Below, piece after piece: positions 1-39,845 of a DNA stretch of 39,845 bases. Within the stretch, counting starts at the first letter, position 1; every line of letters starts with the position of its first letter. Origin of the DNA: Nitrospinota bacterium (GTDB lineage: Bacteria; Nitrospinota; Nitrospinia; Nitrospinales; VA-1); the NCBI GenBank assembly GCA_027619975.1, contig JAQCGX010000031.1, positions 1-39,845 of the forward strand, written 5' to 3'. The notes under the pieces were generated by a model. That model was given only the letters and a program-made list of their open reading frames with translations. It was not told where the DNA came from and searched no databases. The position numbers were made by a program, and so were the translations under genes.

Positions 1-95
1 TGTCCGCACGGGCTGGAAAGCCCGTGCCACTGATTTAAGTAAATTTTGCACACGAGTCTATTTTCTGTGAAAACTAATTTTTAGAGATGCCCTTA
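1..95 (+). repeat. MITE/REP-like dispersed repeat, copy A
   Basis: This is one of three long copies in the window of the same non-coding element. It opens with a perfect hairpin (GCACGGGC at 6-13, GCCCGTGC at 20-27), followed by a variable AT-rich middle and a conserved end, TTTTTAGAGATGCCCTTA. A near-identical copy lies inverted at 13809-13877 and a diverged copy lies at 14289-14404. The last three bases (TTA, 93-95) form the TAA stop codon of the leftward TPR gene, so the element directly abuts that coding region. No transposase is encoded, so any movement would need a trans-acting enzyme. The left boundary is cut by the window edge. Confidence 0.75.
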
Positions 96-794
96 TAAAA
101 AATCCCTGATGAATCCATTCAGAATAGGGATCATATCCATAATATCCTTTTTATGCAACACCTCTGCCAACGCACCCGCCTCTCGCAAAAGAGATTCCAC
201 CTCGCTACCTCTTCCGGTAAATAAATAAAGTGGAATCATGGAAAACAAGGGTTGCATAATTTTCAGGGGATCATTTTGCTCCCGGCCTAAATGGACGCGA
301 TTCTGCAAAGTCTGAACTCCCCGCTCAAGAGCTTCGAACAGGGAAGCGTAGGCTTCATCATTCGGTTGTTCATCAGGCTTCGGTTGATGGGTCTTCTGCA
401 ACTCAAGCGTTTTTTGAAAATAGGAGAGACCTGCCTGCCATTCACATTTGCGCCAATGAGAAACTCCCAGAAGGGTCAGAACAGCTGTTTGACCGATAAC
501 ATCCTCGGTCAGCTGTTGAATTTTTAACGCCTCATGAAAATGGGTCATGGCTTTTTTCAACTGCGCCATTTCCCAGTAAACACATCCGAGATTAGCCAAA
601 GCCACCGCCTGGTCTCTTTCATTTCCGGTCTTTTCAACGAGGGTCAGGGCTTTAGATAGAAAAGAAGCCGCTTGGGTCAATTGGCGATTTTTCTGACAAA
701 CCAACCCCAACTGCCTTAAAGCAGACAACTCTCCTTTGATGTCTTTATTCTCTCTGGCGGATTTTAACTGGTCTTCCAGTATGGCAATATTCAC
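93..794 (-). CDS. Tetratricopeptide repeat protein
   Basis: A 233-residue protein built mainly of TPR-type helical hairpins. At least three repeats are visible between about residues 20 and 135 (ALRQLGLVCQKNRQLTQA, ALANLGCVYWEMAQLKKA, VLTLLGVSHWRKCEWQAG), spaced about 40 residues apart, with a less regular helical C-terminal third. TPR arrays mediate protein-protein contacts; no catalytic domain, signal peptide or membrane segment is seen, so it is probably cytoplasmic. The start is a GTG at 794, supported by AAGGA five bases upstream. It diverges from the rhodanese gene at 874. The stop codon coincides with the end of a dispersed repeat, so the C-terminus may have been reshaped by that element. 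The partner is unknown. Confidence 0.75.
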   Translation of the reverse strand: MNIAILEDQLKSARENKDIKGELSALRQLGLVCQKNRQLTQAASFLSKALTLVEKTGNERDQAVALANLGCVYWEMAQLKKAMTHFHEALKIQQLTEDVIGQTAVLTLLGVSHWRKCEWQAGLSYFQKTLELQKTHQPKPDEQPNDEAYASLFEALERGVQTLQNRVHLGREQNDPLKIMQPLFSMIPLYLFTGRGSEVESLLREAGALAEVLHKKDIMDMIPILNGFIRDFL

Positions 795-873
795 ATCGAT
801 CCTTATTCTACTTCTGGTATAAAGTAATGATATCCTGCAGATAAATTTATAGATGATTCATTACGGAGGAGCC

Positions 874-1185
874 ATGCCCCCCTTTCAAGAAATAGACATC
901 CATAAAGTTAAAGAATTGGTGGATCAGCAAAGTGCTAACATCGTGGACATTCGTGATCCGGGGTCTTATTCCAGCGGACACATCCCGTCGGCGGTCCCGG
1001 TGAGCGATGCCAATGTTAAAGAGTTTACCGAAAATACAAATAAAGAAACACCTCTGGTGGTTTGCTGCTATCACGGAATCTCCAGTCAGGGAGCCGCCGC
1101 CTATTTTGCCAATCAAGGGTTTAAAGAAGTCTACAGCATGACCGGCGGATTTGAAGCCTGGCGGGGCATTTACCCGGCTGAATGA
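874..1185 (+). CDS. glpE: Rhodanese-family sulfurtransferase (GlpE-like)
   Basis: A single-domain rhodanese of 103 residues. Family members transfer sulfane sulfur from thiosulfate or persulfide donors to cyanide, thioredoxin or other acceptors through a cysteine persulfide. The sequence shows VDIRDPGSYSSGHIPSA near the N-terminus and the active-site loop VVCCYHGISSQGAA, in which the second cysteine is the catalytic one. The C-terminal GGFEAWRG is typical of the GlpE group. I chose ATG 874 because GGAGG lies four bases upstream; an in-frame ATG at 853 would add seven residues but has no ribosome-binding site. The loop length suits GlpE rather than a Cdc25-type phosphatase. It converges with the phosphorylase gene, with only 22 bases between them. 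Confidence 0.85.
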   Translation: MPPFQEIDIHKVKELVDQQSANIVDIRDPGSYSSGHIPSAVPVSDANVKEFTENTNKETPLVVCCYHGISSQGAAAYFANQGFKEVYSMTGGFEAWRGIYPAE

Positions 1186-1207
1186 GGATGTCGTTTTTCT
1201 TCCGGCA

Positions 1208-2080
1208 TCAGGGAGAAACCCATGCGTGCCAATCGTCACCGATCATTCCCTTGTCCTTGTAACGCTTGAGAGCGTACTGGCAATCGCAGGCCCGGTCCAT
1301 TTCCTTTAAGGCCTGTAAGGCATCGCCAATCAAATCCGGGAAGCGGCTGATAGATTCCTCCACTGACACGCGTTCCGCTTCCGTTTGCATGCCCTCGAAA
1401 AGCTGCCCTTTTTCAAATTGTCTCGGCGTCACACCTTCCGCATAATTGGTCAGGTAACAAATAGATGCATAACACATCTCCAACTCGCGGGCGAGAAACG
1501 TTTCCGGTATCAAGGTCATGCCCACAAGATCGGCCTCCAAAATCCGTAACTTTCGAATCTCCGCAGGGGTCTCCAAACGCGGCCCTTCAGTGCACGCATA
1601 AATTGCGGCATCATGATGCGCCACGCCACTGTGGTGCACGGAATCGTGCAGGACATGGCGTATCTCCGGACAAAACGGTTGGCTCTGGCGAATGAATCCG
1701 ATGCCTGTATTTTTAAAAAAGGTGGTTTCGCGGTTTCGGGTTTCATCGATCAGATCGTGCGGCACCACAAACTCGCCCGGTTTGAAAGCGGTGTTGATGA
1801 TGCCGGGACCGGACCACGAAATGATGCGCTCGACGCCGCATTCTTTAAGCGCGTAAATGTTAGCGCGGTAATTGACGAAGGGCGCGGTGAGGGAATAGTC
1901 TTTTTCCCCGTGGCGGGACAAAAACAGAAATTCTATTTCATCAAATGCGAATCGATGCAAGGGAGCGCTGTCGCCGAACGGCGTTTTGAGAGTCACGCAT
2001 TCCTTTTCATCGCCCAGGGATTGATCCGCGAGCAATCGATACGCGCCACTCCCGCCTATGACCGCCAATGAAACTTTCAT
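1208..2080 (-). CDS. mtnP: Purine nucleoside phosphorylase of the MTAP/MTIP family
   Basis: A 290-residue family-2 purine nucleoside phosphorylase. Such enzymes cleave 5'-methylthioadenosine or methylthioinosine with phosphate, giving the base and methylthioribose-1-phosphate, in methionine salvage and polyamine by-product recycling. Visible motifs are the N-terminal phosphate loop VIGGSGAY (7-14), SRHGEK (55-60), the FVNYRANIYALKE block, CTEGPRLETPAEIR (163-176) and GADLVGMT-like EADLVGMT (182-189). The base-reading loop is LTNYAEG with Asn212; human MTAP has Asp there and 6-oxopurine phosphorylases have Asn, so a methylthioinosine or inosine-type substrate is possible. ATG 2080 has AAGAG six bases upstream. 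It is probably co-transcribed with the carbonic anhydrase-like gene 22 bases upstream. Confidence 0.85.
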   Translation of the reverse strand: MKVSLAVIGGSGAYRLLADQSLGDEKECVTLKTPFGDSAPLHRFAFDEIEFLFLSRHGEKDYSLTAPFVNYRANIYALKECGVERIISWSGPGIINTAFKPGEFVVPHDLIDETRNRETTFFKNTGIGFIRQSQPFCPEIRHVLHDSVHHSGVAHHDAAIYACTEGPRLETPAEIRKLRILEADLVGMTLIPETFLARELEMCYASICYLTNYAEGVTPRQFEKGQLFEGMQTEAERVSVEESISRFPDLIGDALQALKEMDRACDCQYALKRYKDKGMIGDDWHAWVSP

Positions 2081-2102
2081 AGTTAACTCTTAATGCGTTT
2101 GT

Positions 2103-2609
2103 TTAGTCTAAATAATTTTCGATGTCGCCGACGTAATTTGCCGCCGACTCGCGGATGCCGCGAATTTCCTCTTCAGTCAACTCGCGTTTCACTCTGGCGG
2201 GAGAACCCAAGACAAGACTGCGGGGCGGAATTTTGGTTCCCGGAGTCACCAGGGAACCGGCGCCGACGATCGACTGCTCGCCGATGTCCGCGCCATCCAT
2301 GACGATGGCTCCCATGCCGATCAGACATTGCGAGCCGATGGTGCAGGCGTGCAGGACCACATTATGGCCGACGGTCACTTCATCGCCGATGAGGAGCGGC
2401 AAGGTTCTGCGGGCGACGTGCAGAACACAGCCATCCTGAATATTGGTGTATTTGCCGATGCGGATGTGGTTGACGTCGCCACGAATCACGGCGTTGAACC
2501 AGACACTGCTCTCTTCGCCAATGATCACATCGCCGATAATTTGAGCGCTTTCCATCACCAACGCGGATGCGTCGATTTGCGGTTTTTTTTCTTTAAAAGG
2601 ATGAATCAT
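2103..2609 (-). CDS. Gamma-carbonic anhydrase-like hexapeptide-repeat protein
   Basis: A 168-residue left-handed beta-helix protein of the YrdA/PaaY/gamma-carbonic anhydrase group, normally a trimer with metal sites at subunit interfaces. Counting from the ATG, the three zinc-ligand histidines are present: His64 (VLHVA), and His82 and His87 (VGHNVVLH). The supporting Arg, Asp and Gln of RGDVN and NIQDG are also present, so metal binding and possible CO2 hydration are supported. The acidic loop of the archaeal Cam enzyme is absent, as in most bacterial relatives, many of which have weak or undetected activity. I start at ATG 2609 because GGTGGAG lies just upstream; a GTG at 2618 is the alternative. 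An intact 8-base T run occurs near its N-terminus (2583-2590). Confidence 0.85.
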   Translation of the reverse strand: MIHPFKEKKPQIDASALVMESAQIIGDVIIGEESSVWFNAVIRGDVNHIRIGKYTNIQDGCVLHVARRTLPLLIGDEVTVGHNVVLHACTIGSQCLIGMGAIVMDGADIGEQSIVGAGSLVTPGTKIPPRSLVLGSPARVKRELTEEEIRGIRESAANYVGDIENYLD

Positions 2610-2671
2610 TATCTCCACCGTGAATGAATTTTATTTGTGACAGCTTCAAGCTATTTGAGCTTCTTGTATTT

Positions 2672-3424
2672 TCACTTCTCATGCAACATTTCCCTGCGAT
2701 GCGTTGCGCTTATGATACGGCCACTGGTTTCCGCCAATGCCCTGCGATCAGTGTCTCCGATAATTTTTTCATGAATGAAGACGGTAACATCCAGCCGCGG
2801 ATTTTTCAACAACGCTAATATATGGGCAAGGAAATGCATTTCATGCCAGCAGGCAATCGAGGGTGGCGGTCGGTCATGATAAATGATGGTTACCGGAACC
2901 ACCGGGCTTTTGGACAGAACCGCCGCCTCAAAAGGGGAGGATATAAAGTCCAGGACCTGCCGACCGTCGGTCGCCCTGCCTTCGGGAAACAGGATCACCG
3001 AACAGCCATCCGCCAACCGTTCACGCATCTGGGCTACGATTTCTTTCACTTGCTGGCGCTTGCTTCGCTCCGCCAATATTGTTTTGCCTATTCGGGCCAT
3101 CCAGCGAAACAGGGGCCATTCGGCGATTTCCGCTTTGGAAACAAAAAATCCCGGAAAGCAACTTCCCAACACAAAAATATCTGGCGCCCCTATATGGTTG
3201 GCCACGATGAGGGAGCCAGGCAAAACTTTTATCTCGCCGACCCTCTGCACCCGGATATTAAAAATAAAACAGGAACAACGCGCCCAGTGCCTGGTAAAAA
3301 CAGCGATGAGCTGGTGACGGCGCTTTTCCGATAAATAACAGGCCAACCCCATACCTATCATTGCAAACACCGGATAAATGACAAAAATAGCCATCGTTCT
3401 GATAATTGCAAGCAGAGCACCCAT
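2672..3424 (-). CDS. plsC: 1-acyl-sn-glycerol-3-phosphate acyltransferase (PlsC family)
   Basis: A 250-residue membrane-bound acyltransferase of the PlsC/LPLAT family. These enzymes acylate lysophosphatidic acid, giving phosphatidic acid, or a related lysolipid, at the inner membrane. The N-terminal 30 residues form a hydrophobic helix. The catalytic NHxxxxD motif is at 76-82 (NHIGAPD) and the glycerol-phosphate binding motif FPEGRATDG at about 146-154. A supporting motif (KTILAERSKRQQ) lies between them. ATG 3424 has AAGG nine bases upstream; the in-frame TTG at 3430 is less likely. The gap to the upstream SGNH hydrolase gene is 11 bases, so the two are probably co-transcribed and may both act on lipids. 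Ornithine-lipid OlsA-type activity cannot be excluded. Confidence 0.85.
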   Translation of the reverse strand: MGALLAIIRTMAIFVIYPVFAMIGMGLACYLSEKRRHQLIAVFTRHWARCSCFIFNIRVQRVGEIKVLPGSLIVANHIGAPDIFVLGSCFPGFFVSKAEIAEWPLFRWMARIGKTILAERSKRQQVKEIVAQMRERLADGCSVILFPEGRATDGRQVLDFISSPFEAAVLSKSPVVPVTIIYHDRPPPSIACWHEMHFLAHILALLKNPRLDVTVFIHEKIIGDTDRRALAETSGRIISATHRREMLHEK

Positions 3425-3435
3425 TGCCAATAACC

Positions 3436-4230
3436 TTAAAAAGTCCCTGAAATTTTTTCCCGGATCGGTACCATATCACAAAAAGCCAGCCGACCCAGAT
3501 TGGCAAATAAAGCCTTCCATACTGACAGCCGACTCACCGTTGCCCTTTGCTCCACCGGCAGGACCCTGCACATGGCAGTCATCACTTCCGACCACGCCTT
3601 GTGACTGTGGAACACACTGTAATGAATTTTATCCACCCCACAATAATCTTTAACGCTGGGCAAAAGATGGATGCGCCCGCCTGCCGCTTCCTGCAAAAAT
3701 TTATTGATCTCCCGGACGGCATCTGCTGCACCGAAATAGGCGACGGGGCTGTGCGGATAAAACACCCTCCGAAGCATACGAAACTGCCGTTCCGACACAT
3801 CCTTTTCAAGGACCATAGGGATCGGGTTAACAAATACATCAGCTCCCATCGCGTCTAATTCCTGAATTATAGAACGCAGGCAGGCAATGATTTTATCAGC
3901 CGGGACATTATACATAATGTCGTTGCCGATATCGGTGATCAAAGCAAGGGTCTTGCTGATGTTTGGCTGGCGTTTCCTGGCGGCATCTAAAATACCGCTG
4001 GCTACGATCGGAGAATACGAAACATTAAACACGCCACCCTGGGCAAAATATCCCCGGCCGGGGCCCATCGCATGTAAAACCTCAACAGGATGAGGATGCA
4101 GGCAATCAATGAGACAGTTCACCAAAGCGGAATAACCCCGCGCCAGATTGCTCGCCCCCAGCAAAACGAAAAGCACGGGAGATTTGGAAGGATTGGCAGA
4201 ATTTCTCGGAAGAGGGATTTCGGTTTGCAA
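3436..4230 (-). CDS. SGNH/GDSL-like hydrolase
   Basis: A 264-residue protein that I place in the SGNH hydrolase superfamily from its four blocks. Block I is LLGASNLARG, with the nucleophile candidate Ser27 in a GASN variant of GDSL. A glycine-rich block II is GPGRGYF (56-62). Block III is IGNDIMY, with the oxyanion Asn103. Block V is DKIH, with catalytic Asp200 and His203. Family members are esterases, lipases, acyl-hydrolases or carbohydrate deacetylases. No signal peptide is visible, so a cytoplasmic location is likely. It sits between an aspartic protease and PlsC on the same strand, which suggests an envelope-lipid role, but the substrate is unknown. Confidence 0.65.
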   Translation of the reverse strand: MQTEIPLPRNSANPSKSPVLFVLLGASNLARGYSALVNCLIDCLHPHPVEVLHAMGPGRGYFAQGGVFNVSYSPIVASGILDAARKRQPNISKTLALITDIGNDIMYNVPADKIIACLRSIIQELDAMGADVFVNPIPMVLEKDVSERQFRMLRRVFYPHSPVAYFGAADAVREINKFLQEAAGGRIHLLPSVKDYCGVDKIHYSVFHSHKAWSEVMTAMCRVLPVEQRATVSRLSVWKALFANLGRLAFCDMVPIREKISGTF

Positions 4231-4238
4231 GGGAAGTA

Positions 4239-5120
4239 TTAAGGGTAGGACCTGAGGCGCATGGGAACCCCTGCCCTGGATGCGGCCATTTCCAGCTTGC
4301 CGTGGAGGTCTTCATAAAAAGCGACCATTTTTTCAATGCTGGAGGCCATGGGATGCCCTGCCTGTTCCATAGTTTGCGCCTCGGATTTAAAGCCGCTGAT
4401 TTTCTGAGCATAGCCTGAAAACCGACTCTTCCACCAGAGAGCTGACTTTCCGTCCCACTCCAGATCGCCAGGATTGCCCAGCGGCCTTAGAATCATTTGT
4501 GAACGCGCCTTATCCATTTCCACCCGGAAATCGCCAAGAAAACTCATCCCCAAAAGACCATCCAACTCGCCCAGCTGGTCACTGATGCTGGCTTCCACCA
4601 GATCGGCATTAGCTCCTCCAACTTGCAGATTATCGACTGCCAGCATGGGCATCCACACCACGCCTCCTGCGGTCGTAAATGGGATTTGCGGGGAATCGGA
4701 GCCGAACCGAACCCCCATGCGCCTGGCCACTTTATCAGAAATTGTCAGCAGGGATGCTCCTGTATCGACCATCAACAGGGCCTTCACACGGTTGTTTAAA
4801 ACCACTTCCACTAAAAAATTACCCCCACCGCTTGGAATCAACGGAATCACATACTCTCCTGCACCCGCCTTTTCTGGAGAATAGGACGAGGGTGTTGGCC
4901 TCTCCAGCAAAGGAAATGAGGAAGGAGGACGCGCCGCTCTGTATTTTTTGAATCGCTTTTCACCCTGGCGGAATTTTTCCGGGATTTTATACAGGTCATC
5001 CGTGAAATGAATGGTGCCCTTTTCATCTGCCCAGGAGTACATTCCGGCTTGTACCGGTGAAGAATAAAATGCGGCAACAAAAATGAACGCCGCAGCGACA
5101 CATCCCCGGTATAAAAACAT
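4239..5120 (-). CDS. Periplasmic retropepsin-like aspartic protease with DUF4124 domain
   Basis: A 293-residue exported protein. Residues 1-25 form a signal peptide ending in PVQA. A DUF4124-type domain follows (YSWADEKGTIHFTDD, 28-42), then a proline-rich linker to about residue 85. A retropepsin-like domain covers about 90-215, with the active-site DTGAS at 119-123 and a C-terminal family motif LDGLLGMSFL. Clan AA single-domain proteases act as dimers. The C-terminal 70 residues are predicted helical. I start at ATG 5120, which overlaps the ftsK stop region and has GAGG six bases upstream; the open frame continues further upstream inside ftsK but this is not coding. Translational coupling to ftsK is likely. 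The substrate is unknown. Confidence 0.8.
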   Translation of the reverse strand: MFLYRGCVAAAFIFVAAFYSSPVQAGMYSWADEKGTIHFTDDLYKIPEKFRQGEKRFKKYRAARPPSSFPLLERPTPSSYSPEKAGAGEYVIPLIPSGGGNFLVEVVLNNRVKALLMVDTGASLLTISDKVARRMGVRFGSDSPQIPFTTAGGVVWMPMLAVDNLQVGGANADLVEASISDQLGELDGLLGMSFLGDFRVEMDKARSQMILRPLGNPGDLEWDGKSALWWKSRFSGYAQKISGFKSEAQTMEQAGHPMASSIEKMVAFYEDLHGKLEMAASRAGVPMRLRSYP

Positions 5121-5121
5121 T

Positions 5122-7473
5122 TTATTCCTCAAACATGATCGGTTTGACATAAACTTCACGCGGTCGGACGCCATCAGACGGACCCACCACGCCCTCTCGT
5201 TCCATACATTCAACAATACGCGCCGCCCGGTTATAGCCAATACGCATTCTTCTTTGGATATAGGAGATCGACGCCTGCTTTTCTTTCGCGACCAGCGCCA
5301 CGGCTTCATCATATTTTTCATCAAACTCTTCCGCATCATCCGCCTCGGCATCACCTTCTTCGATGGCAATGGCATCAAAAATATCTTCTTCGGAATCTTT
5401 ATAGTCGGGCGCTCGCTGCTTCTTGGTAAAATTCACGATGCGGTTGATTTCCTCATCGCTGACCATGCACCCGTGAATTCTCTTCAAACTGGAGGTTCCC
5501 GGCGGCAGAAACAACATGTCGCCTTTTCCCAGAAGCTTATCCGCCCCCATGCAATCGAGGATGGTGCGCGAATCCACTCTGGAGATGACCTTGTAAGCGA
5601 TACGGGCCGGGAAATTGGCTTTGATGATACCCGTCAGAACATCCACCGAAGGCCGCTGGGTGGCGACGATCAAATGAATCCCCGCTGCACGCGCCATCTG
5701 TGCCAAGCGAGTCAGGCATTCCTCCACGCCTCTACCGGCGACCATCATCAGATCCGCCAACTCATCGATGAACACGACGATATAGGGCAGTCTGGCGGGA
5801 GCCTCAGGAATTTCCTTATCATCCTCTTCATCGTAGTCCCCTGCCGCTTTGGCTTTGCGCCTTTCTTTTTCTGCTTCAAGGATTTTCTCTTCATACTCAA
5901 CTTCAAGCTTGCCAACGAAATTATTGTAGCCGGTGATGTTCCGCACCCCCGCTTCGGACATCAACTTGTAACGGGTTTCCATTTCCGTCACCGCCCATTG
6001 CAGAGCCGCCGCCGCTTTCTTGGGGTTGGTGACAACCGGCGCAATCAAATGCGGGATGCCGTCGTAAATAGAAAGCTCCAGCATTTTAGGGTCGACCATG
6101 ATCATTTTCACTTCATCGGGAGTCGCGTTCAGCAGGATACTGCAAATCATGACGTTCATGCCCACGCTCTTTCCCGACCCTGTTGAACCTGCCATTAACA
6201 GATGGGGAACGGTGGCAAGATCCTGAACCATGGGTTCGCCTATATTGTCTTTGCCAATTGCCATCGTCAATTTAGAGGGTGACTCGGTAAAAACTTCAGA
6301 CGACATGATATCCTTGAAATATACAACCTCTTTTCTCGTGTTGGGGATTTCAATGCCTACCACCGGTTTTCCGGGAACCGGAGCCATGATGCGAAGGCTG
6401 ACAGCCCGCATCGCCAAAGCCAGGTCGTCCGCCAGCGCTAAAATCCGGCTGACTTTGATTCCCGGCGCCGGCTCGTATTCAAACAGGGTGATCACAGGGC
6501 CTGGAAGCACCTGCACCACCCTGCCGTGAACGTTAAAGTCCGCCAGTTTTTCTTCCAGGATGGCGCTGTTGGCAAGAATCTCTTCCCGCAGTCCTTCTTC
6601 ATCTTCCAGCTCCGGAGGATCGTTGAGCAACGATAACGGCGGAATCTGATATTCCCCTTCTTCGGGATCTGCCAGCAACTCTTCGTCATCGACGAAAAAT
6701 TCCGCTGCCTCTTCTTCCACTTTCTTCTGTTTTTTCTTATTATTTTTTTTCATCGGTTGAATGATCATCGGTTGTGACTGATTGACGATGACAGGCTCGC
6801 TGACCAATACCTCATCCCTCTCCTGCTCTTCTTCCATTTCCAGCCTGTCGGCTTCTCTCTGTTCGCGCCAGTTTGCAAAGCTTTCCTTGATTGCCGGACC
6901 CGCCTGCAGTATCCAGCGGCCCACTCCGAGGAAAGCGCTCTGCACATGGTCGATGAAATGATTGGCTGACAATCTTGTCATCCCCAAAAGAGCAAGAAAC
7001 ATAAATGTTGCAAGCGTCAACACCGCGCCGCCCTTGTTCAACCAGTGGATCAAGAAGGCACCCAGAACCGACCCTGCCATGCCGCCGGTTTGAACTTTTT
7101 TGCCAAAGTATGGGTCCGCATCCAGCAAGGCCGCGCTCAGGGCGCACAAACTGATGAGAAACAAAACCCCCGAACAAAGCACCCAGGGCCAATGGTTGAA
7201 TTGTCTGCCGCGAATAAACGCCCAGCCCAGGATGAAAGTCAAAAGGGGAAAGAAGAAAGCGCCGGTGCCAAACATCTGTACCAGAGTATCGGCAATATAA
7301 GCTCCCACCAGACCACCCAGATTGACGACTTTGGCTTTCCCGGTGACTGCGTTATTGAGCGAAGGATCGTTCGGGGAATAAGTGACTAGAGAAAGAAGGG
7401 AAAACAGCGTAAATGCAACGAACAGAATCCCGAAAAAATCCCGTATCAATTCTGAAAAGTTTTTTTCATTCAT
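5122..7473 (-). CDS. ftsK: DNA translocase FtsK
   Basis: A 783-residue FtsK/SpoIIIE translocase that couples septum formation to chromosome dimer resolution. The N-terminal 170 residues hold four to five membrane helices. An acidic and lysine-rich linker runs to about 300 and is short compared with E. coli. The motor then follows: alpha domain 300-400, Walker A GSTGSGKS at 429-436 and Walker B VVFIDELADLMM. The C-terminal gamma winged helix (about 720-783, SISYIQRRMRIGYNRAARIVE) reads KOPS-type polarity sequences. The ATG at 7473 overlaps the nadB stop by eight bases (ATGAATGA), so translation is probably coupled. An 8-base T run at 6743-6750 is intact, which matters for judging the frameshifts elsewhere. 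Confidence 0.96.
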   Translation of the reverse strand: MNEKNFSELIRDFFGILFVAFTLFSLLSLVTYSPNDPSLNNAVTGKAKVVNLGGLVGAYIADTLVQMFGTGAFFFPLLTFILGWAFIRGRQFNHWPWVLCSGVLFLISLCALSAALLDADPYFGKKVQTGGMAGSVLGAFLIHWLNKGGAVLTLATFMFLALLGMTRLSANHFIDHVQSAFLGVGRWILQAGPAIKESFANWREQREADRLEMEEEQERDEVLVSEPVIVNQSQPMIIQPMKKNNKKKQKKVEEEAAEFFVDDEELLADPEEGEYQIPPLSLLNDPPELEDEEGLREEILANSAILEEKLADFNVHGRVVQVLPGPVITLFEYEPAPGIKVSRILALADDLALAMRAVSLRIMAPVPGKPVVGIEIPNTRKEVVYFKDIMSSEVFTESPSKLTMAIGKDNIGEPMVQDLATVPHLLMAGSTGSGKSVGMNVMICSILLNATPDEVKMIMVDPKMLELSIYDGIPHLIAPVVTNPKKAAAALQWAVTEMETRYKLMSEAGVRNITGYNNFVGKLEVEYEEKILEAEKERRKAKAAGDYDEEDDKEIPEAPARLPYIVVFIDELADLMMVAGRGVEECLTRLAQMARAAGIHLIVATQRPSVDVLTGIIKANFPARIAYKVISRVDSRTILDCMGADKLLGKGDMLFLPPGTSSLKRIHGCMVSDEEINRIVNFTKKQRAPDYKDSEEDIFDAIAIEEGDAEADDAEEFDEKYDEAVALVAKEKQASISYIQRRMRIGYNRAARIVECMEREGVVGPSDGVRPREVYVKPIMFEE

Positions 7474-9133
7474 GGAAGGAAGTTTTTAATCTATTTTGGG
7501 TTATGGGACGCGGCGTGGTGTCCTGAACCACCGTTTCCCGTTTCCAGTTTGCGTCGTCCGTTTGTGGATAATCCAGGTTGTAATGCAGGCCCCGGCTCTC
7601 TTTTCGTTCAAGAGCGGACTCGATGATCAATTGTGCGGTGATCGCTATATTCCTCAACTCAAGCGTGTCCTTGGTGATTTTAAAGTTCCAGTAGTACTCC
7701 TGAATTTCATCCAGGAGCAGGTTGATCCTGCGCTTGGCCCGTTGCAATCGTTTGTCGGAGCGCACAATCCCCACATAGTTCCACATGAGCCTGCGAATCT
7801 CATCCCAATTGTGGGACACAACCACCGATTCATCACTGTCCACGGCGTTGCCGCTGTCCCACTTCGGAATATCTTTCTGAAGTTTTTCCAGCGACCCGGA
7901 CCGGCTCAGCAGGGAAGCGGCTTTGGCGACCCCCCGGTGAGAAAGCACCAATCCCTCAAGCAACGAGTTGGACGCCAGCCGGTTGGCCCCGTGCAACCCG
8001 GAATAACAGGCTTCGCCACTGGCAAGCAGACCGCGGATGTTGGTTTGCCCGTTGATATCAACCATGACTCCGCCGCACATATAATGCGCCGCCGGAACCA
8101 CAGGAATGGGTTCTTTAGACATGTCAAAGCCGAAATCTAGACAGGTTTTATAAATATTAGGGAACCGTTCGCGGCTCCGGTAGCCCTCGATATGGGTCAC
8201 GTCCAAATAGACACATTCTTCACCGCTCTGCTTCATTTCAAAATCGATGGCCCTGGCCACGGTGTCTCTGGGGGCGAGGCATTCCAGGGAATGGTATTTT
8301 TCCATGAAGGTTTGCCCGTTCTTCCGGCGCAGTATGCCGCCCTCGCCGCGTACGGTTTCGGAAATAAGAAATGATTTTGCCTGCGGATGAAAAAGACAGG
8401 TGGGATGGAACTGGAAAAACTCCATGTTGGCGATTTTAGCCCCCGCCCGGTAAGCAATGGCCACACCGTCTCCCGTCGCCGTATCTGGATTCGATGTATA
8501 CAGGTAAACTTTTCCGCCACCGCCGGACGCCAGCTGAGTCACCTTCGACAAAAAGGTTTTGACCTTATTCTTCTTGGCGTCCAGTACGTACATTCCCAGC
8601 GATTCATCCTCCGGACTGCCCGGTGTCACCGAAGGGTCCATCCTGGCTCTCGTGATCAGGTCGATGACCATGTGGTGGGCAAAAATTTCAATGTTGGGTT
8701 GTTCATGAACGGCGGCAATCAGGGTGCGTTCAATTTCCCAACCGGTCAGGTCGGTCGCATGCAGAATGCGGTGCTTGGAATGGCCCCCTTCGCGGCTGAG
8801 ATGAAAATCTTTTCCCTGCACCCGGTCAAATTGCGCCCCAAGGCCAATCAACTCCCGGATACGCGCAGGACCTTCCTTGCAGACGATGCGGACCACATCT
8901 TCCTTGCACAGCCCCCGCCCCGCCTCGATAGTATCCTGAGCGTGCAGGTCGCAGGAGTCGTCATCGGCCATCACAGAGGCGATCCCTCCCTGCGCGTATT
9001 TGGTTGCGGACTCTTCCAACGCGTCCTTGGTGATGATCCCGACGGAACCAAACTTGGAAACTTTGAGAGCAAACGTGAGCCCCGCCACACCACTGCCGAT
9101 AACCAGAAAATCCTTGTAAATATTCATGGGCAT
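7466..9133 (-). CDS. nadB: L-aspartate oxidase
   Basis: A 555-residue flavoprotein of the succinate dehydrogenase/NadB family. It oxidises L-aspartate to iminoaspartate, the first step of de novo NAD synthesis, using O2 or fumarate. The N-terminal FAD motif is VIGSGVAGLTFA. Flavin and substrate motifs include KYAQGGIAS, EGGHSKHRI, AHYMCGGVMVDINGQT and GEACYSGLHGANRLASNS. The C-terminal helical domain (about 420-540) is complete and the length is typical. The start is ATG 9133 with weak upstream Shine-Dalgarno; ATG 9127 is an alternative. nadA and nadC are not in the window, but nadD lies 5 kb away on the other strand. It lies just upstream of ftsK and overlaps it. Confidence 0.95.
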   Translation of the reverse strand: MPMNIYKDFLVIGSGVAGLTFALKVSKFGSVGIITKDALEESATKYAQGGIASVMADDDSCDLHAQDTIEAGRGLCKEDVVRIVCKEGPARIRELIGLGAQFDRVQGKDFHLSREGGHSKHRILHATDLTGWEIERTLIAAVHEQPNIEIFAHHMVIDLITRARMDPSVTPGSPEDESLGMYVLDAKKNKVKTFLSKVTQLASGGGGKVYLYTSNPDTATGDGVAIAYRAGAKIANMEFFQFHPTCLFHPQAKSFLISETVRGEGGILRRKNGQTFMEKYHSLECLAPRDTVARAIDFEMKQSGEECVYLDVTHIEGYRSRERFPNIYKTCLDFGFDMSKEPIPVVPAAHYMCGGVMVDINGQTNIRGLLASGEACYSGLHGANRLASNSLLEGLVLSHRGVAKAASLLSRSGSLEKLQKDIPKWDSGNAVDSDESVVVSHNWDEIRRLMWNYVGIVRSDKRLQRAKRRINLLLDEIQEYYWNFKITKDTLELRNIAITAQLIIESALERKESRGLHYNLDYPQTDDANWKRETVVQDTTPRPITQNRLKTSFHE

Positions 9134-9215
9134 ATTATATCTTTTTAACCATTAATTTTCAACAAGATGCCTAAATTATAGCAAAAATAACCTTCTGGCG
9201 GCTAAGACTGGAAAC

Positions 9216-10167
9216 TCAGCCCTTGAGGTGCTGGTTACTCTCCATATCAAACCACATGGCGAATAAAAGAAATTGCAAACCGGAAATAACCAGTAATGCG
9301 GAGAACAGTGCGCTGGTGGCCGAAACCGGGCCGGCGAAAAGACGATAGGCTAGCAGATAGCCCCCCGAGACAAACCCGAGTGGAAAACAAATCAATCCGA
9401 AGGTGTAAAAAAAGACCAGGGGATGAAAATCGCGAATCACATATTTTTCCAGTAACCGCCTGAAAAAACAGCGGACCAGCAGACTGGAAATTTTGGTGAT
9501 CACCCGTGAGATGCGGATGCCGGAAACCTCTCCGATATTGTAAACAGGTCGAACCGACACGTCACACACCTTTTGCTCGGCAATATTGAGCTTCACCAGA
9601 AGGTCGTTGGGCATGCCGTAGCGGGGATAAATCTTATCTATATCAATGGCTTCCAAAGCACCTTTGGAAATGGCGGTGAAACCGCACTGCGAGTCCGCCA
9701 CATGCCAATACCCACTGGCGATTTTTGTAAACAGGGACAATGCCGCATTACCAATGTACCGGTGCCGGGGAATGATATCCCAGGCCTGCCCCGTGAACAG
9801 CCGGTTGCCTTTGGAGTAATCGGCCCGGCCCTCTGCCACCGGCAGAACGACGCGTTCCATATCATTCGGGTCCATCTGCGCATCTCCCGCCATGACCACG
9901 GCATTGTCGCATTGCATTTCCAGGCTGGCCTTGTAACCGGAGGCAATCGCCCCCCCCCACGCCCTTGTTCTCGGTGTGCATGACAAGACTCACGCGCGAG
10001 TCTTCCTTGATGTGGCGACGGACAACTTCTGCTGTGGCATCGGTACTGCAATCATCAACCACAATCACCTTGTCCACCCAGTCGGGAAACGTCTGCAAAA
10101 CTATATGAATTAATTTTTCTTCGTTATGCGCCGGAACGACCACCGACACGGTTTTGTTTTTGAACAT
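9216..10167 (-). pseudogene. GT2 polyprenyl-phosphate sugar synthase-like gene, frameshifted in a G9 tract
   Basis: The first frame (10167 leftward) encodes a family-2 glycosyltransferase N-terminus: VSVVVPAHNEEKLI, then VIVVDDCSTDATAE and HTENKGVGG. In a G9 tract (9950-9958 on the plus strand as C9) the frame is lost. Deleting one G gives ENKGVGGAIASGYKASLE and continues, without a stop, through the metal motif GDAQMDP to the end, for a total of about 316 residues. The C-terminus has two membrane helices (about 250-305), as in DPM1/GtrB-type enzymes that make polyprenyl-phosphate mannose or glucose. RBS candidate GGAG lies upstream of ATG 10167. It could be a true null, a phase-variable contingency locus or a read error. 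Confidence 0.8.
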
Positions 10168-10721
10168 GGCTCATTCTGCTCCGAATTGAATTTTGCAGAT
10201 TATGATAAACCTCGACGGCGGCCTCCAACTTGCCCGTTTGATCATTTTGAATCAATTTTTTAAAAAGCTGATTTTCCTTTTCTGTAAACATGTGACCGTA
10301 CTTTTCCAGATTCGCCTCAGTTTTGCCGTATTTCTTGGCGCTGATATACAAGACGATGAGCCGGGATAGAAGTTGGAAAATTATTATGGAATTGACGGCG
10401 TGCAGCAGGAGATTGTTGATGTGAAATCCTGCCGGGTTTAATCCCCAGATTTTACAATCGACGACATTAAGATAAGACATATACGGGATCGTAATAGCCT
10501 GCTGTCGCCTGAGTGAAAGCGGTGAGAACATAATTCCACTGCCAGGGGTCGGTCAGAAATGGATTTTTAAGAATCCGTTCATCGTGGTCGTCAAAATTCA
10601 CGAACCCATTGCCCAGGGTATTGAAGTAAACCACCAGACAAATCAAAAGGATGAGATAACCTTCCAGCCGTTGCCGTGTTCTTATGCTATCAGACGAAGG
10701 CTCCACTAATATTTTCTTCAC
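10124..10721 (-). pseudogene. Truncated, frameshifted PMT-like GT-C membrane glycosyltransferase
   Basis: Only the start of a PMT/TMTC-type transferase remains. From a GTG at 10721, the first frame has a short cytosolic tail, one membrane helix (22-34) and the first-loop acidic motif FVNFDDHDERILKNPF with Asp44-Asp45, then reaches GYYDPVYVLS and stops at about 10467. The next frame takes over with YLNVVDCKIWGLNPAGFHINNLLLHA, the canonical continuation in this family, so one frameshift lies at about 10478-10495. After FQLLSRL the sequence no longer resembles the family and ends 44 bases inside the GT2 gene. A full-length enzyme would have roughly ten more membrane helices, so most of the gene has been deleted. 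Confidence 0.7.
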
Positions 10722-10725
10722 CCTT

Positions 10726-12918
10726 TCAACTCGTCAATTCCTTTTGCATTCGCTTCCATTCCCGCAAGGTGCGGATATTTTTTTTGGCCCCATCCAGTTC
10801 CCTGGCCGCCTGTTCGTCCTTGCCCAGCATTTGCAGGGTTTTTGCCAGTTCCAGACGCGGTCGAAAATCTCCAGGTTTGAGCGCCACCGTTTGTTGCAGG
10901 TGTTTTATTGACTCTTCCAGTTTTGCCTCCGCACGCAAGAGCAGACCTTCCATAAATAGCGTTTCAAATTGATTCGGGAATTGGGTCTTCATAAGGGCAA
11001 ACTCTTGCCTGGCTTTTTTGTTTTGCGCATCCAGGATAAGATTATCTATCCGTTTGAACCACCAATCGGGCCCACGGTGTCCCAGAAAATCGTACATCAG
11101 CTTAAGAACTTCCCGTTCCTGTTGATATCTTTTGGTTTCATGGTAATGCGCGGCGATGGATGGAATATAGAAGGCAATTTTATTGATCCATTGCGTTTGG
11201 TAAATCCTCGGCTTATTCACTTCCGCCTGCAACAAGCTTTTGAACTCCTCAAACGCCGCTCTGGAACCTGGCTCTTTGGTATCTTCGGATGAACCGGAGC
11301 GATACTTTAATAGCAGGTTCCGGTAGGGTTGAAAATCTTCTTCAAGTGGGAACTGCTCAAAAAACGTCAGGTTCTGATCCATCAAAATGGGGCGGTGGCT
11401 CTCATTGCCCTGAAAAAGATCCTGAACATATTTCAGAGATCCTTCGCGTGAATCAAAACGGTGACGGGAAACCTCCGGCAAAACCAGATCCGGATAGCGA
11501 CGCTGTGTGAGCAGATCGGGAACATCCGGCCCTATCAAATCCCAGGCCTTGATGGCCGTGACGTCATCGCGAAGCCGCATGACGTCGTTGTGATAATAAA
11601 AGTTGAACCACGACATCCCGGTAACAAATATGCTCCGGTCTTCCAGCGAAAGTGATACGCGCTTTAACAGTGATTCGCCAAAATACAATCCCGACCGGTC
11701 CGCCTGCTGATAATTACTGATGACGTTAAACGGAATCACGCATGCCATGCCAACAAAAACCAGCCGCCGCCAATCGATCGATGACATTTCTTTTAACAAA
11801 CCTTTTTTTCCTTCGGCCCCTTGGGTTCTTTGTCTCTAAAAAGAACGGCAAATAACGCTACCGCCGTGAACAGGCAGACAACGATATAAGAGGGGAAATA
11901 GCTCTCCTTCCTCCAGCCCACAAAAAAAGCGGCATTAATGGCAACGATAAGGAAAGTGAATACGAATAATGGGCGATTCCTTTTCCAGCACAATGCCGCA
12001 CCCGCCAGAAAACCCAGAGTCGCCAGAGGCGTCAAATGTGTCCACACATCGGTCAGAAATGTACGGGCCACGTTCCAAATTTTTCCCAGGACCGCCGACA
12101 CCCAAAGGGAAACGGTCACCGTCTCGGCCCCAACGGCTGAGTCGCGAAAATAGGAAAAATGGGTGTCCGCATCCTTGCGGTCGGTCACATGATACAAAAA
12201 CCCTTTCAGGGTTTCCGGGTTGCCCCAGTCCATGGAAGGCTCCGCTAAGGACCGAATGGGAAGATAACCGTATACGGACAGACCTATCAGGAAAAAAAGG
12301 ACCGATATCAGAAGATGCCTTGCGGCATTCTGCCGGTTCCAGCAAAAATATAAAACCAGAATCGCCGGCAATAAAAAGGCCATGGTCGCATGGTTGCCCG
12401 AACTCAACCCATACATCAAAGCGGCGGAATACAGATAACGCACATCGTCCTTCTCCCGCCACAAAAGGAGCAAAAGCAGGATCAGGCTGATGAAAAAAGA
12501 GTGCAGGGTATAAACTTCCGCTACAAGGGAGTGGAACCAAAATGGCGCCGAAAACGCCAGCAACCCGGCAGACAAAAGCGCAGGCCCAAAAAAACGGGTT
12601 CGGTCTTCGTCAGGGTAAACAAGGACCAGGAACCGGATCGCCGCCGCATAAAGAGTCACCAGTGTCATGCAGGCGAAAAATGCTGAAAACAGATTGACCT
12701 TGAAAGCGATGGATCCGAAGGGGAAAAAAGTGAAGGCTTTGGCCAGCAGATTGTATGTGGGAAAACCTGCGGGATGGCTGACCCCAAGTGTGAATGCGCT
12801 AACGACGAACTCTGGAGAATCCCGGTGATTGATGGTGGGAGAAACAGTGGCCAGATAGAAAAACCACGGTACAATAGTTAAAAAAAACTGCGCGGTGGTT
12901 TTGAGAGAAAAACTTCAT
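10726..12918 (-). pseudogene. DUF2723 (TMEM260-like) GT-C membrane protein with two homopolymer frameshifts
   Basis: Three consecutive frames together spell one DUF2723 protein of about 730 residues. From ATG 12918 the frame is lost in a T8 tract (A8 at 12880-12887). Removing one base joins it to LATVSPTINHRDSPEF and LGVSHPAGFP, the family signature. The frame continues through about ten membrane helices to KGPKEKK, where an A7 tract (T7 at 11803-11809) causes a stop. Adding one base restores GLLKEMSS and the soluble C-terminal part, which carries the SIFVTGMSWFNFYYHND region and TPR-like repeats. DUF2723 proteins such as TMEM260 are protein O-mannosyltransferases that use polyprenyl-phosphate sugars. 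The downstream part could in principle start at a TTG (11799). Confidence 0.75.
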
Positions 12919-12936
12919 AGGATCGGTTTTTTATCT

Positions 12937-12977
12937 AAAAAAAACCCTGCTCCACCCCCAAAAGGGGATGGAGCAGG
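12937..12977 (-). terminator. Rho-independent terminator of the pilin gene
   Basis: A strong GC-rich hairpin: CCTGCTCCACCCC at 12946-12958 pairs with GGGGATGGAGCAGG at 12964-12977, with one bulged base and a short A-rich loop. Read on the minus strand it is followed by eight Ts (12937-12944). It lies just 17 bases past the pilin stop codon and would separate the abundant pilin message from the glycosylation genes. Confidence 0.9.
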
Positions 12978-12993
12978 ATAAGATTATCAACAA

Positions 12994-13374
12994 TTAAGGA
13001 GTAATCTCACCAGTATCATCGATGGTATATGCAATACCAGTACTGGCATGCGTAGCATCCGCGCGGAATGTGGCCTCATTTGGTGCGGTAATATTAACGG
13101 TTACATTGGTGGACTGATTATATCCGTAAGAAGCCGTCGCTACGTTCGTCAAATCACAAGCGGTTAGACTCGTCGTGTCACCCCAATGGGCTTTGCAGGC
13201 CAGATACAGGTTATGCAGGTTGGCTTTAGAATCGGAATTATAAGCACGATTTTTATACTGGGTGAACTGCGGAAGCGCAATGGCCGCCAAAATTCCGATG
13301 ATGGCGATAACGATCAACAGTTCGATCAGGGTAAAACCCTTTTCATTCTTTGCGGTATTTAATTTCGACAACAT
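12994..13374 (-). CDS. pilA: Type IV major pilin (PilA/PilE-like)
   Basis: A 126-residue prepilin with a short charged leader ([13 protein letters not shown]), a type III cleavage site before Phe14, and the conserved hydrophobic stretch [20 protein letters not shown] with Glu5 of the mature protein. PilD would cleave and methylate it; the pilus is assembled by PilB/C/M-N-O-P through the PilQ secretin. The globular domain has one cysteine pair ([14 protein letters not shown]) and is short, about 80 residues. ATG 13374 has GGAGAG about eight bases upstream. It has its own sigma-54 promoter and terminator, the pattern of a highly expressed major pilin. The gene itself is intact even though other pilus genes in the window are broken. 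Confidence 0.93.
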
Positions 13375-13469
13375 TATTGCTCTCCTTTACAAGTTAGATA
13401 ATCCAACAACCGGGTGAAAAAAACAAAGGTACGTAGAAACCTTCTGAATTCTGTTTTTCTCTTTTAGAG

Positions 13470-13485
13470 TGCAAACCGGATGCCA
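13470..13485 (-). promoter_or_regulatory. Sigma-54 promoter of the major pilin
   Basis: On the minus strand the 16-mer TGGCATCCGGTTTGCA matches the sigma-54 consensus TGGCACG-N4-TTGCW with exact GG-N10-GC spacing. Initiation would be near 13459, leaving a leader of about 85 bases before ATG 13374. Pilin transcription by sigma-54 with the NtrC-type activator PilR is well established in Pseudomonas, Myxococcus and Geobacter. Confidence 0.88.
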
Positions 13486-13590
13486 AACGGAGAATAAAGT
13501 AAAAAATTTCATAAAATGCCGTATTATAATGGTTTATTTTTACAACATATTTCTGCTTAGGCCACATAAACACTCGGATAACCGCAAATC

Positions 13591-13603
13591 GACAAATTTT
13601 GTC
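13591..13603. promoter_or_regulatory. Palindrome GACAAATTTTGTC, candidate enhancer-binding site
   Basis: A perfect 13-base palindrome (GACAAA-T-TTTGTC) lies about 106 bases upstream of the -24 element of the pilin sigma-54 promoter. That is the normal distance for an enhancer-binding protein, and TGTC-type half sites are typical of PilR targets. A further TTGTC occurs at 13623-13627. Assignment to PilR is inference. Confidence 0.4.
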
Positions 13604-13808
13604 ATTCACAGGGACGAAAAATTGTCTAATTTCCCGAATAAAAGGGCCAGTTTTTGCGCCCGTCGAGCCTGATTATCTGGAAAAACCATTGTATTTTAGG
13701 GATTTTTTACACTTGCGGATACCTGTACTCTGCAAAATTGGACCTTTGTGTAACCCGTCATTGCAATTGCGAGAAGCCAACGGCGAAGAAGCTGTTATAC
13801 CTTTCGAC
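13604..13808. other. Non-coding stretch without a recognisable gene
   Basis: No open frame here has a credible ribosome-binding site or family resemblance. Around 13760-13790 the text GTCATTGCAATTGCGAGAAGCC resembles, in diverged form, the interspersed palindromic sequences common in bacterial genomes. It separates the pilin promoter region from the repeat block. Confidence 0.5.
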
Positions 13809-13877
13809 CATCTCTAAAAATTAGTTTTCACAGAAAATAGAATCGTGTGCAAAAGTTTCTTAAATCAGTGGCACGGG
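13809..13877 (-). repeat. MITE/REP-like dispersed repeat, copy B (inverted)
   Basis: Read on the minus strand, this copy matches window positions 20-90 almost base for base, with only about five differences over 70 bases (for example CCCGTGCCACTGATTTAAG, then TCTATTTTCTGTGAAAACTA, then TTTTTAGAGATG). It lacks the left arm of the terminal hairpin, where a second palindrome, CCTATCC-TTAAATTTAA-GGGTAGG (13881-13904), takes its place. The high identity between copies 13.7 kb apart points to recent spread. Confidence 0.75.
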
Positions 13878-13947
13878 CAACCTATCCTTAAATTTAAGGG
13901 TAGGTCGCCTGTCCTGCTAAAACAAAAGACGCTTCGGTGCCGTTGTC

Positions 13948-13965
13948 GATTTTTAGAGATGCCCT
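13948..13965 (+). repeat. Fragment of the dispersed repeat end
   Basis: GATTTTTAGAGATGCCCT repeats the conserved right end of the element without the rest. A matching inverted fragment, ATCTCTAAAAATT, lies at 14232-14244. The two fragments bracket the composite repeat at 13971-14120, so they may be the termini of a larger inserted unit. Confidence 0.5.
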
Positions 13966-13970
13966 ATTGT

Positions 13971-14120
13971 CACACTGAGCCTGTGATATTCGACCATTGC
14001 CTTCATGCCCCAGAGGGGTATGTGGTATTTCACCATTGCCTTCATGCCCCAGAGGGGTATATCGAAGTGTGAAAACAGCCCTTAATTATCAAGGTCATAC
14101 TTCGACAAGCTCAGCATGAC
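13971..14120. repeat. Composite repeat: 39-bp tandem unit flanked by inverted arms
   Basis: Two direct copies of ACCATTGCCTTCATGCCCCA plus GAGGGGTAT sit at 13993-14021 and 14032-14060, a period of 39 bases. They are flanked by an inverted pair: a diverged GTCACACTGAGCCTGTGAT at about 13971-13990, and GTCATACTTCGACAAGC followed by TCAGCATGAC at 14094-14120. The latter arm is a version of a very widespread intergenic palindromic sequence. No protein is encoded. Confidence 0.65.
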
Positions 14121-14288
14121 AGTTGCGGGTAGCAAAAATAGGTTTTCCGCATCTAAGTAGAAACACTCCTGACAGCTTTTAAAAACTGGCAGTTCCTGAT
14201 AAATTGTTTTTGATGACTCAACTTATGGGTATCTCTAAAAATTGACTAAATGCTCCTAATCGTCAACTTAAGGAGATGGCTTTGTTTT

Positions 14289-14404
14289 AGTGGAACAGGC
14301 TTTCCAGCCTGTTCGCACGGGCTAGAAAGCCCGTGCCACCAATATAAGAAATCCTTGTACAGTGTTCGATTTCCTGTAATAAACTAATTTTTAGAGATGC
14401 CCTT
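14289..14404 (+). repeat. MITE/REP-like dispersed repeat, copy C, abutting nadD
   Basis: This diverged copy has two back-to-back hairpins: GAACAGGC/GCCTGTTC at 14293-14314 and GCACGGGC/GCCCGTGC at 14315-14336. A middle of about 50 bases follows, then the conserved end ACTAATTTTTAGAGATGCCCTTA. The nadD initiation codon begins at the next base (14405), so the element occupies the entire immediate 5' region of nadD, including where a ribosome-binding site would be. Confidence 0.75.
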
Positions 14405-15100
14405 ATGGGAAAAGAAAACAGGAAACGCGTGGGAATCCTGGGAGGGTCCTTTGATCCGGTGCATAACGGCCATATCGGCCTGGCAACCCAGGTTCGAGAA
14501 CGATTTCACCTGGATCACATTCTGTTTGTCCCGGCTTACATTTCTCCCCACAAGCAGGACAGGCAACCCGCATCCTCCAGCCACAGGTTAGCCATGCTGC
14601 GGTTGGCCACTGCATCTCAGCCCTTTTTTTTGATTTCCGAAATGGAGCTTATAAGGAAGGAAATATCCTTTACCATCGACACTCTGACGGTGTTACTCAA
14701 CGAACAACCTGAAACCGATTTTTATCTCATCATGGGAATGGATGCTTTTGAAGGGATCGGAACCTGGAAAACCGTCCATAAACTGTTTGAATCATGCCAT
14801 ATCATCATCGCGTCCCGTCCTGGATATACCATGAAAGGGATTGAAAAAACCCTCAAGAGTATTTTCCATGATTCATCAATACCTTTTCTGCCTGCAACCA
14901 AAGACCCAGGTCTCCTCACATTTTGTCATCGAGAAAAGCAAACCACCCTCAAATTTTTTGACCTCCCGCCGCTAAATGTCTCCTCAAGTCAAATAAGGGA
15001 ACGAATTGCGACCCATCAGGAAGTTAAAAATATGTTGCCACCCGAAGTCGAAAATTATATTATGCAAAACCAACTTTACCGAGCTAAATCCCACCTTTAA
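14405..15100 (+). CDS. nadD: Nicotinate-nucleotide adenylyltransferase
   Basis: A 231-residue nucleotidyltransferase that converts nicotinate mononucleotide and ATP to deamido-NAD, the shared penultimate step of NAD synthesis. The nucleotide-binding motif GGSFDPVHNGH lies at about 13-23, with FVPAYISPHK and MGMDAF following, and the C-terminal LNVSSSQIRER matches the family ISSTxIR motif. The length is normal. ATG 14405 directly follows a dispersed repeat and has no Shine-Dalgarno; an internal GTG at 14429 has AGGA five bases upstream and would give a start just before the core motif. Downstream rsfS follows within 10 bases; nadD-rsfS is a conserved pair. An 8-base T run (14624-14631) is intact. 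Confidence 0.93.
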   Translation: MGKENRKRVGILGGSFDPVHNGHIGLATQVRERFHLDHILFVPAYISPHKQDRQPASSSHRLAMLRLATASQPFFLISEMELIRKEISFTIDTLTVLLNEQPETDFYLIMGMDAFEGIGTWKTVHKLFESCHIIIASRPGYTMKGIEKTLKSIFHDSSIPFLPATKDPGLLTFCHREKQTTLKFFDLPPLNVSSSQIRERIATHQEVKNMLPPEVENYIMQNQLYRAKSHL

Positions 15101-15110
15101 CAATGGTTAC

Positions 15111-15464
15111 ATGAAAGAGCCTTTGAATACTATACAGCAGACTATCGTAGACGCAGCAGCTGAAAAAAAAGCTGAGGACATTCTGATTCTGGACTTACGG
15201 AACCGCTCGGATTTGACAGATTTTTTCATACTCTGTAGCGGAAACTCCAAATCGCAGGTTCAGGCAATCGCGGATTCCATCCTGGAAAAAATCTACCAGA
15301 ATAAACATAAGACATCCACCGTAGAAGGCTACGCCACAGGCAATTGGGTGATTTTGGACCTTGGAGATATTTTTGTCCATGTGTTTCAAAAAGAGGCACG
15401 CGCCCATTATGATCTGGAGCGATTATGGGGAGATGGTCCCACCATAAAAGCTGTGGGAGAATGA
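15111..15464 (+). CDS. rsfS: Ribosomal silencing factor RsfS
   Basis: A 117-residue RsfS/Iojap protein. It binds ribosomal protein L14 (uL14) on the large subunit and blocks subunit joining under nutrient limitation. The family core is visible: LRNRSDLTDFFILCSGNS, QVQAIADSI, and VEGYATGNWVILDLGD followed by VHVFQKEARAHYDLERLWGD. I start at ATG 15111, which gives the normal family length; an open frame extends upstream inside nadD but adds unrelated residues. No clear Shine-Dalgarno is seen, so coupling to nadD translation (10-base gap) is likely. Confidence 0.93.
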   Translation: MKEPLNTIQQTIVDAAAEKKAEDILILDLRNRSDLTDFFILCSGNSKSQVQAIADSILEKIYQNKHKTSTVEGYATGNWVILDLGDIFVHVFQKEARAHYDLERLWGDGPTIKAVGE

Positions 15465-15492
15465 AACAATTTTTTCAGGAGCACCTGTATTA

Positions 15493-15891
15493 ATGAACCC
15501 AGAAAAACTACCTTCTTATTTATCCAAGTTGCAGGAAATCAGGAACAACCTCTTGGGTGATGTTGAAAAAACCTTTAAAATCAGCCGGGAGGAAACCCCG
15601 GAGCCAATGGCCGACATTACCGACGGAGCCGCTCAGGCCTATACAAATGAATTAATTTCGAGTTTGGGGGAACAGGATTGGCAAAAACTGAAACAGGTTG
15701 ACGAAGCCCTGGAAAAATTCAAACAGGGAGATTACGGAATCTGTTCTACCTGTAGCCAGCCCATTCCTGAAGCCCGGCTGGATGTGATGCCCTTCGCAAA
15801 ATTTTGCGTGGAATGCATGAGTGCGCGTGAAAACCAGGTGGAAAATCAAACACCTGATTTTGAGGAAGAGGATTTGGAAGAAAATCCTTGA
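15493..15891 (+). CDS. DksA/TraR-type C4 zinc-finger protein
   Basis: A 132-residue protein with a helical N-terminal coiled-coil half and a C4 zinc finger: Cys84 and Cys87 (CSTCSQPIP), and Cys105 and Cys108 (CVECMSARE). DksA-like proteins enter the RNA polymerase secondary channel and tune initiation, often with ppGpp. DITDGAAQ at 41-48 resembles the DksA DxxDxA tip motif, although the protein is shorter than E. coli DksA (151). The acidic tail (DFEEEDLEENP) is unusual. It lies 28 bases after rsfS and before the LapAB-like gene. Confidence 0.85.
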   Translation: MNPEKLPSYLSKLQEIRNNLLGDVEKTFKISREETPEPMADITDGAAQAYTNELISSLGEQDWQKLKQVDEALEKFKQGDYGICSTCSQPIPEARLDVMPFAKFCVECMSARENQVENQTPDFEEEDLEENP

Positions 15892-15910
15892 ATGAACTCC
15901 CTGGGTAAGA

Positions 15911-15919
15911 TGGTATAAT
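15911..15919 (+). promoter_or_regulatory. Extended -10 promoter element before the LapAB-like gene
   Basis: TGGTATAAT is a perfect extended -10 (TGn-TATAAT) in the 95-base gap before the GTG at 15987. No good -35 is seen at the standard distance, which extended -10 promoters tolerate. The implied leader is about 60 bases. Confidence 0.5.
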
Positions 15920-15986
15920 TCAGCCTCTAAAAAAATAGCAATTTAGTATTAATTCAGTTAATAACTCATTCTTACGGCAAATCACA

Positions 15987-17291
15987 GTGACTCTGAAAAA
16001 TATTATTTTCCTGATTATTTTTACGCTGCTTTCAGTATACATCGCCTTCCTCAACCCGCATGAGGTTGAAGTTTACCTGACGCAAGCTTTTTCACTGCAC
16101 ATGCCAATGGTAATCCTCTTGCTGGGGTTTATCCTGGTCGGTGTCATCGTTGCCATCGTTCTGAACTGGGTATTAAAAGTAAAATCTTCCTGGGGCAATT
16201 TGAAATCCTATTTCAGAGAAAAACAAAATCAAAAAAGAGGCCAGTGGTGCGCCAGTCATTTTGAAAAAGCGGAAAACGCCCTGGCCGGTGGAAACCTCGA
16301 AAAAGCAAAGGCGCTCTTCAACAAGGTTCTTGAAGAATTTCCAAACCACGTGGGCGCATTGGACGGCGCCGGGAAGATTGAGCGTCTGCAAGGCCATACC
16401 GACCGGGCACTGGAACTGCACCTGAAAGCCACCCAAATTGATCCTGGAAATTTAAAAGTGCTCGACCACCTGGCTGAGGATTATTCCCATACAGGCTTGT
16501 CGACAAAAGAAATTCAAACGCTGGAAAAAATACGCCGGGTGGAACCGGACTCGCCGGTGGTTTTATCCCGAATAAGAGACTCCTACCTTGAGAAGCAGGA
16601 TTGGAAAAATGCCTCCGAGATTCAGAAACGGGTCATTTCCCTCACCCGTGACAAAAACCAACAGGCAAAGGAACAGCGATTGTCCGGCCAGATCACCTAT
16701 CAAAAAGGTCTTCTCCATTGGGAGAAGGGACAGGTGGACTCTGCCATTTCCGAATTTAAAAAAGCCCTCAGGGCCGATGATAAATGTCTGCCTGCATACA
16801 TCACGCTTGGCGACGCCTTTCTGAAGTCCGGCGACAAGAAAAATGCCATCAAGACCTGGCAATCCGGGTTGAGCTTCACCCACTCCCCGCTTTGTCTGCT
16901 TCGCATCCAAAAGGTTCTGCAGGAGTCGGACAACCTGAAAGATTTGATTAAAATCTATCAGAACGCCATCCAATCCTCCAATAACTCGGTGAAGGATAAG
17001 TACGTTCTTTTGCTGGGGGTTTTATACTTGGAAAAGGGAGAAACCGAGGAAGCCATTCAGGTTCTTGAAACCGTTAAGCCAGAAAAATCGGTATTGCACT
17101 CCATCTTACTGGCGAATGCCTACCAGCAGAAACAGGACAATCCCAAGATGGAAGAAGCTACGCTGTCGGCTTTCAGTATTGCCAGGGAATCTTTATCTGA
17201 AGTGGTTTGCGGGGAATGCAAAACTTCTTTTGAGGAATGGTCGAGTCATTGTCCTGAATGCAAAGCCTGGAACAGCCTTTCTCCACGGTAA
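15987..17291 (+). CDS. LapA-LapB fusion: membrane-anchored TPR protein with rubredoxin-like zinc ribbon
   Basis: A 434-residue protein. Residues 1-65 form a LapA-type (DUF1049) module with two membrane helices around FLNPHEVEVYL. About 80-390 is an array of TPR repeats (LAGGNLEKAKALFNKVLEEFP, LGDAFLKSGDKKNAIKTW and others). The C-terminus is a zinc ribbon with two CxxC pairs, CGEC and CPEC, as in LapB. In E. coli separate LapA and LapB control LpxC proteolysis by FtsH and so LPS synthesis; here the two are joined in one chain. The start is a GTG without a strong ribosome-binding site. Confidence 0.8.
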   Translation: MTLKNIIFLIIFTLLSVYIAFLNPHEVEVYLTQAFSLHMPMVILLLGFILVGVIVAIVLNWVLKVKSSWGNLKSYFREKQNQKRGQWCASHFEKAENALAGGNLEKAKALFNKVLEEFPNHVGALDGAGKIERLQGHTDRALELHLKATQIDPGNLKVLDHLAEDYSHTGLSTKEIQTLEKIRRVEPDSPVVLSRIRDSYLEKQDWKNASEIQKRVISLTRDKNQQAKEQRLSGQITYQKGLLHWEKGQVDSAISEFKKALRADDKCLPAYITLGDAFLKSGDKKNAIKTWQSGLSFTHSPLCLLRIQKVLQESDNLKDLIKIYQNAIQSSNNSVKDKYVLLLGVLYLEKGETEEAIQVLETVKPEKSVLHSILLANAYQQKQDNPKMEEATLSAFSIARESLSEVVCGECKTSFEEWSSHCPECKAWNSLSPR

Positions 17292-17319
17292 CGTCGCGGA
17301 TGGAGAAAGAAAACCAGCG

Positions 17320-17337
17320 GGAGGGGAATCCCCCTCC
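17320..17337. terminator. Hairpin between convergent genes
   Basis: GGAGGGG (17320-17326) pairs perfectly with CCCCTCC (17331-17337) around a 4-base loop, in the gap between the LapAB-like gene and the convergent BamE-like gene. It has no T run on either strand, so it may be a bidirectional pause or a weak terminator. Confidence 0.45.
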
Positions 17338-17379
17338 TTCCAGTCCTCATGAAATTCGCCCTCGGAGCAACCCAAACCT

Positions 17380-17871
17380 TTAACGGCCGATGAGTTTCCG
17401 ATCCAGAATTTGACTGTCCTTTGTAAAGATTTTTGCAGAGACAAGTACTTCCTTGTCCAACTGAAAAAACATGCCTCGCTCGGGGTAACGTGCAATTTGC
17501 GCATTCATGGATTTCGGGACGCCGTAGTTTGCGATCAGATCATTAAACTTAGCTCCGATCTTAACTCCTTCCGCAAATTTCCCCTTGAACGCGGGAAGCA
17601 CTTCAATGGCATCCACCGTGGTCTTATTACTCATGGCATGGATCACCACCCCTTGTTTGGGATACTCGATGACCACAGTATCCGTTAAAGGTTCTGTACC
17701 GCGTTGCACCTCAAACTTGTCCGGAATGCCCAATAAAACTATCACCTGATCCACGGACATCCCCACTTTTAAATTTTCTCCGATGACCAGGGTCCCCTTT
17801 TCTTCGGCCTACGCCGGGCCGGTCAGAAAACAAAACATTAAAACCGTAACAAACGCTTTGACCGCCTTCAC
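17380..17871 (-). pseudogene. Exported BamE/SmpA-like repeat protein with an amber codon in its signal peptide
   Basis: From a GTG at 17871 (GGAG seven bases upstream) the frame reads a typical signal peptide, MKAVKAFVTVLMFCFLTGPA, and then meets TAG at 17809-17811. It continues in the same frame as AEEKGTLVIGENLKVGMSV and on to the end. Changing TAG to CAG would give the cleavage site PAQA. The mature part (about 143 residues) contains two related units, VGMSVDQVIVLLGIPDKF and IGAKFNDLIANYGVPKS, of the BamE/SmpA type found in outer-membrane assembly factors. Either the gene is dead, a shorter internal start (ATG 17766) gives a cytosolic product, or there is amber readthrough. Confidence 0.75.
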
Positions 17872-18095
17872 GAGTGTCTCCTTTTTAAAAAAATTACCAG
17901 AGGAATCTGCCGCCGGGCCAAGCCTGAACCTCGCTTAACCCATTGAAATTATTTTAGATACTTTAAAAATAACTTCTAACTATTATAACCCCTTCCGGCT
18001 TCTATGCTAAGACCTAATTGCCAAACGCCTTGCAAAACCCCGCGTTCTGCATGCTGTCTCAGCGAAGTTTTGACCCCTTCGCGCTTGTTTTTTCT

Positions 18096-19430
18096 TCAAT
18101 CATCGTCATCATCCGATTCCAGGTTTCGCCTGCGATCCCTTTTCTGCCGCGTTTTATCTTTTTCAAATTTTCGCCATTGGATCCGGTCTTCTTTGTTAGG
18201 AATTTTGGGTCCATCCAAAACCTCTGCAACAGGAGCCCCCTTGCCTGATACCTTGCGCGTTAATTTAGGGGTAAATTTTCTTCTCTCCTCGAACTCCTTC
18301 TGGGTCAGCGCCAATTCCATGGTCGGAAGATCTTTAAGACTTTTTGTAAATCGACGCAGAAACAGGGCCTCTCCCCTGGCTTTTATTTCCCTGGAGTTGA
18401 CCAGGCCGGATTTCCAGTGCGGGGGAATTTGTTCAAACCCAAACAGCGCGCCTGCCCATGCTCCCACCAGCGTCCCCAGCAGGGTCGCTTCCCGGCCCAT
18501 ATTGAGCGTCCGGGTCAGAATGGAAGCAAAATCGGGTCCGCCCTTCAATACCATTAACAATGCCAAGGGAAGAAGACTCAACACATGGTTCTGAGTCGGA
18601 TGAATGATTTTATTTTTGCTATAGCTGGAAGCGTTTTCACAAATCCAATTAAACAAGAGCCCTTCTTCCAAATGAAGCCTTTCCATTATCCCTTGCAAGG
18701 TCAACCTTAAAGCCTGAAACACCTGCTCGCCAAACTCATCCCAAATTTCGGGGACCTGCTCTTTTAATATCAGCTCCGCCTGCCTGCAGGCCTCCACCCC
18801 CTCGCCCATAATTTTTCGGGAGTCGTTTTCAGTAAGGCCCTCTCCCTCTTTCAGGTCCAGGGAAAGAAAACAGGTCACTAAATACCCCATCAACGCCGCC
18901 CCGATAACTTCCATCGGGTTGCGGCTCATCAAGAGACAGGTTTCCATGCACTGCCTTATCAGTTCATCGGATGCCTCCTGATGAAACAAGGCGATTGGAA
19001 CGGCAAGGGACGGATAATAACACCCTGCATGGTTCTGGTCTGCTGGCAACAGAGGAACCCGTCCTGGAAGAGATTCTACCGCCCGGTAAAAGGGGCTTTC
19101 TGCATGGCGGAAAACACCAAGGTAGTTTTCGGGACCGCCCGCGGCAAGTTGCAAAAATAAACGGGAAATTTCGGAAACATTGGTTTTTTTATTGTTCAGC
19201 ACACAATCGCAAACCATAAGAGCGGTTTGAGTTTGCACCCCGTACAAACCTTTCATACGGTATTGTCGGATGCCTTTGCCGATAAAGTTGCGGACGTCTT
19301 TGAAATCGTCCACCGAGCCAAAACACTGCTTGACGGTTTCCGGCTTGAGACCTTTAACCGCCATTCCCATAGCGTCACCCACCGCCATGCCAAACCAGCA
19401 ACCCTGAATTTTATCTTGAATGGATTTCAT
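18096..19430 (-). CDS. ADP-ribosylglycohydrolase-family protein lacking metal ligands
   Basis: A 444-residue protein with the DraG/ARH fold. The N-terminal GMAVGDAMG (14-22) and C-terminal LVGAWAGALFG are characteristic. These enzymes remove ADP-ribose from proteins or DNA using two Mg ions held by a TDDT motif and a C-terminal GGDTDT motif. Here the equivalent positions read YGVQTQT (63-69) and MGREATLLG, so the metal-binding aspartates are replaced. The fold is kept but hydrolase activity is doubtful. A further oddity is a 60-residue basic tail ending in five aspartates. The gene may be a binding protein or regulator. It ends a minus-strand run with the YycJ-like gene 31 bases upstream. Confidence 0.75.
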   Translation of the reverse strand: MKSIQDKIQGCWFGMAVGDAMGMAVKGLKPETVKQCFGSVDDFKDVRNFIGKGIRQYRMKGLYGVQTQTALMVCDCVLNNKKTNVSEISRLFLQLAAGGPENYLGVFRHAESPFYRAVESLPGRVPLLPADQNHAGCYYPSLAVPIALFHQEASDELIRQCMETCLLMSRNPMEVIGAALMGYLVTCFLSLDLKEGEGLTENDSRKIMGEGVEACRQAELILKEQVPEIWDEFGEQVFQALRLTLQGIMERLHLEEGLLFNWICENASSYSKNKIIHPTQNHVLSLLPLALLMVLKGGPDFASILTRTLNMGREATLLGTLVGAWAGALFGFEQIPPHWKSGLVNSREIKARGEALFLRRFTKSLKDLPTMELALTQKEFEERRKFTPKLTRKVSGKGAPVAEVLDGPKIPNKEDRIQWRKFEKDKTRQKRDRRRNLESDDDDD

Positions 19431-19461
19431 ATGAAGCCAAAATTTTATATTGTGAGGGGAT

Positions 19462-20235
19462 TCAGTTGATAGTTAATAATTCGGTCGGGTGATTCTGCCG
19501 GGCGAGAACCATCTGTAACCGGGAAAATCTCTGTCCCAGGGCCTGCTCCGCTGTGATGGTGGCAAGTTCCGGAAGGTTGTTGGTTTCACTCAAGTGCATT
19601 AAAACCACATATCGGAGCCCGTCATGACTGACCGCCGCCAACAGTTCACCACAGGCCTCATTAGAAAGATGACCAACATCGCTTTTGACTCTTTGCTTCA
19701 AGGACCAGGGATAGGGTCCCACAGTTAACATTTCGACATCGTGATTGGCCTCCACCAGGAGAGCGGTGGACTTCTGTAATTTTTCGCGGACAAAAGGCGT
19801 TACTTTGCCTAAATCCGTGGCATGACCAATTTTGATATCTCCCTGCCGGATGACAAACGCAACAGACTCTTCGGCATCATGCGGCGTGGCATACGGTTCC
19901 ACCACCATGTCTCCAAGGGTCACCGGCTCTTCCGAACGAATGGGTTTCCAGACTGGAATGCGGCCCAATTTATGCTGAATTTTTTTTAGCGTCCCTTCCG
20001 TCGTATGCAAAGGGATGTTGTACTTTCTGACCAAAGGCCCGACTCCTTTAACATGATCGGAATGTTCATGAGTCACGAACACCGCATCCAGGTCTCCAGC
20101 ATCGCGACCGATACTCGCCAACCGGGCGCTCAGTTTCTTTTCACTCAACCCGGCATCCAACAAAATCTTATGGGTGTCCGTTTCAATATAAACCGAATTT
20201 CCGCCACTACCACTGGACAAAACACAAATTTTCAA
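19462..20235 (-). CDS. MBL-fold metallohydrolase (YycJ/WalJ-like)
   Basis: A 257-residue metallo-beta-lactamase-fold protein. The metal motif is THEHSDH (55-61), followed by later ligands in YATPHDAEES, HATDLGKV, VEANHD and LMHLSETN. SSGSGGNSVYIE at the N-terminus and the overall length match the YycJ group, which includes 5'-3' exonuclease-like members. No signal peptide is seen, so it is cytosolic. The ADP-ribosylglycohydrolase-like gene follows and truncated hemoglobin precedes; the shared strand and short gaps suggest one transcript. RNase Z and Lactobacillus-type nucleases are related alternatives. Confidence 0.82.
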   Translation of the reverse strand: MKICVLSSGSGGNSVYIETDTHKILLDAGLSEKKLSARLASIGRDAGDLDAVFVTHEHSDHVKGVGPLVRKYNIPLHTTEGTLKKIQHKLGRIPVWKPIRSEEPVTLGDMVVEPYATPHDAEESVAFVIRQGDIKIGHATDLGKVTPFVREKLQKSTALLVEANHDVEMLTVGPYPWSLKQRVKSDVGHLSNEACGELLAAVSHDGLRYVVLMHLSETNNLPELATITAEQALGQRFSRLQMVLARQNHPTELLTIN

Positions 20236-20267
20236 AAAAAGCCGCCTTTCCAGGTCAGTCGCATATC

Positions 20268-20693
20268 TTAAGGTTTGGGAAAGTTTTTAATTGCGTCGGT
20301 AAAAAAACGCTTTTCACATTGACTGGGATCTTCCTTGACGATGGATTTTCTGAAAGCGCCATCAATGCGCATCCAACGTTCCGCCAAAGCGGAAGGCACT
20401 TTGCATTCGTCAAGAGACGCCTGCAAAAGATCCTGCCGCAAATCGAACATCGCGTGATCGATAAACATATGCTTGTGAGCATTTTTTGGCAACGCGCCGG
20501 AATAAATTTTGCCGCCGCCCATGTTCGACACCATGAAATCGGTTTGCTGATCTTCAATGGTTTTCTGGTCGATATCAGAAAAAAATAGTTTCAACCAGGG
20601 ATGTTCGTAAAGCTTATCGTAAAAAACCTTATGCACGCGTTCCAGAATGGGTCTGCCGCCTAAATTTTCCAAGAGGGTTTTATCTTCTTCCAT
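20268..20693 (-). CDS. Truncated hemoglobin (group I-like)
   Basis: A 141-residue 2-on-2 globin. Aligned by eye to mycobacterial HbN, KIYSGALPKNAH places the proximal heme ligand at His73, and VHKVFYDKLYEHPWLKLFF places the ligand-stabilising B10 residue at Tyr25. The glycine pair near the N-terminus (LGGRP) is also typical. Such proteins bind O2 and NO and often detoxify NO to nitrate. No membrane or signal sequence is visible. It lies between the PilZ gene (20-base gap) and the YycJ-like gene, suggesting a stress-linked operon; the physiological ligand is not shown by the sequence. Confidence 0.85.
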   Translation of the reverse strand: MEEDKTLLENLGGRPILERVHKVFYDKLYEHPWLKLFFSDIDQKTIEDQQTDFMVSNMGGGKIYSGALPKNAHKHMFIDHAMFDLRQDLLQASLDECKVPSALAERWMRIDGAFRKSIVKEDPSQCEKRFFTDAIKNFPKP

Positions 20694-20712
20694 TCAATCC
20701 CAATCCTTACTG

Positions 20713-21060
20713 TTAAGATTTTATTTTTTTTCCGTGGACGAGAGCCAGGGAGTCCATCAGGTATTCGTCATTGGCTTCGATGAATTTAGCGGCCACAACG
20801 TATTGGGGGGAAGTCACATTCGACTGAGGGTCACAACGAAGGATGTCTGCTGTGAGTTCACAGTTCCTTATGTCCTTATTGCCATCGAGTTTGATAACCA
20901 CTCTCGAACCTACAGGTACAACTTGTTCCGATTTAAATGAAATTCCATGAACCGTCAAATCCACAACTTCGGCGAACAACCTTCTTTCGCTGGCATAAAT
21001 ATAGGCATCCAGGATAACCATCGCTCGCGGAAAAGATCGTTTGTCTTCAAAATTTTTCAT
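20713..21060 (-). CDS. PilZ-domain protein (cyclic di-GMP binding)
   Basis: A 115-residue single-domain PilZ protein. The c-di-GMP binding signature is present in both parts: the RxxxR motif KRSFPRAMV near the N-terminus and D-x-T-x-x-G in VVDLTVHGISF. PilZ proteins couple c-di-GMP to motility, pili or polysaccharide synthesis. I start at ATG 21060; an in-frame TTG at 21066 is the alternative, and neither has a strong Shine-Dalgarno. The gene lies 25 bases after the aldehyde dehydrogenase gene. Since pilus genes nearby are damaged, its output may be something other than twitching. Confidence 0.85.
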   Translation of the reverse strand: MKNFEDKRSFPRAMVILDAYIYASERRLFAEVVDLTVHGISFKSEQVVPVGSRVVIKLDGNKDIRNCELTADILRCDPQSNVTSPQYVVAAKFIEANDEYLMDSLALVHGKKIKS

Positions 21061-21085
21061 AATCAATGGGAAGTAAAGCAGATTG

Positions 21086-22573
21086 CTATTCGTCTATTTG
21101 GGCTTTTTGCAGTTTACCGCTGTAGTCTATGTAGATCGATTTCCATTCCGTAAATATTTCCAGCGCAGCGGTGCCGGCCTCGCGGTGACCATTGCCCGTC
21201 CCTTTGGTGCCACCGAAAGGAAGCTGAATTTCCGCGCCAATCGTCGAGGAATTGATGTAAGTGATCCCGGTGTCCAGATTTTCAATGGCTTTAAAAGCCT
21301 GGTTCACGTCCTGCGTATATATTGATGAGGACAAACCAAATGCCGAATCGTTGACGATCTGGATTCCGTGGTCAAGGCTCCGGCAGGCAATGACGCTCAA
21401 TACGGGACCGAAAATTTCCTCCTGGGCGATCCGCATTTTCGGGGTCACATCACCAAAGATGGTCGGTTTGTAGAAAAACCCGTTACTACAACCGCCGCTT
21501 CTGTGGGGGTTCCCACCAAGGAGCAATTTAGCTCCTTCCTCAATGCCGATCTTGCAATAGCTGTGCACTTTTTCCCGCTGGGCTTCATTGACCAGAGGGC
21601 CGACCTCATTTTTTTCGTTCAGCCCATCCCCCAACCTCAGTTCCTTGGTTCTTTTAACTAAAAGGTTGGTGAATTTTTTCAGCACCTTCTTGTGAACGAT
21701 CACCCGACTGCAAGCCGTGCATCGTTGCCCTGTGGTTCCAAACGCTCCCCAGACGACCCCTTCCACAGCCAGATTCAAGTCGGCGTCATCCATGACCAGG
21801 ATGGCGTTCTTGCCTCCCATTTCGAGAGAGTACTGTTTCATCTGCGTGGCGCAATGCTGGGCCACCTGACTGCCGGTATCCGTGGAGCCGGTGAACGACA
21901 CCAGTTTCACTTTAGGATGATCGAGCAGAGGCGCTCCCGCACCCGCTCCCGACCCGGTGACATAATTGACCACTCCCGGAGGCAGCCCCGCCTCTTCCAG
22001 AATCTTCACGAAATGATAGACCGATAGCGGCGTGTCGCTGGCCGGTTTGATGACGACGGTATTGCCGGCAATAAGCGCGGGAAACAATTTCCATGACGGA
22101 ATGGCGAGAGGAAAATTCCACGGGGTGATGGCGGCGATCACGCCAACGGGCATGCGCACCGACATACAAAACTTGTCGTTCAATTCCGAGGGAACCGTTT
22201 CACCCCCAAGCCTCCGGCCTTCTCCAGCGGCGAAATAACCCATGTCGATGGCTTCCTGGACATCACCCCGGGCTTCCTTGATGACCTTGCCCATCTCCCT
22301 TGTCATGTCCTGGGCCAGTGCCTCCTTGCGCTGGAGGAGAATCTCTGAAACCCGAAACAGGATTTCGCCGCGTTTTGGGGCTGGCATTTTTTTCCAACCG
22401 GGAAGCGCATTGTGCGCGGCTACCACCGCTTCATTCACATCTTTCCGCGTCGATTGCTGAAACCGGCCCACAACCTCATCCTTATTGGCCGGATTGATAT
22501 TGGCAAAAGTTTCTCCGCTGGAGGAATCTTTCCATTCTCCATCGATGTAGTTTTGATAAACCTTGGCGGCCAT
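21086..22573 (-). CDS. NAD(P)-dependent aldehyde dehydrogenase
   Basis: A 495-residue ALDH-superfamily enzyme. The Rossmann-type region contains [14 protein letters not shown] and [11 protein letters not shown]. The general base sits in SLEMGGKN and the nucleophilic cysteine in [18 protein letters not shown] and [17 protein letters not shown] complete the active site. The full length is typical. The C-terminal block, [13 protein letters not shown], is shared with a bacterial and archaeal subgroup whose substrates range from semialdehydes to aromatic aldehydes, so I do not name one. ATG 22573 is the first in-frame start and matches family starts. It appears to head the PilZ-hemoglobin-YycJ run. 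Confidence 0.9.
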
Positions 22574-22793
22574 GCAGGATTCCTTTAAATTTCAGGGGAA
22601 TATTTTCTACTCATAAATGACAACAACCATTCGTTGTTCAAATGCGATTTAAAAAAGGACGACCCTTTGCATTATCAATCGAATACAGAGGACGTCCCAC
22701 ATATTAAATCTTCATGAAAGCGATTACAAGTGTGAAGGGATGACAAAAAATTTCAGATTGGGAAACCAATGCGATGCGTTAATTTTCACTGTC

Positions 22794-22818
22794 ATCCAGG
22801 GATGATTAATTTTTTTGA
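22794..22818 (+). terminator. Hairpin plus T7 with no plus-strand gene upstream
   Basis: TCATCC-AG-GGATGA forms a perfect 6-bp stem and is followed on the plus strand by TTAATTTTTTT. It looks like an intrinsic terminator for rightward transcription, yet the 220 bases to its left (22574-22793) hold no open reading frame. It also lies between the divergent ends of the aldehyde dehydrogenase and pilX-like genes. It may end a small RNA or simply be fortuitous. Confidence 0.35.
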
Positions 22819-22850
22819 AACTTTAAAGCGGACTATTCTGGTGTTATAGA

Positions 22851-24159
22851 TCACTGCTCTTCCCAAGATAATATGATGACACGATCGCTAAAAAAGGGTG
22901 AAACCCCGTTGCAGTTGTAGGTCACAGTCAGGCTTCCCGAAATGCTACTTTCCGGGCTGACTAAGCTTTCAACGTCTGCAAGATTGGCCGAAACGATGAA
23001 CCCCTTGAGATCGACCGTTCCCGAAATGCTCATTTGCTCCCCGGCATACATCATTCCCTCGATTTGATTGGTCGGATTTCCGGAAAATTCGAGATTGGTC
23101 CCCGCTACAAGAAAGAGTTGGTCAATGTCCGGGGAGGGGCCTCCCTGGTAGTTCACGACAATCCCGCTACCGCCAAAATCGATATAGCCATCGGCAAGAA
23201 TCGTCACTTGAAACGGACTGGGCGTGTTCAGTACATTAATGTTCCCCTCCACATAAAAAATGCCGTCACCAATACTGGTGCCGTTCATTTTCCATAAACC
23301 GCTGGGCCGAGTGATATCGCCAAAAAGAGTGTTGCCGTCCCCTGTGGTTGCGTGCGTCCAGTCGGAACCTGATTTGCTGTAGATATACCCTGTCGATTGA
23401 TCCAGAATGGTGCCGTCGCTTTTTAGAACGTAATGGGCATAGGTCTTGAAATCGTTGGGATCAACAATAGGAATCGGTTGTTCCGCCGCACCGGAAGTCG
23501 TACAAGTAGCCCCCGAACAGGCCCCGGATGCAGTGGTTCCCTGCGTAACCGTACCGCTGACGCCGGATTGATTGAAACCACTATTGGTATGAATACTTCC
23601 ACAGGCGCCCTGAACGGTATAAGCCCCGCCTCCGGTCAAATTGCCCTTGGTGGTGATTGCTGACGCCGGAGTGTAAGTGGGGCGATTGACGATGGCCTCT
23701 ATGGAAGTCGTTTGACCGTCTTTTGTGCCTTGGGAAGTTACTATAACGGTATGGTCAACGTCGTCGTTCGTGTCGCCATCGTTATCGTCGTTGTCGTCGA
23801 TAGTCACTGTATAAGTTCCGCCGGCAAACGAGGCACTCGTAAAGCCAGCCGGCCACGTCGTGCCGACAAGCTCATCATCAAATCCATTGTCTGCGGCCCC
23901 CGGGCTGTCTCCTGCCGCATCGTAATTGAAAAAATTGACAGCTCGCTGTATACCCGTTTCAGCAATATAAAAAATCTCTTTGGTTTTTTTTATAGTTACT
24001 GGCTCTCTTTATATCCTGCGAAGCCCATTTTGTTCCAACAGCAACGAGAAGAGACAGAACAGTCAATAGTAGAATTGCGGCTACAAACGCAAATCCCGAT
24101 TCATTTTTTAGGGGCTTTAATGCAACCCATTTTTTATTTTTCAGCATTAAAAAATGCAT
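22851..24159 (-). pseudogene. pilX: PilX-like minor pilin, frameshifted in an A8 tract
   Basis: From ATG 24159 (GAGGTGG upstream) the frame encodes a PilX N-terminus: NESGFAFVAAILLLTVLSLLVAVGT, lacking Glu5 as PilX proteins do. After SNYKKN an A8 tract (T8 at 23984-23991) shifts the frame and a stop follows within seven codons. Removing one A gives KKTKEIFYIAETGIQRAVNFF, the normal continuation. The frame then stays open to 22851, for about 435 residues in all. The C-terminal region is large, with an Asp/Asn-rich stretch (DDNDDNDGDTNDD) that could bind calcium, and beta-rich sequence. PilX is a tip-complex minor pilin. Lesion, slippage or read error cannot be separated from sequence alone. 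Confidence 0.8.
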
Positions 24160-24173
24160 GATTCCCACCTCAA

Positions 24174-24956
24174 TCAAGAATTTCTCAAAGAGATATCGGT
24201 TTTAAATTCAACCGTAGGGCCTGCATTTTGCGGATCGATCAGGTTCAATGTAAAGCTCAACCTTTGAACTGTAGCGGGATCTACTAAACCAAAATAATTG
24301 AAAACCAATCCGGTTGTCGCGTCCACATCGCTGATCAAATTCGTCGCGGTCCCGTCCACCGTCCGGGTGATATTCGTCCCCGCAAGGGCGATGGTGACAT
24401 CGCTGTATTTGTTCACTGTCACCAGGTTGGTGTTGATTCCATAATTGTAATCCGTGGACAAAGCCGTTCCCAAGTTCAAAGTGCCAGAGGACGTTCCTGT
24501 CACCGTATTTAATTCCCATTGATTAAAATTGGGGTTGCGAATGACGATCTTGTCGCCATTGGAAAAACCTGTTTCATCAAGTACGGTGAGTGTGGTGTCT
24601 CCCAAGCTTCCGGCTTTCACTCCCGGGCAGGGAAGGGCGCAGGGAGGCGTGGTGGTTTTAATATTATCCAGGTTGGAGCGAAAACTGATCGAGGTGGCAT
24701 TAATAGCCGTCAACCCCTCTAAAGGCGGCAAACCAAACCCTGCCATTCGAATCTCTTCCTCAATTTTATCCACAGCGAACCTTCCCTTGGCCTGAATATT
24801 GGCAGTGTCATTTTGGTCTTGCAACATACTTTGATTGCGGGTAAATAAAATAGTCGTGGCCGCCAGGAGTACCAGCGCGATGACACTTCCAATGATGACT
24901 TCAATCAAACCCACTCCGCGATCGTTCTTGAGATGACGGCATAAAGTTATTTTCAT
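24174..24956 (-). CDS. pilW: PilW-like minor pilin
   Basis: A 260-residue prepilin-like protein. The leader ends at NDRG and the hydrophobic helix starts VGLIEVIIGSVIALVLLAAT, with Glu5 preserved. QAKGRFAVDKIEEEIRMAGFGL is the conserved PilW/PulJ block. The remaining beta-rich domain is about 190 residues and contains a disulfide candidate (PPCALPCPG). PilW forms the pilus-tip priming complex with PilV, PilX and FimT/FimU. It is intact. Its stop lies 15 bases before the pilX start and its start 18 bases after the pilV stop, so they form an operon. Confidence 0.87.
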   Translation of the reverse strand: MKITLCRHLKNDRGVGLIEVIIGSVIALVLLAATTILFTRNQSMLQDQNDTANIQAKGRFAVDKIEEEIRMAGFGLPPLEGLTAINATSISFRSNLDNIKTTTPPCALPCPGVKAGSLGDTTLTVLDETGFSNGDKIVIRNPNFNQWELNTVTGTSSGTLNLGTALSTDYNYGINTNLVTVNKYSDVTIALAGTNITRTVDGTATNLISDVDATTGLVFNYFGLVDPATVQRLSFTLNLIDPQNAGPTVEFKTDISLRNS

Positions 24957-24973
24957 ATTTACCGATCTACTTT

Positions 24974-25438
24974 CTATTGGGTAATTTGGGTATTGAGTTG
25001 CAGGGTCTTCGTCCCATTATCCTGCCAGGTCATGGTGACCGAAACATCAAACAAAAAGTTTTCTGTCGCGATATCTGTGATGGTCCAGGAGCGATCATAT
25101 GTGGAGCCAGCGACCGCCGCATTGCCTTCGGCATCGATCGTCTCTCCGCCTGCATCTGCAGTCCACACGCCTCCCACCAGCCCCGGAGAATCCAATCCGT
25201 CCGCCCCGTCCAGCAACCAGGCCTGGCTCACACCTTTTATGGATTCGATCTTGTCCTGAGCGAGCGTCATGGCGATGGATGACTTGCGGCTGTTTTCGTT
25301 TTTATCCATGACGGTTCCGGTCGTTCCCATGACAGCAAAAATCCCGACAACCAAGATAACCATGGCCATGAGCGCTTCAATGAGGGTGAAGCCCTGCTCA
25401 TTCCTCAGGAGACTTACAAATTTTGATTTATTAATCAT
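24974..25438 (-). CDS. pilV: PilV-like minor pilin
   Basis: A 154-residue prepilin. The leader ends NEQG and the helix begins FTLIEALMAMVILVVGIFAV, with Glu5. The following region, SSIAMTLAQDKIESIKGV, is the typical PilV/GspI helix extension, and the short beta domain ends in a run of Trp/Thr-rich strands. PilV is a core minor pilin that joins PilW, PilX and FimT/FimU in the assembly-initiation complex. It reads through without lesions. The order in the direction of transcription (fimT/gspH-like, pilV, pilW, pilX) is the standard one; pilY1 and pilE, which often follow, are not present downstream. Confidence 0.87.
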   Translation of the reverse strand: MINKSKFVSLLRNEQGFTLIEALMAMVILVVGIFAVMGTTGTVMDKNENSRKSSIAMTLAQDKIESIKGVSQAWLLDGADGLDSPGLVGGVWTADAGGETIDAEGNAAVAGSTYDRSWTITDIATENFLFDVSVTMTWQDNGTKTLQLNTQITQ

Positions 25439-25503
25439 ATTAGAAATTCCATAATTTCATGTTCAGGCATTCATCCTGCTCCTCACATCTGATCCATAAA
25501 AAA

Positions 25504-26231
25504 TTAAAGGGGACTGACCGCTACGTTATCGAACACACTCACATTTTGGGTTGTGGTCAATCCGACCTCTCCCTGGGTGTAGGATGCGTCGGTCGCGATG
25601 ATCGTCCATCCCCCCGGTTCGGCTGTGCCTGTTTCCCAGATTTTCATGTTCAGGTTATCCGCATCGACACTGGCCTTGAGAGTGTAAAGGGTATTGTTGT
25701 CGAAGGTAATCGCAGCACTGGCGGCGAGAACCGTTTCGCCGCTGTTATAGTTAACGATTTGAAGTTTATAAACATGGCCTGCTGGCGGCCCGGTGCAGAG
25801 TTCGCAATAAATTCTTGCCATGTAATACTGGTTTGAGTTTTGATATCGCAGGATCATTCCCGTGTATTCGTCGGTTCCAAGCGATCCGTTTCTCTGAGTG
25901 TCGATTTGCATCTCGTAATTCTGCCAGGGGTCGCAACCGTTGACGGAAATACCGTTGCCATTGGACGCCGTTTGGTACTGACCCGCCGCTACGTTCCAAT
26001 TGGTGGCTCCCACTTCGGTCCAGCCGTCGCTATCGCCAGCATGAGATCCAGATATAATTTATCCGATTCGGCGGTGATCAATCTCTTTTCCACCCACTTG
26101 GAATAATTCGGAATGGCAGCTGTCAGCATGATCCCAAATATGGACACCACCGTAACCATTTCAATCAAAGTGAATCCACGTTGATCACCGAACAACCGTT
26201 TATGTATGTTTTCCCTGCCAAACCGATTCAT
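25504..26231 (-). pseudogene. FimT/GspH-like minor pilin disrupted and run into a lectin-like domain
   Basis: From ATG 26231 the frame gives a FimT/GspH-type prepilin: DQRGFTLIEMVTVVSIFGIM, then KRLITAESDKLYLDLMLA, where the family continues with a beta domain. Instead the frame ends within 15 codons (stop at 25989). A second frame, open over the junction at about 26005-26035, begins AGDSDGWTEVGATNW and continues for about 170 residues as a beta-rich, concanavalin/LamG-like domain ending at 25504. Its cysteines (CELC) and Gly/Asn-rich strands suit an extracellular lectin-like module. Either a frameshift inside one fused pilin, or a deletion joining two genes, explains this; no homopolymer lies at the junction. 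Confidence 0.6.
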
Positions 26232-26298
26232 ATTCCATTTCACTCAGGAGCAACGCCTGAGATTCAGATTAGTTGAGACCATTCTTCAAAGTCTTCAC

Positions 26299-26314
26299 AG
26301 CAATATCCAAGCCA
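26299..26314 (-). promoter_or_regulatory. Sigma-54 promoter of the minor-pilin cluster
   Basis: On the minus strand TGGCTTGGATATTGCT has exact GG-N10-GC spacing and matches TGGC, the G at position 7, and TTGCW of the consensus. Initiation would be near 26287, giving a leader of about 55 bases before ATG 26231. Confidence 0.75.
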
Positions 26315-26425
26315 AAATCGTCTAAAACAGCATTTCCATCTGAAATTTTGATATTGTCTATGAATTTATGGGATATGAGTTCGGAACCCTAGAAAATAAG
26401 GGCTATAGGGGTTCCTGACAATTCC

Positions 26426-26457
26426 TCACATGTGTATTTTTTTAATACATGGTGTGA
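26426..26457 (-). terminator. Imperfect hairpin downstream of aroB
   Basis: TCACATGTGTATT (26426-26438) pairs imperfectly with AATACATGGTGTGA (26444-26457). It lies 34 bases past the aroB stop codon and upstream of the minor-pilin promoter. No T run follows on the minus strand, so termination is uncertain. Confidence 0.35.
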
Positions 26458-26490
26458 CAAAAAATATCGGGAAATCTTAACTCGAAGGTC

Positions 26491-27567
26491 CTAGCCTCCC
26501 AGCGCTTCCTTGATGGGGGATTCGGGAACGCTGTCCACAATCTCGACGGAACCGATGTCTTTGACCAGAATAAAGCGGATTTTTTTGTGAGCGGTCTTTT
26601 TATCAAGGTATATGGATTGAATGATGTCTTCGACCTTGAGATTAGGGAGTTGGGTGGGCAAACCAAATTTTTCCAGGAGGTTTGAAATCCGGCGGGGCAC
26701 ATCCTCTGAACAATAACCCATGATCTGTGATAATTTGGCCGCAACCACCATGCCGATGGCGACGGCTTCTCCGTGAATGAACGAGGAATAACCCGTCAAC
26801 GATTCGATGGCGTGTCCCACCGTGTGCCCGAAGTTGAGCACCATGCGGTAATGACTCTCGCGCTCGTCTTTTTCCACCACCCGCGCTTTGATCGCGCAGG
26901 AGGTTGCGACGATATGTGCCAGGGCATCGTTATCGTGGGAAAGTATTTTTTGAGTTTCGGTTTCAAGGTAATGAAATAAAGCCGCGTCTTCAATCACACC
27001 GTATTTGATAATTTCGGCCAATCCGGCCTTGAACTCTTTTTCGGGAAGAGTTTCCAGAGTCTCAAGATCAGCCACGACCAGTCTGGGTTGGTAAAAAGCG
27101 CCGATCATATTTTTTCCGCGCGGGTGGTTGACCGCGGTCTTGCCGCCCACACTGCTGTCTACCTGGGAAAGGACGGTTGTGGGAATCTGAACGAACGGCA
27201 CGCCACGCACATAAGTGGCCGCGATAAACCCTGTCAGGTCACCGATGACCCCTCCTCCCAGGGCGACCAAAACCGTTTGCCGGTCACATTTCCATTCCAG
27301 AAGGCTATCAAAAATTTTCTCTGCCTGTTGCAAAGATTTAGATTTCTCGCCTTCGGGAACTTCGATAAAGTCGATGGGGACCCCCGTCCCGGAAAAACTT
27401 GAAGAAAGTTTTTCACCGTAGAGACGGTTGATTGATGGATGCGTGATGATGACCACGCGACTGGGGTTGGTAAGCTCAGTTACCCACGCTCCGGTCTGCT
27501 GCAAAAGGTGGCGGCCAACCCTTATATCATAACTCCTGTCACCCAGGTCGATTGTCAACCGCTTCAT
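26491..27567 (-). CDS. aroB: 3-dehydroquinate synthase
   Basis: A 358-residue enzyme that converts DAHP to 3-dehydroquinate in the shikimate pathway, using NAD and a divalent metal. Typical blocks are visible: VALGGGVIGDLTGFIAATY, then VQIPTTVLSQVDSSVGGKTA, then the metal and substrate region GLAEIIKYGVI and the HTVGHAIE-type motif FGHTVGHAIES, and HGEAVAIGMV. It is complete at its usual length. Its ATG overlaps the stop of the upstream pilM-pilQ chimera (ATGA), so translation is coupled. The pilMNOPQ-aro arrangement is conserved in many bacteria, which supports the identity of the damaged upstream gene. Confidence 0.96.
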   Translation of the reverse strand: MKRLTIDLGDRSYDIRVGRHLLQQTGAWVTELTNPSRVVIITHPSINRLYGEKLSSSFSGTGVPIDFIEVPEGEKSKSLQQAEKIFDSLLEWKCDRQTVLVALGGGVIGDLTGFIAATYVRGVPFVQIPTTVLSQVDSSVGGKTAVNHPRGKNMIGAFYQPRLVVADLETLETLPEKEFKAGLAEIIKYGVIEDAALFHYLETETQKILSHDNDALAHIVATSCAIKARVVEKDERESHYRMVLNFGHTVGHAIESLTGYSSFIHGEAVAIGMVVAAKLSQIMGYCSEDVPRRISNLLEKFGLPTQLPNLKVEDIIQSIYLDKKTAHKKIRFILVKDIGSVEIVDSVPESPIKEALGG

Positions 27568-28787
27568 AGTTTTTTGGAATACTCATTGGACAGGACGGTC
27601 GGAGTGATGAAGATCAACAACTCATTCACTTGATCATTTTCATCCAGGTTTCTGAACAACGCTCCCAGGAAAGGAATTTTGGAAAATAAAGGAACGGACT
27701 CTTTATTCCTCTTGACCTCACTTTCATAGATACCCCCAAGAACCGTGGTATCGCCATTTTGCACCAGAACCTCTGTATGCGCTTCTTTGGTAGTGATCGC
27801 CGGGAAACCCGCAACAAGTACCGATGTATTGGCCGCGTTTTTCGTGGCATCAATCACCATATAGACATCGTCATTTGACGTGATATGCGGAGTGACCTTC
27901 AGGCTGAGTTCGGCATCTATAAACTCAATTTTGGTTCCTTCGTTTGCAGAGGTGGTGCTGAACAATTCAAATGCCTTTTGCACTTCGTCAATAACTTTCT
28001 CAAAGGACTGGACAATGACTGCAACCACGTCATCATCTTTTAACTCTGCAGGTATCTTTCCCGACTTGAGTTTTGCAGCCTCCTTATTGGAAAGATTAAA
28101 TTTTGCCATGAGCTTTTTTGTACAATAATTTCCCCCAAGCGGGATGTCGCGGGTATAAGCGGTGAAACCCTTCTGAATGATATTGAGGTGAGTGAAAGAT
28201 TCTCCAAGATCAATGACCGCAACCACCCCCTCGGCTCTCAGATCGGTCCCCAACCCACAGGCGTTGACCATGGCGAAAACATCGAGATCGATGATGGCGG
28301 GTTTTAATCCGGCGTCATAAAGAATGTCAGTGAGGCTATCGACAAGGTCCTTTTGAACCGCTACCAGTAGTATCTCCATGGTGTCCTTGTCTTCACTCTC
28401 CTCAGAATCATCTAATAACTGGAAATCAATGCTGACATCCTCGATATCAAAGGGAATGTACTGCTCTGCCTCGCTTGCTATGTTTTCTTTAAGTTCTGCC
28501 GCCGTCATCCTCGGCACCCGTATCTTTTTTATGATCACAGCCTCTCCGGCGATCGAAGCCACCGCATACCGGGTGTCTACTTTTTCCAGCTTGATCAACT
28601 TGGTGAGCGTCTCCACAACCTCGTCCGGTTCCCGGATCACTCCATCCACAATGCTATCCTCTTTAAGAGGCATTACAGAGAAATTAAGCAATTCATATTT
28701 TTTACCGGTTCTCGCCATCTGCGCCATCTTGATGGAGTGAGATCCAATATCGATTGCCACCAATGGGGTATTTTCTGATAAAAACAT
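27564..28787 (-). pseudogene. In-frame PilM-PilQ chimera left by deletion of pilN, pilO, pilP and most of pilQ
   Basis: A 407-residue open frame made of two unrelated parts. Residues 1-275 are PilM, the actin-like cytoplasmic ATPase-fold protein (VAIDIGSHSIKMAQM, FDIEDVSIDFQLL, AVIDLGESFTHLNII). From about residue 277 the chain is the C-terminal secretin domain of PilQ: EGTKIEFIDAELSLKVTPHI, then NGDTTVLGGIY, VPLFSKIPFLGALFR and NELLIFITPTVLS. A cytosolic protein and an outer-membrane barrel are thus fused. The junction (about 27935-27962) sits at SANE, a sequence plausible in both parents, which suggests deletion through microhomology. pilN, pilO and pilP are absent. ATG 28787 has AGGA upstream. 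No stable pilus machine could be made from this locus. Confidence 0.85.
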
Positions 28788-29074
28788 ACTTATTCCTGTG
28801 GACTCTCTATAATTTTGTAATCAGCAAAGCTGAGCTGGCAAACCTACCTGCGATTTATAAGTGGTTTACCGTCGATAGAGCAAACACTGTACCAAACCGT
28901 TGCTTCGCCATAAGTCGTTCTATTTAAACAAATTAAAAACAACCCATTGGTTCACTCTGTAAAAGAGTGGTTACATTTTTCACCATCTGTCACCATTTCT
29001 GGATACCCTTCAATTTCCGATTGGGGACAGTAACTGAAAATTATTAAAACCAGGCACACTGGTTTTTAATCCAT
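28788..29074. other. Intergenic region upstream of pilM
   Basis: This 287-base AT-rich gap holds the pilM sigma-54 promoter at 28879-28894 and the 3' side of the XRE gene. No small open frame with a ribosome-binding site was seen. A CTGTCAC at about 29000 resembles the TGTC-type half sites discussed for pilA, but this is weak. Confidence 0.5.
28879..28894 (-). promoter_or_regulatory. Sigma-54 promoter of the pilM operon
   Basis: On the minus strand TGGTACAGTGTTTGCT shows exact GG-N10-GC spacing and matches TGG, AC and TTGCW of the consensus. Initiation would be near 28867, about 80 bases before ATG 28787. It is the third such element in front of a pilus gene in this window. Confidence 0.75.
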
Positions 29075-29329
29075 TTAAACCTTTTTTATTTTTGCAGATT
29101 TAGGTTTGTCATCCGTCTTCCCCTCATCGGGTTCATCGAAAAGCGAGGCGCGGTCAGATAGTTTATATCCCAAGGCTAATATGATTTTTCGCTTGGTATC
29201 CAAACGGCACTCGTTGCCATTTTCAATGCGATCAATGGTCTGAACCGTCACACTTGCTTTGCGTGCCAGCTCAGCCTTACTCATCATCTGAGACTCCCTT
29301 ACCTGCCTGATGCTATTGGACTTGGCCAC
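29075..29329 (-). CDS. XRE-family helix-turn-helix regulator
   Basis: An 84-residue protein with a Cro/CI-type helix-turn-helix: SKAELARKASVTVQTIDRIENG, then RLDTKRKIILALGYKLSD. The rest is a charged tail (DEPDEGKTDDKPKSAKIKKV). Single-domain XRE proteins bind DNA as dimers and often control adjacent genes. The start is a GTG at 29329 with GGGAGGGG about eight bases upstream. It lies upstream of the pilM locus on the same strand, with about 290 bases between them, and diverges from miaB across a 417-base gap. No toxin partner is adjacent, so an antitoxin role is not supported. Confidence 0.85.
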   Translation of the reverse strand: MAKSNSIRQVRESQMMSKAELARKASVTVQTIDRIENGNECRLDTKRKIILALGYKLSDRASLFDEPDEGKTDDKPKSAKIKKV

Positions 29330-29746
29330 AACACTACCCCTCCCTAAAAGTCGGTTAATGACTGGAAAGAAATTATTAACAAATTAATTTTTTCATTGAA
29401 TACATTAATGGTAGGACAAGTTTACACATCAGTCAACAAACCTTTTATATGTTATTGAAAAATCATCTATATTTTACCAAATTTATAGTAATTTACACAA
29501 GTTTATTTACTTTACACCAAATTTCCATCAGAAGTGCTTTGCCGGCCACGACCGGATAACCGCTCTACTTGAGAAATTTCTCAGGATTTCGCGCGAAAAT
29601 AAATGATGTCTGCTGATGGGAACCAAACAGAATGAATTGGCTCCAGGCGACAGGAATCAGGAAATATTTTGCGGCACTACCGGTAATTTTGCGGTTTATT
29701 CAAATGCGGGTTGAAACTAAACCCGTTTTCGCTTAATTTTGTCCCT
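29330..29746. other. AT-rich divergent intergenic region with palindromes
   Basis: No gene is seen in these 417 bases. The left half is extremely AT-rich. Two perfect 12-base palindromes lie close together: GAGAAATTTCTC at 29571-29582 and TTTCGCGCGAAA at 29587-29598. A 6-bp hairpin CGGGTT/AACCCG at 29707-29725 followed by TTTT sits just before the miaB start. Any of these could regulate miaB or the XRE gene. Confidence 0.5.
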
Positions 29747-31081
29747 ATGAAACAAGTCTATATGGATACTTTTGGCTGCCAGATGAATGTGGCGGATTCG
29801 GACCGGATGGAACTTCTACTCTTTCATTCCGGATTTGCCCGCACATCGCATATGGATGACGCGGACCTGATTCTGGTCAACACCTGTTCCGTTCGGGAAA
29901 AAGCGGAGCACAAAATATTTTCCCTTTTCGGAAGCATGAAACCCCTGAAAGAGGCCAATCCTGATCTCGTTATGGGAATCACCGGCTGCCTCGCGCAGCA
30001 AGAGGGGGAGCGTCTTTTAAAGCGCATCCCTTTCCTGGACTTCATTTTAGGCCCGGATCATATTGAAGACATCCCGCACGCCGTGGACAGGGCTCTGGAA
30101 ACACACAAGCCTTTTATATGGAATAACTTTGATCAAAAGAAAAACTATTCCATTCCCGAGATATCCGCCGCCCAACCGGCAACCCCAAATCCAAGTGCAT
30201 TTATCAATATCATCAAGGGATGCGACAAGTTCTGCAGCTTCTGCGTTGTGCCTCATACCCGGGGCCGGGAAAAATCACGGGAAGCGAACGAAATATACAG
30301 CGAAGTCCGGCAACTGGTGGCACGCGGTGCAAAAGAGATCATTCTGCTGGGCCAAAATGTCAATGCCTATGGCAAACGCGGACTGGAAACCCCGGTGGCA
30401 TTCCACCAGCTTTTGTATGGGATCGCGGAGATTCCCGGCGTCAAGCGGCTTCGCTTCACCACCAGTTATCCCAGGGATTTCACTTTCGAACTCATTCAAG
30501 CCTACCAGGATCTTGACATTCTTATGAACCACCTGCACCTGCCGGCACAAAGCGGAAATGATCGCATTCTTCAGGAAATGCGCCGGGGAAATACGGTCGC
30601 GGAGTATTTGGCTCTGACAGACGCGCTCAAGACGGCAGTTCCCGACATCGAAATTTCTTCAGACATCATCGTCGGCTATCCGGGGGAAACAGAAAACGAG
30701 TTTGAAGATACCCTGCGGTTTATGGAACGGGTGGGGTTCAGCAGCAGTTTTATGTTTTGCTACAGTCCACGGCCTAATACACCTGCGGCTGACCTGGTTG
30801 ACGACGTTCCCGAGTCTACGAAGAAGGAACGCCTGCAACGCATTATTGAATGCCAGAGTGAACTGGGCCTGGCGCAGGGGGAAAAGTTTCTTGGAAAAGA
30901 GGTCGAGGTCTTGATCGAAGGTCAGTCGACGCGGAAGAAAGGAGTTTTCAAAGGCAGGAACCCGCAGTTTTGGCAGGTCAATTTTACTGGAGATGAAACC
31001 GTTTTAAAACCAGGAGACCTGGTGAACGTTAAAGTGGAAGAGGTTTCCGGTCATGCGCTCAAAGGACACGCCGTCGTTTAA
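29747..31081 (+). CDS. miaB: tRNA-2-methylthio-N6-dimethylallyladenosine synthase MiaB
   Basis: A radical-SAM methylthiotransferase of 444 residues that adds a methylthio group to i6A37 of tRNAs reading codons that start with U. The N-terminal UPF0004 domain has its three cluster ligands Cys11 (FGCQMN), Cys47 (NTCSVREKAE) and Cys81 (TGCLAQ). The radical-SAM cysteines are Cys159, Cys163 and Cys166 (CDKFCSFCVVPHTRG). A C-terminal TRAM domain (about 380-440) binds tRNA. The NTCSVREKAE block and the YSPRPNTPA region fit MiaB rather than MtaB or RimO. I start at ATG 29747, which aligns with family starts; an upstream in-frame TTG at 29711 would add 12 residues. No clear Shine-Dalgarno is visible. 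Confidence 0.93.
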   Translation: MKQVYMDTFGCQMNVADSDRMELLLFHSGFARTSHMDDADLILVNTCSVREKAEHKIFSLFGSMKPLKEANPDLVMGITGCLAQQEGERLLKRIPFLDFILGPDHIEDIPHAVDRALETHKPFIWNNFDQKKNYSIPEISAAQPATPNPSAFINIIKGCDKFCSFCVVPHTRGREKSREANEIYSEVRQLVARGAKEIILLGQNVNAYGKRGLETPVAFHQLLYGIAEIPGVKRLRFTTSYPRDFTFELIQAYQDLDILMNHLHLPAQSGNDRILQEMRRGNTVAEYLALTDALKTAVPDIEISSDIIVGYPGETENEFEDTLRFMERVGFSSSFMFCYSPRPNTPAADLVDDVPESTKKERLQRIIECQSELGLAQGEKFLGKEVEVLIEGQSTRKKGVFKGRNPQFWQVNFTGDETVLKPGDLVNVKVEEVSGHALKGHAVV

Positions 31082-31164
31082 AAATTCCTGATAAAATCGG
31101 AAACAAAACCGATCGCCGACAACGCTCGGCTCGTGAGCGAAGCGAACGTTTGCCGCTATCTCGC

Positions 31165-31180
31165 CCTCCCCGGAGGGAGG
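31165..31180. terminator. Hairpin between convergent miaB and the unknown gene
   Basis: CCTCCC (31165-31170) pairs with GGGAGG (31175-31180) around CGGA. It sits immediately before the stop codon of the convergent minus-strand gene. No T run follows, so it is a weak candidate for a shared 3' hairpin. Confidence 0.4.
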
Positions 31181-32629
31181 TTAAAAAATTCCCAACCGGC
31201 AATACACTTCATCTTCCAGTTGATCAACATGCGGAAGAATGATTTTTAACGCCATCCGCACATCCTTAACGAATTTCAACTCAGGGGGATGGCCCCGGTC
31301 GGCAAATCGTCTGAGAGTTTCCGTACAAAAACTATCCAGATCAATGACCTGATTGAGCGTGTCAGCAGGCAGGTCTTCCAAGCCCACTTCATTTTGCTCC
31401 AGAAACCGTAAAATCCCGATCAAACTGAGTTTCACGCCAACACTTTTATCCCGCAAATCCCGTATCAAACTGGATTCGGGTTGCTTCAAATCATCGCAAA
31501 TGCCATGCAACAACTTCCTCAGCCGTTGATAAAAAGCGTCATGCTGTTTTTTATCGAGAAACAGTTTCCCCTGGCCTCCGAAAAGAAGATCAAATACAGA
31601 TTCAATCTTGAACTTGTCCGATGCCATCACCGTATAAAGGATGGAAATAAATTCCGATTCGTGAAAAGGCAACCCGAGATCCTGAAAAATTTCCTCAAGC
31701 GATCCACTTTCTCCCTTGGGAGCCGGACGGGTTTCTTCCTTAACAAATCCGGTGGATTCCGATTTCCATTTCGGAACCAATTGCACCTTGCCGCCCTCGC
31801 AACTGACAACACTCAACTCCTGAAGCGACTCCAGGAAATCCGTCAATGAAAAGGCAGGTACGTCCAGAAGTTCCTGATCCATTGAAAAAAATGCCCGCAA
31901 AATCTGTTTTTCCAGGGAGGCCTCGACAAACTCCTGGCCTTCATAGAAACGATTGACCAAAGTTTCCAGGGAAACATTCAGGAACCGGAGCTTGAACTGT
32001 TTTGATTTCACCCTCACCTTAGGGATGGGGAGAATTTGAAAAACACCCTTACTGTAATCGACCAGCTTGATGAGCAATCCGTCTCCGGATTTGCATCTGC
32101 CCGTGGAATACAATTTCTGCATATCCCAGACATTGGTCATCACCAGGCTTTTTCCCGGCATCCACTCATTGACACGAATATCGTCAGGGAAATGGTGCTC
32201 TGCTGAGTATTGATAAAAATGGATGACCTCTTCGATATAAAAATTCTTTTTCAGCTTGGGGATTTCTTCGCCGTCCGGCCCCAGAAATGTCAAATCCGTT
32301 TCCATAAGCCCACTGGACACAAAGGGAATCATCCGGTGACCCGGAATAAAAACCTTCCGGGAAATTTCGAATTTACCCAGATGAATCAGCAGAGGAATAT
32401 GCTGAATCTTTTCCAGAACCGCAGGATACGGAAGATAATCATTAGAATCCGTCCCGATAACGTATTGATGATCCGAAAGCTTGCGCTTTAGATGATCCAT
32501 CGAAGTCTTGGACATTTTTTTTCGCCACCGCTCCTCGACTTCCCTGGCAAAGTCCTCCACGGTGAATGGCGACTGGGATTCCCTGATAAAGTTGTCGATC
32601 AATGTTTTGAGAGTCGGTTTTCTTGGCAT
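31181..32629 (-). CDS. Unrecognised 482-residue protein with N-terminal winged-helix-like segment
   Basis: I do not recognise this family. The N-terminal 75 residues (TLIDNFIRESQSPFTVEDFA and the helix that follows) resemble a winged-helix domain of the kind used for DNA or protein contacts. A beta-rich middle part (about 75-230) includes FIPGHRMIPFVSS and NEWMPGKSLVMTNVWDMQ. The C-terminal half (about 230-482) is mostly helical, with a low-complexity Lys/Glu linker near 300. There is no signal peptide, membrane helix or known catalytic motif. The frame is open over 1.45 kb with ordinary codon use, so it is real. It converges with miaB and diverges from a small gene at 32983. Confidence 0.75.
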   Translation of the reverse strand: MPRKPTLKTLIDNFIRESQSPFTVEDFAREVEERWRKKMSKTSMDHLKRKLSDHQYVIGTDSNDYLPYPAVLEKIQHIPLLIHLGKFEISRKVFIPGHRMIPFVSSGLMETDLTFLGPDGEEIPKLKKNFYIEEVIHFYQYSAEHHFPDDIRVNEWMPGKSLVMTNVWDMQKLYSTGRCKSGDGLLIKLVDYSKGVFQILPIPKVRVKSKQFKLRFLNVSLETLVNRFYEGQEFVEASLEKQILRAFFSMDQELLDVPAFSLTDFLESLQELSVVSCEGGKVQLVPKWKSESTGFVKEETRPAPKGESGSLEEIFQDLGLPFHESEFISILYTVMASDKFKIESVFDLLFGGQGKLFLDKKQHDAFYQRLRKLLHGICDDLKQPESSLIRDLRDKSVGVKLSLIGILRFLEQNEVGLEDLPADTLNQVIDLDSFCTETLRRFADRGHPPELKFVKDVRMALKIILPHVDQLEDEVYCRLGIF

Positions 32630-32982
32630 AAAAGCTGAGTGAAGGGTGAAAGCGCTTTTCCAATGGCTGGTTTTTAAGGAAAGCGCCCTGGCAGGAAATT
32701 CTTTTGGTTTTGAGGTTTAGAAGAACCCAGGTGAACGATGAATCCTGTTTGAGTTCTTTGAAAAATTCGTCCTTACAATACTGCGTATCGGAACTCCAAA
32801 TTTAGCTGGCGTAGATTAGCACAATTTCCATCCAGAGCTAATTTTTTTTCAATATTTTTTTCACCATTTCTTCTCTTTGAAACTTAATTGATTTTCATAT
32901 GCGGGAAAGCTATCATCATTTAAATACCATTCATCAGAAGGGGATCTTTTGATGCCCTCTATTTCATAGCAGGAGAAAGATC
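32630..32982. other. Divergent intergenic region without a recognised feature
   Basis: The 353 bases between the divergent unknown genes are AT-rich, with T-rich runs near 32840-32870. No open frame with a ribosome-binding site, hairpin with T run, or sigma-54 site was found. Promoters for both flanking genes are presumably here, but I could not assign them. Confidence 0.45.
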
Positions 32983-33234
32983 ATGGCGCTTAATCTTGAG
33001 CCGGTGTATCAGGAAATTTTTGGAAAACTGAAAACCCGGAAAAAATTTGTGATCAAAAACATTGAAAAAAATTTATTGACCGTCGAGCAGGATGAAGAAA
33101 TTTGCGGGCAGAAAGAACCCAGAAAGTTTGAGTTCAAAAGCCCCAGGGAATTCGAGGCGTTTGTCCACCAGGAAAACCTGTTTGAGCAGGACATCGTCAA
33201 TCAACTGTCAGGCAATCAGATGCCTTACCGGTAG
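32983..33234 (+). CDS. Small unrecognised protein
   Basis: An 83-residue protein, highly charged and probably cytosolic. The start is well supported by AGGAG seven bases before ATG 32983. The sequence (KKFVIKNIEKNLLTVEQDEE, PREFEAFVHQENLFEQDIV) looks like a compact alpha/beta fold with one cysteine, but I recognise no family. It is isolated: the next gene on the right is convergent. Confidence 0.65.
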   Translation: MALNLEPVYQEIFGKLKTRKKFVIKNIEKNLLTVEQDEEICGQKEPRKFEFKSPREFEAFVHQENLFEQDIVNQLSGNQMPYR

Positions 33235-33329
33235 TCAAGCATCCTTCCAGAGCGGCGGCGCAATGCCTTGTTGCTTTTCCTCAGGCTATCGTACGATTGA
33301 ACCGAATCAACTTCCGGAATAACCCGGTT

Positions 33330-33929
33330 TTATTTCTTAACGGTCCAATCGCCATTTTCCATTTGAATTTTTTCTCCGGGTTGGACGCTGTCGCGGTTGA
33401 GGCTGGCAAAAATTTTCCGTACTTTGGGGAGGTCCCCCTCGGAAAATGCTTCGTTGGTGGCGATGGTTCGCTTTAATATCGTCAGGCGGTCCGCGTTTTC
33501 TTCTTCAATGATCGCCTGAGCGAATGATTTGAACTGTGGGTCTTTAAGCGTTTTTTCGTTATCGAAAAAAATCAGTAACCCGGCATTGCCCTCCCCCGCA
33601 ACTCCGGTTTGTTTGAACATCTGGATATCGTCGCGGTTGAACTCCTGCCGTTGCATGGCGCGGATGGCTGCTTTTTTCCCCGGCGGAATTTCGGCAACGG
33701 TTTTAAGCTTGCCCTCTTCATCCACGGAACGGACCGAGGCCAGCAACAGCATGTCATTTCCCAGCTCTTCATAACTCCCCAGAATCTGGTTCTCCAGAGC
33801 CGTTTTTTGATCAACAACAGTAACGTCCACATCTACCAGCTTGCCACAGGCCGATAACCACAGAGCCGCGACCAACCCCACCCAAATTTTAAAATTCTTT
33901 CCTCTAATAGACGCCAAGTTTTTTTTCAT
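33330..33929 (-). CDS. Lipoprotein of unknown function
   Basis: A 199-residue exported lipoprotein. A basic N-terminus and hydrophobic helix (KIWVGLVAALWLSAC) end in the lipobox LSAC followed by Gly, so the cysteine would be acylated. The mature part is a mixed helical domain (DVDVTVVDQKTALENQILGS and after) without a known active site. It begins VDVDVTVVDQKTALE, a pattern seen in small DUF1318-type lipoproteins, but I do not assign it. I start at ATG 33929 because GAGGG lies seven bases upstream and the signal peptide begins there; the longer open frame is not supported. It follows the FabF-like gene by 10 bases, so they are likely co-transcribed. Confidence 0.78.
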   Translation of the reverse strand: MKKNLASIRGKNFKIWVGLVAALWLSACGKLVDVDVTVVDQKTALENQILGSYEELGNDMLLLASVRSVDEEGKLKTVAEIPPGKKAAIRAMQRQEFNRDDIQMFKQTGVAGEGNAGLLIFFDNEKTLKDPQFKSFAQAIIEEENADRLTILKRTIATNEAFSEGDLPKVRKIFASLNRDSVQPGEKIQMENGDWTVKK

Positions 33930-33939
33930 GGTTGCACCC

Positions 33940-35193
33940 TCATCCAGAGAATTTTTTGAGCACCAGCGCGGAATTTTTTGAGCCAAAAGAGATGCAGTTG
34001 CTGATGGCAATTTTAACAGAAGTTTCCTTTCCTTCGTTACATATATAGTCCATATCACATTCCGGGTCCGGATTTTCCATATTGATCGTGGGAGTCAGAA
34101 AACCGTTTTTAAGGGACAACGCTGAAACGGTGACTCCCATCGCGCCAGACGCTCCCTGGGGATGGCCGATCATGGATTTTGTGGAACTGGAAGGAATTTT
34201 CATCGCATGGCTGTTAAACGCCTGCTTCACGGCGAGGGTCTCGATTCTGTCATTGAGAATCGTGGACGTGCCATGAAAATTGATGTACCCCACTTCATCT
34301 TTATTCACCCCGGCGTCTTTCATAGCCAGGTTCAGGGCGCGGGTCGACTGCTTGCCATCGGGCATGAGCGCCACGCGGTGGTAGGCATCGCAAGTGGTTC
34401 CGTACCCTGTGACTTCCGCCAGAATCTGGGCGCCCCGCTTTTTGGCATGCTCCATGTCTTCCAGGATCATCATCCAGCTTCCTTCGGCCAGAACAAACCC
34501 TTCCCGGTCGACATTGAAGGGCCGCGATGCCCTGGAAGGCTCGTCATTAAAATGTACAGGGTTAGCCTTCATGCGCTCAAAGCCGGACATCATCGCCGGA
34601 GTGACGCAGGCTTCCACCCCGCCTGCCAGAAACCACTTCTCCTGACCGTGGCGGATAGTATTGAACGCATAACCGATGGCATCGGTAGAACTGGTGCACC
34701 CGTTCGAGATCACGTGACTGCGCCCCTGAAACCCGAAATACATGGAGATCTCGCTGGAGAGCATCCCCACTAGGGAATTGGAAATCGCATAGGGACTGAT
34801 TTTATGCTTCTGGTCGGAAAAATAAATCTCAAACTGTTTTTCCGAAAAATCAAACCCCGAGCCGCCGCTTCCGACCATCACCCCCAGGCTTTCGAAATCC
34901 TCTTCATCAAAGGAGTTCAAGTCAATACCCGCATCTTCCAAGGCTTCTTTAGCGGCGGCAATCGCCAAGGGAACCGAGCGCGGAAGTTTTTTCAGATCGG
35001 ATTTCGAAAAATAGAGGGAAGGGTCCAGACCTTTGACTTCGCCGGCCACCTGACACGTCAAACCTGAAGGATCGAAGCTTGCGATGCGGTCGATGCCACT
35101 GACCCCCTTGCAGGTATTTTCCCAGAATTTTTTTATTCCTAAACCGTTGGGACTGACAGCTCCCAATCCGGTAATAACAACGCGTCGCAACAT
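33940..35193 (-). CDS. Beta-ketoacyl-ACP synthase II-like (FabF family)
   Basis: A 417-residue thiolase-fold condensing enzyme. The catalytic triad is present: Cys166 in SNGCTSSTDAIG, His307 in NFHGTSTILND and His344 in KSMIGHPQGASGA, with Lys339. It should extend acyl-ACP by malonyl-ACP. Near the C-terminus the usual GFGG glycine-rich turn reads SFGS (NCISFGSKNSALV), which differs from housekeeping FabF and hints at a specialised role such as polyketide or aryl-polyene synthesis. No other fatty-acid genes lie nearby; a lipoprotein gene follows within 10 bases. I start at ATG 35193, which matches family starts; the frame extends upstream without a better start. Confidence 0.88.
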   Translation of the reverse strand: MLRRVVITGLGAVSPNGLGIKKFWENTCKGVSGIDRIASFDPSGLTCQVAGEVKGLDPSLYFSKSDLKKLPRSVPLAIAAAKEALEDAGIDLNSFDEEDFESLGVMVGSGGSGFDFSEKQFEIYFSDQKHKISPYAISNSLVGMLSSEISMYFGFQGRSHVISNGCTSSTDAIGYAFNTIRHGQEKWFLAGGVEACVTPAMMSGFERMKANPVHFNDEPSRASRPFNVDREGFVLAEGSWMMILEDMEHAKKRGAQILAEVTGYGTTCDAYHRVALMPDGKQSTRALNLAMKDAGVNKDEVGYINFHGTSTILNDRIETLAVKQAFNSHAMKIPSSSTKSMIGHPQGASGAMGVTVSALSLKNGFLTPTINMENPDPECDMDYICNEGKETSVKIAISNCISFGSKNSALVLKKFSG

Positions 35194-35273
35194 ATTATGA
35201 TTGGATACCAATTTATTTAAGCTCGATGAAGTTATCGTAACATAAGGGCGCAATACCGGGCAACGCCATCCCA

Positions 35274-36470
35274 ATGAGGAGACCCTTCAGGAACTCCTTT
35301 TCATTTACCCCTGTCATTCATTATACTCTGTTCCAGGTAACGGGAACGACATCACTTTTCGGGAGCACGCAAGCGTTGAAAGCACCTTCTTTATTAAAAG
35401 AACAAATCGGTCAAATGATGGTGACCGGATTTGAAGGAACCACTCTCAACTCGCAGACGGAAGACCTGATCGTCAACCACCACATCGGCGGGTTGATTCT
35501 TTTCGAGCGCAATTTTGAAAACCCGGAACAACTGATACGGCTGATCTCGGATCTCCAGAAGCTCGCGCTTTCCACGCCACCGTTTGTCCCGCTGTTCATT
35601 TCCGTGGACCAGGAGGGAGGCCGCGTTTCCCGTCTGCAACCGCATTTCACGAAATTTCCAACACCCGGTTGTCTGGGCAATGCGAAGTCAGAATCTTTGG
35701 CGCATCGGTTCGGTCTCGCTCTGGGCCGGGAAATGCGCGCGGTGGGGATCAATATGGACTACGCGCCGGTGCTGGACGTCAACACCAACCCGGAAAATCC
35801 AATTATTGGAATACGGGCTTTGAGTGACGAACCTGAATGGGCGGCAAAACTGGGTGTCGCGTTTATGCACGGGTTCCGGGAAGCGGGCGTGATCGCGGTT
35901 GGAAAGCATTTTCCCGGTCATGGGGACACATCCCAGGATTCTCATCTCACATTGCCTTCTGTGGATCGCGACGCCAAAACTCTGGAATCCGTCGAGCTTG
36001 TTCCCTTTCAGGCGGCGATTGACAATGGATTGGATGTGATCATGACTGCCCACGTTATCTACAAGGCCTGGGATGAAAAAACTCCCGCTACGTTTTCCGT
36101 CCCCATTATTAAAAATTTGCTGCGGGAAAAAATGGGGTTTCAAGGACTGATCATTTCTGATGATCTGGAAATGAAAGCGGTGCAGGATCATATTCCCTTT
36201 GAAGACTACCCCACGCTCGGCACAGAGGCGGGCATCGATCTCTTTCTGATTTGCCACGACACCGATAAAGTCAAAGCCCTTCTCAAGCAGATGCATCGCG
36301 ACGTTTCTGCCGGGAAGATCCCATCGGCAACGATTGAAAGTTCGTTTCAAAGAATTTTAGCGGTCAAAAGCCGGATGCCCCATTTCGAATCCGGCCTTGC
36401 GGTCCTTGCGTTTCTCGTGAAAGAACACCAACCCCTGGTAGAGGAGATGCAATCCTTTCTGACGCTCTGA
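35274..36470 (+). CDS. nagZ: Beta-N-acetylhexosaminidase NagZ (GH3)
   Basis: A 398-residue glycoside hydrolase family 3 enzyme of the NagZ type, which removes N-acetylglucosamine from muropeptides during peptidoglycan recycling. The family signature is KHFPGHGDTSQDSHLTLP, with the catalytic His/Asp dyad, and the nucleophile is the first Asp of SDDLEMKAV. The N-terminal 34 residues do not look like the family. A TTG at 35376 with GGGAG ten bases upstream, giving a start just before SLLKEQIGQMM, is an attractive alternative start. It diverges from the FabF-like gene by 80 bases and is followed by a membrane glycosyltransferase. Confidence 0.88.
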   Translation: MRRPFRNSFSFTPVIHYTLFQVTGTTSLFGSTQALKAPSLLKEQIGQMMVTGFEGTTLNSQTEDLIVNHHIGGLILFERNFENPEQLIRLISDLQKLALSTPPFVPLFISVDQEGGRVSRLQPHFTKFPTPGCLGNAKSESLAHRFGLALGREMRAVGINMDYAPVLDVNTNPENPIIGIRALSDEPEWAAKLGVAFMHGFREAGVIAVGKHFPGHGDTSQDSHLTLPSVDRDAKTLESVELVPFQAAIDNGLDVIMTAHVIYKAWDEKTPATFSVPIIKNLLREKMGFQGLIISDDLEMKAVQDHIPFEDYPTLGTEAGIDLFLICHDTDKVKALLKQMHRDVSAGKIPSATIESSFQRILAVKSRMPHFESGLAVLAFLVKEHQPLVEEMQSFLTL

Positions 36471-36482
36471 AAATTCTTTCCC

Positions 36483-38138
36483 ATGCAAAGTGAAATTCCC
36501 GCATTGAACTTCCCTCTCTCCCGAATCAAACCCGTCCTCCCCGTTTTACTGTACGCGGCGCTGATCGGATACTTTTATTCCTTTTCACAATACGGGTTCA
36601 ATATCTGGGATGAAGGCGGGTTCGCCAATGGAACTTTAAGGACCTTGAACGGCCAAAAGGCGCTTGAGGATTTCAATCCCAACGGCTACCTGCCGGGACG
36701 CTATATCTACGGGGCCCTATTTTTTAAACTGTTCGGAGTCGACATTCAGACTCTGCGTCTGAGCGTTGTCCTCCTGACACCGGCGATGGTCTTCATGGTC
36801 TATGCGATTTCGAGGCGGATCATGCCTCCGGGATTCGCTTTTCTCGCCGCTCTTCTTATGCTGTCGGCGCCCTCAATGTACTACAACCGTTTTTTCCCAT
36901 TTTTTACGGTGTTAAATCTTTACTGCCTGCTCAATGTCCTCGAAAAAAAAAGAATTCAGGATTTTCTGTTGCTGGGCGGGTCGGTTCTCCTCGCGGGCTT
37001 TTTCAAATTCGAAATCGCCCTGATCGCGCTACTTATCTCACTGGCTCTGATCGCGGTTATTATCTTTCAGGGCAAGGAAGGGCTCCTTCTCCATAGAATT
37101 AGTGCAGAATCGCAATCGCCAAGGTCCAAACTGCTTTTGTGGTTATCCGGTACTTTTCTGACGGCGGCATTTTTTGCAACTCTCTGGTATTTTCTGCAAC
37201 AGGATTTTTTCGGCAAAGTATTCCAACTGGTGGTGGAAGCGCACAACGTCTGGGGCAACCCGTTTCCAGATGTTTTTCCAATTGGCGCTCTCTATGAAAA
37301 ACTGGGGCCGCACAAGATGTTCGAGCATCTGCTTTTTTACCTGCCTCTCTGGGTTTATGGAGCGGTGGGAGTTGTTCTTCTGCGGCGATTCATTCGACCT
37401 AAAATGAAAACCTCGCCAATGGATTTTGCCCTCTTGATAATTTTATCCTTTGGGATTTGCGTGTTCGGTCTTGTTATCTGGCGGGCCGGCTTCGATAACC
37501 TTTTAAGAACACTTCCGCCTTTTTATATCCTGTTTTGCTATCTGCTTTATTTGGCTCACAAAAATGTTCTGCACTGGCTTGGAGACTCTGAAGAAGCCAC
37601 GCAACCGTTTGCTTTATCAAAAAAGATTCCTGTGAATGTTTTAGCGGTTTTTCTTCCCTTCGTATTTTTTTACGAGATGAATACTCATCATGGGTTTTAC
37701 GCCGGCAGTATCGGGGCGATGAAACACGAGACGCAATTGGTTGCGCTGGATAGGCTTCGGGTGTACACCCATCCGGCGGAAGCCAAATGGCTTGAGGAAG
37801 TAGTGAATCGCATTGAGATTTATACCAACAAGGGCGACCCCATTCTGGCCCTGCCTCTCAATCCGGTTTTCTATTTTCTCACGGATCGTATCAACCCGAC
37901 CCGCTACGATTGGATCTTGCCGGGCATGTTGACGCCAGAGGAAGAGAAAGGAATGGTCGAGCAATTAAAAACTGACCCACCCAAAATGATTATTTATGTG
38001 GACATCCCCATAGATGGGAAAGAGGAAAGACGACTGACCAACTACGCTCCCCAGCTATACGGGTTCATCGTCGAGAATTACCGGTTCGATGAAATGATCG
38101 GTCTGTTTCAGATTCTGCTTCCTAACAAGACTGGCTGA
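36483..38138 (+). CDS. GT-C membrane glycosyltransferase (ArnT/PMT-like)
   Basis: A 551-residue integral membrane protein with about ten hydrophobic helices in the first 400 residues and a soluble C-terminal domain of about 150. The first periplasmic loop carries the acidic motif IWDEGGFANGT (41-51), the usual position of the catalytic Asp/Glu in GT-C enzymes of the GT39/GT83 type. These transfer sugars from polyprenyl-phosphate donors to lipid A, proteins or glycans. It is intact, unlike the other two GT-C genes in the window. It starts 12 bases after nagZ, so a shared transcript is likely. The acceptor cannot be told from the sequence. Confidence 0.78.
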   Translation: MQSEIPALNFPLSRIKPVLPVLLYAALIGYFYSFSQYGFNIWDEGGFANGTLRTLNGQKALEDFNPNGYLPGRYIYGALFFKLFGVDIQTLRLSVVLLTPAMVFMVYAISRRIMPPGFAFLAALLMLSAPSMYYNRFFPFFTVLNLYCLLNVLEKKRIQDFLLLGGSVLLAGFFKFEIALIALLISLALIAVIIFQGKEGLLLHRISAESQSPRSKLLLWLSGTFLTAAFFATLWYFLQQDFFGKVFQLVVEAHNVWGNPFPDVFPIGALYEKLGPHKMFEHLLFYLPLWVYGAVGVVLLRRFIRPKMKTSPMDFALLIILSFGICVFGLVIWRAGFDNLLRTLPPFYILFCYLLYLAHKNVLHWLGDSEEATQPFALSKKIPVNVLAVFLPFVFFYEMNTHHGFYAGSIGAMKHETQLVALDRLRVYTHPAEAKWLEEVVNRIEIYTNKGDPILALPLNPVFYFLTDRINPTRYDWILPGMLTPEEEKGMVEQLKTDPPKMIIYVDIPIDGKEERRLTNYAPQLYGFIVENYRFDEMIGLFQILLPNKTG

Positions 38139-38211
38139 CAATTGCCAGGGGTATAGCCCTTTCAGGCGAATACCCCCAGACAAATGACTGAGCGGAGCTT
38201 TATAAGGGGGG

Positions 38212-38236
38212 CGCACCGGACCCAAGGCCCGGTGCG
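38212..38236. terminator. GC-rich hairpin between convergent genes
   Basis: CGCACCGG (38212-38219) pairs perfectly with CCGGTGCG (38229-38236) around a 9-base loop. It lies downstream of both the GT-C gene and the convergent chemotaxis receptor. No T run follows on either strand. Confidence 0.45.
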
Positions 38237-38260
38237 TTGCGGAGTGGACTTTCTTTGCGA

Positions 38261-39845
38261 TCAAATTTTGAACCTTCCAATGAGCTTTTGCAGACTCACC
38301 GCCATCGTGGACAACTCCGTGGCGGCGGTTTTAGTTTCAGCCGCTCCCCGGGAAGTGCTTTCAGCGGCGGTTGCCACTCCATTGATGTTATTGGCGATTT
38401 CCGTGCTGCCTCTGGCCGCATCGGTTACATTGCGGCTGATCTCACCGGTCGTCGCGGTTTGCTCTTCCACGGCGCTGGCGATAGTCCCCTGGTAATCGTT
38501 AATTCTATTAATGACCTGGGTGATTTCATCAATCGCCTTGACAGCGTTTTGAGTATCGCTCTGGATGGCCTGAATTTTCTTGCTGATATCATCGGTGGCC
38601 TTGGAGGTTTGATTAGCCAACTCCTTGACCTCGTTGGCAACCACCGCAAAGCCTTTACCTGCTTCTCCCGCCCTGGCCGCTTCGATCGTGGCATTTAAGG
38701 CCAACAGGTTGGTTTGCTCCGCGATGGAGGTGATGACTTTGACCACCTCGCCGATTTCCTTACTGCTTTGTCCCAGTTTAGCGACAGTCTCGTTGGTTTC
38801 CTTAGTCACCTGCACCGCAGACGCACCCACTTTTGCGGCTTCATTGGCATTTTGGGCGATTTCCCGGATGCTGGCGCCCATCTCCTCGGCGGCTGTGGCT
38901 ACGGTCTGAATATTTCTGCTCACTTCATCCGCCGCCGCATTCACCACATTGGCCTGAGCTGATGTTTCCTCGGCATTAGCTCCCATCTGCTGGCTGGTGG
39001 CCGTCAACTCCTCAGCAGAGGACCCCAGAGTCTGCGCCGTTTTTCCGATATCACCAATACTTTTCCGTAAATCCGTTAAGAATTTTGACAACCCTTCTCC
39101 CATCTTGCCGATGGCATCTTCCCCTTTGACTGAAATTTCCTGTGTCAGATCTCCTTGTGCTGCGGCATTTACCACTACCAGCATGCTGTCAACATTTTCC
39201 TGCAACTCTTGCGCCTGTTGTCGCTCCCGTCCTTGGGCATCCTGGGCGGCTTTTTCGTTGGCCAGTTTCTGGGTGATCACCTCCCAGGTCACCATCGGCC
39301 CCAGGTAATTATTGTTTTAATCGTAGATAGCGCTTACCAAGAGGTCGAGGACTTCCGGCCCTAATTGGATTTGAGCCTGATGCGGAAGGTTCTTGGGATC
39401 GGACAATATTTTGCGCTGATGCGCAGGGTTTTTATGAAACACATCAATGGAATGGCCAACCATATTGCTTACCTTTATTGGCAAATATTGCTCCAGAGTT
39501 TGCAGCGTCCTGGCGGATGCAGGGTTCATATATTGCATATTCAGATCCAGATCGGTACACATCACGTTGAGGGGCGAATTTTCCATCATGGAATTCACCC
39601 GCGCCATGTCGGTTTCGATTTTCAATTTTTGCGTGATCACCTCCCAGGTCACCATCGGCCCCAGATAGTTACCATCGTTATCGTAGATGGCGCTCACCAG
39701 CAGGTCCAGAACCTCCGGGCCCAATTGAATATTGGCACGGTGCGGCAGGTTTTTCGGGTCGGACAATATTTTGCGTTGATGCGCCGGATTCTTGTGGAAA
39801 ATGTCGATCGATTGACCGACGAGTTCACTGATCTTGATCGGCAGG
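38261..39845 (-). pseudogene. PAS-repeat methyl-accepting chemotaxis protein interrupted by an ochre codon (5' end outside window)
   Basis: The C-terminal half is a full MCP signalling domain: the hairpin tip [26 protein letters not shown], adaptation helices, and a HAMP-like segment before it ([20 protein letters not shown]). Upstream are tandem PAS-type sensor modules with near-identical ends (LGPEVLDLLVSAIYD, then [15 protein letters not shown]), repeated every ~365 bases. No membrane helix is seen, so it is probably a cytosolic receptor. In the last module the frame meets TAA at 39317-39319; the sister copy has an ordinary codon there, and the frame continues normally after the stop ([12 protein letters not shown]). 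One base change from GAA would explain it. Confidence 0.8.

Follow-up and report, generated by a model that had tools for sequence, protein, structure and literature searches.

Background

GTAG-type REPs and REPINs are described, in the available part of PMC3733652, as inverted REP pairs accompanied by a REP-flanked RAYT gene, with a GTAG tag that may be GTGG. Hairpin MITEs, their inversion and the insertion of elements into one another are covered in the accessible sections of a MITE review (PMC10969869). Here we describe how these systems meet in a 39,845-bp stretch of DNA (the window) from a Nitrospinota bacterium. The window is contig C31 of a genome assembly (G000) of 72 contigs and 2.93 Mb, and the element lying before its nadD gene is a complete non-autonomous transposon of 176 bp (14227-14402). 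Its family, MITE1, is probably an IS5-moved MITE with a captured REP pair nested at its centre.

The likeness to the GTAG-type systems consists of inverted REP pairs, a REP-flanked RAYT gene and the tag; unlike in the available description (PMC3733652), the pair here also lies within MITEs that have terminal repeats and target duplications of their own. Degenerate GTAG-1 units of Pseudomonas, joined to unrelated stem-loops in hundreds of copies, likewise combine REPs with other palindromes, and according to the same partial text these composites include repeats flanking RAYT-type genes, whereas MITE1 has IS5-type ends and duplications. The Correia elements of Neisseria resemble MITE1 in being a short hairpin MITE beside genes with subtypes, and inversion has been reported for them; a REP core common to MITE families is absent from the sections of PMC10969869 available. 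The SINE V domain carried by the MER6 DNA transposon offers a parallel for one mobile family's sequence being amplified inside the DNA transposon of another, but that case, in the portion of PMC6887750 at hand, is eukaryotic and involves part of a retroelement.

Our literature searches returned no paper on the MITE1 end sequences, only unrelated papers on REP/palindrome strings, and nothing bacterial on composite, chimeric or nested MITEs. They found no report of a REP core common to MITE families, a weak negative given thin coverage of subscription journals. The Correia terminal repeats presumably differ from the MITE1 ends. With the IS5 family (NF033581 type, IS1168/IS1169-like) MITE1 shares the terminal-repeat form GGGYAYCTCTAAAAA, a target duplication of 4 bp and full-length relatives of approximately 1.3 kb; it differs in having no transposase.

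Anatomy of the element at nadD

The nadD gene (nicotinate-nucleotide adenylyltransferase; NCBIfam NF000840, 4.1e-59, above the cut-off) occupies 14405-15100 on the forward strand. The complete MITE1 before it, copy C (14227-14402, forward), has terminal inverted repeats GGGYAYCTCTAAAAATT, present as GGGTATCTCTAAAAATT on the left (14227-14243, forward) and AATTTTTAGAGATGCCC on the right (14386-14402, forward), and is flanked by the 4-bp duplication TTAT at 14223-14226 and 14403-14406. The right duplication overlaps the nadD ATG (14405-14407), which begins inside it, two bases from the end of the element. All 176 bases of copy C are found unchanged at two other places in the genome. Its middle 50 bases (14290-14339, forward) resemble a REP pair and are predicted to fold into two back-to-back hairpins, with a GTGG...CCAC pair; the unit runs 63 nt past this REP pair on each side.

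The initial annotation had placed a mobile-looking repeat at 14289-14404. The repeat is real, but its bounds need correction: 14289/14290 is the start of the central hairpin, the left 63 bases were overlooked, and the right end lies at 14402, with TTAT after it, so that the element comes near the ATG and does not touch it.

The MITE1 family across the genome

The initial annotation had proposed a genome-wide search with the repeat end; the terminal 15-mer TTTTTAGAGATGCCC gave 78+75 matches with at most one mismatch, compared with 1 for the reversed control. From 95 stretches around end matches, inward-facing ends were paired, yielding 61 complete elements of 98-222 bp, a lower bound; most are 175-177 or 221-222 bp long and two lie in the window. 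Identical 4-bp flanks are present in 51 of the 61 copies. The ten others include copy B of the window (see below) and one copy that runs off a contig. With terminal inverted repeats, a 4-bp target duplication, short length, no transposase gene and 153 end matches genome-wide, MITE1 is a MITE. The suspicion that the repeat is mobile is borne out by these duplications, by the identical dispersed copies and by the absence of the insert from four of four congeners.

When neighbouring ORFs were assigned by a rough rule, 35 of the 61 elements lay between codirectional ORFs, 12 between convergent and 10 between divergent ones, with 3 at edges and 1 inside an ORF; we read no preference into these counts. 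MITE1 also accounts for much of the fragmentation of this assembly, as 40 of its 144 contig ends fall inside a copy. Among 64 genomes of the order, only G000 itself gave a full-length match to the 175-222-bp class; in 20 stretches of the congener G002, paired elements belong mostly to a 98-99-bp class with no REP centre. A search of Rfam gave three matches, all far under the gathering score, and MITE1 had no match in a phage search.

These features bear on whether a REP or REPIN was moved to nadD directly by a RAYT, a single-strand transposase of the HUH type, with inverted repeats that flank it only incidentally. The central REP pair and the REP-flanked RAYT gene in the genome would suit such a history, which we nevertheless consider very improbable: the unit extends 63 nt beyond the pair on either side to terminal repeats, 51 of the 61 copies have identical flanks, and 19 of the 61 have a centre (type B) that contains no REP pair. 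REP movement is not expected to yield identical 4-bp flanks. The two terms offered by the initial annotation, MITE or RAYT-mobilised REP, both apply, one nested in the other: an IS5-type MITE on the outside encloses hairpins that form a REP pair, and it is as a MITE that copy C would have arrived.

IS5-type ends and transposase relatives

The 17-base end GGGCATCTCTAAAAATT has exact matches in 8 of the 64 genomes examined from the order, and it is present in at least 119 stretches from a public collection of genomes. Among the matches listed, many are MITE-like end pairs approximately 95-250 bp apart, from Nitrosomonas, Nitrotoga, Gallionellaceae, Planctomycetaceae, Rickettsiales and others. 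End pairs at IS-like distances were also considered; many of these are accidental, formed between neighbouring MITEs, and they were rejected as having no transposase ORF.

Full-length elements with such ends do exist elsewhere. One on a viral contig (L352, 8379-9681) is 1303 bp long, with the same ends, a TTAA duplication and a transposase matching NF033581 at 2.9e-85; a second (L374, 6626-7921) encodes an IS5-family transposase (NF033581, 3.2e-81). A third, from a genome of the same order (G023; L398, 417-1712), is 1296 bp long and has the same ends and a duplicated TTAT, the target of copy C. Three copies on Rhodobacterales plasmids (L408-L410) start GGGCACCTC, GGGCGCCTC and GGGCATCTC, their second end matching only partly, and a Bacteroides IS1168-type copy shows a weaker likeness to the MITE1 end motif. 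Judged by its ends, its duplication size and these full-length relatives, MITE1 is classed as a derivative of the IS5 family.

The initial annotation had suggested looking for a transposase that shares the repeat ends. Such transposases are found in IS5-family elements elsewhere, but none was found in G000, whose 72 contigs are broken at repeats. The sole IS5 copy found in that genome (C15, 64351-65181) has other ends and was for that reason rejected as the driver of MITE1. A resident matching transposase is usual for a MITE and not required. We propose that an IS5-family transposase acted on the GGGYAYCTCTAAAAATT ends and moved copy C into a TTAT target overlapping the nadD start, duplicating the four bases; its source may have been lost, be unassembled or be external.

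The REP centre and the RAYT system

A RAYT gene is present on contig C55 (L104, 48-611; NF047646, 2.2e-27, over the cut-off); the palindrome GTGGCACAGGCTTTCCAGCCTGTGC precedes the gene, and two similar ones follow it. A second RAYT copy is represented by its start only, at a contig end (L151, 618-749; 89% over 44 aa). REP cores number 46+50 = 96 genome-wide. Twenty stretches with REP hits, most of them outside known MITE1 places, contained copies of MITE1 and of another MITE, and also REPs, single or in inverted pairs, with no visible MITE ends (L136, L141, L143, L144, L145, L149 and L151), the inverted pairs of L144 and L145 being GTAG-tagged. Separately, a 20-base REP, CACAGGCTTTCCAGCCTGTG, occurs in five viral contigs (L447-L451), with no RAYT match in the stretches examined.

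The MITE1 centre has the features of a GTAG-type REP pair, namely short palindromes, a GTAG-like tag and arrangement in inverted pairs. Against the REP pairs of L147 and L148, which belong to the second MITE family described below, a typical MITE1 centre is identical at 42 of 50 positions ungapped, and the centre of copy C at 41 of 50; none of 20,000 shuffles, of a kind that does not preserve the palindrome, exceeds 26 of 50. The REP that flanks the RAYT gene shares a 16-nt core with the MITE1 centre, and their outer stem bases differ. We suggest that the centre is a captured, REPIN-like pair related to the genome's own REP/RAYT system.

A second MITE family with the same cassette

The GGAATT palindrome occurs at 45 places, and 15 further stretches taken from these revealed a second family, MITE2. 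Its ends are CAGGTTGCTGAAAAA, its 4-bp duplications are mostly TTAG or CTAG, and of 17 complete copies examined 15 have identical duplications. YTAR-like target duplications are a mark of IS5-type elements, and on that basis MITE2 is probably of IS5 type as well. Some MITE2 centres consist of one REP, a REP pair or the type D arrangement of MITE1 (see below); others contain a different palindrome.

A BLAST comparison of one MITE2 copy (L436) with the 61 MITE1 copies aligned the centre, at best with 91% identity over 103 nt (E 3e-38). Alignments between the families are confined to the centre, some reaching approximately 10 nt into the arms, and the ends are unrelated. The same cassette was probably also captured by, or handed to, MITE2, so that REP units would be hitch-hiking on DDE MITEs. 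In a plasmid search, this 103-bp centre had no match. In three places (L034, L137 and L150) a MITE2 lies inside the TTAG of a MITE1 terminal repeat, which gives relative dates for both families.

The centre might alternatively not be a captured REP at all: MITE hairpins could have come first and been adopted later by a RAYT, or GC-rich palindromes could have converged. Palindromes easily look alike, and type B centres of MITE1 are similar to the palindromes at the centre of the 98-99-bp relatives in G002, which have no REP. The ungapped match at 42 of 50 positions, the recurrence of one 103-bp cassette between the different ends of another MITE, and the existence both of REPs that have no MITE ends and of a REP-flanked RAYT gene make this origin unlikely. 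Capture of a REP pair remains the preferred reading, and we infer its direction to be from REP to MITE rather than from MITE centre to REP. REP pairs in MITEs would provide a route of REP spread that needs no RAYT movement of their own, and two REP-carrying MITE families with readable duplications give oriented insertion events in which such spread can be studied.

Interchangeable centres

The 61 MITE1 copies comprise 17 with a type A centre (the REP pair, as in copy C), 19 with type B, 14 with type C, 6 with type D, 1 with a single REP and 4 with none. Type B starts like one AT-rich palindrome and has no REP pair; type C is half of B, the GGAATT palindrome and A, and type D is the mirrored arrangement. 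In 18 pairs of copies the arms are identical (147-148 nt) and the centre types different (arm clusters; 5 of the 61 copies set aside). The arms of copy C itself are identical to those of three type B copies (L012, L055 and L066) and one type D copy (L020). Because this is a 72-contig assembly with near-identical repeats, the pairing of place to centre could be mis-assembled.

A linkage test, with 4 of the 61 copies set aside in the comparison of centres, asked whether the A module of type C and D copies is that of the A copy nearest in its arms. It is in 9.4 of 19 cases, compared with 3.5 in shuffles (reached by 3 of 5000). The A module tends to follow the arm lineage, which argues that centres changed form within lineages; the mechanism was probably template switching, or recombination involving the hairpins. 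The same test gave no signal for the left (998 of 5000) or right (1617 of 5000) part of B.

A bolder and rather doubtful extension is that palindromic REP cassettes of the HUH/RAYT type move as a layer of their own within DDE MITEs, invading the centres of unrelated IS5-type MITEs and being exchanged or flipped between them. If true, two transposition chemistries would share one vehicle, and intergenic hairpins would be built from swappable modules.

The single-REP MITE1 (L076) has a relative, likewise with a single REP, that is 79% identical over its whole length (L279, 3807-3959). That relative comes from a MAG titled Alphaproteobacteria, which may reflect horizontal transfer or misbinning.

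The nadD start in related genomes

We compared the nadD locus with those of four other genomes of the genus (G001-G004). In the window and in all four congeners, a prepilin-like frame lies upstream of nadD on the opposite strand; the distance from this frame (stop-to-stop) to the nadD ATG is approximately 390-415 bp in the congeners versus approximately 1020 bp in the window. Alignment with the congeners shows that some 430 bp of native intergenic sequence (13375-13805) is kept, and that the extra 600 bp or so (13806-14402) lies at the nadD end. This insert is absent from the orthologous place in all four. The empty-site comparison proposed in the initial annotation therefore favours insertion: that the element is ancestral leader DNA of nadD is refuted by its absence from these congeners and by its exact copies elsewhere in the genome. 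The native region also contains, at approximately 13591-13604 and at the orthologous sites in G001-G004, a conserved palindrome-like block (GACAAA..TTTGTCA), perhaps an operator.

The initial annotation also held that the repeat forms the 5' edge of nadD and leaves it no Shine-Dalgarno sequence. A good Shine-Dalgarno is indeed lacking, but equally so in the four insert-free congeners: the best match before the ATG measures 3 bases both in the window and in each of them, and the distance from the ATG to the GGSFDP motif is the same in all. Since the ATG and its poor Shine-Dalgarno are common to genomes with no insert, both are ancestral: the start does not stem from copy C, nor was a ribosome site lost through it. 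An internal GTG start (14429, preceded by AGGA) was considered, and the ATG at 14405 was preferred, its position being kept in four of four congeners; the GTG is kept in three, G002 having GTT. We thus envisage an insertion between the native intergenic region and an ancestral ATG.

Folding prediction for the RNA of 14227-14440 gives a single long, branched hairpin (-77.7 kcal/mol, z -6.8), and the mRNA leader has probably gained a strong hairpin with copy C. In addition to its arrival as a MITE, the insertion might set nadD expression, as a new promoter, an attenuator or an RNase III site. This fold and the precedent of the Correia elements, as given in the available part of PMC10969869, lend some credence to such control. 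A scan of 13374-14440 for sigma-70-like promoters, in turn, found 0 compared with 1.9 expected in shuffles, and the native upstream region is kept, so that we regard control of nadD as conceivable but somewhat unlikely; a modest, tolerated effect is what we would expect.

Other repeat copies within the window

The 15-mer TTTTTAGAGATGCCC has five matches in the window with at most two mismatches, compared with 0.17 expected: it is exact on the forward strand at 78, 13950 and 14388, and has one or two mismatches on the reverse strand at 14227 and 13806. Copy A (1-92, forward) is a MITE1 that the contig edge truncates to its right part, identical at 92 of 92 bases to the copies in L037, L042 and L062; the contig starts inside it, so that only one flank is readable. 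TTAT adjoins it at 93-96. The stop codon of ORF 93-794 (reverse strand), which had been ascribed to copy A, does lie inside this TTAT, but TTAT is the target sequence and copy A need not have supplied the stop.

Copy B (13806-13964, reverse) is an eroded 159-bp MITE1 with a type B centre and both ends present; its outer end is mutated, it has no target duplication, and it is 97% identical over 128 nt to the copy in L013. Copies A and B are alike over 70 nt at a distance of 13.7 kb, as previously noted, at an identity of 96% rather than 93% and with the stretch inverted. Between copies B and C sits a MITE2 remnant (13968-14151) of the type with the TTCGACAAGCTCAG palindrome, whose pieces are 85-96% identical to MITE2 in L137, L150 and L024. 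The remnant includes a 39-bp tandem duplication (13982-14059). Near its far end (39253-39843), the window also contains a pair of 231-nt direct repeats, which lie 360 apart and have diverged to 75% identity.
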